A stretch of DNA of 64,000 bases from Verrucomicrobiota bacterium (GTDB lineage: Bacteria; Verrucomicrobiota; Verrucomicrobiia; Palsa-1439), in the NCBI GenBank assembly GCA_003152315.1, contig PLZV01000023.1:30640-94639 (forward strand). Direction: 5' to 3'. Numbering within the stretch: position 1 is the stretch's first letter; each line of letters starts with the position of its first letter. Shown piece by piece: positions 1 to 64,000 of this stretch. The notes below the pieces were generated by a model that was given only the letters and a program-made list of their open reading frames with translations, ran no database searches and was not told where the DNA came from. Made by a program: the position numbers and the translations under genes.

Positions 1-2
1 GC

Positions 3-2855
3 GGCCTGGCGGTCACCATGACTTGGACAAATGGCAACGACGTCTGGAACAGCACGACGGCTTGGACAACGAACCAGTCCAGTGGTCAAGACCCAACGGA
101 TCCTGGGTTATCCAACGTTACTTGTATAGCGGGCGCCGTTACCAACGTCACCGCCACCTGCGTCGGCGGAACGGGCGGCTTCCCCTCAACTGCTGACACG
201 GCGCGCTTCACAAACGACACGAGTTATACTGTCAACGTCAGCGCCCCGACAACCGTCGGCTTCATTACATTCTCGAACACAGCGGGGGCGGTCACGCTGA
301 ATGCCGGTTCGTCTTCGCTGTCCATCACGGGCCGGTTCCGGATTGCCGATGGCGGCGCCACGTCGACGGTTGTTTGGGCGGGCGGGACTCTCAGCGCTGC
401 GAACAGCAGCCTGACGACACAAATTGGTAGTGCTAACAGCAATTCTGTGGGTGTTTTGATCGTAACCAATGGGACTGTGATCACTACGGGGAATGTGTCG
501 CTGGGCACACCCCTTACATCGGTCGGGAAGCTCATCATCAGCGGTCCCGGCGTCGTCACGAATGCCATCGGGCAACAACTGGCGTCGCCTTACGTCTTCA
601 GGGCGCGCACCCCCGGCAGCGAGATAATCATCACCAACGGCGGCAAGCTGTTTTGGGCCGGCGAAGTCAGGGTTGAGTCGAACAGTCTGATGCTCGTTTC
701 GGACACAAATAGCCTTTTGTATTGCACGAACAACCCGGTCGTCAGCAGCGCCCTCGCTTGCGGTGATCTAGAGGGCCCCGGCTGCAAGATGATCATCAGC
801 AACGGTGCGACAGTCTTTGCCGATGGCACCATCTCCATTGGCAGAAATAGCGGTTCCTCCAATACCGGGATTGTCGTCGGCGCCGGGTCCAAATTGATCT
901 CGTCGGCGATTGGGAATTTCGTCATTGGTGTTGGCAGTGCGACTGCCAGAGACAATTCCCTGACCGTTTATGACGGCGGTTATGTCGAATGCGGCGGCCC
1001 CTTCTTCTCCGTCCCTGGCGGTACCGTTACCAATGCCTCATTTTATATGGGGGGGGCGGGAGCCATTAGCACCGGTTTGGCGGTCGCAGTTCGCGGAAAT
1101 TCACAGGGACTGAACAGCTTGATCGTCGTGACAAACGCGGTGTTCACCTGCACTAAGATGTCAGTCCAGGGCAGCGGAAGCAACGCTCTGGCTGTCTTGT
1201 CCAAGGGAACGCTCAACGTCACCGCCTTCAGCACCTTCGAGACAAACGGTCTGAGTGTCGCCGCCGTGTCCGGTGCTCTCACGATCAACGCGGGCACCAT
1301 CAATGCCGTCAGCGGCACCAACGCCCTCGGTGTCACTATCGGCGGCAACGGCACGCTTACGGGCAACTCATTGACCATTACCAACGGGGGTAAGCTGCTA
1401 TCGGAGTTGGGCACCATCGGCCCAAACAGCTCTCTTAATACCGGAGTTGTCACCGGGGTTGGATCGATTTGGTCGAACTACACAGCCGGAGCCAGCTTTG
1501 TCAACTCGAATAGCCTTATTGTCGGCGGTGGCACCACGGCGAGCGGCAGCCGCAACTACTTGGCTGTTCAGAATGGCGCGACCCTTGTCAACAACGGCTC
1601 GCTGCAAATTGGTAACAGCGGCAGCTCCACGCTCAACTCGGTCCTCTTCGGCGGTCCCGGGGCGCCCGCGGTGATCATTAACAGTGGAATGGTAAATGTT
1701 GGTGGTGGCTCCGGGACATCTGGAAACTCACTGACAATTTCGAATGCCAGTTTGAATTGCGACACGCTCAACGTCGGCGGCGCTGGCACCAACAGAGTCA
1801 ACAACACGCTTGTTTTTAACGGCGGTACGATCTCAGCCAACTATGTTCGGGTTCGGCTGTCGAATACAGTTGTCTTCACCGCCGGCACACTCAGCGCCGG
1901 GGGTTTGGACATCGATCCCGGCGCCAACAACAGCAATGTCTTCGTCGTCGGCGATGGCACCAGCGCCGCCTACTACGACATGGCAGCGGGCGGCACCGGC
2001 TATCACGGCTTTAGTAATGGCGGTCTCGTTGTCACGAACGGCGCCTCCCTCCGTGGCAGCGGCACGCTGACCGGTACCATGACCGTGCTCGGCACGTTCG
2101 TGCCCGGGTTCGCCAATGCGGTCGGCTCGATTTTTACCAGCAACAGCCTTACCTTTGGAAGTTCGGCTGTGCTAAACTACGACTTGGGCACTGTGAGCGA
2201 CACGGCGACAATCAACGGCAATCTGGCCTTGGGCAACAGCATAGTGAACGTGACGGATTCGGGTGGGTTTGGCGCGGGGACGTATGTGTTGCTCACCCAC
2301 ACGAACACGGTGACGGCTCCGTCGGGAACATTGACGGTGGGCACGTTGCCCGCGGGATTCACCGCCACGGTTTCCAATGATGTGCCCACTGCCCGGGTCC
2401 TGCTGGTAGTGAGCGCCATCGGCGGTGGCGATCCGTACGCCACGTGGCTGACTCACTACGGTCTCACTGGCGGGAATGCATTGGGCACGGCCGATCCGGA
2501 TGCCGATGGCATGAGCAATACCAATGAGTTCCTGGCTGGTTTCAATCCGACCAGCAACGCAGCCTACCTACATGTCATTAGCGTTGTGAAATCTGGCAAC
2601 AACATGAACATCACGTACCTGGGCGCCAATGGGGACAGCACCTACTCGGGTGGGCCTGCCTCACGCACCAACGTGCTGGAGTTCACGACTGGCACGGTCA
2701 ACGGTAGTTACTCGACAAACAACTTCGCGAGCACCGGCCAAACCAACATTCTCAGCGGTGGCACAGGTGCGGGCGTGGTGACCAATATGGTGGACAGTGG
2801 TGGGGCGACGAACGCCCCGTCGCGGTACTATCGGGTACGCGTGCTAGTACCGTAA
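3..2855 (+). CDS. Large secreted beta-strand-repeat (autotransporter/pectin-lyase-like) protein, probably 5'-truncated by the window edge
   Basis: Continuous ORF with many G/N/T/S-rich repeats (LTITNGGKL, NSLTISN); reading frame stays open upstream of the ATG at 18; C-terminus DPDADGMSNTNEFLAG...RYYRVRVLVP. Confidence 0.75.
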   Translation, partial: GLAVTMTWTNGNDVWNSTTAWTTNQSSGQDPTDPGLSNVTCIAGAVTNVTATCVGGTGGFPSTADTARFTNDTSYTVNVSAPTTVGFITFSNTAGAVTLNAGSSSLSITGRFRIADGGATSTVVWAGGTLSAANSSLTTQIGSANSNSVGVLIVTNGTVITTGNVSLGTPLTSVGKLIISGPGVVTNAIGQQLASPYVFRARTPGSEIIITNGGKLFWAGEVRVESNSLMLVSDTNSLLYCTNNPVVSSALACGDLEGPGCKMIISNGATVFADGTISIGRNSGSSNTGIVVGAGSKLISSAIGNFVIGVGSATARDNSLTVYDGGYVECGGPFFSVPGGTVTNASFYMGGAGAISTGLAVAVRGNSQGLNSLIVVTNAVFTCTKMSVQGSGSNALAVLSKGTLNVTAFSTFETNGLSVAAVSGALTINAGTINAVSGTNALGVTIGGNGTLTGNSLTITNGGKLLSELGTIGPNSSLNTGVVTGVGSIWSNYTAGASFVNSNSLIVGGGTTASGSRNYLAVQNGATLVNNGSLQIGNSGSSTLNSVLFGGPGAPAVIINSGMVNVGGGSGTSGNSLTISNASLNCDTLNVGGAGTNRVNNTLVFNGGTISANYVRVRLSNTVVFTAGTLSAGGLDIDPGANNSNVFVVGDGTSAAYYDMAAGGTGYHGFSNGGLVVTNGASLRGSGTLTGTMTVLGTFVPGFANAVGSIFTSNSLTFGSSAVLNYDLGTVSDTATINGNLALGNSIVNVTDSGGFGAGTYVLLTHTNTVTAPSGTLTVGTLPAGFTATVSNDVPTARVLLVVSAIGGGDPYATWLTHYGLTGGNALGTADPDADGMSNTNEFLAGFNPTSNAAYLHVISVVKSGNNMNITYLGANGDSTYSGGPASRTNVLEFTTGTVNGSYSTNNFASTGQTNILSGGTGAGVVTNMVDSGGATNAPSRYYRVRVLVP

Positions 2856-2899
2856 CATGCCCATTGACTGGTAGCCACGTCGCTATCGGTAAGCCAATT

Positions 2900-4645
2900 A
2901 TGCATCGCAATCGGGTCAGTACATTCACCCTGGTTCACTCGGTGTTGCTCTGCCTCGCCGGCGCAACGGCTTGGGCACTCGACCCTGGCCAGCCGCCGGG
3001 AAGCAACTTTGATTTGAGTCATTGGAAAGAGCAACTCCCCACCTTAAACGGCGTCCTCACCTGTTCGGGGACCGGAGGCGTGGATGAGGTGAAACCACCC
3101 CAACTGCAGGCAGGCTTTACCAACGCGTATTTCTACACCGGATCGGACGGAGCGATGGTGTTCTGGGCGCCGATTAACGGCGCGACGACGAGCGGTAATA
3201 CAACGTCTCCGCGCTCCGAATTGCGTGAGGAGATGTCTCCTGGTTCCGACAGCCTGAACTGGATACTGTTCGGCACGCATATTCTGGATGCGCAGTGCAA
3301 AGTATTACAGGTGCCGACCAGCACCAAAGAAACCATTATCGGCCAAATCCACGCTCAAAGCGGTGCCGCCCTGCCAACAGTCAAGGTCGTCTACAATAAC
3401 GGCAAGGTTCATTCGACCATCAAGACCAACTCAACCGACGACAACAGCGACTTGGACTCCCCAACTGTGACCGTCGGGTTGAGCAACAGCATCACGTACG
3501 AAATCAAAGTCGTGAACGGCCTGGTTTCGGTTGTGATCAACGGTAAGACCAACTCGCTAAATGTTTTCCAGACCGACCCGAATTACACGAATGAAACGCA
3601 GTATTTCAAAGCCGGGGACTATTGCCAGGCCAATGCCTGCACAAACCCTTCAAACGACGGCGCCAAGGTTGCGTTTTACGCCGTGACATTGTTCCACGCT
3701 CCCAGCATCACCAACCAGCCCGCCAGCCAAGCGGTTTCCGTGGGGAGCAACGTTACGTTCAATGTCGGCGCGCTTGGCAATCCACCATTGTACTATGCCT
3801 GGCGGCTGAACGGCACGAACATCAATAACGCGACCAATGCCACCCTCGCGATCCCCAACGTGCAACTCACCAACGCGGGCACTTACTCTGTGGTCGTTAC
3901 CGACTCTGTCGGCACCGTCATCAGTGCCGTCACCAGCAGCAACGCCACATTGACCGTGGTTACACCTGCGCCTGTGGCCAGTTTCACCGCGAGTCCGACC
4001 AATGGTGCAGCGCCGCTGGCCGTGGCCTTTACGGATACCTCGTCGAACTCGCCCACGAACTGGTCTTGGACGTTTGGCGATACCGGCACGTCAACGTCGC
4101 AGAGCCCAAGCCACACGTACACCACGGCTGGCAGTTACACGGTGAGGTTGATCGCCAGCAACACGGGAGGTTCGGGTACCAATACCCAGACGGCCTTGAT
4201 CAGCGTTTACGACCCGTTTGCGTGGTGGCAGCTCCAGTACTTCGGCAGCACCAACAATAATCCGAACGCGGCACCGGGCGGGGACTACACCGGTACCGGT
4301 ATGAGCAACACCAATAAATTCCTGGTAGGCTTGAATCCCATCAGCCCTGCGGCGTACCTGCACATCATCAGCATCGCCAATACGAACACGGCAGACATCA
4401 ACGTGATTTATCTGGGGGCCAATGGCGACAGCACCTGGTCGCCGGGCATCGCGTCGCGCACCAATGTGCTGGAGTTCACGGCGGGCGCGGCTAGTGGCGA
4501 CTACTCGAATAACTTCGTGAGTGCCAACGTGACCAACATTCTCAGTGGCGGGACCGGAACCGGCTTCGTCACCAACATGGTCGATGCTGGCGGCGCGATC
4601 AATACGCCGTCGCGGTACTACCGGGTCCGCGTGCTGGTGCCTTGA
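2900..4645 (+). CDS. Polysaccharide lyase family 7 (alginate lyase) with Ig-like and PKD domains and a shared C-terminal domain
   Basis: PL7 motifs RSELRE, QIH and YFKAGDYCQ; signal peptide MHRNRVSTFTLVHSVLLCLAGATAWA; PKD segment VAFTDTSSNSPTNWSWTFGDTGTSTSQSPSHTYTTAGSYTV. Confidence 0.85.
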   Translation: MHRNRVSTFTLVHSVLLCLAGATAWALDPGQPPGSNFDLSHWKEQLPTLNGVLTCSGTGGVDEVKPPQLQAGFTNAYFYTGSDGAMVFWAPINGATTSGNTTSPRSELREEMSPGSDSLNWILFGTHILDAQCKVLQVPTSTKETIIGQIHAQSGAALPTVKVVYNNGKVHSTIKTNSTDDNSDLDSPTVTVGLSNSITYEIKVVNGLVSVVINGKTNSLNVFQTDPNYTNETQYFKAGDYCQANACTNPSNDGAKVAFYAVTLFHAPSITNQPASQAVSVGSNVTFNVGALGNPPLYYAWRLNGTNINNATNATLAIPNVQLTNAGTYSVVVTDSVGTVISAVTSSNATLTVVTPAPVASFTASPTNGAAPLAVAFTDTSSNSPTNWSWTFGDTGTSTSQSPSHTYTTAGSYTVRLIASNTGGSGTNTQTALISVYDPFAWWQLQYFGSTNNNPNAAPGGDYTGTGMSNTNKFLVGLNPISPAAYLHIISIANTNTADINVIYLGANGDSTWSPGIASRTNVLEFTAGAASGDYSNNFVSANVTNILSGGTGTGFVTNMVDAGGAINTPSRYYRVRVLVP

Positions 4646-4926
4646 ATATTACCTGGAGGAGTGCAGCCGCGAGGACTGAACGGCAACCAAACAGCAACAC
4701 CAAAGCCGCGTTCACGACTCGGTGAACAATCCCCGGCGGCGCTCTTCCTCATCGTTTCACAAGTTTTTCCTGAACTGCTTCCCGTAGCCCAATAATAACT
4801 TCTGGGCATTCCTCTCCCCTACTTTGAGGGTGTGAGTCAAGGCGAGGATTCTGCTGCTGTTATGCAGCAGCGTGGCCACGTCTCGATGAAGACCATGCCA
4901 AGGGGAACCGGCCGCAAAGATGACTG

Positions 4927-5742
4927 CTAACGTCCTTCCCAGAGAGACTGGCCAGCCGATGGCGGCGGGAAAGCCGCTTTCGCCTGGGTGAAAGTCACGT
5001 TGCGCACGCTGCCGTCAACATACAGGATGTTCATGGAGTCGGCGAGGTGGCGAAAGTCCAGCCAACTGCAGGCGGCGGGACCCCCTGAAGCCAGATCGTC
5101 CTTTGTGGCAGTTCCGCTCGAAGACTTCCACGGAGTGTTGGATTGGCAACTCGCGCTGCCGGGGGCGCCGGGATCCTGTTTACCCTCGATGACGAGCGGT
5201 GTCTCCGAGGGATTGGTCGTGTCAGCGGCCTCCAACCGCGGTTGCTGGGAGGTCAAGGTAGTAGTGGTTCCCGGTTTGATCCCCAGCATGGCCCCGGTAC
5301 ACGAGTAGGTTAAACTGAGATCCGAGTTGTTCGCGATTCCTGGAAACTTGGCGCTGGGGCAGTCAAAAACCCGATTGGGCGATGCGGTGCTGCCAGCGCC
5401 CTTCTGCGGCATGTACCGACCCAATAGTTTTGGCCAAGTCGGGACGCCGGTTCCACCGGATGGCGTCGGCATATATCCGTCGTCCTCGTCCGTGTAAAGA
5501 TGGATGGCTATAGAGATCTGGCGCAAGTTGGACACACAGACTGCCATTCGTCCCTTCTCACGAGCCTTATTGAGAGCAGGCAGGAGCATTGCCGCCAGGA
5601 TCCCGATGATGGCGATGACCACCAGCAATTCGATGAGCGTGAAGGCCCGCGTGTGTCGGCCGGCGGAACGGCGCTGTGGCTGGGTGTAACTTTGCTTCAT
5701 GGTTCTGTCTTTCCTTGAATCTGTCACGGTGTCATCCTTCAC
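4927..5742 (-). CDS. Prepilin-type N-terminal cleavage/methylation domain protein (DUF1559-like pseudopilin)
   Basis: [35 protein letters not shown]-terminal [14 protein letters not shown]. Confidence 0.88.
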
Positions 5743-5830
5743 CGCATCGAAGCCGTTGCATGCTACTATCCACGTATTTTACGGATTTTCGCCTTGCGGT
5801 CAACACTATTTTTGATAATTATTAATCCAT

Positions 5831-6937
5831 ATGCCGAGCTTCGAACTCTTACCAGCCCTGCCACTTGACCTAAATCCCGTATGGAGAAGTTATCGCGGTG
5901 GCAGTGTCCTGCGGGCTTTTCGAGGCCAACCCGGCACCGGAGACGACCATTTTCCCGAGGACTGGCTCGCCTCTACCGTCCTCGCCCGTAACGGCGAGCA
6001 TTCCCAGGGAGTGATGGAAGGATTGAGCCGAATTTCCGACGCCAACAGCAATCTGCTCATCGAATCGCTGAAACAGAGACCGGGGTTCTGGTTCGGACCG
6101 GGTCAAAGGGCCCACCAAGATTCACTCACTCTGGGCGTGCTGTGGAAACTACTTGATTCCGCGGTCCGCCTTCAATTCCAGGCGCACCCTGATGCTAGGT
6201 TCGCCCGCCGACATCTCAATTCCCCTGCTGGCAAGACGGAGTGTTGGTATATCCTCGGCACGCGCGGAGAAGCGTATGTTTATCTCGGCTTCCAACATTC
6301 ACCCTCTCGCGAAGCGTGGGCGCGCATGATTCGAGAACAGCGCGTGGAGGAAATGCTCGCATGTTTTGAAAAAATCCGCGTTCAGCCGGGCGATTGTTAC
6401 GTTGTTCCCGCTGGAACGCCGCACGCCATCGGCGCGGGCATTTTCATGATGGAGCTGATGGAGCCGACCGATTGGGTGGTTCGCTGCGAGACGACCAACG
6501 CTGGCGTCACGCTCCCGCCGGAAGCGTGTTTTATGGGACTCGACTTGGAAACCTGTATGGAGGTGTTTGATTATCGGGCTTACTCGGTCGCGAAAGTCAG
6601 ACGCACTTTTCAACAATCGCCACGAGAACTGGTTTGCACCAACGATTATTGCGAAGAGGAATTGATTGGGCCGACCTACCATGAATACTTTCGCTTGCAT
6701 CGGTTGCGCGGCCATGGCGACGCGAGTTGGCCAGGCGGTGAACTGATGCTGCTCATTGTCATAACCGGCGAAGCGAATTTACTGTGCGGTGGCCAGGGAC
6801 AGCCGGTGCGGGCCGGTCAAACGCTGCTGCTGCTGCCGGGCGCGGCGCAATCGTGGAACTGGACACAACCGTCGGGCGACTGGGAAATTCTCCTCGCCAA
6901 ATTGCCGGTGTTTCAGTCATCCTCCCATCACTCCTGA
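5831..6937 (+). CDS. Class I mannose-6-phosphate isomerase-like (cupin) protein
   Basis: FRGQPGTGDDHFPEDWLAST, KLLDSAVRLQFQAHPD, YVVPAGTPHAIGAGIFMMELMEPTDWVVR typical of ManA-like proteins. Confidence 0.75.
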   Translation: MPSFELLPALPLDLNPVWRSYRGGSVLRAFRGQPGTGDDHFPEDWLASTVLARNGEHSQGVMEGLSRISDANSNLLIESLKQRPGFWFGPGQRAHQDSLTLGVLWKLLDSAVRLQFQAHPDARFARRHLNSPAGKTECWYILGTRGEAYVYLGFQHSPSREAWARMIREQRVEEMLACFEKIRVQPGDCYVVPAGTPHAIGAGIFMMELMEPTDWVVRCETTNAGVTLPPEACFMGLDLETCMEVFDYRAYSVAKVRRTFQQSPRELVCTNDYCEEELIGPTYHEYFRLHRLRGHGDASWPGGELMLLIVITGEANLLCGGQGQPVRAGQTLLLLPGAAQSWNWTQPSGDWEILLAKLPVFQSSSHHS

Positions 6938-6942
6938 AATTC

Positions 6943-8724
6943 ATGCTCTCGAAATACGACTATCTGGTCATCGGGTTTTATTTTGCGTTCATGGCGATGA
7001 TCGGTTGGGTTTGCCGCAAGTTCATCGGCAATACGAGCGACTATTTTCGGGGGGGCGGCAAGATGCTGTGGTGGATGACCGGTTGCTCGGCGTTCGTCGG
7101 GCAGTTCAGCGCGTGGACCTTCACCGGCGCGGCGGGCAAGGCTTATCAGGACGGGCCGGTCATCATGGTGCTGTATTTTGCCAACGCCCTCGGTTTTTTC
7201 TGCAACTTTGCTTTCTTTGCGCCGCGGTTCCGTCAGATGCGCGTGATCACATCCATCCAGGCCGTGAAAGCGCGATTTGGCAACGGCAGCGAGCAGTTCT
7301 TTACGTGGGTGCAACTGCCCGTCGGTGTGCTCTACGCCGCCATCTGGCTGAGCGGTTTGGCTGTTTTCATTTCAGCGGCGTTCAACATGGACCTTTACCT
7401 GACGGTCATTGTCACGGGTTCGGTGGTGTTGATCATGGCGGTCATCGGCGGATCCTGGGCGGTTGCCGCGGGCGATTTTATCCAGACGCTCGTGCTGATG
7501 CCCATCACTCTGGTCACGGCGTTTCTGGCCATCGCGCAAGTCGGCGGGTGGGGTAGTTTTCTGGACAAACTGCCGCACCACCATCTGCATTGGACCGAGG
7601 GCGCGCGACCGGAAATCCTCTACCTGTGGATCATCGCCATCATCATCAAACAATTCACCTCCACCAACAATATGCTGGAGGCTTCGCGCTATCTGAACGC
7701 CAAGGACGGCCGGGAGGCCCGGAAAGGCGCGCTCCTGGGCTCGATCCTGTTCGTCGTGGGGCCCATCTTCTGGTTCATTCCGCCGATGGCGGCGAGGATT
7801 GTGCATCCTGATCTCCACACGGTTTTTCCGCACCTGAAGAATCCCGCGGAAGGCGCATTCGTCGTGGCTGGGTTGGACAACATGCCGGCCGGCATGCTCG
7901 GCTTGCTGATCAGCGGCATCTTCGGCGCCACCATGTCCAACATGGACATCGGCTTGAACAAGAACGCCGGCTTCTTTGTGAAGAATTTCTACCAGGTCCT
8001 CATCCGCCCGCGCGCGCCCGAGAAAGAGATGTTGATCGTCAGCAAGCTCGTGACCTTCCTGCTGGGTATCCTGGTGATCTCTGCGGCGCTGACCTTCAGC
8101 TCCGGGAAGAAACCGCTGTTTGATCTGATGCTGCAATTTGGCGGCTTGATCGCCTTACCCTACTGCATCCCGCTGATCTGGGGCACGCTCATCAAACGCG
8201 CGCCAGCCTGGGCCGGTTGGACGACGGTGCTGGTCGGTTTCGCAATTTCCTGGGCGGGAAATGAATATCTCACCGCCGACTGGCTCCAGAAGTTCATGGG
8301 CTGGAATGTGCCGTTGAGCGCGCGCGAATCTTCCGACTGGGTGCTGCTGCTGGGCGTTCTGCTCAACACCATCGTTTGTTCGGCCTGGTTCCTTGGCTCC
8401 TGCCTTTTCGCGAACACCCGCTCCGCACCGGAAAAGGAACGCGTGGACAGATTCTTCACGCAGATGCAGACACCCATTGACTTCCATAAAGAGGAAGGCG
8501 TGGGCAACGATGCGCAGCAATATCGTACTCTCGGGTTGATGTGCCTGATCTATGGCGTATTCATTTCATTGCTGCTACTCATCCCGAACTCGCCGCTCGG
8601 CCGGCTCGGGATGTTCACCTGCGCCGGCACGATGCTCGGCGTCGGCGGCTTGCTCTACTGGAATTACACACTCCTTCGGGTAAAAACCTTGCCCGACGTC
8701 ACACGGAAACAACCAACTCAATAA
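6943..8724 (+). CDS. Sodium:solute symporter (SSS) family transporter
   Basis: Multi-TM protein starting MLSKYDYLVIGFYFAFMAMIGW; TSDYFRGGGKMLWWMTGCSAFVGQFSAWTFTGAAG; start moved from 6784 because this ATG follows the upstream stop. Confidence 0.85.
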   Translation: MLSKYDYLVIGFYFAFMAMIGWVCRKFIGNTSDYFRGGGKMLWWMTGCSAFVGQFSAWTFTGAAGKAYQDGPVIMVLYFANALGFFCNFAFFAPRFRQMRVITSIQAVKARFGNGSEQFFTWVQLPVGVLYAAIWLSGLAVFISAAFNMDLYLTVIVTGSVVLIMAVIGGSWAVAAGDFIQTLVLMPITLVTAFLAIAQVGGWGSFLDKLPHHHLHWTEGARPEILYLWIIAIIIKQFTSTNNMLEASRYLNAKDGREARKGALLGSILFVVGPIFWFIPPMAARIVHPDLHTVFPHLKNPAEGAFVVAGLDNMPAGMLGLLISGIFGATMSNMDIGLNKNAGFFVKNFYQVLIRPRAPEKEMLIVSKLVTFLLGILVISAALTFSSGKKPLFDLMLQFGGLIALPYCIPLIWGTLIKRAPAWAGWTTVLVGFAISWAGNEYLTADWLQKFMGWNVPLSARESSDWVLLLGVLLNTIVCSAWFLGSCLFANTRSAPEKERVDRFFTQMQTPIDFHKEEGVGNDAQQYRTLGLMCLIYGVFISLLLLIPNSPLGRLGMFTCAGTMLGVGGLLYWNYTLLRVKTLPDVTRKQPTQ

Positions 8725-8729
8725 CTATT

Positions 8730-9491
8730 ATGGGAAACCTCAACGGAAAACGCGCACTCGTCACGGGTGGCGGCCAGGGACTTGGATACAGCATCGTGGA
8801 ACAGTTGCTCACCGCCGGCGCGGACGTGGCCGTCCACTATTTCTCCAGCGAGACCGGCGCTCGCGAACTGGAGGCGCTGGCGCAAAAACGTGGTCGCCGG
8901 GCCGAAGTGTTTCGCGCCGATTTGACGAAAGAAACCGAAGCCGCCGCGCTGGTGGTTAGCGCCACGAAGTTTCTCGGCGGCCTCGACGTGTTGGTGAACA
9001 ATGCGGGCGATCTCGTCGAGCGGCGCACAATCCAGGAAGTGGACGCCGCGTTTTGGGAACGGGTCATCAATGTGAACGTCACCTCGATGCTGTGGGTCAC
9101 GCGCGCCGCCGTGCCGTGGCTGGAAAAGGCCGGGCAAGCCAGCATTGTAAATCTTTCCTCGCTGGCCGGTCGCAAAGGCGGTCATCCTGGCTCCCTTGTT
9201 TACTCCACGGCCAAGGGCGCGGTGCTCACGTGGACGCGGGCGCTTGCCACCGAGCTCGCTCCCCGGGGAATTCGCGTGAACTGCGTCGCGCCGGGTTTCA
9301 TTCTCGGCACGAGGTTTCACGAGACGCATACTTCCGAGGACAGCGCGAAGCAGACCATTAAGGGTATCCCGCTAGGCCGCGCGGGCTCACCGGAGGACAT
9401 CGCGCGTGCCGTGGTTTATCTGGCCTCGGAATTTGACGGGTTCATTACCGGTGCGACCCTCGACATCAACGGTGGCGTTTATGCGGCGTAA
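8730..9491 (+). CDS. SDR family oxidoreductase (candidate 4-deoxy-erythro-hexoseulose uronate reductase from context)
   Basis: RALVTGGGQGLG cofactor motif, NNAG, YSTAKGA catalytic YxxxK, C-terminal GATLDINGG. Confidence 0.88.
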   Translation: MGNLNGKRALVTGGGQGLGYSIVEQLLTAGADVAVHYFSSETGARELEALAQKRGRRAEVFRADLTKETEAAALVVSATKFLGGLDVLVNNAGDLVERRTIQEVDAAFWERVINVNVTSMLWVTRAAVPWLEKAGQASIVNLSSLAGRKGGHPGSLVYSTAKGAVLTWTRALATELAPRGIRVNCVAPGFILGTRFHETHTSEDSAKQTIKGIPLGRAGSPEDIARAVVYLASEFDGFITGATLDINGGVYAA

Positions 9492-9498
9492 TCGACCC

Positions 9499-12400
9499 AT
9501 GCGCATTAGATCCCTGGTTGTCTTTTTCCTTGCCGCCGCGGTTTTACCCGTCGCACTGGCAGCGGAACCGATTTCAAAAACTCCTTCCGAAGATGCCATC
9601 ATCAAAAACTTTCACTCGTTGGGGCTGATCAACGGCCAGACAAACATCTTCCGGTGCGCGTGCCCGGTGATGGATGTGGCCGAAGAGATGAAGGGCGCGA
9701 AGCCTACGGAGAAGGATTTGGAATTGGCCCGCGAGCGGATGCAGCATCTCCGGGATCTCGGCGTCCGTACGGTAATTTCGTTCGAACATCAAGACCCGCC
9801 GAAAGAAAACGAGACGGACGTGGAACACAGGGCCGTCGCCTTGGAGCAGATTGCCGCCAAAGAGGTGGGGCTGGCCTATGTCGCCTATCCGATGTCGAAC
9901 AAGGGCAAGGATTCCTTTGAAGACATGTCGGACGATGCGGTGATGAAGCTGCTCGATCCCATCAGCGAAGACATTTTCAAATTCACCAGAACCGGCGGCG
10001 TGGTGTTTCACTGCAAATCAGGCAAAGACCGTACTGGAATCATGGCGGGCTATCTGCGGCTAAAGTACCAGCATTGGACGGCTGATGAAGCCATCGCCGA
10101 GATGCGACGTTACGGCCATGTTTGGAACAAACTGGCGGACGACGGCGCCGCGAACTCGTGGCATGAAAATCATCTGCGCACCATAGCAAAAATCCTGAAC
10201 CCGCTTGGGCAATCATACCAAAGGCTGGATAACGGCTGGGAATTTTATCAGGGCGCACTCGGTAGCCCCTGGGAAATCTGGCGCGGCGACAAGGCCGCCG
10301 ACAATATCACATGGCAGCCCGTCACGCTGCCGCATTGTTTCAATGCCCGCGACTCGGTTGATCCCGATGTGCACTATTACCAGGGGCCCGGCTGGTATCG
10401 CACGCGGCTCAAGGTGGAGAACCTATTTCCAAACGGACGGACCTTGCTGCACTTCGACGGCGCGGGACAAAAATCCCGGGTCTTTGTTGGAATGGAAAAG
10501 GTCGGCGAACATGTCGGCGGCTACGACGAATGGACCGTGGACATTACGGACGCGGACGCTCGCGCCGCTACGAATTCATTTTCCGGCGTCAGCACGCCCG
10601 TGGCGGTGCTTTGCGATAATTCCCGCGATGCGGAGATGATTCCTTCTGATCAAAGCGATTTTAATCGCTATGGCGGCCTTTACCGGCACGTTTATCTCGA
10701 ATATGTCCCGGCGATTTCGCTGGAGCGGGTCCACGTCGAGCCAAAACTCGTAGCGGATGACAAAGCTTCCATCAAAGTCCGGGCACGACTTCACAATCCA
10801 ACGGCAGCCAACGACGAAGTCAAACTCGCGATCGAAGTCCGCGACCCGCAGGGCAACCGTCTCCAGATTACGACGAACAAACTGTCCCCGTGGTCGGGGG
10901 AGAAGGAAATCGCCGCATTGGAAATCGCCAAACCGCAACTGTGGTCGCCAAATTCACCGGCTCTTTACAGTTGTGCCGTCACGCTACAATCGCCGCAAGG
11001 CGAACAGCAAATAACCGAAAAGTTCGGCGTACGTTCCTTTGAATGGGTCGAGCATGGACCCTTCAAGTTGAATGGCGAACGTTTGCTATTGCGCGGCACG
11101 CAATATCACCAGGATCACGCCGGTGTAGCTGCGGCAGTGCCGGATGACGTCGTCCGCAAGACGTTCCAACAGATTAAAGACATGGGCGCGAATTTCGTCC
11201 GACTCGGCCATTACCAGCAATCACCGCTCGTGCTGGAGATGTGTGATCAACTCGGGTTGCTCGTGTGGGAGGAAATCCCATGGTGCCGCGGTGGTCTTGG
11301 CGGCGAGCGCTACCAACAACAAGGCCGCGACATGCTGCGGAACATGATTGACCAGCATTACAATCATCCGGCGGTGATTCTCTGGGGCCTGGGCAATGAG
11401 AACGATTGGCCCGGTGATTTCGAAACCTTTAACACCAATGCCATTCGCGCTTACATGACGGAGTTGAACACGCTCGCGCATCAGATCGACCCGTCGCGCA
11501 AGACATGCATCCGCCGTTGCGATTTCTGCAAGGACATCCCGGACGTGTATTCTCCGAGCATCTGGGCCGGGTGGTATTCCGGACGTTACACCGAGTATCG
11601 CGGGTCAGTGGAAAAATGGATCGGCAACGTGCCGAGATTCTTCCATGCCGAGTGGGGCGGGGACAGTCACGCCCGCCGTCATTCGGAAGACCCCGAGAAA
11701 TTCCTGCAAGAAGTTGCCACCGGCCAGGGCACAGCGGAAACCGCCAAAGCGTACAAGTCGACGGGCGGCAAGGCACGCGCGTCTCTGGACGGCGATTGGT
11801 CGGAGAGTTACATCGTCAATCTCTTCGACTGGCATCTCAAGGAGCAGGAGCAGATGACGAACCTGACCGGCAGTGCGCAATGGATTTTCAAGGACTTTGC
11901 CACACCGTTGCGCCCGGAGAATCCCATTCCACGCGTGAATCAAAAGGGCCTGGTCGAACGCGACGGCACGCCGAAGGAAGGCTACTACGTTTTCCAGAGT
12001 TATTGGGCCGACAAGGCGATGGTCCATGTTTACGGGCACACCTGGCCGGTCCGTTGGGGCAAACCCGGCGAGGAGAAGCTCGTGAAAGTGTATTCGAACT
12101 GCCGTGAGGTGGAGCTGTTCGTTAATGGCATCTCGGTTGGTGTGAAGCAGCGCAACAGCACCAACTTCCCTGCCGCCGGTCTACGCTGGGCCGTGAAACT
12201 GAATGACGGCCCGAACACGCTGCGCGCCGTGGGCCATCGTGACGGGGTGGAAGTGAGCGATGACATTTCCGTCAGCTATCAGACTGCGGCTTGGGACAAG
12301 CCGGCCAGGCTCGCGCTCAGGGAAATCTCGCGGAGCAACGACGTCGTCACCGTCCAGGCGCTCGTATTCGACAAGGACGGCGTGTCTTGCCTTGACGCGA

Positions 12401-13710
12401 CGAACGTCGTCCGCTTCGGTTTGGCTGGTGACGGTCTTTTGCTCGATAATCTCGGCACATCCATTGGTTCGCGCGTGGTGCAACTTTACAACGGTCGCGC
12501 GCAGATCAGCCTCCGGCTTGCCAGCGGCGAAGCCGTGGTCAGCGTGGCGAGCGTTGGTTTGGAAACGCAATTCCTGAGCGTAACCAATGCACCAACTGCC
12601 TCTGTGAAACTGACGCTCGACGTGGGCGCGATTGACCGCGAGCGGATCTTGAAGGCCGCCAGCGCCGCGCTCGGGAGCGAACCGCTGACCATTACCAAGT
12701 TCCGCGCAAAGTTGAGCGGGGGTGGGCTGAATGATTTTTATTCCAACGGTGATTACTGGTGGCCCGACCCAACCAAGCCCGACGGGTTGCCGTACATCCA
12801 GCGCGACGGCGAATCGAATCCCAGCAACTTCTCAGAGCACCGGCTTGCCATCCGCAATCTGCGCGATGCGGTGGCCGCGCTCGCCGCTGCCTACAAGGCC
12901 ACTGGCGACGATCGTTACGTGACCAAGGCGGTCGAGTTGCTACGGGTGTTCTTTCTGGATCCACAGACGCGGATGAATCCGCACTTGAAATACGCGCAAG
13001 CGATTCCGGGTAAGTCCCCCGGTCGCGGTACCGGCATCATTGACGGCCTGCACCTGATCGAATTGCCGCTCGCGATTCAGGCGATGCAGAAGTCACCTGC
13101 CTTTCCGCCCGAAGTGTTGGCCGGACTGAAACAGTGGTTTGGCGACCTGGCGGAATGGATGGTAACGAGCAAGAACGGACTGGAGGAGGCTGCGTCCAAA
13201 AACAACCACGCCGTTGCGTTCTACCTGCAACTCGCGGTCTACGCCGGTCTCTCGGGGGACGAAGCGAAACTTGCGGAGTGCCGTCGGCAATTCAAAGAAG
13301 TGTTCGTCCCGAACCAAATGGCGGCGGACGGAAGTTTCCCGGCTGAACTCAAGCGGACCAAGCCTTACGGTTACTCCATCTTTCAACTCGATAACATGGC
13401 CACACTTTGTCAGGTGCTTTCAAACGACCGCGACGACTTGTGGCGGTTTGAGCTTGCCGATGGTCGGGGCATTCAGAAGGCGATGGCGTATCTCTATCCG
13501 TTTCTGGCGGATAAATCGAAGTGGCCGCTCAAACCCGACGTGCAGGCGTGGGCCGACTGGCCTTCGCGCCAATCGTGCCTGCTGTTTGCCGGGCTGGCGC
13601 TGAATGAACAGCCGTATCTCGACCTCTGGCGCAATCTCCCGCCTGATCCAACCAACGCCGAAATCCGTCGCAATATTGCCATCACCCAGCCAGTCCTTTG
13701 GATAAAGTGA
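9499..13710 (+). CDS. Three-domain secreted fusion: tyrosine/dual-specificity phosphatase-like + GH2 glycosidase + alginate lyase (PF05426-like)
   Basis: VVFHCKSGKDRTGIMAGYLRLKY (CX5R phosphatase loop); GH2 sugar-binding/TIM region with ILWGLGNENDW; C-terminal NGDYWWPDPTKPDGLPYIQRDGESN...RMNPHLKYAQ alginate lyase. One uninterrupted ORF; alternative ATG at 9481. Confidence 0.85.
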   Translation: MRIRSLVVFFLAAAVLPVALAAEPISKTPSEDAIIKNFHSLGLINGQTNIFRCACPVMDVAEEMKGAKPTEKDLELARERMQHLRDLGVRTVISFEHQDPPKENETDVEHRAVALEQIAAKEVGLAYVAYPMSNKGKDSFEDMSDDAVMKLLDPISEDIFKFTRTGGVVFHCKSGKDRTGIMAGYLRLKYQHWTADEAIAEMRRYGHVWNKLADDGAANSWHENHLRTIAKILNPLGQSYQRLDNGWEFYQGALGSPWEIWRGDKAADNITWQPVTLPHCFNARDSVDPDVHYYQGPGWYRTRLKVENLFPNGRTLLHFDGAGQKSRVFVGMEKVGEHVGGYDEWTVDITDADARAATNSFSGVSTPVAVLCDNSRDAEMIPSDQSDFNRYGGLYRHVYLEYVPAISLERVHVEPKLVADDKASIKVRARLHNPTAANDEVKLAIEVRDPQGNRLQITTNKLSPWSGEKEIAALEIAKPQLWSPNSPALYSCAVTLQSPQGEQQITEKFGVRSFEWVEHGPFKLNGERLLLRGTQYHQDHAGVAAAVPDDVVRKTFQQIKDMGANFVRLGHYQQSPLVLEMCDQLGLLVWEEIPWCRGGLGGERYQQQGRDMLRNMIDQHYNHPAVILWGLGNENDWPGDFETFNTNAIRAYMTELNTLAHQIDPSRKTCIRRCDFCKDIPDVYSPSIWAGWYSGRYTEYRGSVEKWIGNVPRFFHAEWGGDSHARRHSEDPEKFLQEVATGQGTAETAKAYKSTGGKARASLDGDWSESYIVNLFDWHLKEQEQMTNLTGSAQWIFKDFATPLRPENPIPRVNQKGLVERDGTPKEGYYVFQSYWADKAMVHVYGHTWPVRWGKPGEEKLVKVYSNCREVELFVNGISVGVKQRNSTNFPAAGLRWAVKLNDGPNTLRAVGHRDGVEVSDDISVSYQTAAWDKPARLALREISRSNDVVTVQALVFDKDGVSCLDATNVVRFGLAGDGLLLDNLGTSIGSRVVQLYNGRAQISLRLASGEAVVSVASVGLETQFLSVTNAPTASVKLTLDVGAIDRERILKAASAALGSEPLTITKFRAKLSGGGLNDFYSNGDYWWPDPTKPDGLPYIQRDGESNPSNFSEHRLAIRNLRDAVAALAAAYKATGDDRYVTKAVELLRVFFLDPQTRMNPHLKYAQAIPGKSPGRGTGIIDGLHLIELPLAIQAMQKSPAFPPEVLAGLKQWFGDLAEWMVTSKNGLEEAASKNNHAVAFYLQLAVYAGLSGDEAKLAECRRQFKEVFVPNQMAADGSFPAELKRTKPYGYSIFQLDNMATLCQVLSNDRDDLWRFELADGRGIQKAMAYLYPFLADKSKWPLKPDVQAWADWPSRQSCLLFAGLALNEQPYLDLWRNLPPDPTNAEIRRNIAITQPVLWIK

Positions 13711-13716
13711 GGAGTG

Positions 13717-14658
13717 TTATTTGACAGAGCTCGGCAGGAGATCTTGTTCCTCCAGGAATTTCTTGATCAGGTCCCGCGACTTGTTCTTCCACTCCAGCGG
13801 GATGCCGTGGCCACCACCGGGGATGGTGATGAACTCGCAAGTGTTGCTTGTCGCCACCAATTTGTCGTGCAACGTGACGGCAAGGTGATACGGCACAGTC
13901 GGGTCGGCGTCGCCGTGGAACATAATCATCGGCGGCATTTTCGTGTCCAGGTTTTGCAACGGCGAAACATCGCCGATGTGCGGGCCGAAGCGCTTGATCT
14001 GCCGGAGGTTGTTGTCCCAAGCGGCGGGGGTGGTATCCCCGGGTGCGCTGATGAGCACTAGCGCGGCGGGCTTGATCGCCGGCGATTCTTCAGGCTTTGA
14101 ACCGACTGGGGCCTTGGCAATCGCCGTCCACAAGGCAAGATGCCCGCCGGCGGAGGAACCACCGACCACAATCCTGTTTTCGTCCACACCAAGTTCCACT
14201 GCGTGGTCTTCCACCCACCGCGTCGCCGCGCGGGCGTCGGCCACGGCTTCCATCGGCGTCGTGCCGAACCGTTCGCTGGTGCGGTAATCAGGCGCGATAC
14301 CGATCATACCCCACTTGGCGACCATCCGTGCCCAGCCGATGGACTTGCTCGGATCCCCGCGTGTCCAACCGCCGCCGAAAAAATAAATCATCGCTGGACG
14401 GCGATCGGTCGTCCGCCAACCATCCGGCTTGACAACGAACATGCGCAACGGTTCGGGTTTCAGATCGCGGTAGACAAGAGTCTGTGCGTCGGGAAAACTC
14501 GTCCGGGTGGAACTGGTGGCATCGAACAGCGATTCGAGTTCCTGGTACGCGCTCTTGGAGGGTTTTCCGTCTGGAGCGTTGGTTGGTTGTTGCGCGAAAG
14601 CTGAAGCGGCCAATAATGCGGCCAAACTTCCACCGAAAAACAACAAGGCTGGCTGCAT
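13717..14658 (-). CDS. Secreted alpha/beta hydrolase (esterase, BD-FAE-like)
   Basis: IYFFGGGWTRGDP (HGGG-like oxyanion region), VVGGSSAGGHLALW (GxSxG), MFHGDADPTVPY, GGGHGIPLEW. Confidence 0.85.
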   Translation of the reverse strand: MQPALLFFGGSLAALLAASAFAQQPTNAPDGKPSKSAYQELESLFDATSSTRTSFPDAQTLVYRDLKPEPLRMFVVKPDGWRTTDRRPAMIYFFGGGWTRGDPSKSIGWARMVAKWGMIGIAPDYRTSERFGTTPMEAVADARAATRWVEDHAVELGVDENRIVVGGSSAGGHLALWTAIAKAPVGSKPEESPAIKPAALVLISAPGDTTPAAWDNNLRQIKRFGPHIGDVSPLQNLDTKMPPMIMFHGDADPTVPYHLAVTLHDKLVATSNTCEFITIPGGGHGIPLEWKNKSRDLIKKFLEEQDLLPSSVK

Positions 14659-14661
14659 AAA

Positions 14662-16593
14662 TTATCTGGCGACCACAGGTAGTACGCCCTGCTCGGTCAA
14701 GAACTCCGTCATGGCATTGCGGGATTTATCCTTCCACTCAGGCAATTGGCTTTGAAAGCCATGATTTCCGCCGGGCACCGTAACGAGTTCGCAAACATTG
14801 CTACTCGCGACGAGCCTGGCACGCAGGGCGATGGATTGGGCGTTGGTCACAGTAGTGTCAGCATCGCCATGAAACACCAGCACAGGAGGCATCTTCGCGT
14901 CCAGTTGATGCACGGGTGAGAGTGCCTCGGCCTTGTCGCCGAAGCGTTTGGGCGTGTAACCGGTATTCGACGAAGTGTCGGAAACAGGGCTAACCAGGAT
15001 CAGCGCGATCGGTTTGACACGGGGCGCTTCGTTGGTGATCGAGCCGGGCGGTGTGTGCTCAATCGCCGTCCACAACGCGACATGACCGCCGGCGGAAGAG
15101 CCGCCGACCACGATCCTCTTGGAATCGATTCCCAATTTGTCCGCGTGGTCTTCAATCCAGCGCACCGCCGCGCGCCCATCCGCTACTGATTCCAGCGGCG
15201 TCGTGTTGAACCGCTCCTTGGTGCGGTAGTCAGGCGCGATGCCAACCATCCCGAGCGTGGTCGCCCATTTCGCATAACCGGCGGAGCGTTCCGGCGTCCC
15301 TCTTGTCCAGCCGCCGCCGAAAAAGAAGACCAAGGCCGGCCGATGGTCTTCCGTCTTCCAGTTTTTTGGTTTGAAGACATGGAGTCGCATCGGCTCCGGC
15401 TGGCCGTCCCGATAAACGTAGGTCTCGGCGCCGGGTAGCGTCACGGGCGTTGTCGCCGGTGCATTGGTAGAAGCCTCCGGTGACGATTCGGGGGGCCAGA
15501 TCCGTGCAGCCTGGTCGAGGAGCGGTTGTAAGAAGCCGGGTTTAAGTTGTTTCAACTGGCTGTGCGGCCAGGTTTCCGGAGCAGCGTTGTAGGGACGGAG
15601 GAATTCGATTCCCCGGCGCAGGCTGGGGCCGTTGGTTCCCTCATAATGCCAAAGATCCACACCGAGCGGTGCCGCAAGTTTGGCGGCGCAAAACTGGGCT
15701 TCGAGATTGAAGGCGCAGTAGCCGAGGCTATCACTGCGGACAAGCTCAAACGGTTGGCTGCCGTCGGGCGCGAACTGGCTCCTAATACGCGCAAAATCCT
15801 CGCGGGCGAACTGGCGGGCGTCCTCTTCGCGATCCAGATAACGGGCAATGGCAATGATTTGGCCGAGATACCAGGAGCCGTGGTTGTTGGGAGCGTTGTG
15901 CTCGCGTTTGCCGTTTTTGCTGGTGGTGAGCCAGAGCAGGTAATCGGAAAACCATTGGTGAACCGTTGCCTCATCGTTGCCCATGAATGCGGGCGAGCCG
16001 TGCAGCAACCGCAGCGCATCAATCAGGCGAATGAAGCGGTGCATGTCAATCAGCCCGGAATTGGAGCCGTGGTTGCCGTCGCGTCCAAGGCGGATTTGGG
16101 CATACTCGAAAGACGGGTTGACGCGTGTGGCCGGCGTGACGAACCATGCGCGTATCCACTCCCCCGCGCGGCGGGCGCAGTCTTCACGGTGCTCGAGATG
16201 CCACACGTGGGCCAGCGTTTCAACCGTGTCGACCATGCGACTCAATCGCTCCTCGTCGCCGAAGGCCATTTGTTCGCGATTGGGATGACCGTCGCGTTGG
16301 ATAAATGGGAGACCGTTCGTACTCGCAGGGTTGGGCCACCAGTAGCGGCCATAACTGACGTAATCGTGCGCGTCACCAGTGGGAGAAGGACGCACCTTGT
16401 CGACCACCGTGGCGATGGGAAGATGGAGGGCTTTGCGGGCGTTGCCGCTAATCGTCGACGTGTCCAATGCTTTAACGTCGAGCAGGAATGGCGACAAAGG
16501 CTCGGAGGCGCGGGCGCGCCCGATGGGCGCAGATAGCAGGCTGGTGAACAACAACACTTGGCGCAGAAATCTGGACGGATTCGGGATCATCAC
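14662..16593 (-). CDS. Fusion of alginate lyase (PF05426-like) and alpha/beta hydrolase esterase
   Basis: N-terminal YGRYWWPNPASTNGLPFIQRDGHPN...RVNPSFEYAQ; C-terminal VFFFGGGWTRGTPERS, VVGGSSAGGHVALW, VFHGDADTTV. Confidence 0.85.
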   Translation of the reverse strand: MMIPNPSRFLRQVLLFTSLLSAPIGRARASEPLSPFLLDVKALDTSTISGNARKALHLPIATVVDKVRPSPTGDAHDYVSYGRYWWPNPASTNGLPFIQRDGHPNREQMAFGDEERLSRMVDTVETLAHVWHLEHREDCARRAGEWIRAWFVTPATRVNPSFEYAQIRLGRDGNHGSNSGLIDMHRFIRLIDALRLLHGSPAFMGNDEATVHQWFSDYLLWLTTSKNGKREHNAPNNHGSWYLGQIIAIARYLDREEDARQFAREDFARIRSQFAPDGSQPFELVRSDSLGYCAFNLEAQFCAAKLAAPLGVDLWHYEGTNGPSLRRGIEFLRPYNAAPETWPHSQLKQLKPGFLQPLLDQAARIWPPESSPEASTNAPATTPVTLPGAETYVYRDGQPEPMRLHVFKPKNWKTEDHRPALVFFFGGGWTRGTPERSAGYAKWATTLGMVGIAPDYRTKERFNTTPLESVADGRAAVRWIEDHADKLGIDSKRIVVGGSSAGGHVALWTAIEHTPPGSITNEAPRVKPIALILVSPVSDTSSNTGYTPKRFGDKAEALSPVHQLDAKMPPVLVFHGDADTTVTNAQSIALRARLVASSNVCELVTVPGGNHGFQSQLPEWKDKSRNAMTEFLTEQGVLPVVAR

Positions 16594-18761
16594 TTCAGAT
16601 CCAGCGAAGTGTCCGTCACCGCGATGAGGTCGGTTTTTCCGTCCGGACGGGTAACCCGGAGCACGCCGTCATTGAGCGTCACCCTGAGCGCGGCTGGCGT
16701 GGACAACGTGCGCTCAGGCCAGAGCACCGCATCAACCGTGAACTCCTTGGCGGCCTCAGCGCTCTCAAGGGTGAGGTGGCTTTGGTCTGACCATTTGCCC
16801 GTCACATAACTGCTGCCCGCCTCGCCGCTTACGTATTTGCGATCAACTGGAACGGGAAACTTGTCAGTGACGCTTCCGTGCCACGTGACTCCCGGCGCAA
16901 CAAGTTGGGTGGTCAGCGCGGCCCTGTCGCCCCGGATGAACGCGGTGTTGTTCGTGCCGTTCCAGGAGAGATTTTTTTCGGCGTGCAGCAACCAGGAGAG
17001 TGTCCCCGACGTGGCGAGCAGCACGCGGTCGCGCAACACGACATAGCGGTGGTCAATAAAGATAAGATCGCGGGTCACGCGTTGAATTTTGCCGGGTTCG
17101 TTTTGGCCGGTTTGATAGGCGACGGTGGCGTCGCCGGTCGTCCAAACATAGCGCGGCGACGTTTCAAATCGCGTGATTCTTCCCGTCGATTGTTTGTCCT
17201 GCGGCTTCTGCCCAAGCCCGTCAATGAGCAGGTCGTTCTTGGACTTCGTCTGCCACGTCCATTGCTGGTGGTGCGGCGAGCGATGAAATTCCCGATACGC
17301 CGAATTAATGGCCAGCCCCTCGCCGTAGGCGTTCAAGATGAAAGCATTTTGATCCGCATGACTGTGGCTGAACGATCCGTACGGCGACGACTTGAATGTG
17401 ACTTGAATATCGTCCGCCGGGCGACCGAGCGCGCTGTGCAGTGACACCCACCCAACATCCCGAAAGAAACGGTCCGAGGGCAATTTGCTCAACGGTTTTG
17501 CGGGCGGAAGCGGCCTGGCGCTCGCGATGAAATTGCGTGTCAGGAATTCACAGGCTGTCGGGTACGTGCGGTCCAAGCCGGCGAGGCCCTTGTCAATGGG
17601 ACGTGGGCGCTTGTCGGTGCAAAGTTCGGCGTAGGCGCGGAAATAACCGTTTTGCTGGACGCGAGCGACGTGCTCCATGTAATCGGCGACAACGGGATCG
17701 AGATTGAAATGGCCCGCGTTGGACGTGTCGCCGAATATCGTGTGCCGGTAAGGTTGCACGTTGTAGAGCGCGAAATAAGGCGAGTTTTTCCAGAACAGCG
17801 AAGAATACGCGAGCGGGTCGCCGATGGCCAGCAACGCGTCCTGAAATGCTGCGTGCTCGAACGTGCCCCGCCAATAGGCGTTGCCCTCGGCCCAACCGCC
17901 GTCGTCGCCGCCCCACGGACTAAACTGGTCACGGTAAAACACGTAGGCGAACTGCCACCACTCATGCGCTTCCGGGAGGTCGTCCCATAACGCGAGCGCA
18001 CCAAGCCCAACCATGGACATGAATCGCACCGGATGACTCTCGGCATTCACGTCGAGCGAATTGCGCTGGATCTTTTCGACTTTCGCCGCCTTAATCCACG
18101 CCACGGTGCGGTCACCGCGTTGCTTGAAATGCGCGAGGACAATCTTCTTCTCCTCCGTCGTAAGTTTTGCGCGAAGCTGATCATAGACCAGTGGCAGTTT
18201 GCGCCAGAGGCGGAAATTCGCTTCGTCGTTATATTCGATGTCGGTGGCGCCCGCAACCGGACCCTTCTTCCAGTCCGGCGCAAAACGCCAGGCGCAGGAC
18301 TTGAGCAGGAACTCTTTGGCTTTTGTGAGATACTTCTCATCGCCGGTGACGATCCAGATTAACGTCGCCGCTTCGGCAACGCCGGAGACGCGACCGCAGA
18401 TATCCTGAACGTCCCGCCACTTGTCCGCCTTGTCGGAATCGCGATTTTTGGGATCGGGATCACCGTAGGTCACCGGTTCGTCGGGAAATGGGAATGCGAG
18501 ATAATCCTTGTCGAAGTCAGCCTTGGTTTTCGCGAACGCCTTCGCGCCCTCGCCCGTAGTGCAATAGGCGCGGAAGTCTTTCTGGCGCCCTTCAATTACC
18601 ATGGTGCGCGGCGGGTGCGGGGGGACGTGGGCGGCGACATCTGCTGACTGCTGGGCCATTAGTGAAACACAGACGGCCAAGCTTCCGCTCATTACCAGGC
18701 CCCACCATCGCCAGCGTCGAATGCAGACAAATGCCATCATAAGAAATACGTTCGTCTCCAC
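16590..18761 (-). CDS. Heparinase II/III-like (DUF4962-type) polysaccharide lyase
   Basis: YGDPDPKNRDSDKADKWRDVQDICGRVSGVAEAATLIW, HPVRFMSMVGLGALALWDDLPEAHEWW, GSFSHSHADQNAFILNAYGEGLAINSAY. Confidence 0.75.
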   Translation of the reverse strand: METNVFLMMAFVCIRRWRWWGLVMSGSLAVCVSLMAQQSADVAAHVPPHPPRTMVIEGRQKDFRAYCTTGEGAKAFAKTKADFDKDYLAFPFPDEPVTYGDPDPKNRDSDKADKWRDVQDICGRVSGVAEAATLIWIVTGDEKYLTKAKEFLLKSCAWRFAPDWKKGPVAGATDIEYNDEANFRLWRKLPLVYDQLRAKLTTEEKKIVLAHFKQRGDRTVAWIKAAKVEKIQRNSLDVNAESHPVRFMSMVGLGALALWDDLPEAHEWWQFAYVFYRDQFSPWGGDDGGWAEGNAYWRGTFEHAAFQDALLAIGDPLAYSSLFWKNSPYFALYNVQPYRHTIFGDTSNAGHFNLDPVVADYMEHVARVQQNGYFRAYAELCTDKRPRPIDKGLAGLDRTYPTACEFLTRNFIASARPLPPAKPLSKLPSDRFFRDVGWVSLHSALGRPADDIQVTFKSSPYGSFSHSHADQNAFILNAYGEGLAINSAYREFHRSPHHQQWTWQTKSKNDLLIDGLGQKPQDKQSTGRITRFETSPRYVWTTGDATVAYQTGQNEPGKIQRVTRDLIFIDHRYVVLRDRVLLATSGTLSWLLHAEKNLSWNGTNNTAFIRGDRAALTTQLVAPGVTWHGSVTDKFPVPVDRKYVSGEAGSSYVTGKWSDQSHLTLESAEAAKEFTVDAVLWPERTLSTPAALRVTLNDGVLRVTRPDGKTDLIAVTDTSLDLK

Positions 18762-18810
18762 ATTCTCTTGATAAGTATTAGCATGTCAATTATTTTCGGA
18801 AAAGCAAATA

Positions 18811-18836
18811 CCCTCGCCGTCGGAAGACGGCGAGGG
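18811..18836 (-). terminator. Hairpin downstream of the PEP-CTERM gene
   Basis: CCCTCGCCGTC-GGAA-GACGGCGAGGG, perfect 11-bp stem and 4-nt loop, followed on the minus strand by TATTTGCTTTTCC. Confidence 0.6.
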
Positions 18837-18862
18837 CAAGTAAGAATATCGGGCCAAACGGA

Positions 18863-19759
18863 CTATTTCTTCAAGGAGCGACGGCGACGCGTTACCGCAC
18901 AAAGCCCGGTAAGAGCGAAACCGCAAAGAGCCAGCGTTGACGGCTCTGGAACAAGGATCAGCGCGTTGAGTTGGCTGTCAATTTGAGCGGTGGCTAAAAC
19001 AGTATTCCAGGTGGCCAACTCATCGACCAGCCCGGGAACTCCAGCAACATTAAAACCGCCACTGGCATCGCTCTGTATGGCGCTAATGGTGAACGTGCCT
19101 CCATTGCCCAGAATTGCGGTGGAAGATATGTTGCCCGTCCCGCCTCTCTGAGTAAATGACGACAGAATAGTATTGCTCGCTTGCCCTGCCACCGCCAGAT
19201 AATTAGTGATTCCATACGCGCTGGAATTCGCTCCGCTAAAGTCCCAAGTGGCCGCATAGTAATACCACGTGCCGGGGGTAACCGTCCACGGAGTGGTGAT
19301 CGTCTTGTTCCCCGCCTTGATGGTAACCACCTGACCGACGAGTTCCAGGGTATACTGATTCCCATTCGCGCCTGCGACGTCGCCGTTTGAAAAGACGTAC
19401 CGTGTGCTGGCGTTGACGGCGTTTGGCGTATAGAAGAGCAGGGACAACGAACCGATGGAATTGGCGGCCCCGCTGTTGTTAATGATATTCCCACCAGCAG
19501 CCACAGCGAGTTGGGCGGTGGTGTTCGTAAAGAAAGCGGCGTCACTCACGTTGCCAAAGTAATCGTTCGTGAAGCCGGTACCAACGGCGGTTGGGACGAA
19601 CGTCCCGGTGCCGATCGTAGGCACATAGGAGTTGTCCAAACTGTTGTAGTACATCGGGCTTTGGCCGGTCACAGTGCTTTGGTAGGCGGCCAAGTTCTGC
19701 CCGCGAACTGCGGCGGTCGCGAAAGCCAGACTGATTGCAATAGCCAGACATGTTTTCAT
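18863..19759 (-). CDS. LamG-like secreted protein with PEP-CTERM sorting signal
   Basis: C-terminus VPEPSTLALCGFALTGLCAVTRRRRSLKK; signal peptide MKTCLAIAISLAFATAAVRG with a GGGAGAGA-like RBS upstream. Confidence 0.85.
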   Translation of the reverse strand: MKTCLAIAISLAFATAAVRGQNLAAYQSTVTGQSPMYYNSLDNSYVPTIGTGTFVPTAVGTGFTNDYFGNVSDAAFFTNTTAQLAVAAGGNIINNSGAANSIGSLSLLFYTPNAVNASTRYVFSNGDVAGANGNQYTLELVGQVVTIKAGNKTITTPWTVTPGTWYYYAATWDFSGANSSAYGITNYLAVAGQASNTILSSFTQRGGTGNISSTAILGNGGTFTISAIQSDASGGFNVAGVPGLVDELATWNTVLATAQIDSQLNALILVPEPSTLALCGFALTGLCAVTRRRRSLKK

Positions 19760-20247
19760 TCTAAGATCTCTCCCTTTTCTCTCGGTCGTATTCATCGCGA
19801 TGCCGTGTCCGAAACGAAGGGAATAACTCCACGGAATGTCTCGCCGTTGCTCGGCGACACCCTCGCTCTGGGTTTGAGTTGTAGAAAGTTCCTCGCCCTT
19901 CATTTATCCCTCATCGTCGAATGTCCCTGAGCCAACTCGCTTTGGCTCTGGAACCGTGCTAATAATTATTAAATTTCACGGAAAAAAGCAAGAACTATCT
20001 TGAGAAACTCCCCAAATGGTTGGCATTCGAGGTCTTGCGTAAAGGCAAACGGATGGTGTCTGTCGACCTGGTTTACCCAAAACCGAGAAGGCACATGATT
20101 GTTAACAAGGAGAACACTTCCGGAAACGAGCAAGGAGCGGTTGCTTATGATGCCGTGCGTTAAGGCGACCGCTATTTCCGCGTACTGAGATCGAACGATT
20201 TCTGAAAGAAACGATGGCTGAGTAGAGTGAGTAATGCGAACCGTGCT

Positions 20248-21363
20248 TTACGCCTTCGCCGCCATTGGCACCACGTTGGCGGGTTCGGCTGTGGATGCGC
20301 CCCAGTTCATGCGCTTCGCCATTGCGGCGCTGTGTTCGTCGCGCAAGTGGCCGTAGGTCTTGGCCACGAGCAACCCGCCGCCTTTGTGACCGAGCCAGCC
20401 TGCAATCGTCTTGAAGTCAATCCCAGCTTCGATCGCGTTTGAGCAAAAGAAGTGACGCAGAGTGTGATGGTGAAAGTGCGGAAGCTTTGCTGTTTCACAG
20501 GCAGACGTGATGGCTTTCTTTGCGTTGTCAATCTGCACAATACGGTCGGTCGGTTCGGGTGGCTTGGCCAGTGAGGCCTGTAAGCGCAGAAGAAACTCTT
20601 CCAACGCGGGGAAAAGAGGAATCGTGCGCGCCTCGTGGTTCTTTGTGCCGTACTCGCCACCGGTGATCGTGAAGTTCTTCAATTCAAGATTCACTTCGCC
20701 CCAAGTCATGGCCGTGGCCTCCCCAAGACGGCAGCCAGAATAGGCCAGCAGTTCGCACAGGTCAGCGGCCTCGTGATACCGAACGTCGGACTGGCGTAGC
20801 GTGTCCAACAGAGTTTTGAATTGTGCTTTCGTTGGGATGACGATCTTCGCTTGGTGTTGCTTCCGACGCTCGGCCACCCTGGCAGGATTCTCCAGAATCA
20901 AACCCTCTCGCAGGGCGTAATCTAGAATCTGAATCAGTGTCTCCCTCTCGATGTTGAACGTGCGGGCCGACGCCGTCTTGTTCCGCGATGCGGCCCATGT
21001 ATCGACCTGGCTCTTGTCGATAGCACGAACCGTGTTGGTGAAGTAGGGTCTTACTGCATTGATCGCTGCCTCGCGCCGCACACGGCTCGACCGCTTCATG
21101 CCGCCCCCGACCGTGTCCAACCAACGCTTGGCAAAGTCAACAAAGAGGATGGCCTTCCCTACTTTGGTGTTGAGTCGGGCAACTTTTTGGCGTAATGCTT
21201 CAAGGCGGCGACGTGCTAGTTCTTTGTCAGTGGTTTTGAGTGATTTCTTAACCTGATCGCCCTTGCGGGTGAAGATGCCGTAGAAGATGCCCGAATCCGC
21301 GGAGCGGTATAGGCAGGGGATGTTGGTTTTCTTCAAGACTTGGCTCTTGAGGGCGGCTTCCAT
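20248..21363 (-). CDS. Tyrosine recombinase / phage-type integrase
   Basis: CRLGEATAMTW...HTLRHFFCSNAIEAGIDFKTIAGWLGHKGG...TYGHL: R-HxxR-H-Y signature; N-terminal SAM-like region. Confidence 0.9.
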   Translation of the reverse strand: MEAALKSQVLKKTNIPCLYRSADSGIFYGIFTRKGDQVKKSLKTTDKELARRRLEALRQKVARLNTKVGKAILFVDFAKRWLDTVGGGMKRSSRVRREAAINAVRPYFTNTVRAIDKSQVDTWAASRNKTASARTFNIERETLIQILDYALREGLILENPARVAERRKQHQAKIVIPTKAQFKTLLDTLRQSDVRYHEAADLCELLAYSGCRLGEATAMTWGEVNLELKNFTITGGEYGTKNHEARTIPLFPALEEFLLRLQASLAKPPEPTDRIVQIDNAKKAITSACETAKLPHFHHHTLRHFFCSNAIEAGIDFKTIAGWLGHKGGGLLVAKTYGHLRDEHSAAMAKRMNWGASTAEPANVVPMAAKA

Positions 21364-21456
21364 GGTGGAAACATCTTAAAGATTGCAAATTTAGATTGCA
21401 AGCACAATATTTAGGCATAGGGAAATGCTCATAAAAACACTATAAACATTGCGTGT

Positions 21457-21533
21457 GCGCCCATAGCTCAATTGGATAGAGCGTTGGTCTACGGAACCAA
21501 AGGTTGCAGGTTCAACTCCTGCTGGGCGCGCCA
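21457..21533 (+). tRNA. tRNA-Arg (anticodon ACG), 3' CCA encoded
   Basis: GCGCCCA...TGGGCGC acceptor stem, TTGGT-CTACGGA-ACCAA anticodon arm, TGCAGGTTCAACTCCTGC T-arm, GCCA 3' end. Confidence 0.92.
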
Positions 21534-21693
21534 CTTCCCTCCTTCCCCTGCCGCCGGTCATTCATATATGTACGGCTCCTGCACGAACCGACCATACGTC
21601 CTATCTCGACTACACCAGATGCCCTCACGGACTCCATTTCGGGCTAAAACGAACCCAAATCCCGCAATTTGCACCCCTAAAGCCCCTCTATTT

Positions 21694-21719
21694 TGGGTTC
21701 GTTTTCCAAAACGAACCCA
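21694..21719. repeat. Perfect inverted repeat TGGGTTCGTTTT-CC-AAAACGAACCCA
   Basis: Read directly; related half-sites nearby (AAAACGAACCCAAA at about 21648; GTGGGTTCGTTTCG at about 21803). Confidence 0.8.
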
Positions 21720-21882
21720 CCGGATTATTCGCACGTCTTCCGTCGCAACTCGCGTGTTCGTTGGCGGTTACATCAAAAACACCGTCGCAAAACGGTGGGT
21801 TCGTTTCGCAGAAACATATATGGGCCCCCGCGTGTCGCGCCGCAGCGCTTGCGGAGGCGGAAGCTGCGCACAGCAGCGAGTC

Positions 21883-21955
21883 GCGCCGTAGCCTTGGCGA
21901 AGGCGGACCCAAGCTTGTCCTAGGTCTTGTCCGCCGTAGCCTTGGCGAAGGCGGA
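21883..21955. repeat. Two direct copies of GCCGTAGCCTTGGCGAAGGCGGA
   Basis: Copies at about 21885-21907 and 21933-21955; an inverted related copy (TCCTTCGCTAAGGCTACGGCGGACGAG) at about 57076-57102. Confidence 0.75.
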
Positions 21956-22259
21956 TTCCCAATGTCAAAGAACTGCGCCGATCATACCCCTTTCGGATTA
22001 TCGTGTCCAGAAAAATAATCTATTTACGATAAATTGACAGGGCACGGGAGTTGCCGCGTTTCTGCTCGGTTGTAGCTGCGCGTCGGCTCTTACGACATTC
22101 GGGACCCCTGCGCCGAAGTCTCATGCCGAGAGCGATGTGCTCCATGACGGGCCGCATCCGCCCCTTGCGCTTCCCGAACGACTCTCTTTTAGGGTGGCAC
22201 TGGCTGGCACAGAGTGTCACTATTACGGCAAAGCAGCTGGTACAGCCAGGTGAATTAGC

Positions 22260-22958
22260 ATGGACATCACTCTCTCGTGTTCCAATTGCGGTCAACAGCT
22301 TGCGGTAGATGAATACGGCGCTGGTTTGACTCTGCCATGTCCAAAGTGTGGGCAGAATCTTCCGATTCCCGCCATCCCAACTGGTAAAAAAACAGGCTCT
22401 TCAGAACGATCGGCAGCGTCCGCTGGCAAGAGTTCAAGCGGAGCGGTTTCATCCTCACAGGCATTCCAACATGCTACTGGTAAAGACGTGTTCCACATCT
22501 CCTTTGACGGCAAAATCAAAGGCCCGTACACGCTCCAAGAGCTAGCAGAGTTGTATTACAGGGGGCTTGTCCAGTCCGATACCATATACAGCGAGAACAA
22601 CTCTGAGCACTGGCATCCGATTTCCGATATTCCGATGCTGAGATACGCTCGACCTGCGCCCTCACACGCTCCTACTGCCTCACCTCTTGCGGGAACGGCT
22701 TTGATAAAATCATCCGCCACGTCACCAGGTACAAAAGCAGTTTACGGGAACAACCGCGGTTTCCTCAAGAACCTTGCATTGAACCTGCGAGGACCGGGGT
22801 TTGTTATAGTGTTGGTTTCGTGGCTACTTGCCGTAGTTGCTGTTTCTATCTGGGCCAACGAGAGTGGTCGCAAAGTCGCCTACGGTTTACTTTCGGCCTT
22901 TATCGCAGTGTACTTTATGGCGCTGGCTTCGGTCGGCCACAAATCTGATCACCTCTGA
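22260..22958 (+). CDS. Zinc-ribbon + GYF_2/DUF4339-like membrane protein
   Basis: CSNCGQQL...LPCPKCGQNLPIP zinc ribbon; FDGKIKGPYTLQELAELYYRGLVQSDTIY...HWHPISDIP; C-terminal TM segments. Confidence 0.75.
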   Translation: MDITLSCSNCGQQLAVDEYGAGLTLPCPKCGQNLPIPAIPTGKKTGSSERSAASAGKSSSGAVSSSQAFQHATGKDVFHISFDGKIKGPYTLQELAELYYRGLVQSDTIYSENNSEHWHPISDIPMLRYARPAPSHAPTASPLAGTALIKSSATSPGTKAVYGNNRGFLKNLALNLRGPGFVIVLVSWLLAVVAVSIWANESGRKVAYGLLSAFIAVYFMALASVGHKSDHL

Positions 22959-23256
22959 GTTCGTTACCTTTTGATCACCGTGAAGTTTTCGTTGTAGTAA
23001 CTCTCGTACCCCGCACGCCATGCCTTCGCCAATCCGTTGACCCATTGAAAGCGCGTCGTGCTGACCTTGTTACTGGCTCGGCCACTTGTGAGACGCACTC
23101 GCCTTGGAACGTGGTCGCTATCCGCCAAACGGATGCGTTTCGACTTCGTTCCCTCTTTGAGCACCGGCGACGACCCCTTCAACGGCAAATCTTTGAGCAA
23201 GGCAGGTAGGGTTTCACCCCATGGCCTTCGACCAACCGCTGGCCTAAAATCCAAGT

Positions 23257-23412
23257 ATGAAAAAAATAATCGCCTCTTGCCTTACCGTTGTTGCCCTTGC
23301 GTTGATATCCGGCTGCGCCTCTGATGGCACTCACAGCAGGACCACCACGACGGAACAAACCACGACGCCTAGTCCCGTCACCACGACTACCACGGATACA
23401 CAAACCAAGTAG
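23257..23412 (+). CDS. Small Thr-rich lipoprotein (51 aa), absent from the supplied ORF track
   Basis: MKKIIASCLTVVALALISGCASDGTHSRTTTTEQTTTPSPVTTTTTDTQTK with lipobox LISGC. Confidence 0.6.
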   Translation: MKKIIASCLTVVALALISGCASDGTHSRTTTTEQTTTPSPVTTTTTDTQTK

Positions 23413-23527
23413 CGTTCGGTTTTTCCCTTGGTGCACGTGGGCGTTTGCCGTGTGAATCTCAACACGGTGAGCGCCGCCTCGCGCTCCGCTCGTAACAACC
23501 CGGCAAACTGAAAAGGAAAAACAGAGT

Positions 23528-23659
23528 ATGAACGCAATAATACCAGTTGCTCTCCTGGCGTGGAGCATACACGGAGGCCGCGATTGGGGTTACGCGCCCG
23601 TTGGCGGTGCTGGATTGCTGGTGGTGATTGTCGTAGTGGTGTTAGTGATGAGGCGATGA
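23528..23659 (+). CDS. Small DUF3309-like membrane protein (43 aa), absent from the supplied ORF track
   Basis: MNAIIPVALLAWSIHGGRDWGYAPVGGAGLLVVIVVVVLVMRR: W/GY/GG motif followed by one hydrophobic helix. Confidence 0.45.
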   Translation: MNAIIPVALLAWSIHGGRDWGYAPVGGAGLLVVIVVVVLVMRR

Positions 23660-23781
23660 ACAGAAGCTCTAACGCCTCTCGGTCGCGATTGGTCATAATT
23701 AGAATCGCGTCGCTGGCGCGAGTCGCGTCCGTGCTCGCTGGTTGAACCGGACGGCGGGCTGAGTGTTTTCAATCCGAGCCT

Positions 23782-26604
23782 TCACGGCACGAGAAGGACG
23801 CGGTAGAATCGTTGCGTTGCTGACCCGAAGACATTGGAGGCGGACAGGGTGCTGCCGGCGGCAGTCAAGGTGCCGCCCACATTGCTCCAATTCGTGGGGT
23901 TCATGCTGGCCGACGACTGCACTCGATACACCAACCCGGACACCGTGCTCCACGTCAGTCCGATCGTGCTGTTGGTGCGCGTTACCGACAGGAACTGCGG
24001 CTTGGGAAGCGGCGTCACGCTAATGTCGTCGAGGCCGAAAAAAGACGAGCCGTTTTGAAATCCAAACTGGAGGACTGTGCTATTCGTGGTGGCGACCACC
24101 ACAAACTGGAAATACGTCCAATCATACGCGGGCTGGTTGAATTGGCTGGAGATGGTGGTCCCGTTCCACAATACCAGAAATTCATTCGGAATCGTGCCAA
24201 AACCGAGGTCAGCATTTTCCCGCCAGAACGAAAGCAAATAAGGCTGTCCCGGCAACGTCGCCAGGGTTTGGGAAAGGTCCGCGACCGAGCCGGCCTCGCT
24301 CAGGAACGCGGAATAGGTCCCGTCGTACGGCGTGACGCCGAAGAATCCGAGGAGCGACCCGTCGTCAACCAGACTCGAGCTACCAGAGGGGTTGCCCGTG
24401 AGGGTCCAGAAGGAGAAATCGCCGGTTTCAAAATCGCCATTCTGCACAATTGGCTGCCCCACCTGCAGTGTGAACTGGCGGTTCAAGGCGTGGCCGCTGT
24501 TCAGATCACCAAACACCACGTTCCCTGAGTAGATGCCCGGCGCAAGGGACTTGGCTGCGGGATTCAAACTCACGGCAACGGTCTGTGTCGGTCCGCCGGA
24601 TGTCAGGGTGCCGCTGCTCGGCGACGCGCTGAGCCACACGGGCGCACTGAGTACCGACCAACTCAGTGTGGTTGTTCCCGCGTTGCTCAGGGCATAGCTT
24701 TGGGAGGTCACGTTGAACGGGCCGCCGGCCGGGCCGATGGCCGTGAAGCCCGTTACCGGGCGAATCCTCAGCGCGTCAGGTGGCCGGGAGAGGACGTTGA
24801 CCAGGTTGCTCCCCGCGGGCGAACCCCAGCCCGTGCAGAGGTCGTAGCCGGGGACGGCGGTAAATTGGTTTGGGCTGGCGATCCATTCGTTATTGCCGGT
24901 CGTGGTGTCATTGAACGCGGAAGTGTAATCCCCGTCCGTTCCGATGGCGTACACGGCGGGATTGATGAAGCCGACCGGGCCGTTGGTGCCGGCCTGCTCG
25001 TTGACCAGCGCGATAAACGCCGCCCACAACGGCGAGGCACAACTGGTGCCACCAATGCCACCTTGATCTCCGTAATCTGTGCCATTACCGGCAATGACGT
25101 CCACGTTGTCCGCAGTCAGGGCAACATCGGGAATGTTGCGCATGGTCGTCGACCCGCCGTTGGCGGAAGTGGCAACGCCCTGCTGCCAGATTGGAATCGG
25201 GTAGGAAGTGCTAATCCCGCCACTGCTGCCAATACCGTCTGCCGCAGGGCCGATTTCCACACCCCAATTCCACACGGTCTCAGACACGTACGGTCCCGAC
25301 GGACCCGTCGTCGTCAAGGTCGTCCCGCCGACGCTCGTGAGGTACGGGTCATCGGCGGGAAAGTTGCTGGACGTCAACGTGTAGAATGCATCGCTGTCGC
25401 CTGAGGCGGCGAAGAAGGATTGTCCCTGCAACGCCATTTGCTGGAAGATCTGGTCGGCGTTTGTATCGGGACCATCGCCCCAACCCCAGGAACAACTGAG
25501 TTGCTTGGCCTGGTTGTCCGTGACCATCTTGTTCAGGACGTCGTTCGGGATGCCGTTGCTTGACGCTTCATAAAGAATCACTTTGGATAATCCCGGTGCC
25601 ATCGAAATCACCATCTCGATGTCCAACGAGACTTCGATATTGTTGGTGGTATCGACCGGAATCCCGTCAAACCCATCGATGTAGACATTCGTCAGGGTAA
25701 CATTGGGCAGTCCGGCCATGCTCTCGTAGGAGGCGATGTCGGCGGGGTAATAGCCGTCGAATTGCACCAGCCCAATCGACTGCCCCGTACCGGTGAGTGC
25801 GACACCGGGCGCGTAGGCGGCGCGGAAGTCGTACCCCATGTAGGTGCCGCTCGATCCCGAACCATCGGACGGGCGGGCGCGTGCCGTCTTCTGACGCGGC
25901 GCAATTTTCAGATTGGCGGGATGCGGTCGGGTAAAATTGTTGAGGCCGTTGATCGCTAGGACCGGGACATTCATTTCTACGGACGGTTCGACATCGGGCG
26001 CATAGAACCTGCGAGCTTCCTTCGGGTGCTGATAGACCCGCATCGTCACGTGGAAAGCTTTCTCGATGTCGGCCACAGTCGCGTTCACGTCCAACAGTAC
26101 GCGATTAGGGTGTGCCGCCGTGATCCGGAATCCGTTCCGATTGGCGAAATCCATCACGGCTTGGTAATCCTGCTCGGTCGGACCGAACTTCTCGGTGAAC
26201 TGCTCCGGCGTCAGGTAATGACGATACTGGGGACTGGTGGGATCGTAAATCTGCTGGAGCAGCTTCGTGAGTCCCTCCTGGTTCCGCAACGGCAGCCCGA
26301 TCGCCAGGTCCAGCCGCGTCGATCCCGGCAGGCGGTCTACCGGTTGCAACTGCGTCGCCGCCGCCGGCACGTGGCCTGACAGAGTCCGCCGTTGCTGCGC
26401 CTGGGCCGGCTGTGCGAACAACCCGAGGGCCATGCAGGTTGCGGCAACGTACCCGATGACGTGGCGGAGCGCCGTGGGAGGGCGTGTGACATGCTCGTCG
26501 AAGGGCGGCGTGCGAAGCCACAAAACGAAATGCCGATTTCCCAGCCCGAGTCCCATGCCAAGAGCAATGTGCTCCATGATGTCCCAGTCAGCAACCGAAA
26601 TCAC
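23782..26604 (-). CDS. S53 family peptidase (sedolisin/pro-kumamolisin) with C-terminal domains
   Basis: Prodomain DPTSPQYRHYLTPEQFTEKFGPTEQDYQAV; ASSNGIPNDV; SSGGISTSYPIPIWQQ; GGTSCASPLWAAFIALVNEQ; C-terminus RFYRVLLVP. Confidence 0.88.
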   Translation of the reverse strand: MISVADWDIMEHIALGMGLGLGNRHFVLWLRTPPFDEHVTRPPTALRHVIGYVAATCMALGLFAQPAQAQQRRTLSGHVPAAATQLQPVDRLPGSTRLDLAIGLPLRNQEGLTKLLQQIYDPTSPQYRHYLTPEQFTEKFGPTEQDYQAVMDFANRNGFRITAAHPNRVLLDVNATVADIEKAFHVTMRVYQHPKEARRFYAPDVEPSVEMNVPVLAINGLNNFTRPHPANLKIAPRQKTARARPSDGSGSSGTYMGYDFRAAYAPGVALTGTGQSIGLVQFDGYYPADIASYESMAGLPNVTLTNVYIDGFDGIPVDTTNNIEVSLDIEMVISMAPGLSKVILYEASSNGIPNDVLNKMVTDNQAKQLSCSWGWGDGPDTNADQIFQQMALQGQSFFAASGDSDAFYTLTSSNFPADDPYLTSVGGTTLTTTGPSGPYVSETVWNWGVEIGPAADGIGSSGGISTSYPIPIWQQGVATSANGGSTTMRNIPDVALTADNVDVIAGNGTDYGDQGGIGGTSCASPLWAAFIALVNEQAGTNGPVGFINPAVYAIGTDGDYTSAFNDTTTGNNEWIASPNQFTAVPGYDLCTGWGSPAGSNLVNVLSRPPDALRIRPVTGFTAIGPAGGPFNVTSQSYALSNAGTTTLSWSVLSAPVWLSASPSSGTLTSGGPTQTVAVSLNPAAKSLAPGIYSGNVVFGDLNSGHALNRQFTLQVGQPIVQNGDFETGDFSFWTLTGNPSGSSSLVDDGSLLGFFGVTPYDGTYSAFLSEAGSVADLSQTLATLPGQPYLLSFWRENADLGFGTIPNEFLVLWNGTTISSQFNQPAYDWTYFQFVVVATTNSTVLQFGFQNGSSFFGLDDISVTPLPKPQFLSVTRTNSTIGLTWSTVSGLVYRVQSSASMNPTNWSNVGGTLTAAGSTLSASNVFGSATQRFYRVLLVP

Positions 26605-26856
26605 ATTCGTCGTGCTCCGCTTGCCGGATGACGACCAACTGCCTTCAACCCATTTTCACTATGGGCATCGTGAGCTTTCGGTTTGCCGAATACACGAATT
26701 TCGTCGATCACTATCTTGAGAATCTTATTGGAGCCGTTGAGTTGCAGAGCCCAATTGACAACTAACCACACTCTGACCTTTTCGCGCCGCGATCAACCTT
26801 CTGATTCGCACTGACCACCTCATCCGAAGTGGGCGCGACCAAACAAACCCGTCGCG

Positions 26857-29800
26857 CTACGGCGTCACGCTGAGGTTCTTGGTACCCAACTCGAAGAAGA
26901 CCTGCTCCAAGAGCACGTCGGTCTGGTTCGCTCGGCGCTGCATCGGGGCGCGGTCCGTGTACTCCATGCGCGCCTGGCTGAGCATCTGACGCGTGAACGC
27001 TGCGGAGGCGGTCCCGATGTCCGGGATTCTCGTGCTGCCACTGGCGTCGGCATAGTTATAGTTCATCGTCTGGACCGGGAGGTTTCCCGTCGCGTTGATG
27101 ATGGGCCATGTGCTGACAGGGTTACGGAACGTGTTGGCTCCTTGGATCCAAACACTGCCCGTGGTTGACCCGCTGATGTTAAACCAATCAATAACCTGGA
27201 TGCCCAGGATCGACAGTTGCCCCGTGAAATTCGCGACGTCGAAGCCGTCGGATGTGGCGCGGCTGAAATCCTCCGCGCCGCCGATGTTCTCGACCATCTT
27301 CGAGCCGAGGAAGGTAATGGTGCCATTACCGGACACCCGCAGCAGTTTATTCCCAGACGAGTTGCTGGCCTCATTGTACGAATTCTCCACGTACAGCTGG
27401 CCGCCATTGGTGCACACAAAACTGATGGCATTTCCCCCGCCATCGGTATTGATGTAACGCACCTTGCCCGCACCGCTGAGCACCACATTGGCGCCACTCG
27501 TGGCGGGTGTGCCCGGCGTGTTTCCTCCACCATAAGACAAACCCGTCACGTCAATGACTGTGTTCGGGCAATTGCCGAGAAACAGGTTCGCGCCCACCGG
27601 CTCGGTCCCGCTGGAATCCCGCAGGTACACCCGCGCCGGCGTGCTGCCGACGCCTGACACGTTGATGAGATTGGCCGCGCCGCCGTAATTCCCAATCAGG
27701 CCGATATGCGAAAAGGTGGCGCGCGAGGGAGATGGGCACGAGAAGAGCGTGCCGCCGCTGGACCCGCTCCAGAACAGGATTGTGTTCGGGCCGTCGCCGA
27801 CAATCCGCACGTCCTTATTAGCAGGAATCGTGACCGTGCTGGTGGGGTAAATTTGGTGGTTCAGCTCCAACACCGGCGATGGGATATGGAACACACTGCC
27901 GTCGCCCGCGCTGTTGATGCTACTCTGCAGCGACGCGGAGGTCATGCTCGTGGTCATCTCAAACACCGTGCGGTTCAAGTTGGTCGCGGCAACGGGTAGT
28001 CCGGGAAGGGTGAAGGTCTGCGACGTGCGGCTGACGACGACGTTGTCCACCAGGTTGCTGCGCACAGAAATCGCACCCGAGAACTTCGCCCAGTTCGAGA
28101 TGCCGTTCGTGTTGCCGACCGCCAGCAAGTCTGCAATCGAACCAGTGGCAAAAGAAATCGTCGCGTTGGTCGTCAGCGTGGAGTTGTCCAGCATCACCAC
28201 CGGGCCGAACTGGTTCATCTGGTAGGGGATGCCGGCCGGGTCGATCACCGTGTTGCCCTTGAACAGGAGCGGCGTGGTGTTGGCTCCCTGATTGACGGTC
28301 ACGAAGAACGCGCCGGACTGGTAGCTGGTGTTGCTGACCATCGAGCAGAAGACCGCGCCGGGCAAGTGGTAGAAATCGATGCCGTTGTGCTGGAAAAACG
28401 AGTGATAGGCGTGCGCGTCGCCCTTGCTGACGTAGATTCCATAGGTCGTGTTGTTCTCGATCAGGCAATCGGTGAACCAGATGTCCAGTGCGTTGAAGTT
28501 CTCCAATTCCACACCGATGGAGTTGGTCTGGATCAGGCACCTCACGAAATCCTCGTTCGAGAAGCCTTCCCACGGTTCAAAATGTCCGCCATCGATCCCG
28601 ATCCCGCCGGGCGCGGAGTTTTTGATGATGCAATCCTCGTAGAGATTGTTGTTATCGAAGATGGCGAACGACTGCTGGCTGGAGGCCAGCACCGTTCGGG
28701 CTTTGAAGTTGCCGTCGAACTTCAGCCGCGCGAAGTAGCTGTTCACCACCCCGTCGACATGGAAGCAGGTTGCCGCGCCGGAGTTGTTGGCATCGCTCGC
28801 GGACACGGTTGGTCCGTCGTAGAGAAAACCGCATGTATCCCGGTTCAGGCCCACCACCGCAATGCCATGTCGTTGGGCGAGCCATGGCTTCTTGGTGACG
28901 CGACACATGCCGGGAATCAAGAGCACCGGCGAGCACGTGCCATTACCCACGGCCGCCAAGGCGTTGGATACGGCGACACTGTCGTCGGTTACGCCATCGC
29001 AACGCGCGCCCCACGCCATCACGTTCGTCCATGACACAAACGGCCCGTACCATTCATTGAACACCTGGTTGGTCACGACCAGCGGCGCCGCAGACCCGAG
29101 TGTTGTCGTGCACACCAGCGTGCTGGCGGAGGTGTTGCCCGCGTTATCGTAAGCCATGATCCTGTAACAATGCAGGCTGCCCGCAGTCAATCCGCTGTCC
29201 GTATAGGTGGTCCCGGTCGTCGTCCCGAGGATCACTGCTCCGCGATGTACCTCGTATCCCGCCAGCCCGGAACCGCCGAAGTCAGTGGTTGGATTCCAAG
29301 ACAGTGTGATCTGTGAGGAGGAGTTGACCAACGCAGTCAGGCCGCTCGGTGTCGTGGGAGCCGTGGTATCGATTATCGCCATAACCGTTGCGTTAATTGA
29401 ACCGCCTACTGCCGGCACACTGGCAACATTGGCGGTTGTGTCGCTGGTTGCGGAGAGAGACTCGGGAACCGGAATCGGAGAGGCAACTGTTATGCCGCCG
29501 GAACCGCCTTGCGTAAAATTGTCAGGGAACTGAGCGACGAGAGCGGCATACGAATAGGTGCCCGGCTCCAACTGAGTGCCGTTGATCGTGACGGCGCTGA
29601 ACTGGCAATCCTGATGTAACACCATCACACCGTTACTGCCGAGAAGCGTCAGGGTGCCGGATGTTTGAATGTCATAGCTGATTTCCAAAGTGCCATTGCC
29701 GATCGTGAGATTGCCGGCGCCAAGCGAATTCACCCCTGTGCCCTTGAGATAACCTCTTACGACCAGCCAGTCGCCGCTGTACGGGTTATTCGTACTTTGA

Positions 29801-30333
29801 ATGTCCATTGAGTTTGCTGGGTTCCAACTGAAAAGAGTGAGATTCCCCTCGCCCGAGAGCTGCGCAGTAATCACCAGACTGCGGGAGCCCAAACCAAGAT
29901 CAATAAGCGAATTGGCTGCCACAGCGATTTGGCCGTCAATCGTAAACGTATTGTCATCTCCGGCCTGCAGTCTGCCGCCGTTAAGAATCAACCCCGCATT
30001 CCCGTCCACGCCAGGGAAACTCAGCGTCACCGGCGAAGTCCCCTTGAGCTGGAGCCGGGCGCCACGATCCAACGTAAGCGCGTCACCCGGAAATACCGGC
30101 GCATCGCCAGGAGGATTCTGGACGCGACCGCCCCAAAGGATTTCATACGTGTTGCCGGCAGTTGGAGTGGTGGCACCCGGCTGCCAGTCGACGTCGGTCC
30201 AGGATTGTACTGCGTATGGCGTGCTAACGCCGGTTGTGTAGAGCGCTGCTTCGCTTGCCGTGGCAAGAACGAACGTCGCCAAGAACCCTGCGATCCGCCG
30301 CAACTCCAAGACGTGAGAGTTGAGATACTTCAT
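26857..30333 (-). CDS. Large secreted right-handed beta-helix protein with fibronectin III-like domain
   Basis: WGARCDGVTDDSVAVSNALAAVGNG pectate-lyase-like start of a helix; FN3-like TTAPTTPSGLTALVNSSSQITLSWNPTTDFGGSGLAGYEVHRG. Confidence 0.75.
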   Translation of the reverse strand: MKYLNSHVLELRRIAGFLATFVLATASEAALYTTGVSTPYAVQSWTDVDWQPGATTPTAGNTYEILWGGRVQNPPGDAPVFPGDALTLDRGARLQLKGTSPVTLSFPGVDGNAGLILNGGRLQAGDDNTFTIDGQIAVAANSLIDLGLGSRSLVITAQLSGEGNLTLFSWNPANSMDIQSTNNPYSGDWLVVRGYLKGTGVNSLGAGNLTIGNGTLEISYDIQTSGTLTLLGSNGVMVLHQDCQFSAVTINGTQLEPGTYSYAALVAQFPDNFTQGGSGGITVASPIPVPESLSATSDTTANVASVPAVGGSINATVMAIIDTTAPTTPSGLTALVNSSSQITLSWNPTTDFGGSGLAGYEVHRGAVILGTTTGTTYTDSGLTAGSLHCYRIMAYDNAGNTSASTLVCTTTLGSAAPLVVTNQVFNEWYGPFVSWTNVMAWGARCDGVTDDSVAVSNALAAVGNGTCSPVLLIPGMCRVTKKPWLAQRHGIAVVGLNRDTCGFLYDGPTVSASDANNSGAATCFHVDGVVNSYFARLKFDGNFKARTVLASSQQSFAIFDNNNLYEDCIIKNSAPGGIGIDGGHFEPWEGFSNEDFVRCLIQTNSIGVELENFNALDIWFTDCLIENNTTYGIYVSKGDAHAYHSFFQHNGIDFYHLPGAVFCSMVSNTSYQSGAFFVTVNQGANTTPLLFKGNTVIDPAGIPYQMNQFGPVVMLDNSTLTTNATISFATGSIADLLAVGNTNGISNWAKFSGAISVRSNLVDNVVVSRTSQTFTLPGLPVAATNLNRTVFEMTTSMTSASLQSSINSAGDGSVFHIPSPVLELNHQIYPTSTVTIPANKDVRIVGDGPNTILFWSGSSGGTLFSCPSPSRATFSHIGLIGNYGGAANLINVSGVGSTPARVYLRDSSGTEPVGANLFLGNCPNTVIDVTGLSYGGGNTPGTPATSGANVVLSGAGKVRYINTDGGGNAISFVCTNGGQLYVENSYNEASNSSGNKLLRVSGNGTITFLGSKMVENIGGAEDFSRATSDGFDVANFTGQLSILGIQVIDWFNISGSTTGSVWIQGANTFRNPVSTWPIINATGNLPVQTMNYNYADASGSTRIPDIGTASAAFTRQMLSQARMEYTDRAPMQRRANQTDVLLEQVFFELGTKNLSVTP

Positions 30334-30716
30334 GTATCACTGCTCATTCCAGCTTCGTGGCTGTAAGTGCATTCTTCCGGGGCACCGTCTACGCGCCATC
30401 AACCGCAGCATGATTACTTCCACAGGCGACAACAGTGTTAGTTAAGAACCAAACAACAACCAGTTTGGCCTTCGGGAAATCCCCCCTAATTGGATTCTCC
30501 GGCTATACCCTTTAGCCTTGAGTGTGCCAACGAACACATCAAAGTTCTCACAGAATCGCTACCATCTGCAAGAGAGGCACTACCGTCGCAGATTCACTTC
30601 ATAAACAAGAATGGCCTGTGGGCCAAATGGCGACCATTTGTCGCTACTGTCAATCCATCAGACAATTTGTCACTAGCCGGCTGTCACACCTTCTGCATTC
30701 CCACAGTCCTGATCGG

Positions 30717-32018
30717 CTACCGCCCCTTCTCAGCTTCCTGGTCCGCACCGACCGCATCATTGGTGGCGCTCGCGACCGCGGAGGCGGGAGGTTCGCGCAG
30801 GTGGCGGCCGGGGCCGTTCAAGATATAGAGGCCGGCGGTGAGATACGATGCCGCGGAGATCAAGAGCGCGTTGCGCATACCAAGGAGATCGGACACGTTG
30901 GTGATGCCGAGCGCGGCAAATGGCATGAGGCCGAAGAAGCTCATGGCGACAATCGACGAGACGCGACCACGCATCGGTCCGGGCGCGCGTTCCTGCACGA
31001 TGGTGTTCGTCAGCCCGGCGAGCGTGGAAACGCCGAGGGACAACACGACCAGCGAACCCGCGGCGACGATAAACCGATGGGCAGTCGCCAGGCTGGTCAA
31101 CGCCAGCGTAATGCAGCCGACGGCGGCGAACAGCAGCCTGCGGCGGTATTCCCGGCGCACGCCGAGCAGGCTGACCGACCCGGTAAGCGCGCCGATTCCG
31201 GAGACTCCCATCAGCATCCCCATTTTGCCCGGACCGAGCAGCAGCACGTATTTGGCGTACAGTGGCACCATGACCATCATGACGGGGAACACAAAAATAA
31301 CCGTCGCCACCAGCAGCGTGATCATCGCCATGGTTGGTTTGTCGGAACGGACGTAAGTGAAGCCATCCTTGATGGAGCCACGGCGTTGCGCCTCTTCGTG
31401 CGCCGTCCCTTTGACGCGTGGGTGAATGGTCAACAAGGCGACGATGAGCGCCCCAAACGAAAGCGCGTTGGCGTAGAACGCCGCCGCGGGTCCGGCGATG
31501 CCGATGACATAACCAGCCAGCGCCGGGCCGATCAAGCGCGTGCCGTGAAACACGGAGCGGTCGACCGCAATCGCCGTGGCGATATGGTCCTTGCCGACCA
31601 ATTCCGGGACGAGCGCGGCTGCGGAAGGCATTTCAAAGGCGGTCGAGATCCCCAGGAAAAATGCCACGAGGATGATGTGCCAGATGTGGATTTGTCCGGT
31701 GGCCACGAGCCAGCCCACCAGCAAGGCGAAACAAATCTGCACTACCTGCGTCACCAGCAGGATCGCGCGCTTGTCGTGACGATCAGCAAAGGCTCCCCCC
31801 ACCAACGAGAGCGCCACGATGGGAATGCTTCCCACAAACGTGACCATGCCGAGCATGACGGCTTTGTCGGTCAGTGTGGTCATAATCCAGCTTTGCGCCA
31901 TCACCTGCATCCAGGTGCCCGTCATGGAGATGGCTTCCCCCGTGATGTACCGGGTAAACGGTCCATTGCGGAACAAAGTGCGGACACTCTGTCTTCTGGA
32001 TGTCGGTTCCTGGTTCAC
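30717..32018 (-). CDS. MFS transporter (MFS_3/EntS-like)
   Basis: FTRYITGEAISMTGTWMQVMAQSWIM...GGAFADRHDKRAILL, about 12 TM segments. Confidence 0.85.
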   Translation of the reverse strand: MNQEPTSRRQSVRTLFRNGPFTRYITGEAISMTGTWMQVMAQSWIMTTLTDKAVMLGMVTFVGSIPIVALSLVGGAFADRHDKRAILLVTQVVQICFALLVGWLVATGQIHIWHIILVAFFLGISTAFEMPSAAALVPELVGKDHIATAIAVDRSVFHGTRLIGPALAGYVIGIAGPAAAFYANALSFGALIVALLTIHPRVKGTAHEEAQRRGSIKDGFTYVRSDKPTMAMITLLVATVIFVFPVMMVMVPLYAKYVLLLGPGKMGMLMGVSGIGALTGSVSLLGVRREYRRRLLFAAVGCITLALTSLATAHRFIVAAGSLVVLSLGVSTLAGLTNTIVQERAPGPMRGRVSSIVAMSFFGLMPFAALGITNVSDLLGMRNALLISAASYLTAGLYILNGPGRHLREPPASAVASATNDAVGADQEAEKGR

Positions 32019-32215
32019 GGATATCCCGTTGATCGGGTCGTTGACTGTATCGCGGAAACTGTCCCCTGTCCAAGGAGGAAGGGAGGCAGGTCAATGTGAT
32101 GAAAAACGGACTTTTCCTGGCTCGTCGGCAGAAGTGTTGTCGCGCAACTATTCGCGGGTCGGATCACTCGCCGCTTGATTTTGTCCCGGGATTATGAAAA
32201 AAGGTTGACACTTCG

Positions 32216-33526
32216 ATGGGGAAAAACCTTAAGATTGCCCTTGGTTCGGATCACGGCGGCCTGGAACTCAAGAATCAGCTTCTCGGTTATTTGCAGAGCC
32301 GGGGCTTTTTCGTGCAGGACTGCGGCACGCATAGCAAAGACGCCGTCGACTACCCGCGCATCGCGTACACGGTCGCGCGGCTGGTGGCGAGCGGGACGTG
32401 CGACCGCGGGATCATGGTGGATGGCGCCGGCATCGGGTCGGCAATGTCAGCCAACAAAGTCCGTGGTGTAAGGGCCGCTGCGTGTTACAGTGTCGCTTTG
32501 GCGAAGAACTCGCGCGAGCACAACGACGCCAATGTGCTGACGCTCGGCTCGGGCCAGACCAATTTTGAAACGGCCACGCAGATCGTCGAGACTTTTCTGG
32601 CGGGTGCATGTGTTGAAGAACGGCATCGAAAACGGGTACAACTGATCAATGCAATCGAGAACGGACCCATTGAAACCGGAGCGCACCAGGCAACCTTGTT
32701 GGCCACGGTGGGAGAACCACGCGTGAGCGCCTCCCAGTCCGACCGCGAACGGATCGCCAAGCGCGTGCAGGAGCTTCTCGCGTCCCAGGGCAATCCGCCC
32801 ATCGCGGCCACGGTGTCCCGACCGGGATTCTCGCCCGCGCAAATCGCCCAACTGATCGACCACACTATTTTACGTCCAGACACCACGCGCGCGGACATCG
32901 AGCAGCTTTGCCGCGAGGCGCGCCAGGCAAAATTCTACTCCGTCTGCGTCAATCCCACGTGGGTCTCACTTGCGCGGCAGTTGCTCGAAGGCTCGAACGT
33001 CAAGGTCTGCTGCGTCGTCGGATTCCCCTTGGGCGCGCAGCCGCCTGAAACGAAGGCGATGGAAGCGCGTGCGGCCATCCGCCAGGGCGCTAAGGAAATT
33101 GACATGGTGATCAACGTCGGCGCGCTCAAGAGCGGCGATGACGAGATGGTATTGCGGGACATTCGCGGGGTGGTCGAGGCCTGCCGTGACGGCAGCGCGA
33201 AATGCAAAGTGATTCACGAGACGTCGCTCCTGACCAATGAGGAGAAGGCGCGCGCGTGCGAGCTTTCCGTCAAGGCGCACGCGGACTTCGTCAAAACCTC
33301 CACGGGGTTCAGCTCGGGCGGCGCGACGGTGGAAGACGTGTCGCTGATGAGCCGCATTGTTCGCGACAAAGGGCTCGGCGTGAAGGCGTCGGGGGGAGTG
33401 CGTTCGCTGGCGGAATTGCTGAAAATGGTGGCGGCGGGCGCAACGCGCATCGGCACGTCCAGCGGCCTGAAGATTTTGAAGGAAGCCTCCGGGGAAGTTG
33501 TTTCGTCGGCAGGCGCGAAGTATTAG
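32216..33526 (+). CDS. RpiB-like sugar-phosphate isomerase fused to DeoC-type deoxyribose-phosphate aldolase (BMC-associated)
   Basis: N-term [20 protein letters not shown]...[21 protein letters not shown]...[10 protein letters not shown]-term [25 protein letters not shown]...VCVNPTWV...GADF-like [21 protein letters not shown]...[10 protein letters not shown]. Confidence 0.9.
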
Positions 33527-33548
33527 ATGGACACGAAAGGAATGAAAC

Positions 33549-34184
33549 ATGGCCGATCTACGCTCTTACATTTTTCTCGATAGCTTGCAGCCGCAGGTGG
33601 CGTCATTCTTCGCCACGGTCTCGCAGGGTTTCCTGCCGATCGCGGGACAGGCTTCACTCTTCGTCGAGATTTCGCCCGGCATGGAGATCAATCGGGTCAC
33701 CGACGTGGCGCTCAAGTCCACGAAAGTGACGCCCGGCATGCAGATTATTGAGCGCCTGTATGGAATGCTCGAGATTCATTCCGAGTCCCAGGCCGACGTG
33801 CGCCAGGCGGGCGCGGCCATCCTCGAAGCGCTAAATCTCAAGGAGGAGGGCCGTTACAAGCCCCAGATTTTCAGCAGCAGCATCATCCGTCGCATTGACG
33901 ACTATCATACGATGCTCATCAACCGCACGCGCCACGGCAATATGATCCTGCCCGGTCATACACTCTTCACGATGGAATGCGCGCCGGCCGCGTACGCCGC
34001 GTACGCCGCGAACGAGGCCGAAAAGGCCGCGGAGATCAACATCCTGGAGATTCGCGCGTTCGGCAGTTTCGGCCGCATTTATCTTGGGGGCGACGAGAAG
34101 GACATCGACGTTGCCGCCAAGGCCGCCGAGCAGGCGATCAACAGCGTCACCGGCCGCGAGATGAAGGGCAGTGGCGGCGGCTAG
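33549..34184 (+). CDS. BMC shell protein, probable tandem-domain trimer (BMC-T)
   Basis: 211 aa, position in BMC operon, repeated BMC-like segments; C-terminal GRIYLGGDEKDIDVAAKAAEQAI. Confidence 0.75.
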   Translation: MADLRSYIFLDSLQPQVASFFATVSQGFLPIAGQASLFVEISPGMEINRVTDVALKSTKVTPGMQIIERLYGMLEIHSESQADVRQAGAAILEALNLKEEGRYKPQIFSSSIIRRIDDYHTMLINRTRHGNMILPGHTLFTMECAPAAYAAYAANEAEKAAEINILEIRAFGSFGRIYLGGDEKDIDVAAKAAEQAINSVTGREMKGSGGG

Positions 34185-34235
34185 ACTGCAGCAGACAATT
34201 TGAACCGATCACAAAAAACGTAAGGAGATCCGCAC

Positions 34236-34532
34236 ATGGCAGATGCATTAGGGTTGCTCGAAGCACGTTCCTTCGCCGCGATGGTGGAAGGGGCCGATGC
34301 GATGGTCAAAGCCGCGAAGGTCGAACTCGTGAGCTATGAGAAGACCGGTGGCGGTTACGTCACGGCGGTCATTCGCGGCGATGTCGCCGCGGTGAAGGCC
34401 GCGACCGATGCCGGTCGCACGGCAGCCAGCCGCGTGGGCGAAGTGGTGGCGGTCCACGTCATCGCGCGTCCGCACGAGAATGTCGACGCCGTCGTCCCGC
34501 TGGGACGTGGCAACAAAGCTGCCAAGAAATAA
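34236..34532 (+). CDS. BMC shell protein, hexamer type (BMC-H)
   Basis: [57 protein letters not shown]. Confidence 0.95.
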
Positions 34533-34604
34533 CAATTCACTCGGTGGACTGCTGATCGTTTGCGCCAACGCGGCGGCCAGCAGTCTTACCGGGAGTTTTT
34601 GCTT

Positions 34605-34895
34605 ATGAATCTTGGCAAAGTTGTCGGCACCGTCGTCGCCACGCGCAAGGAATCCAGCCTGGATGGCTTGAAGTTCATGCTCGTCAAGCACGTCGATCCC
34701 GAAGGCAAGGAAACCGGCGGCCAGGTGGTGGCCGTCGATGCGGTCGGCGCCGGCCCTGGCGAATTGGTGTTGATTGCCACGGGTAGCTCGGCGCGCCAGA
34801 CCCTCGCCACGAAAGACCGGCCCTGCGACGCGGTCATCATGGCCATCGTGGACAGTTGGGAAATCGGCGGCACCGAGAAGTATCGAAAGGATTAG
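34605..34895 (+). CDS. BMC vertex protein, pentamer type (BMC-P, EutN/CcmL family)
   Basis: [27 protein letters not shown]...[22 protein letters not shown]...IVDSW. Confidence 0.92.
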
Positions 34896-34901
34896 CGCGC
34901 C

Positions 34902-36356
34902 ATGGCTGGACTTAGCGAGCAAGAAATCGATCTTATCGCGCAACGCATTGTCGCCGACCTCACGGGACGCGGCGGAGCTTCAACTGCGAGCGCGGCGTCA
35001 GCATCGGCTTCGTCCCCTGCCCCGTTGCGCGACATCGGCATCTTCGACACCATCGACGAAGCGGTCAAGGCGGCCAGCATCGCTTTCTGTCAATTCGACC
35101 AGCAGGGCCTGAAGAAACGCAACGAGATCATCGCCTCGATTCGTCAATCGATGCGGGAACACGGCAGCACGCTGGCGCGCATGGCGCACGAAGAAACGGG
35201 GCTCGGTCGTTACGAGGACAAGATTCTCAAGAACCAACTGGTCACCGAGAAGACGCCCGGCACGGAAGATCTGCTCTCACACACCGTCACCGGTGACGAC
35301 GGGCTGACGCTCACCGAGCCTGCGCCTTTCGGCGTCATTGGGGCCATCACGCCGACAACCAATCCGACCTCGACGATCATCAATAACACGATTGCGATGC
35401 TTTCGGCGGGGAATGCGGTGGTGTTCAATGTTCACCCAAATGCCAAGCGCGTCTCCTGCCACAATGTCGCGCTCATCAACAAGGCCATTGTCGCCGCCGG
35501 CGGCCCGCGCAACCTCATTACGTGCGTGGCGAATCCGACGGTTGAAAGCGCACAGGCCTTGATGAAGTTTTCGGGCGTGCGTCTCGTTGTTGTTACGGGC
35601 GGCGGGGGCGTTGTGCACGCTGCGATGGCGAGCGGGAAGCGCGCCATTTGCGCCGGGCCCGGCAATCCCCCGGTGGTGGTGGATGAGACGGCGGACATTG
35701 ATAAGGCCGCACGCGACATCGTGTTCGGCGCGTCCTTCGACAACAACATTATCTGCGCCGATGAAAAGGAATGTCTCGTCGTTTCCAGCGTGGCTGACAA
35801 ACTCATCAAGGCGATGACCTACAATGGCGCGTACTTGATCACGAAGGAACAATTGGCCGCCGTCGAGAAGGTGGTCTTCAAGAAAACTTCCGGCCCGCGC
35901 CAGGAAGCCGAGATCGACCGCTCGCTGATTGGCAAGAATGCCAGCGTCATTTTGCAGAAGGCAGGCATTCGGTGTGATGACAGTATTCGGCTCGGCATTT
36001 GCGAAGTGGACCACGATCATCCCCTGCTCTGGACCGAGCAGATGATGCCGATTTTCCCGGTTACGCGCGTAAGGGATGCCGATGAAGGGATCGATTTCGC
36101 GATGCAACTGGAACATCCGCGACGGCACACGTTCGTCATGCATTCGGACAATCTCTCGAACCTCAGCCGCATGGCGCGCGAGTGCAACGCCAGCGTTTTC
36201 GTCAAGAACGGCCCATCACTGGCGGGCCTCGGCTTCAAGGGCGAAGGTCCCACGTCGTTCACTATCGCCAGCCCCACGGGCGAAGGCATGACGACCCCGA
36301 GGAGTTTTTCACGTTGGCGCCGTTGCACGCTGGTCGGCGCATTTAGAATCGTATAA
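34902..36356 (+). CDS. CoA-acylating aldehyde dehydrogenase (PduP/EutE-like)
   Basis: N-terminal amphipathic segment MAGLSEQEIDLIAQRIVADL; FGVIGAITPTTNPTSTIINN; DNNIICADEKECLVV; SPTGEGMTTPRSFSRWRRCTLVG. Confidence 0.9.
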   Translation: MAGLSEQEIDLIAQRIVADLTGRGGASTASAASASASSPAPLRDIGIFDTIDEAVKAASIAFCQFDQQGLKKRNEIIASIRQSMREHGSTLARMAHEETGLGRYEDKILKNQLVTEKTPGTEDLLSHTVTGDDGLTLTEPAPFGVIGAITPTTNPTSTIINNTIAMLSAGNAVVFNVHPNAKRVSCHNVALINKAIVAAGGPRNLITCVANPTVESAQALMKFSGVRLVVVTGGGGVVHAAMASGKRAICAGPGNPPVVVDETADIDKAARDIVFGASFDNNIICADEKECLVVSSVADKLIKAMTYNGAYLITKEQLAAVEKVVFKKTSGPRQEAEIDRSLIGKNASVILQKAGIRCDDSIRLGICEVDHDHPLLWTEQMMPIFPVTRVRDADEGIDFAMQLEHPRRHTFVMHSDNLSNLSRMARECNASVFVKNGPSLAGLGFKGEGPTSFTIASPTGEGMTTPRSFSRWRRCTLVGAFRIV

Positions 36357-36382
36357 CACAGATGACCGTATCCCGAATTCCT

Positions 36383-36447
36383 GTAGTCGCAGGCTTTAGC
36401 CTGCGCTGGGTACAAAAGGCGCGCACCCTAAAGGGTGCGGCTACAGA
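36383..36447. repeat. Paired palindromes in BMC intergenic spacer
   Basis: GTAGTCGCAGGCTTTAGCCTGCGC and GCGCACCCTAAAGGGTGCGGCTACA. Confidence 0.75.
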
Positions 36448-36462
36448 ACGCTTGAAATTGTT

Positions 36463-37077
36463 GTGAAGAAATATCCCGCCATCGCGGTTATCGAATTCAG
36501 CAGCATCGCCGACGGCATTTTTACCGTCGACGCGATCCTGAAGAAGGCGCCCATTGCCATGATCAAGGGTGGAACGGTCAGCGGCGGGCGCTATCTCACC
36601 ATTTTTGGCGGCACGACCGGCAGCGTCAGTGAATCGCTTAGCGAAGCGCTCGTCATTGGCGCGGGCAGCGTGCTGGATCACGCGTTCCTGCCGGATGTGC
36701 ACGAGAAGATTCATGATGCCATGTTGGGCAAACGGATTGATTCCGGGCAAAACTCTGTGGCCATTCTGGAAACCGACACGATTGCCGCCAACATCCGCGC
36801 CGCGGAAGTCGCCATCAAGGGGACGGAAGTGAATTTGGTCGAGTTGCGGCTCGCGGAGTACGAGATGTCGGGCAAAGCCATCAGCCTGTATAGCGGTGTG
36901 TTGGAAGAGATCCAGTCGGCGATGAATATCGCCAGCGATTTCCTGCGCGGGCGTCAGGCGTTCACGCATTACCGCATCATCGCGCACCCTCACGAAGCGC
37001 TCGCCCGTCAACTCGATGACACGACGCGGTACAACGACGCGAAGTTGCACGAACTGGAAGGCGAGGAGGCAAGCTGA
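36463..37077 (+). CDS. BMC shell protein, tandem-domain trimer (BMC-T), GTG start
   Basis: AIAVIEFSSIADGIFTVDAILKKAPIAMIKGGTVSGGRYLTIFGG; second domain AISLYSGVLEEIQSAMNIASDFLRGRQAFTHYRIIAHPHEAL. Confidence 0.88.
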   Translation: MKKYPAIAVIEFSSIADGIFTVDAILKKAPIAMIKGGTVSGGRYLTIFGGTTGSVSESLSEALVIGAGSVLDHAFLPDVHEKIHDAMLGKRIDSGQNSVAILETDTIAANIRAAEVAIKGTEVNLVELRLAEYEMSGKAISLYSGVLEEIQSAMNIASDFLRGRQAFTHYRIIAHPHEALARQLDDTTRYNDAKLHELEGEEAS

Positions 37078-37113
37078 TGAAGCGAGTGTATCGCGAGCTT
37101 TCGACGCGTCCTT

Positions 37114-37132
37114 CGGCGGTCATAGACCGCCG
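37114..37132. repeat. Palindrome in BMC intergenic spacer
   Basis: CGGCGGTCATAGACCGCCG. Confidence 0.7.
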
Positions 37133-37153
37133 CTACAGCGGAGGGGCCTTGTA

Positions 37154-37423
37154 ATGCTGCTGGGTAAGGTCATTGGCACGCTCACGCCCTGCGTCGTGTA
37201 CACGGGACTCGAAGGCGTCCCGATGCTTTGGATTCAACCGCTCGATAAACAGGGTCAACCGAAGGGCGAGCCGTTGGTCGCCTGCGATGGCACGCGCATG
37301 GCTGGGCCCGAAGAGCTGGTGTATTACGAAGGCGGGCGCGAGGCGGCGATGCTGCTGGAGCCATGGTTTGTGCCCGTCGATCACGCGATTGTTGGGATTG
37401 TTGATGAATTGCATGCGGAATAG
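37154..37423 (+). CDS. BMC vertex protein (BMC-P), second paralog
   Basis: MLLGKVIGTLTPCVVYTGLEGVPMLWIQPLDKQGQPKGEPLVACDGTRMAGPEELVYYEGG. Confidence 0.88.
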   Translation: MLLGKVIGTLTPCVVYTGLEGVPMLWIQPLDKQGQPKGEPLVACDGTRMAGPEELVYYEGGREAAMLLEPWFVPVDHAIVGIVDELHAE

Positions 37424-37454
37424 GGGTGAGGTGAGCTTGAAGACGGAGACAAGC

Positions 37455-37474
37455 GGCCACGACGGAGCGTGGCC
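37455..37474. repeat. Palindrome in BMC intergenic spacer
   Basis: GGCCACGACGGAGCGTGGCC. Confidence 0.65.
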
Positions 37475-37524
37475 CTCCAACGGCGCGCCCGGCGGTCGCG
37501 CCCTACCAAAGGCCCGGCTTTGAC

Positions 37525-37797
37525 ATGATCATCGGCACTGTCAGGGGTAACATCGTTTCGACCATCAACCACCCGTTCTACGACGGCAAGAAGCTGATGA
37601 TCGTCGAGAAAGAGGATTTTTCGGGGAAAGCCGGCGGCTACCTGATTGCCATCGATGGCGGCATGGGCGTCGGCGTCGGCGAGCGCGTGTTGGTCATTGA
37701 TGAAGGCAACTCCGCCCGCCAGGTTGTGAAAGACAGCAAGGCCCCGCTGCGCTCGATTATTGTGGCGATAGTTGACCATGTCGATGCCGGGGCGTAG
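37525..37797 (+). CDS. BMC vertex protein (BMC-P), third paralog
   Basis: MIIGTVRGNIVSTINHPFYDGKKLMIVEKEDFSGKAGGYLIAIDGGMGVGVGERVLVIDEGNSARQV. Confidence 0.92.
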   Translation: MIIGTVRGNIVSTINHPFYDGKKLMIVEKEDFSGKAGGYLIAIDGGMGVGVGERVLVIDEGNSARQVVKDSKAPLRSIIVAIVDHVDAGA

Positions 37798-37809
37798 GTT
37801 TGGTGCGGC

Positions 37810-38010
37810 GTGAAATTTGATGTGACAGTGGAAGCGGGTGGTGACGGTTTCGTGGCGCAGTGCGAAAGCATGGCTTGCAGCGCCCAGGGCCTCAGTCCTA
37901 CCAATGCGCTCGACTCCCTTCGCGATGAGATTCGTTATCGGCTTGAACTGTGTCCCTGCACTACCGTTAATGACGATTACGTTGAGTTGAATGTGGTGTC
38001 AGCGCTGTAA
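37810..38010 (+). CDS. HicB-like small protein at the end of the BMC operon
   Basis: MKFDVTVEAGGDGFVAQCESMACSAQGLSPTNALDSLRDEIRYRLELCPC: HicB/DUF1902-like pattern; a copy of its 3' third occurs at 44717-44797. Confidence 0.55.
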   Translation: MKFDVTVEAGGDGFVAQCESMACSAQGLSPTNALDSLRDEIRYRLELCPCTTVNDDYVELNVVSAL

Positions 38011-38060
38011 AATGGCCCCTGGAAGGTGAGGCGAGATTATCCCCAGACGTCCGAGAAGCT

Positions 38061-38942
38061 TCATAGCGGCGGTTGTGATGAAGTGACGCGCGCGTGTGGC
38101 CACAGCGCTTCGGCGCGATCTACTGGGGGATGAATGTCGATCAAGTGGACAGATTTGAGGTTGGGAGTAGAATCGCGGAGAAGATCGAGAACGGCTTGAT
38201 CATAAGGATTGAATGCGAAGCCAAAGACGACAAGCTCAATGGCGGGTCTAAGAATTCGCTCTGCCACTTCCCACGTGTGGCGCAGAGACTCCGAACAAAC
38301 CTTCTCTGGGGTTGGGGCAACGATAAGAGCGCGACCGGTCAAACCACGGCGTCCGTCGGTGTAGCACCCAGCGGTATCCCAAGAAATGCTGCCGTGGATC
38401 TTCGCCAGAGCGACTGATCCGGTAACCCTGACAGGGTTCTTCCAATGTGACATCGGATATGCACCTCTCCCGATCAACTGCTGATTTCGAAGCCCGTAAT
38501 TAAACCCATTCGTGCCGAGTGAATACTCGGGGAGCATGTCATAGTTCGGCGTAACTATGCCGCTCAGCGATGGATTGCAGAAGCTCTGCAGAAACTTTTG
38601 TGCGCGCACAACTCCAGCAATTTCGTATCGACGGTTTTCGTCGATCATCAAAACGTGCCTGCGCCAGCGTTGAGCGTGGAACTCCTTCCAGATGAAAGGA
38701 TCGGAGAGCCTTCGCGTTATGTACCACAGGACTAATTCTCTCTTCCTCGTCTCGAACGTAAGGGCGGCGGCGATGAATTGTTCTGAGCTGCCGCCGGGAT
38801 GCTCGTCATCCCATTGTTGTTTCAGTGCCCGCACCAGCATGAGCTTTTGCGCCTCACGCTCGCCCCAAGGTTCTATAGTGAAATCGAACAGTGCATTCGC
38901 CACCGGTAAGTCTGCCGCCCACTTCGAAAAGCCTGCCCCCAA
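38061..38942 (-). CDS. SIR2-like domain protein, start codon uncertain or 5'-truncated
   Basis: GAGFSKWA, IVTPNYDMLPEY, LAKIHGSISWD, VFGFAFNPYD; in-frame upstream codons read KTRKLSVVLFLGAGFS after a TAG with no ATG. Confidence 0.65.
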   Translation of the reverse strand: MGAGFSKWAADLPVANALFDFTIEPWGEREAQKLMLVRALKQQWDDEHPGGSSEQFIAAALTFETRKRELVLWYITRRLSDPFIWKEFHAQRWRRHVLMIDENRRYEIAGVVRAQKFLQSFCNPSLSGIVTPNYDMLPEYSLGTNGFNYGLRNQQLIGRGAYPMSHWKNPVRVTGSVALAKIHGSISWDTAGCYTDGRRGLTGRALIVAPTPEKVCSESLRHTWEVAERILRPAIELVVFGFAFNPYDQAVLDLLRDSTPNLKSVHLIDIHPPVDRAEALWPHARVTSSQPPL

Positions 38943-39052
38943 AAACAGTACTACACTCAGTTTTCGTGTCTTCTACGTGTTACGGTGCGATGTGCGAAAA
39001 ACTTCTCCGACCTTTAGAATCCCGTCGCGTTCTTGCTACAATGCGTAGCGTG

Positions 39053-39227
39053 AACGCAAATTTAGCCCATCAGCAGTTCATGCCGTTGCCAAGCAACGAG
39101 GGCATTCGCGTCACCTGGCCAACGCCGAAGCATTTTCTTTTGGATGCGCCGGAGAAGTTTTACGCACGCACGCGGGTGAATGCGGATTACGGGAAGCCGG
39201 GGTGGACGCGGGATTGTGAGAAACGCT
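39053..39227 (+). pseudogene. 5' fragment of M23 peptidase interrupted by the IS66-family element
   Basis: NANLAHQQFMPLPSNEGIRVTWPTPKHFLLDAPEKFYARTRVNADYGKPGWTRDCEKR, close match to the intact M23 gene at 47803-48435. Confidence 0.85.
39220..39227. repeat. Target-site duplication, left copy (GAAACGCT)
   Basis: 8 bp immediately outside the left end; identical to 44662-44669. Confidence 0.85.
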
Positions 39228-39374
39228 GTATGCGGCTGAGCGGCTACGTCTAGTTTTCGGCACCGTGTTATGAAATCATGGCGGCATGAAATCTACAAAA
39301 GCTGGATCAGGTCGTCGGCGTTGGACAGTTAAACAACGCCAACGGTTGCTGGCGCGTTTCCACGCAATATCAAT

Positions 39375-39610
39375 TGACCCAACGGGATTTTGCTGATCGC
39401 CATGGCGTCGGGTTGTCAACATTGAGCAAATGGCTGCGAGTTGAAAGCGAATCAGCCTCGCCGTCCGTGAAGTTCCAGGAAGTGACGCTGCCCAATATGC
39501 CGCCGCGCTACCAGGTGGAGGTCGTCAGTCCGCAAGGTTGGACTGTCCGGTTACAAAACGGTTCCGATGTGCAGCAGTTGCCTGCACTGTTGCAGGCGTT
39601 GCCGTGTTAA
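39375..39610 (+). CDS. tnpA: IS66 TnpA-like helix-turn-helix protein (start uncertain, may begin near 39285)
   Basis: LTQRDFADRHGVGLSTLSKWLRVESE, followed immediately by tnpB. Confidence 0.75.
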
Positions 39611-39939
39611 GTGTTACCAGCGCAACCCGCGTGCTGGTGGCCACCACACCAGTGGATTTGCGCGGCAGTTTCAATCGGCTCTACGGTCTGGTCGTTGAAC
39701 AACTCAAGGGCGATCCACTGTCCGGGCATCTGTTTGTTTTCACTAACGGTCGTCGCAATCGTATCAAGGTTCTTTACTGGGACGGCGATGGCTTATGGGT
39801 TTGTGCGAAAAGATTGGAGAGCGGTCGGTTTACCTGGCCGGTGAACGAAAATGGGCAGGTCAGTTTGCGAGGCGAAGAGTTTAGCGCCCTGATTCATGGT
39901 CTGGAAGTGCGGTCGAAAAAGAACTGGTATCGGCGGTGA
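39605..39939 (+). CDS. tnpB: IS66 family accessory protein TnpB (start approximate)
   Basis: RVLVATTPVDLRGSFNRLYGLVVEQLKGDPLSGHLFVFTNGRRNRIKVLYWDGDGLWVCAKRLESGRFTWP. Confidence 0.9.
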
Positions 39940-40003
39940 AAAGATTGTTGTAAAATACTGTTCTGTTGATTGAACAAAATAGTTTGACCCACGTCAGATA
40001 AGT

Positions 40004-41548
40004 GTGACCGACGCCACGCTGCTCAAAAAGTTCGAGGAACTGAGCGCACGCGTGTCCGCATTGGAAACAGAGAACGCCCGCCTGCGGGAAGAGAACACCC
40101 AGGTGCGAACTGAGAACCGAATGCTTCGCCAAAAACTCGACCTGTATATCCGCCATTACTTCGGCGGCCAACGCAATGAGGGTTTGGATAAACACCAATT
40201 GGAACTACTGTTGCAAGGCTTGCCCAACGTCATCGCCTTGCCGACGCCGGAACCCAAGTCCGCTGCCGCTTCGCGTTCAGGCACGGCTCATCCTGTGCGC
40301 CGGATGCTGGCTGAAGATAAGCTGGAGACGCATGAGATCGTGATCGAACCGGAAGAAGTCAAAGCTCAGCCTGACGGTTGGAAAAAGGTTAGCGAAGAAC
40401 GCACCAACCAACTGGACTGGGTCGCGCCCAAAATCATCAAACGAGTTTTTATTCGCCCGCGCTATGTGAAGGCCGAACGCTTTGCCCTGGCACCGCTGCC
40501 GCCACAACCGATTGAGCAGGGCATGGTGGGACCGGGCTTGTTGGCTCAGGTCATACTCAATAAATTTGAATATCATCTGCCACTCTTCCGGCAGGAAAAG
40601 ATGTTCCGTCAGCAATTCGGGGTGGAGTTGAGTCGCAAAACGATGGATTGCTGGGTGGAACAAGGCGCAGAGATGTTGAAACCGGTGGATCGGTCGATCC
40701 GCGAGGATTTGCTGGCGGGCAATTACCTGCAAGCCGACGAGACGCCCATCCGGTATTTGGACCCGGATGTAAAAGGCAAAAGCCAGCAGGGTTATCTTTG
40801 GGTTTACAGTCGGCCCAAAGGCGATGTGTTGTTTGAATGGCAGGTGAGCCGGTCGCGGGAAGGACCGGAAAAATTTCTCAAAACGTTTCGCGGCAAGCTG
40901 CAAACCGACGGCTACTACGCGCATGAGTCGCTGGCCAAGGAACGCAAAGGCGAACTGACGCTGGCCGCTTGCTGGGCGCATTGCAGGAGGGGCTTCCATG
41001 AAGCGTTGGCGGAGAGCAAACTGGCCGCATGGCTTGTTCGGCAGATTGGGCACCTTTACGCAGTGAAAAAAGAGTTGCGCCAGAAAAAGGCCGGGCCGCA
41101 GCTACGCGCCGCAATGCGCGTCTGGCAAAGCCGCCCCGTCCTCGCCCGCTTGCGCCGGGGAATGGAACTGGTGCGGCAACGGACTTTGCCGCAAGGATTA
41201 CTCGGTCAGGCCATTGACTACGCCTTGAAACGGTGGGAAGCCCTGACCCGGTTCGTGGAGGACGGCGTTCTGGAAATTGACACAAATCTCATCGAGAACT
41301 CCATTCGGCCGAGTGCTCTTGGAAAGAAGAACTGGTTGTTCATTGGGCATCCTGAAGCCGGCGAACGCAGCGCGGTGATTTACACACTGCCGGGCAGTTG
41401 TCGGCGGCAGGGGATCAATCCATTCGAGTATCTGAAGGATTTGTTCACCCGCTTGCCCGCGGCCAAGATCACCCAGATCAAGGACTTCACGCCAGCGGCG
41501 TGGGTCAGGGCAAAAGCAAGGGAGAAACTGCTTGCTCAGGCAGCTTGA
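40004..41548 (+). CDS. tnpC: IS66 family transposase TnpC
   Basis: YIRHYFGGQRNEGLDKHQLELLL, IIKRVFIRPRYV, LQADETPIRYLDPDVKGKSQQGYLWVY, IDTNLIENSIRPSALGKKNWLFIGHPEAGERSAVIYTL. Confidence 0.95.
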   Translation: MTDATLLKKFEELSARVSALETENARLREENTQVRTENRMLRQKLDLYIRHYFGGQRNEGLDKHQLELLLQGLPNVIALPTPEPKSAAASRSGTAHPVRRMLAEDKLETHEIVIEPEEVKAQPDGWKKVSEERTNQLDWVAPKIIKRVFIRPRYVKAERFALAPLPPQPIEQGMVGPGLLAQVILNKFEYHLPLFRQEKMFRQQFGVELSRKTMDCWVEQGAEMLKPVDRSIREDLLAGNYLQADETPIRYLDPDVKGKSQQGYLWVYSRPKGDVLFEWQVSRSREGPEKFLKTFRGKLQTDGYYAHESLAKERKGELTLAACWAHCRRGFHEALAESKLAAWLVRQIGHLYAVKKELRQKKAGPQLRAAMRVWQSRPVLARLRRGMELVRQRTLPQGLLGQAIDYALKRWEALTRFVEDGVLEIDTNLIENSIRPSALGKKNWLFIGHPEAGERSAVIYTLPGSCRRQGINPFEYLKDLFTRLPAAKITQIKDFTPAAWVRAKAREKLLAQAA

Positions 41549-41609
41549 GCAGCTTGGCAGCCGCTCAAACTTAATGTCTTATTTGCAACTTCTGGGCCGG
41601 ACCGGTATC

Positions 41610-41631
41610 CGTGTTCCTCCCAGCCGGATAC
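41610..41631 (-). repeat. Internal IS66-type right-end inverted repeat
   Basis: Reverse complement GTATCCGGCTGGGAGGAACACG resembles left end GTATGCGGCTGAGCGGCTACG. Confidence 0.7.
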
Positions 41632-41698
41632 GAAAGTAATTGAGTAGCGCTTAAGTTCCGCCGGATTTCAGACGATAAGAGACAAGGACGATTAGGTC

Positions 41699-41863
41699 GA
41701 GCGCCCGAGCACCATCACCCGCTGCCTCAACCTCATGGTCATCTCCAAAAGCCTTGAACGCGTCGCCGATCACGCCGCCAACGTGGCCGAGGAAGTCGTC
41801 TATCTTTACGAAGCCCGTGACATTCGCCACAGCGGCCAGTCTGCTCCCAACGCCGTCGCCTGA
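41699..41863 (+). pseudogene. 3' fragment of a phoU-like gene
   Basis: ERPSTITRCLNLMVISKSLERVADHAANVAEEVVYLYEARDIRHSGQSAPNAVA-stop, typical PhoU C-terminus. Confidence 0.75.
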
Positions 41864-42099
41864 CCCAGCCCGGCGAATTCCCTACCGTCCGCAGCCCTGA
41901 TAAGACTGTCCAATTTCCGGCAGGAGGATTCTCCATCCTTCCTTGCGGTGCCGCCATCTGTAGGACAAAGGATGACATTACCATTGCAGTTTCATTCCCT
42001 TGGGCCTCCTGACCCCGCCTGGAATGGGACAATACCGTCAATAACCCCGGCAGTCTCGCAAGGGCATGGATTTTGCTCATTCCCGTGGAATGACACACT

Positions 42100-42273
42100 A
42101 TGAGGCATAACAGGTTGTGGCGGCTCAAGCTGCTCGCCGGTTGCGGAATCCTTCTGCTGCCGTCCAGTCTGCTGGCCCTCGATCCCGCAAAGTCCGTGTT
42201 CCAGTTCAACTGTCAGAGCTGGATTCCGCACGCGCCTCATGTTCGCAGTTGGAAATGGAATTCTTGTTTCTGA
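42100..42273 (+). pseudogene. 5' remnant of a beta-propeller (Reg_prop-type) sensor kinase gene
   Basis: MRHNRLWRLKLLAGCGILLLPSSLLALDPAKSVFQFNCQSW then divergent sequence and stop; signal peptide plus first strand of this sensor type. Confidence 0.5.
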
Positions 42274-44539
42274 ACGTGTCGGGAATCTGGTAGCGAAAGC
42301 AACTACCCGGGATAATTTTATGCAAGTTGAGCAACAATTAAGAGACTCAATCAAGGAAATTGACGACCAGAAGGCCGCCCTGGACGAGTACGCCATCGTG
42401 GCCATCACCGAATTGGAGTTGCGAGTTCAGCAACGGACTGCGGAATTGACCAAAGCCAACGATAACTTGCGCATGGAAATCGCCGAGCGAAACAAAGCGG
42501 AGGCGGCCGTTGGCCAGTCGGAAACGCGGTATCGCACCCTGTTTGACACGCTGATTGAAGGGTTTTGCACAATTGAAATGATTTTTGACGCCGCTGGCAA
42601 ACCGGTGGATTACCGCTTTCTGGAAATCAATCCGGCATTTGAAAAGCAAACCGGTTTGCACAACGCGCAAGGAAAATTAATGCGCGACCTTGTTCCGAAC
42701 CATGAGGCGCACTGGTTCGAAATTTACGGAAAAATTGCACTGACAGGCGAATCGGCGCACTTTGAGAACGAAGCAAACTTGCTGGGTCGTCACTACGATG
42801 TGTGTGCCTACCGGGTCGGCGGGTCGGAAAGCCGAAAAGTCGGCATCCTGTTCAACGACATCACCGAGCGCAAACGGGCGGATCGCCGGTTGCTCACGCA
42901 AAGCGTCATTAGTCGGGTGCTGGCGGAATCAAACACCTTGAATGAAGCAACACCCAAAATCATACAGGCTATCTGCGAATCTGAAGGATGGGATTTTGGG
43001 ACAATCTGGGAAGTGGATAAAAAATCCAATGTGCTGCGCTTTCTGAAAACATGGCACCGACCGGAACTTCCCGCAGAAGAATTGGCGGCCAAGACCCGCG
43101 AGATGACTTTTGCATTGAATATGGGCTTGCCAGGGCGCGTATGGGCGTCCGGTAAACCGTTGTTAATCTCGGATATCGCCGGTGATAACAATTATCCGCG
43201 CGCACCATTTGCCACGAAGATCGGGTTGCACAGTGCGCTGGCATTTCCAATTATTCTGGAAGGCGATGTCATTGGCGTGATAGATTTTTTTGGACGGGAA
43301 ATACGTGCGACGGATGAAAAAATGCTGGAAATGTTTTTCGGCCTTGGACGGCAAATCGGGTCGTTCTTCCAACGCAAAAAACTAGAAGAACAACTTCGCC
43401 AATCCCAAAAAATGGAGGGAATTGGCCAATTGGCTGGCGGCGTAGCGCACGATTTCAATAACATACTGACTGTCATTCAAATGCAATCTGATTTGCTGAA
43501 AAACAGCAGTGGTCTTTCTGCCGATCAGTCGGAGTTTGCGGATGAAATTGGCGTCACTGTTCAACGGGCCGCCGCCCTGACCCGCCAATTGCTTTTGTTC
43601 AGCCGCCGCGAAGTGTTCCAGCCGCGCGATCTGGACTTGAGTGAATCCATCACTAACACGGTAAAAATGCTAAATCGCATCCTTGGCGACACTGTCCAGA
43701 TGCAACTCAAATTGGCGCCGCAACCGATGTTCATTCACGCCGATGCGGGCATGATGGATCAAGTCTTGTTGAATCTCACGGTGAACGCCCGCGACGCCAT
43801 GCCCAATGGTGGCCAGCTTGTCATCGAAACTTCCGACGTGGAATTCGACGAATTTGCTGCCGCCCAATCAGCCCAAACGCGTCCCGGTTTGTTTGTATGC
43901 TTAAGTGTGAGCGACAGTGGCTGCGGCATTCCAGCGGAAATACTTCCGAAGATTTTTGAGCCGTTTTTCACCACCAAAGAAGTCGGCAAAGGCACCGGCC
44001 TTGGACTGGCGACAGTCTTTGGCATCGCGCAACAACATCAAGGTTGGGTTAGCGTCTATAGTGAAGTCGGTCACGGGACAACGTTCAGAATTTATTTCCC
44101 ACGACTGGCTAAAAGCCCAGTACTAAAAGCCTCACAACCGGCTCTGACGGTCACGGGCCGCGGCGATGAGACGATTTTGCTGGTGGAAGACGATCCCTCA
44201 CTGCGCATGTCCGTGCGGAGAATCCTCTCACAACTGGGCTACCGCATTCTCGAAGCGACCACCGGGGTCAAAGCATTGGAAGTCTGGAGACAAAACCGCG
44301 ATGACGTTCGTTTGTTGCTGACCGATTTGGTGATGCCGGACGGAATGACCGGAAAAGATTTGGCCCAACGTGTTCTTCAGGAAGATCCCAAATTGAAAGT
44401 GATCTACATGAGTGGTTACAGCGCCGAGGTTGTCGGGAAGGATTTTCCGTTGAAAGAAGGCGACAACTTTGTTACCAAACCATTCCAATCCTCCAAACTG
44501 GTGCAAACCGTCCGAGAAATGTTGGATGCTAAAAACTAG
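42239..44539 (+). CDS. Hybrid sensor histidine kinase (PAS-GAF-HisKA-HATPase-REC), transposon passenger; start uncertain
   Basis: [15 protein letters not shown]-box, [15 protein letters not shown]-box, [12 protein letters not shown]-box, receiver [11 protein letters not shown]...[14 protein letters not shown]...TKPF. Confidence 0.92.
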
Positions 44540-44661
44540 TCATCGATTTTCCCGTCAGCCTTGCCAGAACCAAGGATTTCGCACTTCTTGATGCGAGCGT
44601 CGAAACAATGTGTCCAACTGGCAAAGCAAGTCCACCTCAATGTGCTCCATCAGACGGATAC

Positions 44662-44669
44662 GAAACGCT
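44662..44669. repeat. Target-site duplication, right copy (GAAACGCT)
   Basis: Identical to 39220-39227. Confidence 0.85.
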
Positions 44670-44797
44670 TTCACCCGGGGGTGTGACATTGCGCCGGTTA
44701 AGGTCACCGTCACAAAATTCGTTATCGGCTTGAACTCTGTCCCTGCACCACCATTAATGACGATTACGTTGAACTCAATGTCGTCTCAGCGCTCTGA
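44670..44797 (+). pseudogene. Chimeric remnant: M23 peptidase middle segment joined to 3' end of HicB-like gene
   Basis: TRGCDIAPVKVTVT (M23, cf. HRGCDIAPVKVTAT in intact copy) followed by IRYRLELCPCTTINDDYVELNVVSAL-stop (cf. 37930-38010). Confidence 0.8.
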
Positions 44798-46240
44798 CGC
44801 TGCCTGCGGCCAGACCGCGTCGCGGCCCCACCACATCCAAAACGATGTGTTCTCTCCCGGCTGTGAAGCGTCACCGCCGTCGTCCACACAATCTTTGCCC
44901 ACAGAATACAGCACAAACGAATCTTTCCCGTTTAATTTGTACCGCAGCGGCTTTCCATCCATATAATCTGTTGGCGGCTCCGGCAAGAGCTCGGGAATTA
45001 CCGCTGCAAGGTCGGACGGAAGAGTTCCGTGTTTCAATTGGTATCGCTTGAGTGCAACTACCGCCCGATTCATTTCGCGCTGGGTTTCAACCTGAGCTGC
45101 CTTTGATACCATGCCAATCTGATCTTCGGATCCGAAGAATGAAGAAAGGAACGGCAAGCGATTTCGCCCCGCAAACCAAGGCTTCAAACCACGATCCTTC
45201 AGACGCGCTTGAGAACGCCCTTCCGTAAATGAGCGTGCCTGCGCGGCAACCCTCGCACAATTGATGACGGCCTGGGTAGTTCGAAGAGAATTTAACTTGT
45301 CTTGCTCAAACCAGGCAGCACGCCACATCCAATATTCTACGTAATCACGCAAATCTGGCGGCTCAAAGAGATGAGGGCCATAGACAGAGCGGCGCGACGC
45401 ATCAAAGGTGAGTTGTATTGTCGCCCGTTCCGTCTCGGCGGCTCTAACCAGATCCAGCAGAATGCCGTCCGAATTCAATAGTCCATCCAGCCGCTGCAAC
45501 TGGGTTTCGTTCAAGTCGGGTGCCTGGAGAATCGCCCAGGCTGTTTCGAATCCGATACCATCGACGGCGTATCGCACCAACTCTGATATGATAAGAGAAT
45601 CGCCGCGAAAGCAGCGGCCCAGAGAGTTCAATGCTTCCAGGTCATCGATGGCGGCATCCAGCTTCCCTTGATGAAGATTGAGCACTGCGGACGAGTAGAA
45701 CCAGCGCGCCAGATTACGCAATGGTTCATAATGTGGCGGAGTCCGTAATTGCAGTACTTCATGGCTGACTTCAAAAATAACGGTTTGCCTCAGGGCGGTG
45801 CGCGCGCGTTGAAGAATTGGTCCAGCCTCTGCCATTTCTTTCTCCAGGTCCGCCCATTCAAGCTCCGGTGGCGCGTTTGTGGTCCAAGGCTTTGTCGGAT
45901 CAATCATCCGCTCGCGCCGAAACAGCACCAGTGCTTCGCCGGGGCCAACCATTTTCCTGGCAGACACACCCAAACGGGCGAGCGGCCACTCCTGTTTATG
46001 AGCAATTAGTTCGCTTGCCGCCTTCAACAGACTGTCCGCTCCGTTGCCTTCTTTTGGCGGCTTCGGCAGATTCAGCTCTTCCAGCGTCAGTTTTTCGCCT
46101 TTGACGCGGAACTCGGTCTTGTAGCGGGCGAGCGAGATACGGCCACGGATGTTTTCTTCGAGAATGAAGGCAACGAGAATCACGAGGACAACGAGAATCG
46201 ATCTCCACACCCAACGCAGGATGACTCGGAGCTTTTTCAC
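44786..46240 (-). CDS. Membrane-anchored hypothetical protein
   Basis: Long ORF with one N-terminal TM helix MKKLRVILRWVWRSILVVLVILVAFIL and charged soluble region. Confidence 0.75.
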   Translation of the reverse strand: MKKLRVILRWVWRSILVVLVILVAFILEENIRGRISLARYKTEFRVKGEKLTLEELNLPKPPKEGNGADSLLKAASELIAHKQEWPLARLGVSARKMVGPGEALVLFRRERMIDPTKPWTTNAPPELEWADLEKEMAEAGPILQRARTALRQTVIFEVSHEVLQLRTPPHYEPLRNLARWFYSSAVLNLHQGKLDAAIDDLEALNSLGRCFRGDSLIISELVRYAVDGIGFETAWAILQAPDLNETQLQRLDGLLNSDGILLDLVRAAETERATIQLTFDASRRSVYGPHLFEPPDLRDYVEYWMWRAAWFEQDKLNSLRTTQAVINCARVAAQARSFTEGRSQARLKDRGLKPWFAGRNRLPFLSSFFGSEDQIGMVSKAAQVETQREMNRAVVALKRYQLKHGTLPSDLAAVIPELLPEPPTDYMDGKPLRYKLNGKDSFVLYSVGKDCVDDGGDASQPGENTSFWMWWGRDAVWPQAASER

Positions 46241-46310
46241 AGTTGCTTCTTTGGCGAAACTCGCTGCCGTTCTTGCTGGCCGCTCATGGCCGTTGCTATA
46301 CTCCTCGATT

Positions 46311-47822
46311 GTGAAGCCAGCGCCAGACTACCAGCGGGCGGAGGAGCTGCCAAGTAATGAAGCAGCAAGTGCCGGTGGGCGTATTCCACGTCATGTCCTG
46401 ACGGCGGCGTTTATTCTCGGATTGCTTACGGTGGCGCTTTTTGCGCGGACGTGGAACTTCCAGATGCTCTACTGGGATGACGACGAGAATGTGTTGCGGA
46501 ACCCGCTCGTCGTGATGCCTGTCGCGGCGGGGCTGAAGCAGATCTTCACCGCGCCATTCTCCACGGATTACTACCCGCTCACCTACATCAGTCTTGCGCT
46601 CGATCATTGGGTGTGGCGCGGGCACTTTTTTGGTTATCACGTGACGCAAACCTTGTTGCACGGTTTGAATGCGTTTCTGGTCGTTTTGTTGGTGTGGCGT
46701 TGGACGAAAACGTCGATTGTCGCCCTGCTGGCGGGCGCGTGGTTCGCGTGGCATCCAGTGCAGGTGGAGACTGTGGCGTGGATCGCCGAACGGAAGAACG
46801 TCTTGGGCGCTTGTTTGTTTTTGTTGGCGTGGCTGGCGTATTTGCGGATTGAGGACGGGAAATCGTCGACCGTCCGCTGGCGTTTCACTGCGCTAGGACT
46901 GTTTATTCTGGCAATACTGGCGCATGCGCTCGTGATTGTTTTGCCGGCGTTGCTCCTGACTTATGAGATTTGCGCGAGACGGCAGAAAATCTCCGAAGGT
47001 TTGCGGCGCACCTGGCTGTTTTTTATTCCCGCCGCTTTTGCGGCGCTGATGCGCGTACTCGGCCACGCGCAGTCGGGTCAACTGTCGAGTCCGTTTCGGA
47101 ATGCAACCGAGTGGTTTTTGACGATGACCACGGTCCTTGGCCAATACGTCACCACGCTCTTCTGGCCCACGGAGTTGAGCAACCACTACCAGGTGACGGC
47201 GAACGATTCGTTGGGTAGTCCCGGGGTCATTGTCACGCTGGGTTGGCTGGCGGTGTGGGTGGTGGTGGCCTGGCGCGTGAAACCCTTGCGCCGCTGGTCG
47301 ATTTTTGCGCTCGTGTGGTTCCTGATTTGCCTCGCGCCCGTGTTGGAGATTGTGCCGCATCCGACGTTGCGCGCGGACCGGTACCTGTACCTCGCGGCGC
47401 TCGGGATTTTTCTGTTGGTCGCGCAATGGTTGGAGGAGAAACGCGTGATCCTCATCATCGCCGGTCCGCTGACGGGTGTTTGCCTGATCGGGTTGACCCT
47501 CGCGCGCATCCCGGACTGGCATGACCCGAAAACTTTATGGAGCGATTGTGTCAGGAAGAATCCGCGGTCGGCTGTTGGCTATTACAGCCTCGCGGGATGT
47601 TCCATCAACGAGAGCGAGTGGCCAACGGCGGCGCGTTACCTGGAAAAGACCATCGCGCTGAAGCCGGACTTTGCCGAGGCGCACGAGCGTCTCGGCGCGG
47701 TGTATCTGATGCAGAACAAGGAGGCCGAGGGGCGGCAAGAACTACAGCGAGCCCTCGCTTTGAAACCCCAACTCACCGAAGCCAGCCACAATCTGATGCT
47801 GCTTGAACAACGCCACCCATAA
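46311..47822 (+). CDS. Polytopic membrane protein with C-terminal TPR repeats (glycosyltransferase 39/DUF1736-like), GTG start proposed
   Basis: YWDDDENVLRNPLV...YYPLTYISLALDHWVWRGHFFGYHVTQTLLHGLNA...RADRYLYLAALG; TPR AARYLEKTIALKPDFAEAHERLGAVYL. Confidence 0.8.
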   Translation: MKPAPDYQRAEELPSNEAASAGGRIPRHVLTAAFILGLLTVALFARTWNFQMLYWDDDENVLRNPLVVMPVAAGLKQIFTAPFSTDYYPLTYISLALDHWVWRGHFFGYHVTQTLLHGLNAFLVVLLVWRWTKTSIVALLAGAWFAWHPVQVETVAWIAERKNVLGACLFLLAWLAYLRIEDGKSSTVRWRFTALGLFILAILAHALVIVLPALLLTYEICARRQKISEGLRRTWLFFIPAAFAALMRVLGHAQSGQLSSPFRNATEWFLTMTTVLGQYVTTLFWPTELSNHYQVTANDSLGSPGVIVTLGWLAVWVVVAWRVKPLRRWSIFALVWFLICLAPVLEIVPHPTLRADRYLYLAALGIFLLVAQWLEEKRVILIIAGPLTGVCLIGLTLARIPDWHDPKTLWSDCVRKNPRSAVGYYSLAGCSINESEWPTAARYLEKTIALKPDFAEAHERLGAVYLMQNKEAEGRQELQRALALKPQLTEASHNLMLLEQRHP

Positions 47823-48435
47823 CCAGTTTCTCCCTCTACCGAGCGACGCAGCCCTGCAAATCGGGTGGCCGACGCTGAATCATTTTCTCCTGGATGCGCC
47901 GGAGAAGTTTTTTGCGAGGACGCGCGTGAATGCTGATTACGGCAAGCCGGGTTGGACACGTGATTGCGGAAAACGCTTCCACCGCGGCTGTGATATCGCA
48001 CCGGTCAAGGTCACGGCGACAGGCCGGACGACCCGCGTCATTTTCACGAACTGCGCCACGAATAACGACTTTGAAAGCGAAGAACCCACGTTCGTGCCGC
48101 ACGATGACGTATTTTGCGTGTTCGATGGACGGGTCGTGGAAGTTGTGGACAACGAGAACGCTTCGGACTTCGGCAGGCACGTCGTCATCGAACACTCATG
48201 GCCTCGTGGCGGAGGGAAGTTTTTTACGCTCTATGCCCACCTCTCGGAGATCAGCGTTACCGGTTCATCAGTGATGAGCGGGCAACGAATTGGAAAGATG
48301 GGTCAAACTTCGCGGAGTGCGGATGCTCGTAACTGGATGGCGATTGCGCCGCATTTGCATTTTGAGGTGCGGGATGCGGAGGGGCGGGCGTATGAGCCGG
48401 TGGAGTTTTTGCGGAGGTATGTTTCGCTTCGGTAA
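47803..48435 (+). CDS. M23 family metallopeptidase (intact copy)
   Basis: FHRGCDIAP (HxxxD), VFDGRVVEVVDN, HVVIEHSW, YAHLSEI, PHLHFEVRD. Confidence 0.85.
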   Translation: MNNATHNQFLPLPSDAALQIGWPTLNHFLLDAPEKFFARTRVNADYGKPGWTRDCGKRFHRGCDIAPVKVTATGRTTRVIFTNCATNNDFESEEPTFVPHDDVFCVFDGRVVEVVDNENASDFGRHVVIEHSWPRGGGKFFTLYAHLSEISVTGSSVMSGQRIGKMGQTSRSADARNWMAIAPHLHFEVRDAEGRAYEPVEFLRRYVSLR

Positions 48436-48577
48436 CGGCTTGGGGTGGGTCAAGAGTAATACCACCAGACCAACACAGCCGGACGCATCTTGCGGTCACC
48501 ACCGTTCGGCCCAGGCGTCGCGCTTTCGCGGATCATTGTTATCTACAACATCCATGACCTAGCTATTGATCCTGCCG

Positions 48578-49438
48578 CTAGCTGATGGAGAGTCGAAATG
48601 TTTTAGTCTGAATGTTTGGAACAGCCGCCACTGCATACGATAGAAGCGGATCTTTCTTGGCTACAACAATAATCCCTCGCACCGAGTCAGTCCTGTAATT
48701 CTCCATCACCCATCCCATGTAGCGTAGAATCTGCCCGACGACTTGATCAGTCCCAAGGTGGCGCTTAAGTTCTACCACTACGTAGTTGCCCTCTTTGTCT
48801 TGGCACAAAAGATCCAACCGACCAGCAGGAGTGCTCAGTTGTCTGCTGACGAGTTTCAAGTTGGGTTCTATTTCCTCCAATTGATGAACCATGAAGTCCT
48901 CAAGGTTTTGCTCAGCCAGTTGACGGCGTTCCGTCACGTCTGCGCTTATGAACTCAGGGCGGGAAGTTGCCTCTGCGTCTACAGACGAAACGACCGCGTT
49001 GCTTGATTCATAAGCCATAACTTGAATGTAGCCCTGCGGTGGCAATTTGACGAAACTGCCATCGACTTTGCGTAACGAGCGTGTATCACAGAAGAATGCT
49101 TCAATATGGGCGATCACCAACGCATTCTTCCAAGGGTGCGCTCTGCAGTAGCCGATATTCTCCATCCACTCCGTGATCCAAACCTGAGGCTTGGTGCGTT
49201 CAGCAAATCCTTTGTCCTCATAATGCCGGGGCTGGAAGGGCACGATGTTGTTGATCGTTACCTTGTACTCGACCTGCCTGCCCTTAATGTGCCTGTAGTC
49301 GATAATGGGAAAGGCAAACTTCTCACGGTCAATGTTAAAACCGACCTCCCAGTAGAGCTCCTCATGATGTTCCAAATGACGAGTTGCGTCATCGACCCGT
49401 ACCATTGTGGGGTCGGCACTGAAAAGTATGGCATCCAT
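48578..49438 (-). CDS. NucS-like endonuclease domain protein
   Basis: LEDFMVHQLEEIEPNLKLVSRQLSTPAGRLDLLCQDKEGNYVVVELKRHLGTDQVVGQILRYMGWV. Confidence 0.8.
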   Translation of the reverse strand: MDAILFSADPTMVRVDDATRHLEHHEELYWEVGFNIDREKFAFPIIDYRHIKGRQVEYKVTINNIVPFQPRHYEDKGFAERTKPQVWITEWMENIGYCRAHPWKNALVIAHIEAFFCDTRSLRKVDGSFVKLPPQGYIQVMAYESSNAVVSSVDAEATSRPEFISADVTERRQLAEQNLEDFMVHQLEEIEPNLKLVSRQLSTPAGRLDLLCQDKEGNYVVVELKRHLGTDQVVGQILRYMGWVMENYRTDSVRGIIVVAKKDPLLSYAVAAVPNIQTKTFRLSIS

Positions 49439-49701
49439 AGTGTTTAGTGGTTCTTAATATAACTGCACCCTACCGATTTACCTAACCGATTTCAAAGTCA
49501 ATTAAAACGAGGGCATCGATTCCGACCAAGCGATCAGCTAGTGGCTCAGGCAAAGCGACCACATTTTTTGGTGGGAGGGGATTTGGATTCGGACGTGCGG
49601 GTTTCGCCGATGGTGAACGGCGGGAAACGACAGAGATCCTTCGACAAGCTCAGGATGACAAAGACCTACAACGGAGAACGACGGCAAGCGGAGCGCTCGC
49701 C

Positions 49702-50373
49702 CTACAAGAGTTCGCCGAAGAGATTATCGCAGATTTGGCGGGCGGCGGTGGGGAGGGCTTTTTTGCCGTGGGGGGCCACGCCGAGCAGTGGGACTTTGCA
49801 GAGTTCTGGCAGAAACTGAATGTTTGTTCTTTCGGCCAAACCATGACGACCGCCAGCGGTGTCGTTGAGCACGAGGCCGGCGATCTTCAATCTGTATGAG
49901 TTGGACTGGTGGACTGTCAGCAGGGTGTGATTGATTGTCCCGAGACCGAGGCGGGCGACGATTACGAGTGGGAGTTTCAACTCTTTCGCCAGGTCGGCGA
50001 CGAAGTAGTTTTCACGGATGGGGACGAGAAGGCCCCCTGCCCCTTCGACAAGAACCACGGAATAGTTGGCGGCCAATTGCTGGTACGCGCGAAGAATCTT
50101 GCGGAGGTCGATGGACTTGCGCTCGAGTTTTGCCGCGACGCTCGGCGCGAGCGGGTGGCGCAGATAGATGGGATTGATCATGTCGAGCGGCTGCTCGTGA
50201 TCCATGATTGACGCGTAGATCTCGGCGTCGTGTCGTCCGCCCTTACCGCAGGCGATGGGTTTGAAGGCAGCGGCGGACACGCCGCGCCGCCGCAATTCGG
50301 TCAGCAGCGCGGCGGTGACATGCGTTTTGCCGACGGCGGTATCAGTTCCCGTTATGAAGAGGTTCTGTTGCAT
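49702..50373 (-). CDS. bioD: ATP-dependent dethiobiotin synthetase
   Basis: LFITGTDTAVGKTHVTAALL, FKPIACG, VLVEGAGGLLVPI, ARLGLGTINHTLLT. Confidence 0.92.
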   Translation of the reverse strand: MQQNLFITGTDTAVGKTHVTAALLTELRRRGVSAAAFKPIACGKGGRHDAEIYASIMDHEQPLDMINPIYLRHPLAPSVAAKLERKSIDLRKILRAYQQLAANYSVVLVEGAGGLLVPIRENYFVADLAKELKLPLVIVARLGLGTINHTLLTVHQSNSYRLKIAGLVLNDTAGGRHGLAERTNIQFLPELCKVPLLGVAPHGKKALPTAARQICDNLFGELL

Positions 50374-51586
50374 CGGTTCCAGGTTCGATTGTTCTCGTGC
50401 ACGCCGCTACGGCCAGGACGGACAACAGCGGGATGATGGGATAACGATACCGGCTATTTCCCTCGGAACAGATGCTGAGCGCAAGGAAGTACAACACCAG
50501 CATCGTCAGGAAGGCAAGCCCGCGCGGGTGACGGAGTGATCCACAAATCGCCAATACCACCAGCGCCAGCATGGCCGCTGTGTCAACGATCAGCCGCCAT
50601 CGTGCTGCCGGCTGGGGATTGAGCAAGAAGGCTTCCAGGGTCCGCTTGCCCGGCCCCAACAGCGTTTCACCCGTGCCTTTCACTATTTCCGGCAGCCGCC
50701 GCCATGGTTTTGTGCCGAGCGTCTCATAGATGACCTTCGCCTGCTCTCGCTCGGTTTTCTCGAATGCTTCACGTCCGTCAAAGAACTCAAGTGATCCGGT
50801 GCGTTCGAGCAATCGCGCGCGCGCCACGTCCGTGGACACGCCCGTCCGTTGCGCTTCGAGGCGGGCCGCCCAGCCGGTTACGGTGGAGTTTTGCGCCGAC
50901 AAACTGTAGAACCAGTGACCGGTCAACGAAGCGTTCCTTGCCATCCATAATCCAATCAACGGCAAAAAGCCGATGAGGAAGAAGACGACCGGTCGCCAGC
51001 GCATTCGCCACAAAAGCGCCGCGGCCAACACCACCAACGGCAGCCACATGGCGATGGCGCGGCACAATGTTGCCAGCGCCCAGAGCACGCCGCAGAGCCA
51101 CCACGCATAAGTCTGGTCTCGACGCCACACCAGCAGACAGATGCCCGCCAACAAAAACAACGTGAACAACGTTTCCGTCATAACAAGGCAGACACGCACT
51201 ACGGAATTTGGGTCCAAGGCGGTCAACAGTCCGGCGATCATTGCGCCTCCCGAACTCAACCATCGAGATGCGAGAATCACCGTCAACGCGCAGCCGATGG
51301 CAGCCAGCACACAGTTGGCGACCAACAGCACACCGAGATGGTCACCGAAGATCCTCATCAGAGCCGCGAGAAACACCGGATAGGCTGGCGGCCGATTGAT
51401 GTCCGGCAACTCGCGTCCGTCGGCTGCTGTAGCCACAAAACCTTTTCCCAGGGCCACATTACGCCCGAGTTCACGGTAAAAATCCGGATTCTGGTCCGGC
51501 CGCAACTGTGGCAGCAACAGCGCCACAACGCTCAGCCGCACGAGCAGCGCCACCACGAATACAAAGATTGCTGGTCGCAGGTTCAT
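50342..51586 (-). CDS. Glycosyltransferase family 39-like integral membrane protein
   Basis: PDQNPDFYRELGRNVALGKGF...INRPPAYPVFLAALMRIFGDH, multiple TM helices. Confidence 0.8.
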   Translation of the reverse strand: MNLRPAIFVFVVALLVRLSVVALLLPQLRPDQNPDFYRELGRNVALGKGFVATAADGRELPDINRPPAYPVFLAALMRIFGDHLGVLLVANCVLAAIGCALTVILASRWLSSGGAMIAGLLTALDPNSVVRVCLVMTETLFTLFLLAGICLLVWRRDQTYAWWLCGVLWALATLCRAIAMWLPLVVLAAALLWRMRWRPVVFFLIGFLPLIGLWMARNASLTGHWFYSLSAQNSTVTGWAARLEAQRTGVSTDVARARLLERTGSLEFFDGREAFEKTEREQAKVIYETLGTKPWRRLPEIVKGTGETLLGPGKRTLEAFLLNPQPAARWRLIVDTAAMLALVVLAICGSLRHPRGLAFLTMLVLYFLALSICSEGNSRYRYPIIPLLSVLAVAACTRTIEPGTDATEPLHNGN

Positions 51587-53796
51587 AGCAATGACAGCGC
51601 ATCCACATCCACACTGGCGCTCACGTCATTCGGCATCTTGGTCGCGGTCATGACCTTGCCGACGGCTTCGACCAGCAACTGAATCTGCGCGCTGCGCATG
51701 ACGATTTGATAGCGGTACTGGTTCTGTACTTTCGCGAGCGGCGCGGGGGTCGCCCCGCCCATCAAGACCTTGAGGTTGACCGTCTGTTTCTCAAATCCCT
51801 TGGCCAACGCTTCCGCGACGAACCGGGCCTTTTCCTCGCTACGGCTGCGGACGGTAACACAAACCATGCGCGTGGCAGGCGGGTATTGGAGTTCCTGGCG
51901 AATCTCTATTTCCTGCTCGTAGAACCCGATGAAATCATGTTGCCGCGCGTATTGGATCGCGGAATGAAACGGGGTGAAGCTTTGCACGATGACTTCGCCC
52001 TCGACATCGCCGCGGCCGGCGCGACCGGCGACCTGCACGAGGAGTTGGAAGGTCCGTTCCGCGGCGCGAAAGTCGGGCATGTGCAGGGCCATGTCGGCGT
52101 AAATGATGCCGACGAGCGTTACGTTTGGAAAGTGCAATCCTTTCGCGATCATTTGCGTGCCGACGAGGATGTCGATTTTACCCACGCGGAAATCGCCGAG
52201 GATTTCGCGGTAGAGGGATTTGCGGGTCATCATGTCGGAATCCATCCGTTGCACGCGAGCCTTGGGGAATGACTTCTGGATCGCTGACTCCACCTTCTCC
52301 GTGCCCATGCCGCCGTATTTAATTGCGGGATCGCGGCACTCGGGACATTTGTCCGGCACGCGGCCGACGAAGCCGCAGAGGTGGCAGAGCAACTGCGCGG
52401 CCTTGCGATGGTACGTGAGCGACACGCTGCAGTTCGGGCATTTTGCCACGTAACCGCATTTCGGGCAGAACATGTGGGTCGCGTAGCCGCGACGATTGAG
52501 AAAGAGAATGACTTGTTCGCTTTTGTCAAGGCGGGCCTGGATTGCGTCCCGTAATTTACGGGAGAGGACAAATAATCCTTTTTGGCGGATGACTTCCTGG
52601 CGCATGTCGATAATGCGCATGAGCGGCATCTTCTGATTGTCGACGCGCGAGGGCAGAGAGGTCAACGTGTAGCGACCGCGTTGCGCGTTGTAGAAGGATT
52701 CGAGCGCCGGGGTGGCGGAGCCGAGCACGACGGCGGCGTGTTCGATTTTGCCGCGCATGACGGCGACGTCGCGGGCGTTGTAGCGCGGGGCTTCTTCCTG
52801 CTTGTAGCTGGTCTCGTGTTCCTCGTCGACAACGATGAGGCCGAGGGCCTGCACGGGCGCGAAGACGGCAGAGCGCGGGCCGATGACGATATGCGATTGG
52901 CCGTCGCGAATCTTGTGCCACTGGTCATGCCGTTCGCCGGCGCTGAGGTTGCTGTGCAAGACCGTGACTTCCTGTTTTTGAAAGCGCGCGCGGAAACGTT
53001 CGACGGTCTGCGGGGTGAGCGCGATTTCTGGGACAAGCACGATGGAGTCCTTGCCCTGATGCAGCGCGTGTTCGATGGCTTGCAGATAGATCTCCGTCTT
53101 GCCGCTGCCCGTCACGCCGTGGATGAGGACGGGTTTCTGGGGTTTGTCGATGGCGGCATTGCAGAGTTCGAGGGCCTTCTGTTGGTCAGCGGTGAGAACC
53201 AACGCTTCGGAGGGCAGAAACACCTCGCCGCCGAATGGGTCGCGGTCGTCAATCTGTTCGCTGAGTTGAACGTAACCTTTTTCGGCGAGCTTCTTGATCG
53301 CAGCCCCATCCGTGTCCGCGAGCTTCAGGAGCTTCGAGAGGAACATGCCCGGTGATTTCTGCAAAATCTCCAGGGCACGGGCTTGTTTCGGGGCGCGTTT
53401 CTTGAGCTTTAACAAGTCTTCCGGCGAAATCTTGCCGGGCTTGACGTATTGGCGTTCTTTCCAACTGATCTTGCCCTTGCGCACCACTTCCGGCAGCGCA
53501 CATTTCACGCACAACTCGACCGGACAACAGTAGTACTTGCCCATCCAGCGGGTGAGTTCGAGAACTTTGTCGCCCAGCAGCGGCTTCTTGCCGATGACGT
53601 CCCCTATCTCTTTCAGCTGCGGGTACTGCGAGTCGTCCGCCAGCCCGACCACATAGCCTTGTGCGGTTCTTTTGCCGAACGGGACGGCGACGCGGGAGCC
53701 AATCTGCACCGCGCCCGCCAGTCGTGGCGGAATGCGGTAATCGAACTCGCGGTCGAGCGCGAGGTCGACGACGATCTTGGCGATGGATTGGCTCAC
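51583..53796 (-). CDS. priA: Primosomal protein N' (replication restart helicase PriA)
   Basis: VLIHGVTGSGKTEIYLQAI, DEEHETSYKQEEAPRYNARDVA, zinc motif CPKCGYVAKCPNCSVSLTYH, GTQMIAKGLHFPNVTLVG. Confidence 0.96.
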   Translation of the reverse strand: MSQSIAKIVVDLALDREFDYRIPPRLAGAVQIGSRVAVPFGKRTAQGYVVGLADDSQYPQLKEIGDVIGKKPLLGDKVLELTRWMGKYYCCPVELCVKCALPEVVRKGKISWKERQYVKPGKISPEDLLKLKKRAPKQARALEILQKSPGMFLSKLLKLADTDGAAIKKLAEKGYVQLSEQIDDRDPFGGEVFLPSEALVLTADQQKALELCNAAIDKPQKPVLIHGVTGSGKTEIYLQAIEHALHQGKDSIVLVPEIALTPQTVERFRARFQKQEVTVLHSNLSAGERHDQWHKIRDGQSHIVIGPRSAVFAPVQALGLIVVDEEHETSYKQEEAPRYNARDVAVMRGKIEHAAVVLGSATPALESFYNAQRGRYTLTSLPSRVDNQKMPLMRIIDMRQEVIRQKGLFVLSRKLRDAIQARLDKSEQVILFLNRRGYATHMFCPKCGYVAKCPNCSVSLTYHRKAAQLLCHLCGFVGRVPDKCPECRDPAIKYGGMGTEKVESAIQKSFPKARVQRMDSDMMTRKSLYREILGDFRVGKIDILVGTQMIAKGLHFPNVTLVGIIYADMALHMPDFRAAERTFQLLVQVAGRAGRGDVEGEVIVQSFTPFHSAIQYARQHDFIGFYEQEIEIRQELQYPPATRMVCVTVRSRSEEKARFVAEALAKGFEKQTVNLKVLMGGATPAPLAKVQNQYRYQIVMRSAQIQLLVEAVGKVMTATKMPNDVSASVDVDALSLL

Positions 53797-53972
53797 GGCG
53801 GGAGCATACTACAGGAATCGAAGGACTGTCAGCCATCTGTCTTCATCATCGCAGACGATCAGCTTTCCAATTGACCGGTACCGGGATGATGGTTAATCTT
53901 AGACCCGCAGACCAAGCAAATGGCCGACACACGAGTTTGTGTGAATACTACTGTTAGGCGCCTCTCGCGACA

Positions 53973-54537
53973 TTGCCCGTGCAATTGATCCTTGTGAATA
54001 GAGGACGTGAGTTTTGCGATGTTCTTCGCGTGCAGTTCCGTGCTCATCCAGAGGTTGAGATTGTCTGTGGGCGATTTGAAGATCTGCCAGTATTTGATTG
54101 CGTCATCACCACCGGCAATTCGTTCGGTTTAATGGATGCGGGTATGGATTTGGCTGTGGTGCGTTACTTTGGAAGCCACGTCATGGAACGCATTCAAAAA
54201 CGGATTCTTGACGATTACCTTGGAGAGCAACCTGTTGGCATGCGTCATTGTGCCCACTGACCATGTGTCGCATCCGTTCGTAGCACACGCCCCGACCATG
54301 CGCGTGCCAATGAATATCCAGGGCACGGACCATGTTTACCTCGCCATGTGGGCGGCTCTTACTGCCGTCCACCGCCATAATCGTTCCGAATCCAGGCAGA
54401 TACAATCGGTCGCGTGTCCAGGGCTCGGTACGGGCACCGGGGGGATGGATTCTCTTGAGGCCGCACTACAGTTATGCCTGGCCTACGAACATCACCGGCG
54501 TGTACCGCAGTTCATCAACCCATCGTTCGCACAGTAG
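53973..54537 (+). pseudogene. Macro-domain protein split by a frameshift
   Basis: Frame 1: RFEDLPVFDCVITTGNSFGLMDAGMDLAVVRYFG...LDDYLGEQPVG; frame 2: ACVIVPTDHVSHPFVAHAPTMRVPMNIQGTDHVYLAMWAAL...SVACPGLGTGTGG. Confidence 0.7.
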
Positions 54538-54648
54538 GCGCCATGAGCGGGTATATTATGGCGGCAATTGGGGATTCAAGCACCCGCGAACAACCAACGT
54601 CTGAGGCAAGGACAGAAAGGGTCATGGGTTGCGGGGGACGGGACGGTC

Positions 54649-54687
54649 GGCGGGATACCTACACGACAGGCATCCCGCCCTACAACA
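54649..54687. repeat. Dispersed palindromic repeat, copy 1
   Basis: GGCGGGATACCTACACGACAGGCATCCCGCCCTACAACA. Confidence 0.8.
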
Positions 54688-54775
54688 GCACGCCGCATCC
54701 ACGCATGCGCAGCCATCCAAGGGACAAAGAAAAAAAGAGCTTGCCATTGTATCGATTCGCGATATACTACGGGCG

Positions 54776-55495
54776 ATGAGACGGTTGAGGAAATCTACGG
54801 GGCGGATCATGAAGTTGCCGCCGGAGGTGCGGGAGGAGATCAATCGAAAGCTGGACTCTGCCTGGGAGTATCGGTCGATTCGGAAATGGCTTTTTGAGCA
54901 GGTGGCGGAGTGTGACGTGCCGGCGTTGGAGCTGGTGAAGGGGGATTCGTATTCGTTGGCGTGGTTGCGGGCGGCGAAGAGCACGGAGCATGCGTGGCAT
55001 CATTGTGAGTTGGCGTTGGGGAATTGGTTTCGAACGCATCACGAGGTGTGGCTTAAATTGCAGGTGCAGGGGAGTGAGTCGATGCGGTTGGTGAAGCGGG
55101 CGGGTCTGCTGACGCGGGAGGCGGTGGCGTGTACACAGGAAAGCGGCGGGATACCTACACAACAGGCATCCCGCCCTACAACAGCGGGGGGCGCGTCGAC
55201 TACAATCGAGGGCGGGAACGTGATGATGCGGTCGGTATTGATCGATGCGATCAGCACGATTCAGGGCGGCAGCAAAGATCCGAAGGACATCGCGCAGTTG
55301 GCGAATGCCTGGGCGCGGTTGAACCAGACGAACACGGAGGCGGAGAAGTTGCAGTTGAAGACGGAGAGTGCGGAGGAAATCGCGTTTGAGGCGCTGGGGA
55401 AAGAGATTCGCGGTATGCCGGAGACGAGGGAGCTGTTTAAGAAGCTACATGAGGTATTCAAGCGGGAGAAGGCGGCCCTTCCGCAGTCAAAGTGA
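54776..55495 (+). CDS. Phage Mu Gp27/DUF3486-like or terminase-small-subunit-like protein with an in-frame repeat insertion
   Basis: KLPPEVREEINRKLDSAWEYRSIRKWLFEQ; internal ESGGIPTQQASRPTTAGG encoded by the repeat at 55145-55183. Confidence 0.55.
   Translation: MRRLRKSTGRIMKLPPEVREEINRKLDSAWEYRSIRKWLFEQVAECDVPALELVKGDSYSLAWLRAAKSTEHAWHHCELALGNWFRTHHEVWLKLQVQGSESMRLVKRAGLLTREAVACTQESGGIPTQQASRPTTAGGASTTIEGGNVMMRSVLIDAISTIQGGSKDPKDIAQLANAWARLNQTNTEAEKLQLKTESAEEIAFEALGKEIRGMPETRELFKKLHEVFKREKAALPQSK
55145..55183. repeat. Dispersed palindromic repeat, copy 2, inside a CDS
   Basis: GGCGGGATACCTACACAACAGGCATCCCGCCCTACAACA. Confidence 0.8.
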
Positions 55496-55506
55496 ATGTG
55501 GTCGGA

Positions 55507-55541
55507 GTCCCGCAATTCTGCGGGATGCCGCCAGTGCGGCA
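55507..55541. repeat. GTCCCGCAATTCTGCGGGATGCCGCCAGTGCGGCA palindromic repeat
   Basis: Read directly; related copies at 55634, 56524, 56672, 57586. Confidence 0.85.
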
Positions 55542-55544
55542 GAT

Positions 55545-55739
55545 GCGCGTCAAGCGGCGTTCGATGAATTAGGGAAGGACGTTCGCGGCAATCCTGAGGC
55601 GTTGGAGTTGTTCTACAAGTTGCGTGAGGTGATGTCCCGTAATTCTACGGGATGCCGTCCCGTAATTCTACGAGGATGCTGCCAATGCAGCACGAGGGCG
55701 GCAGAGCGGGAGAAGAAGGTCTCTACAAAGTCGGGGTAG
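55545..55739 (+). pseudogene. Duplicated C-terminal tail of the 54776-55495 gene
   Basis: AAFDELGKDVRGNPEALELFYKLREV versus IAFEALGKEIRGMPETRELFKKLHEV at the end of the upstream gene; interrupted by a palindromic repeat. Confidence 0.7.
55634..55703. repeat. Long composite palindromic repeat
   Basis: GTCCCGTAATTCTACGGGATGCCGTCCCGTAATTCTACGAGGATGCTGCCAATGCAGCACGAGGGCGGCAG. Confidence 0.85.
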
Positions 55740-55789
55740 ATTTGTGCTTTCCTAGCGGTTCCATAAGAGGTGTAATCAATATTCAAACC

Positions 55790-56368
55790 ATGTTTCTACT
55801 AGTCTCAGGGTCAGGGGGCGCCGGCAAATCTCACTCGATGCAATACCTACGACAATGGTACCCGGCGGTCAGCATTCGTGATTTAGATGAATATGGCGTC
55901 CCAGCGGGTAAAGCCGAAAGGCAAGAAAGGCTGGAGAAGTGGGTTCAGGAAGCGCTACGGCTCCAGAAACTTGGTGAGTCCCTCATTCTTGTCGGTCAAT
56001 CACCGTTTGGCGAGCTTTTGGCCTGTCCGTCCACGCCGGAACTGAACAGCGCGGGAGGTTGCCTGCTGGATTGTCACGATCACGTGAGAATCAGGCGCTT
56101 GAACCAGCGCGGTGACAACTGGGGGAGTATGGAGATGCTCAGTTGGGCCTGTTGGCATCGGATGCATGCGATTGACCCGCAGTGGCGACAGGATGTGATT
56201 CGCGATGGGTGCTGGGAAAAACTCTGTTGGGACCGATGGATCGGGTGGACGGCTGACGATCCTCGATGGAAGGTAAGAATCATTGATACATCCACTCTTT
56301 CCGGTGAAGAGGTGGCGAAACAGATTCACTCCATCGCCGCAGAAACCGTCACCAATCCTTTGCAATAG
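55790..56368 (+). CDS. P-loop kinase/ATPase-like protein of unknown function
   Basis: MFLLVSGSGGAGKSHSMQYL Walker A; VSIRDLDEYG. Confidence 0.65.
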   Translation: MFLLVSGSGGAGKSHSMQYLRQWYPAVSIRDLDEYGVPAGKAERQERLEKWVQEALRLQKLGESLILVGQSPFGELLACPSTPELNSAGGCLLDCHDHVRIRRLNQRGDNWGSMEMLSWACWHRMHAIDPQWRQDVIRDGCWEKLCWDRWIGWTADDPRWKVRIIDTSTLSGEEVAKQIHSIAAETVTNPLQ

Positions 56369-56400
56369 AAAATGCCGAAGAATGCGCTGAGAGGTGTGGT

Positions 56401-56844
56401 ATGAAGAAATCAAAAGTGATCAGTTTTGTTGCGACGCGGAAACCGGCGGAGGCGCGGAAGTTTTATGAGGAGACGTTGGGGTTGAAGTTTGTGAGCGATG
56501 ATCCGTTTGCGATTGTGTTTGATGTCCCGCAATTCTGCGGGATGCCGCCGCGGCATGCCATGGATATAATGTTAAGGGTGCAGAAGGTGAAGGAATTGGA
56601 ACCAGCGAGGCATACGGTGTTGGGGTGGGAGGTGGCGGATATTTCTGCGGAGGTGAAGAGGTTGAGTGGAAGTCCCGCAATGCTGCGGGATGCCGCCAGC
56701 GCGGCAAAGGGGGTTCGGTTTGAGCGTTTCGAGGGTATGGGCCAGGATGAGTTGGGGATTTGGAGTGCGCCGTCGGGGGCGAAGATTGCGTGGTTTAAGG
56801 ACCCGGACGGAAACACACTCTCCCTAACGCAGTTCCCATCCTGA
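56401..56844 (+). CDS. VOC/glyoxalase superfamily protein with two in-frame palindromic-repeat insertions
   Basis: ISFVATRKPAEARKFYEETLGLKFVSDDPFAIVFD...MDIMLRVQKVKELEPARHTVLGWEVADI...GVRFERFEGMGQDELGIWSAPSGAKIAWFKDPDGNTLSLTQF. Confidence 0.88.
   Translation: MKKSKVISFVATRKPAEARKFYEETLGLKFVSDDPFAIVFDVPQFCGMPPRHAMDIMLRVQKVKELEPARHTVLGWEVADISAEVKRLSGSPAMLRDAASAAKGVRFERFEGMGQDELGIWSAPSGAKIAWFKDPDGNTLSLTQFPS
56524..56559. repeat. Palindromic repeat inside VOC gene, copy 1
   Basis: GTCCCGCAATTCTGCGGGATGCCGCCGCGGCATGCC encoding VPQFCGMPPRHA. Confidence 0.8.
56672..56706. repeat. Palindromic repeat inside VOC gene, copy 2
   Basis: GTCCCGCAATGCTGCGGGATGCCGCCAGCGCGGCA encoding SPAMLRDAASAA. Confidence 0.85.
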
Positions 56845-57188
56845 CGTAGTTCCCGTGATGATGAGCAATCCGAGAGTCCGGGCGGCTTTTCACAAATTCA
56901 GTATTTCATCTTTTCTGAATTCATGAATTGATAGATGGACACTGGAGGATTGCTTTAGTCGATCTATCGGACAGGCTGAGGACAAGGGAGAAGTAAAAAA
57001 GGTTGAAGGCGGAATTACGGACTGAGGATGGTGCGACTCGGCTTCGTGCGGTATAGTTTGATGATGAAGGTATCCTCCTTCGCTAAGGCTACGGCGGACG
57101 AGATTTCTGCTATTATTCACTATGAAATTGGAGGCAATCTCGTGATTGTGGTTGAAACAGATGTGGGACGTCCGCCGTCGCTAAAGCT

Positions 57189-57581
57189 ATGGCGCGACGA
57201 GATGGCGCGATTGTTAACATGATTAAAATAGAAGCTGAGCCATCTCGGAACCTTTTGACGATGACGTATTGTGGGCACGTTGTGCCTAGTGATTTTGATC
57301 GGGCGATGGGAGATCTTCAGGCGGCGCTCGCGCATTTGCCACCTGGGTTCCGGTTGTTGACGGATCTGGGAGGGTTGGAGTCGATGGATTATGCCTGTGC
57401 GCCGTTGATTGATACGGTGATGGATCTGACCAACGCGCGAGGAGTGTCGGAGGTCATTAGAATAGTTCCTGATCCCCGTAAAGACATCGGGTTCCAAGTC
57501 ATGTCATATTTCCACTATGGCCCTGGTGTCAACATTGTCACTGTTGAGACGGTGGCGGAGGCAGAACGGGCATTGGGGTAG
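57189..57581 (+). CDS. STAS/SpoIIAA-like protein of unknown function (start uncertain, possibly 57219)
   Basis: MIKIEAEPSRNLLTMTYCGHVVPSDFDRAMGDLQAALAHLPPGFRLLTDLGGLESMDYACAPLIDTVMDL. Confidence 0.6.
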   Translation: MARRDGAIVNMIKIEAEPSRNLLTMTYCGHVVPSDFDRAMGDLQAALAHLPPGFRLLTDLGGLESMDYACAPLIDTVMDLTNARGVSEVIRIVPDPRKDIGFQVMSYFHYGPGVNIVTVETVAEAERALG

Positions 57582-57585
57582 TCTC

Positions 57586-57656
57586 GTCCCGCAATTCTGC
57601 GGGATGCCGTCCCGTAATTTTACGAGGATGCTGCCAGTGCAGCACGAGGGCGGCAG
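57586..57656. repeat. Long composite palindromic repeat
   Basis: GTCCCGCAATTCTGCGGGATGCCGTCCCGTAATTTTACGAGGATGCTGCCAGTGCAGCACGAGGGCGGCAG, near-identical to 55634-55703. Confidence 0.85.
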
Positions 57657-57784
57657 TGCGGATCGTGCCTGATCCGAAGAAGGATATTGGGTTTAGGGTG
57701 ATGTCGTATTTCCATTATGCCGCGGATGTGGGGATTGTAACGGTTGAGACGATGGAAGAAGCGGAGCGGGCGCTGGCGGGGTGA
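57657..57784 (+). pseudogene. Duplicated C-terminal tail of the 57189-57581 gene
   Basis: VRIVPDPKKDIGFRVMSYFHYAADVGIVTVETMEEAERALAG-stop versus IRIVPDPRKDIGFQVMSYFHYGPGVNIVTVETVAEAERALG-stop. Confidence 0.85.
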
Positions 57785-57897
57785 TTTCTCCTGAATGTAT
57801 GGACCTGACCCGAGGCAGGCTCTTTTCATGAATTCAGTATTGCCGCGACAACTACATCGCGGCGTGTCGCGCAACTAGTGTTGCACTCCGCTTCAGA

Positions 57898-57924
57898 AAT
57901 TCAGTATTTCAGAAATACTGAATT
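57898..57924. repeat. Perfect 13-bp-arm palindrome
   Basis: AATTCAGTATTTC-A-GAAATACTGAATT. Confidence 0.8.
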
Positions 57925-58254
57925 TCAGCTTTTCTGAATTTGCAGAAAGATCGAGGGAGTAGTGGTGTGGGCGATTGGTGGAGAGGCGGATTAGGAGCGG
58001 GGCGGTTGATGGAGTGTGGGATCAGTAGCGGGGTGTATCAGTATCAGTTCGTAATGCTCACGCCCATTCGCATTACCCTGCGGGTTGCGACCTGGGCACT
58101 ACATGGTCGCGTCTCGTCAGACTCGGCTTCGAAACAACGCGAGGCGGTCGCGCAACTTCCCAAGTTGCTTGGCTCGCGGTGAAAACAGCGGCGGGGGCGT
58201 TGGCGGGGTGATTTTTCTCCTAAATGCATAATGAATAGACCTGACCTCAAGTCG

Positions 58255-59166
58255 TTACGGCCAATCCTTGTCGACTGTTTTGCTCACCAGTTGCGCCCGT
58301 TTACGTTGTGCATCTTTCCATAAATTGTTTGCTGTTGTAGATGTCATGATTGCTAACTCGCGCCAATTTTGTTGCTGTCGTCGTTGGTTTGGATGCGCAG
58401 TACTGTTCCTCACAGTTCGCAGCAAATCCAAAAGGCTCTTTGTATCTTGATCGATGATACGCGATTTATCACTTTTCCAACGTAACCTGTAACAAATCTC
58501 TATCAGGTCCCTGAAATCTGCTTCGCTGGCTGGGCGAGTCTTTCCCTGATGCCGGAGAAACACCCCTTTGTGGCCGGCAAAGGCACGAAGCACTCCTTCC
58601 AAACCGCGTCCGGCAGCGAATATTCCGACTTCGTCAAATCCGACAGAAAATAGGTCACGCGCAAGCTTAAACTCTCGTAAAAGAAATTCGGGAAGAACCG
58701 AACCCTCAAGAAAAAGCTCGCTGTCTTCGCGAACATTATCGGAAAAGCCTTCTAATAGGTTATCGACAGCCAAGAGGAAGGCTTGAATCTCCTTCATCAG
58801 CGTACCGGCGTCTGCGTGATGCTGCCAGTCCTCGTGCAGCTTCTTCACGGCGATGAAATCGTCGGCGGACCGATCTCTAACCAGTCTTTCGTCAAGGAAA
58901 ATTAATTCTTCTCCAGAATTGGCAATTTCGAGCACGAGCGAGCGCGCTGGTGCGTATGTATTCATATCAGCAGACAGCGGCTGGTTGAGGCACTCCAATT
59001 TCCTTAGGTTCGCCAAGCCCAAAGTCATAGATTGTACCGCTGTTGCTATCCTTTGCACTTGTTCGAGACGTGTTTCTGATTGAACGATGTTTAGAAGAAG
59101 TTCGGGATCTCCCAACGGACTTACGCACTTCTTAAACTCATCATCCGATTTCCAAAGCCAGGTCAT
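58255..59166 (-). CDS. Hypothetical protein with HEPN-like motif, overlapping the RM gene by 4 bp
   Basis: C-terminal LLDLLRTVRNSTAHPNQRR (RNxxxH); ATGA overlap with the upstream RM gene stop at 59163. Confidence 0.6.
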   Translation of the reverse strand: MTWLWKSDDEFKKCVSPLGDPELLLNIVQSETRLEQVQRIATAVQSMTLGLANLRKLECLNQPLSADMNTYAPARSLVLEIANSGEELIFLDERLVRDRSADDFIAVKKLHEDWQHHADAGTLMKEIQAFLLAVDNLLEGFSDNVREDSELFLEGSVLPEFLLREFKLARDLFSVGFDEVGIFAAGRGLEGVLRAFAGHKGVFLRHQGKTRPASEADFRDLIEICYRLRWKSDKSRIIDQDTKSLLDLLRTVRNSTAHPNQRRQQQNWRELAIMTSTTANNLWKDAQRKRAQLVSKTVDKDWP

Positions 59167-62045
59167 ACGGAAGCCTTCTCTAAGATTGCAATTTCTTCTA
59201 CGCTTAACCCATAGATTTCGTAAACAAGCTGATCAATTTCTCGGCTTAGGTTCGTAAATCTATTCTCATAATACGTTTTGTCCTTCTCCAGTTTCGCACT
59301 AACGGCGTTCTTTTTCGCGGCAAGAATTTGTTCAACTTTTCCAATGATAGAATCGCGTTTGAGTCTTTCGGTTGCGTCTGAGAGATTGGGGACACGAATA
59401 GGAACTTGCGCCAAACTGAAGATAGTGACTTGAGGGAAGGAAGTTTTGAAATCAGCGAACATCGTACGCCAGAAGAAACCTGTTAGGCGCGAGTTAATAA
59501 TCCCAAGAAGATAGAGTTCTTCTTCAATAGTACCTGCCCGGACAGTAAACAGATTGCCGGTAACGGCCATTGGTTTTCGCACAATACTTGCCGTTGGCTC
59601 CTCGCAAATCTGCCGCACAACAAGTTTATGCTGTGCAAAATGCATGTCTTCGTCCCAGGATCCTCCCGCTCCCTCGGGCTTCTTGAAAAGAACAAACTCC
59701 GATGGACGAGCAATTTGGTAGCGATGAACATCACTGCCAGCAATAATCGGTACGTGATCGAGAGTTTGTTTGGTTTTGGCAAAATACTTATCCCTGTCGC
59801 CGGTGATTAGGCCACGGTTGAGCACCGCGACTTTTTCTAGTGGTGTAAATTCCGAACTGAGCCGTGAGATTAGCGCGCAGTTACTGTCATTCACGAGAAT
59901 ATTCCAGACCCGCCCCGGCAATGATGCGAATGCAGACTGCCGCGTTCCGGATTTGAAAACTGGAAGCGCAGCGAACTGGGGATCAAGTTCGCTAGTTGTT
60001 TTAATTTCTTGAGCGTCTCTATTTCGCTGGGAGACCTCTCTTCGAAACACAAGAACAGCGGTATGGACGTCCGCACCCGCAAAGACTCGGTCCCGGGCTA
60101 CAGCGATCTGTTCGATAGAACAACGGTCCATCAGCCAACCGCGAAGCGTTTCGGCGTAAACGTTATTTAGAATTGTTGTCGGAATTATGTAGCTCAGGTA
60201 ACCACCGTCTTTGAGAAGAGAAACAGCACGCTGCAAGAAGAGATGAAATAGATCGATTTTGAACTCTGCCGCAACATAGTGACTGCGCAGATAGGACAGT
60301 ATGCTTTCGGATGTGTTGTGTGGCTGCAACATCCGGTATGGCGGGTTACCTACGATTGCGTCGAAACCGCCGCGTTTGAGAATTTCAGGGAACGCATCCT
60401 CGAAGTTCATTGGACTGAGTCTTTGTTCTTCCTGACTCGGGAAAAGTTGGCCTTGCAGGACGTCCGCCCCGACAAGCGAATTGCCGCAAACTATATTTTT
60501 GTTAAGCGGTGGAAGAAGTGCCTGTTGTTCGAAATCTAGTAAGTACTGGTGCGCGCTGACGGTTGTCTCATCCTTTAGGAGCTTGAGGTACAGCGAGAGT
60601 TGGCAGACTTCGACAGCCTGAGCGTCAATATCGACGCCGTAAATGTTATTGAGCAGAATGCTGCGCTTTTTGCGGAGCGAGAGGTAAAGTTTGCCGTCGC
60701 GTTCGAGGCAATCACCCTTCTTCGCCTTACTGGGGTTCTGGTTGTAGTAGTTGCCATGATAGGTCAGCAGGAGGTCGTATACGCCAAGCAAGAACGAACC
60801 GCTGCCACAAGCGATGTCGGCGAAGCGCATACCAGCAATCTGGTCAGGAGTTTTGCCGTCAATAAGCTTGCCAACCGTGTTCTCCACGATGTAGCGGACG
60901 ATGTACTCCGGCGTGTAATAGACGCCTCCGGCTTTGCGGACTTCGGGTTTCTCCTCTACGCGAACGCGCTTGTCGGTGGCGACGATGACTTTGCCGAGGA
61001 AGCGTTCGTAGATTGAGCCCAGGATGTGAATCGGAATGGCATTGAAGTCGTATGGTGAGTTTACATGTGCAAGTTTCTCGCAAATATTTGCGAAAGCTAT
61101 GTCGTCGACGCGAAAGCCGGGCTTGTCAAGAACGGCATGGTCCTTGAAGACAATACCGTTGTAAATGCCATCAAGCCGGCGACTGGTGGCGATAAAGTCC
61201 TCCCACGCCGTGCCCTTGTCACCGAACTTGTCCACGAGCCGTTGCGCCTCGATTCCTTTATCTTCCAGGAAGCGTATGAATACTAGGCGGTCGAGGACAC
61301 GCTGGGTGGCTTCCGTAAGCTGCTCACTGTCGAGCTTCGGATTCTTGCTCTTGAATGCCTTAGCAAGATCAGTGCGGTATTCGTCCAGTTCCTTGAGGAA
61401 GGATTCGTCAATACTCTGCCAACCCCCGGCAAACAACCCGCGTTGCACAGCCTTGCCGCGCGGTTTCGGTAGTTCCTTGGCTCGCTTCTCCAATGAACCG
61501 TCTGCTACAGCTTCTCGGGAGAACAACCAGTATATTTCCTCGAACTTCTTGCGGTTGGTGTACTCGCTGTAGTGATACTTGGCGGCGTGGCGATTGAGGG
61601 CGGTATCTACGTCAGGTTTGTATCGGCAATCAAGTACGTGGAATTGCTCGAAGTCTGTAAGCACGGCCAGCGGTGTTTCGCTGTTCCAGCCGTAACGGAT
61701 CGTTTGAAAGTAGTTGTCCTTCGTGGCGATGTCGCCATGTGGTTTCTTCGCCTCGACGAAAAATCGAACGTCGCGGAAGTTTGGCTTAAGGTGGAAGGCA
61801 TAATCCGCACGGCGCTGTCCAGAGGCGGAAACGGACGGCTCGACTTTGACTTCCTGCTCGTACGGATTCGTTTGCTCGTCATGGTTCACATCCCAGCCGA
61901 GCGCGATAAAGAATTTGTCGATGAAGTCCTTGCGGACCTCGGCTTCCTGGTAGTTTGCCGAGAGATAGCGCTCTTCGTTAGCCTTGAACGTGGCGACGAG
62001 CTTCGCGACTTTTTGAAAGGCCAGATCGGATGCGCTGTCGGGCAT
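59163..62045 (-). CDS. Type IIG-like restriction-modification protein (N6-adenine methylase with N-terminal nuclease-like region)
   Basis: ADYAFHLKPNFRDVRFFVEAKK (PD-(D/E)xK-like), FADIACGSGSFLLGVYDLL, AIVGNPPYRML, C-terminal specificity region IIAGSDVHRYQI. Confidence 0.9.
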   Translation of the reverse strand: MPDSASDLAFQKVAKLVATFKANEERYLSANYQEAEVRKDFIDKFFIALGWDVNHDEQTNPYEQEVKVEPSVSASGQRRADYAFHLKPNFRDVRFFVEAKKPHGDIATKDNYFQTIRYGWNSETPLAVLTDFEQFHVLDCRYKPDVDTALNRHAAKYHYSEYTNRKKFEEIYWLFSREAVADGSLEKRAKELPKPRGKAVQRGLFAGGWQSIDESFLKELDEYRTDLAKAFKSKNPKLDSEQLTEATQRVLDRLVFIRFLEDKGIEAQRLVDKFGDKGTAWEDFIATSRRLDGIYNGIVFKDHAVLDKPGFRVDDIAFANICEKLAHVNSPYDFNAIPIHILGSIYERFLGKVIVATDKRVRVEEKPEVRKAGGVYYTPEYIVRYIVENTVGKLIDGKTPDQIAGMRFADIACGSGSFLLGVYDLLLTYHGNYYNQNPSKAKKGDCLERDGKLYLSLRKKRSILLNNIYGVDIDAQAVEVCQLSLYLKLLKDETTVSAHQYLLDFEQQALLPPLNKNIVCGNSLVGADVLQGQLFPSQEEQRLSPMNFEDAFPEILKRGGFDAIVGNPPYRMLQPHNTSESILSYLRSHYVAAEFKIDLFHLFLQRAVSLLKDGGYLSYIIPTTILNNVYAETLRGWLMDRCSIEQIAVARDRVFAGADVHTAVLVFRREVSQRNRDAQEIKTTSELDPQFAALPVFKSGTRQSAFASLPGRVWNILVNDSNCALISRLSSEFTPLEKVAVLNRGLITGDRDKYFAKTKQTLDHVPIIAGSDVHRYQIARPSEFVLFKKPEGAGGSWDEDMHFAQHKLVVRQICEEPTASIVRKPMAVTGNLFTVRAGTIEEELYLLGIINSRLTGFFWRTMFADFKTSFPQVTIFSLAQVPIRVPNLSDATERLKRDSIIGKVEQILAAKKNAVSAKLEKDKTYYENRFTNLSREIDQLVYEIYGLSVEEIAILEKASV

Positions 62046-62199
62046 GGGGCGTCAGTGTAGCAGGGCTGGTGCGACGGGGCAAGGCGCGGCTGTTAGCGGT
62101 GGTACGTCAGTTTGACTTGTCGCAGCGGTTTCTCCGTGGTAAGCCTACCTTCTGTGAGACACTAGCCTTTCGGATAAGAGGCGCGTTCACGGAACCTAC

Positions 62200-62607
62200 A
62201 TGCCACTGTTAGATCAAAAGTTGTCTGAAATCCACGATCCATCGGTGCTGGAACTCATCCAGGAGCTCTCTGCTATTAGACATGTTCCAAGGAATCCGTT
62301 GATTATTTTCCGTCAATTTTTGTTACAGATTTTTCACCCTACCTCAGTAACAAAGAGGGTACGAATCAAGAAACATGAATTGCAACCAGCAGGGTTGTTG
62401 ATACAAAAACTCAAAGCCTTTCCTGAAACCGAAATCTTTGCGCTATGTAAGGAGTTGATCGGCGATCAAGCGGGCTCTCTTGAAGCGTATTATGGGAAAT
62501 CAATTTATACGATCCTGAATGATTTCGGACCTGATCTCACGGGAAAACGCCAACAAGCAAACCGGATAACTCTCCAAAATATACTCGATTCACTTCCTGA
62601 AGACTGA
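62200..62607 (+). CDS. Hypothetical protein (135 aa)
   Basis: Intact ORF with normal composition in an otherwise non-coding gap; no recognised motif. Confidence 0.5.
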   Translation: MPLLDQKLSEIHDPSVLELIQELSAIRHVPRNPLIIFRQFLLQIFHPTSVTKRVRIKKHELQPAGLLIQKLKAFPETEIFALCKELIGDQAGSLEAYYGKSIYTILNDFGPDLTGKRQQANRITLQNILDSLPED

Positions 62608-62683
62608 ATTCAGCCCCGCACAATCCCTTGTTTGCAAACTAGCTTGTCCCGCGCAACCCGCATCGTTTGGAGCTTGAACCTCC

Positions 62684-63562
62684 TCAAAACTCCACATCCC
62701 GGCATTTCTGGTCGAGCTGGTGGACGATCTGTTTGATGCTCTGGGCGGTCAGGCGTGCGGGGCGGCTGAGCACGTAGGGGGGAATTTCACCGGGATTGAA
62801 TACCTGGACGTTGGTGACCTTGGCGCGGCGTTCGATCCACCAGCCGGGGAACGTGAGGATTGGTTCGACCCAGACTTTCTCCCCTGTCGCGCTGCTGAGG
62901 TAACCGCTGAGCCATTTCGCATTGGCGATGACCTGGTCGAGGCCGTATCGGTTCTGTTCGGCATGGGGGAAACTGAGGATGTCGCCGTCGTAGATAATGA
63001 CGTGGTCGGGCTTGCCTTTCTGCGCCCGGCGTTTGCGACGGGCCTTGGTTTCGACGGCGTACACGCCCGAGGGAGCGACTACGATGTGGTCGATATTCCA
63101 TTTCGGGTCGGCTGGGAAATCGTGGAAGACGTGACAACCTTCGCGGAGGAGTTGGTTCAACCCCTCGCCCACGATGCGTTCACCAAAGTAACCAAGGGAG
63201 TAGTTGGCGGCTTTCGTGAAATATCGGTTAATCCACCATGCGCCTGCGATTGCGATAAGAATGCCGATGCTTAAGATGGTGAAGAAGACGGACCAGCTGT
63301 TGGGCGCAAGAATTTTCTGCAACTGGAACATCCCGAGCAAGCAGAGGCACCAGATAAGCGTTACAACTGCGAATTGCATGGGCGCGAATTCGTCGAGTTG
63401 TTCCAGCTTTTTGCGGAGACTTTCACCCGGGGGGCGAAGGAGTTTCTGTGAGATGGGCCAGCGGGTGGTGCGTCGTAGGCGGATCGTACTCCAAATAATA
63501 AAGCCGAAGGCGAGCAGAACTGGCAACGCCATATAGAAGTTGAAGAACGTCTTCCACCACAT
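62684..63562 (-). CDS. NERD (nuclease-related) domain membrane protein
   Basis: GYFGERIVGEGLNQLLREGCHVFHDFPADPKWNIDHIVVAPSGVYAVETKAR; two N-terminal TM segments. Confidence 0.85.
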   Translation of the reverse strand: MWWKTFFNFYMALPVLLAFGFIIWSTIRLRRTTRWPISQKLLRPPGESLRKKLEQLDEFAPMQFAVVTLIWCLCLLGMFQLQKILAPNSWSVFFTILSIGILIAIAGAWWINRYFTKAANYSLGYFGERIVGEGLNQLLREGCHVFHDFPADPKWNIDHIVVAPSGVYAVETKARRKRRAQKGKPDHVIIYDGDILSFPHAEQNRYGLDQVIANAKWLSGYLSSATGEKVWVEPILTFPGWWIERRAKVTNVQVFNPGEIPPYVLSRPARLTAQSIKQIVHQLDQKCRDVEF

Positions 63563-63877
63563 CGCGCCCTGATAGTATCACTGAAGCGTGCGCCGGCAAG
63601 CCTGTGATTTCTAGTTTGTGGCTCCGTGACGGGTGAGCCGGTTTGTGTGCTTGTGAGTTAGAATTGTGGGCATCTTTGCGGGGTCGCGGTTCTCGGTTCG
63701 AGGTTCGCGGTTGGGAATGACAGGGAGGAAAACGGGCGGGACGCCCGTTCTACGGTGGAAGACGGCGGGCTGAGCCAGCCCGCCCTACCAACGACGTGGC
63801 GCGGTGGGGCCACCGCGCCCTACCATGCGGAGACGGTTGAGAGAGCATTCCCCTGCCCTGCTTTTGAATGGAAAGAC

Positions 63878-63915
63878 GGCGGGATACCTACACGATAGGC
63901 ATCGCGCCCTACAAT
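63878..63915. repeat. Dispersed palindromic repeat, copy 3
   Basis: GGCGGGATACCTACACGATAGGCATCGCGCCCTACAAT. Confidence 0.75.
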
Positions 63916-64000
63916 TCGGCGGGAAGCGGTGGTTGAGTTGGAATTGGTAGCGCGGTCGGGAGACCGGCGCGGAAGAATTGAGGGGCGACCAATTGAGGGA

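Follow-up and report, generated by a model that had tools for sequence, protein, structure and literature searches.

A passenger-carrying IS66-family element with a hybrid histidine kinase, and related elements with differing cargo, in Verrucomicrobiota

Passenger-carrying IS66 elements and the present locus

Elements of the IS66 family that carry passenger genes downstream of tnpC are designated tIS66 and represent 7 of the 25 Pseudomonas IS66 elements in ISfinder; one of them, ISPa75, spans 2996 bp and carries fosZ, coding for a resistance enzyme (PMC12888890). The element described here lies in a window of 64,000 nt (the whole stretch of DNA that was analyzed) from a Verrucomicrobiota bacterium. 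It resembles ISPa75 and other tIS66 in that tnpA, tnpB and tnpC are followed by a passenger inside the terminal repeats, in the presence of target duplications, and in having a right end that is related, but not identical, to the left one. It differs from ISPa75 in its 3.1 kb cargo with a hybrid kinase and in having the probable relic of a right end after tnpC, ahead of the cargo. With classic IS66 elements it shares the TnpB and TnpC families, terminal repeats starting with GTA and an 8-bp duplication, although in those elements the right end is normally situated 37–231 bp after tnpC, compared to 3113 bp in the window.

The original prediction considered that a kinase would be an unusual passenger for IS66. 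This needs qualification, because passengers are known as a class, as illustrated by tIS66 and by fosZ in ISPa75 (PMC12888890), but a kinase cargo appears to be new. Neither a hybrid kinase nor a DGR, the cargo of two relatives described below, was reported as IS66 cargo in the literature searched, with most subscription papers outside that search; within these bounds, both cargos appear to be new. The present element thus widens the range of IS66 passengers, from genes of resistance type in Pseudomonas to those for signalling in Verrucomicrobiota.

Boundaries, terminal repeats and target duplication

The unit at 39228–44661 (5434 bp) is flanked on both sides by a perfect 8-bp duplication, GAAACGCT, located as predicted at 39220–39227, in register with an M23 paralogue, and at 44662–44669; it adjoins GTATGCGGCTGAGC... 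on the left side and ...CAGACGGATAC on the right side. As a mere word, GAAACGCT is no proof of transposition, because it occurs six times in the window versus 3.1 expected; the duplication counts because it exactly abuts the two top-scoring terminal repeats of the insertion sequence lineage. These were identified using a 27-bp position weight matrix built from the repeats of seven relatives, with the window excluded. Of the ca. 128,000 window positions scanned, the best was the left repeat, IRL (GTATGCGGCTGAGCGGCTACGTCTAGT, 39228–39254, plus strand; 35.1 bits), followed by the right repeat, IRR (GTATCCGTCTGATGGAGCACATTGAGG, 44635–44661, minus strand; 20.1 bits), and the third scored 11.5 bits. 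The terminal sequences that had been proposed for the outer ends are therefore the two best in the whole 64 kb. The probability of an exact 8-bp match at two terminal repeats is ca. 1.5e-5, and a chance duplication was rejected because the copies of GAAACGCT exactly abut the two best sites. The terminal inverted repeats of the unit are related to each other and start with GTA, a trait of the IS66 family; the 8-bp target duplication is another such trait, and two relatives of the element (L051 and L053) have their own, different ones.

The interrupted M23 copy

When the flanks were rejoined with a single copy of the 8-bp sequence, they aligned without gaps across the junction with the intact M23 gene at 47816–48014. 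The interrupted gene can therefore be rejoined against its 47.8-kb paralogue, as had been anticipated, but it was already a partial duplicate, and a 1-bp frameshift (one extra base) occurs a few positions to the right of the rejoined junction. Homology to M23 restarts only at 44670, to the right of the unit, and stops ca. 45 bp to the right of the insertion, where it meets the duplicated 3′ end of a hicB-like gene (a 77-bp duplicate, with 44717–44793 corresponding to 37930–38006 at 90% identity). The insertion therefore struck a gene duplicate that was broken beforehand, and the IS66 event was preceded at this locus by another, older one, either a duplication or an insertion. The M23 sequences concerned are 39066–39227 together with 44670–44714, and 47816–48014; along with those of the hicB-like 3′ end, they bracket a region containing the transposon and a SIR2-like ORF (38061–38942, minus strand), which was assigned by eye. 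An empty site for the interrupted copy, proposed as a check, was not found in two genomes of the same genus, G001 and G002. There, the M23 gene occurs solely in its full form, together with the hicB-like gene, and the partial copy that the element interrupts is restricted to the genome of the window.

Transposase genes

Gene tnpB (39538–39939, plus strand) matches Pfam TnpB_IS66 (PF05717, E 9e-34); its annotated start is that of the longest ORF, and the true one is probably more internal. Gene tnpC (40004–41548, plus strand) is open and codes for an IS66 DDE transposase of 514 aa, matching Pfam DDE_Tnp_IS66 (PF03050, 2–283/284, E 3e-83) and, with 362.6 bits for a cut-off of 180, the NCBIfam model transpos_IS66 (NF033517); the D, D and E motifs were all found. 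Upstream of tnpB there is coding sequence for TnpA (39286–39609, plus strand), whose comparison with that of the related element L050 revealed IS66 TnpA halves in two frames, split by a frameshift near 39364–39370. The frameshift may reflect genuine decay or an error of the assembly and, because tnpA is frameshifted, the copy in the window may not move by itself. The TnpB and TnpC models, the two outer terminal repeats, the exact 8-bp duplication and the existence of relatives built alike support that this is, as was originally predicted, an element of the IS66 family with a hybrid kinase as passenger.

Cargo of the element

The stretch from tnpC to the right end spans 3113 bp, in good agreement with the predicted unit of about 5.4 kb including 3 kb past tnpC. 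It contains a 3′ fragment of phoU (41695–41864, plus strand), with 86–89% DNA identity to the native phoU of genome G053, and what, read from its translation, would be the broken start of another gene, resembling those of periplasmic sensor proteins (42079–42220, plus strand). These are followed by the passenger gene (42239–44539, plus strand), coding for a cytosolic hybrid histidine kinase of 766 aa with Pfam domains PAS_8, GAF_2, HisKA, HATPase_c and Response_reg. The kinase is full-length, as claimed, with an intact open reading frame in the order PAS-GAF-HisKA-HATPase-REC and every catalytic motif kept. It shows 78% DNA identity to its best match from HisKA to the receiver, with 67, 34 and 149 differences at codon positions 1, 2 and 3, respectively, and this third-position excess indicates that the kinase was under selection as a protein before its capture. 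From its domains, it presumably signals via response regulators of the host. A search for DGR-like repeats in this cargo identified none.

A non-transposition gene, that of the kinase, is thus found between tnpC and IRR and within one target duplication, and for this reason we place the element among tIS66. Very probably, 39228–44661 is a single passenger-carrying IS66 transposon with the hybrid kinase inside. Its insertion would have involved a parent element whose TnpA, TnpB and TnpC acted on the outer IRL (39228) and the outer IRR (44661), by which the 5434-bp unit, including the kinase, would have inserted into the partial M23 duplicate and generated the 8-bp duplication.

A probable older right end behind tnpC

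Situated 83 bp after tnpC there is another IRR-like sequence (41605–41631, minus strand), of which the first 13 bp fit the lineage profile, with a total of −8.8 bits. A simple IS66 would stop here, and homologous sequences exist at the same place after tnpC in L171, L047 and L136, so that the locus might be read as two independent events, with a simple IS66 (39228–41631) lying beside a kinase region either present beforehand or acquired separately. We consider this highly improbable, because the eight bases after 41631, GAAAGTAA, differ from GAAACGCT in 4 of 8 positions, whereas the two sides of the complete unit match; because M23 homology restarts only at 44670, so that the junction alignment contradicts two events; and because this proximal end scores far below the 20.1 bits of the distal one, the two outer sites being the best of the window. 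Among the findings that, by the original prediction, would speak against a single unit was a separate duplication for tnpABC with its end at 41631, and this was not observed. The alternatives of two separate insertions and of an ordinary IS66 adjacent to a chromosomal kinase were consequently rejected, since the duplication bounds the whole unit and there is none at 41631. The element is thus retained as a single unit, and the IRR-like site at 41631 is probably the relic of an older right end.

Among the sequences with a homologous site, L136 (contig C41 of G001) is a remnant of the 3′ end of a related IS66. It has two IRR-like ends, one proximal and the other ca. 820 bp beyond it, and an ORF for a response regulator on the opposite strand; it is possibly another, decayed cargo carrier.

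A clade of IS66 elements with differing cargo

The nearest TnpC sequences, 66–83% identical, are from Limisphaerales and other Verrucomicrobiota MAGs. In a TnpC phylogeny, the window element, L050, L051, L052 and L053, plus L047 and L048, formed one clade (SH-aLRT 100), and every simple element fell outside it. The right end is undefined in L047 and L048; the members with a defined right end (the window element and L050–L053) all carry 1.4–3.1 kb after tnpC (5/5). Of these, L051 (tnpABC plus cargo, 3667 bp) is bounded by the exact duplication GAATGATC and has its right end 1390 bp after tnpC, and L053 (tnpABC plus cargo, 4086 bp) by the exact duplication GGTCCAAT, with the right end 1823 bp after tnpC. 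As a control, we examined other IS66 elements with exact duplications, and in all 20 of 20 the right end is situated 37–231 bp after tnpC; among duplication-bounded elements, longer distances were found only in L051, L053 and the window. Lineage-type ends are also present 1.2–2.1 kb past tnpC in L168, L171 and L145, whose left parts are incomplete.

The cargo genes are diverse: a secreted protein with DUF11 repeats in L051, a choice-of-anchor Q protein in L053, an alpha/beta hydrolase in L168, and GloVer-repeat proteins, on opposite strands, in L171 and L145. The distal ends of seven elements score 13.6–35 bits with the lineage profile, and their common homology extends over ca. 26 bp only, the DNA inside being unrelated. 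There is therefore in Verrucomicrobiota a clade of IS66 elements in which the stretch from tnpC to a short right repeat (ca. 26 bp) holds cargo that differs among members, with cargo in every member whose right end is defined. None of the relatives examined represents a simple form of the lineage in which a duplication adjoins the proximal IRR. L047:9498–9675 and L171:1173–1445 are 85% identical over DNA that crosses the relic of the proximal IRR and reaches the beginning of the cargo gene, so that both derive from a common cargo-bearing ancestor; L047 is cut off after this stretch.

Sister elements carrying a DGR

Two members of the clade, L050 (7216–12642) and L052 (322–5713), are IS66-family elements with a complete DGR, and a third element, L049, starts at 7216 and is cut by the contig end. 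In the three of them the cargo comprises an FGE-sulfatase-type variable protein, bAvd and a reverse transcriptase. Mismatches between the template and variable repeats (TR and VR, 128 bp) occur exclusively at template adenines (18/18 and 24/24); moreover, when L050 is compared with L052, one site differs between the templates and 26 between the variable repeats, all of them template adenines. The identification of the cargo of L050 and L052 as a DGR is hence convincing. It is like known DGRs with bAvd and an FGE-sulfatase-type variable protein in having the variable protein, Avd, RT, TR, VR and adenine-specific changes, and differs from chromosomal DGRs in being situated inside IS66 ends.

L050 and L052 are 88–91% alike from end to end, with ca. 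3.1 kb of cargo, and have different flanks outside both ends. Their ends are defined, but a matching target duplication is absent at both loci, and a search for a site collinear with the flanks of L050 in its own genus placed the two flanks at different locations. Related chromosomal DGRs (L218–L222) have neither IS66 genes nor IS66 ends in the stretches examined, and the transposon therefore probably acquired its DGR from a chromosome. If confirmed, L050 and L052 would show an insertion sequence moving a targeted-hypermutation system between genomes.

Proposed capture of the cargo

The conservation of a former right end as a relic makes the route of cargo capture amenable to testing. A simple element would have existed first, with cargo added later: the transposase would skip the original IRR behind tnpC and pair IRL with a matching end further downstream, by which the DNA between the bypassed IRR and the downstream end would become part of the element. 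Such a bypass is consistent with the relic IRR at 41631 and with the phoU fragment behind it. A comparable process is the capture of ISEcp1 type, in which alternative right ends are used, so that transposition passes over the original one and mobilizes the DNA downstream of it; ISEcp1 differs from the window element in belonging to another transposase family, and the outer ends in the window match well the lineage's own repeats.

It is improbable that the distal end was, as in that process, a chance host sequence resembling an IRR. The cargo does open with broken host genes (the phoU 3′ end) directly behind the relic IRR, as would be expected from such a surrogate end, but the distal ends of the seven elements beat chance by far, and the good profile score of the distal end argues against a purely chance origin. 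That same score (20 bits, a value equalled by ca. 40 positions in 2.8 million, mostly known ends) would suit a composite transposon, in which the cargo was once enclosed by a pair of IS66 copies, with only the outer end of the second one left. We regard this as unlikely, if slightly less so than a surrogate end, because none of the seven elements contains any IS66 remnant inside the distal end beyond the last 26 bp (0/7). A composite may also have been the route by which the distal end arrived, in which case it is a version of capture by bypass of the original IRR. We lean toward considering the clade a general cargo vehicle that repeatedly swaps what lies between tnpC and a short right end, and that has thereby mobilized entire modules for regulation and diversification, namely the hybrid kinase of the window and the working DGR of L050 and L052.

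Distribution of the kinase unit

The kinase unit is single-copy in its own genome and only one insertion is known. The whole unit was not found elsewhere in that genome or in 141 relatives, nor in 384 genomes of the class or 320 of a sister order, which were searched with its insertion sequence part; a search of IMG/VR retrieved one short fragment and nothing more. The copies of the whole unit at other loci, with different duplications, that the original prediction proposed to seek were consequently not recovered as such, but relatives of the same architecture do exist with their own, different 8-bp duplications. Additionally, left-end remnants of the lineage of ca. 150 bp, with the rest of the element absent, occur in the window's own genome (contig C11; L134, near 5015) and in G002 (contig C34; L137, near 4975).
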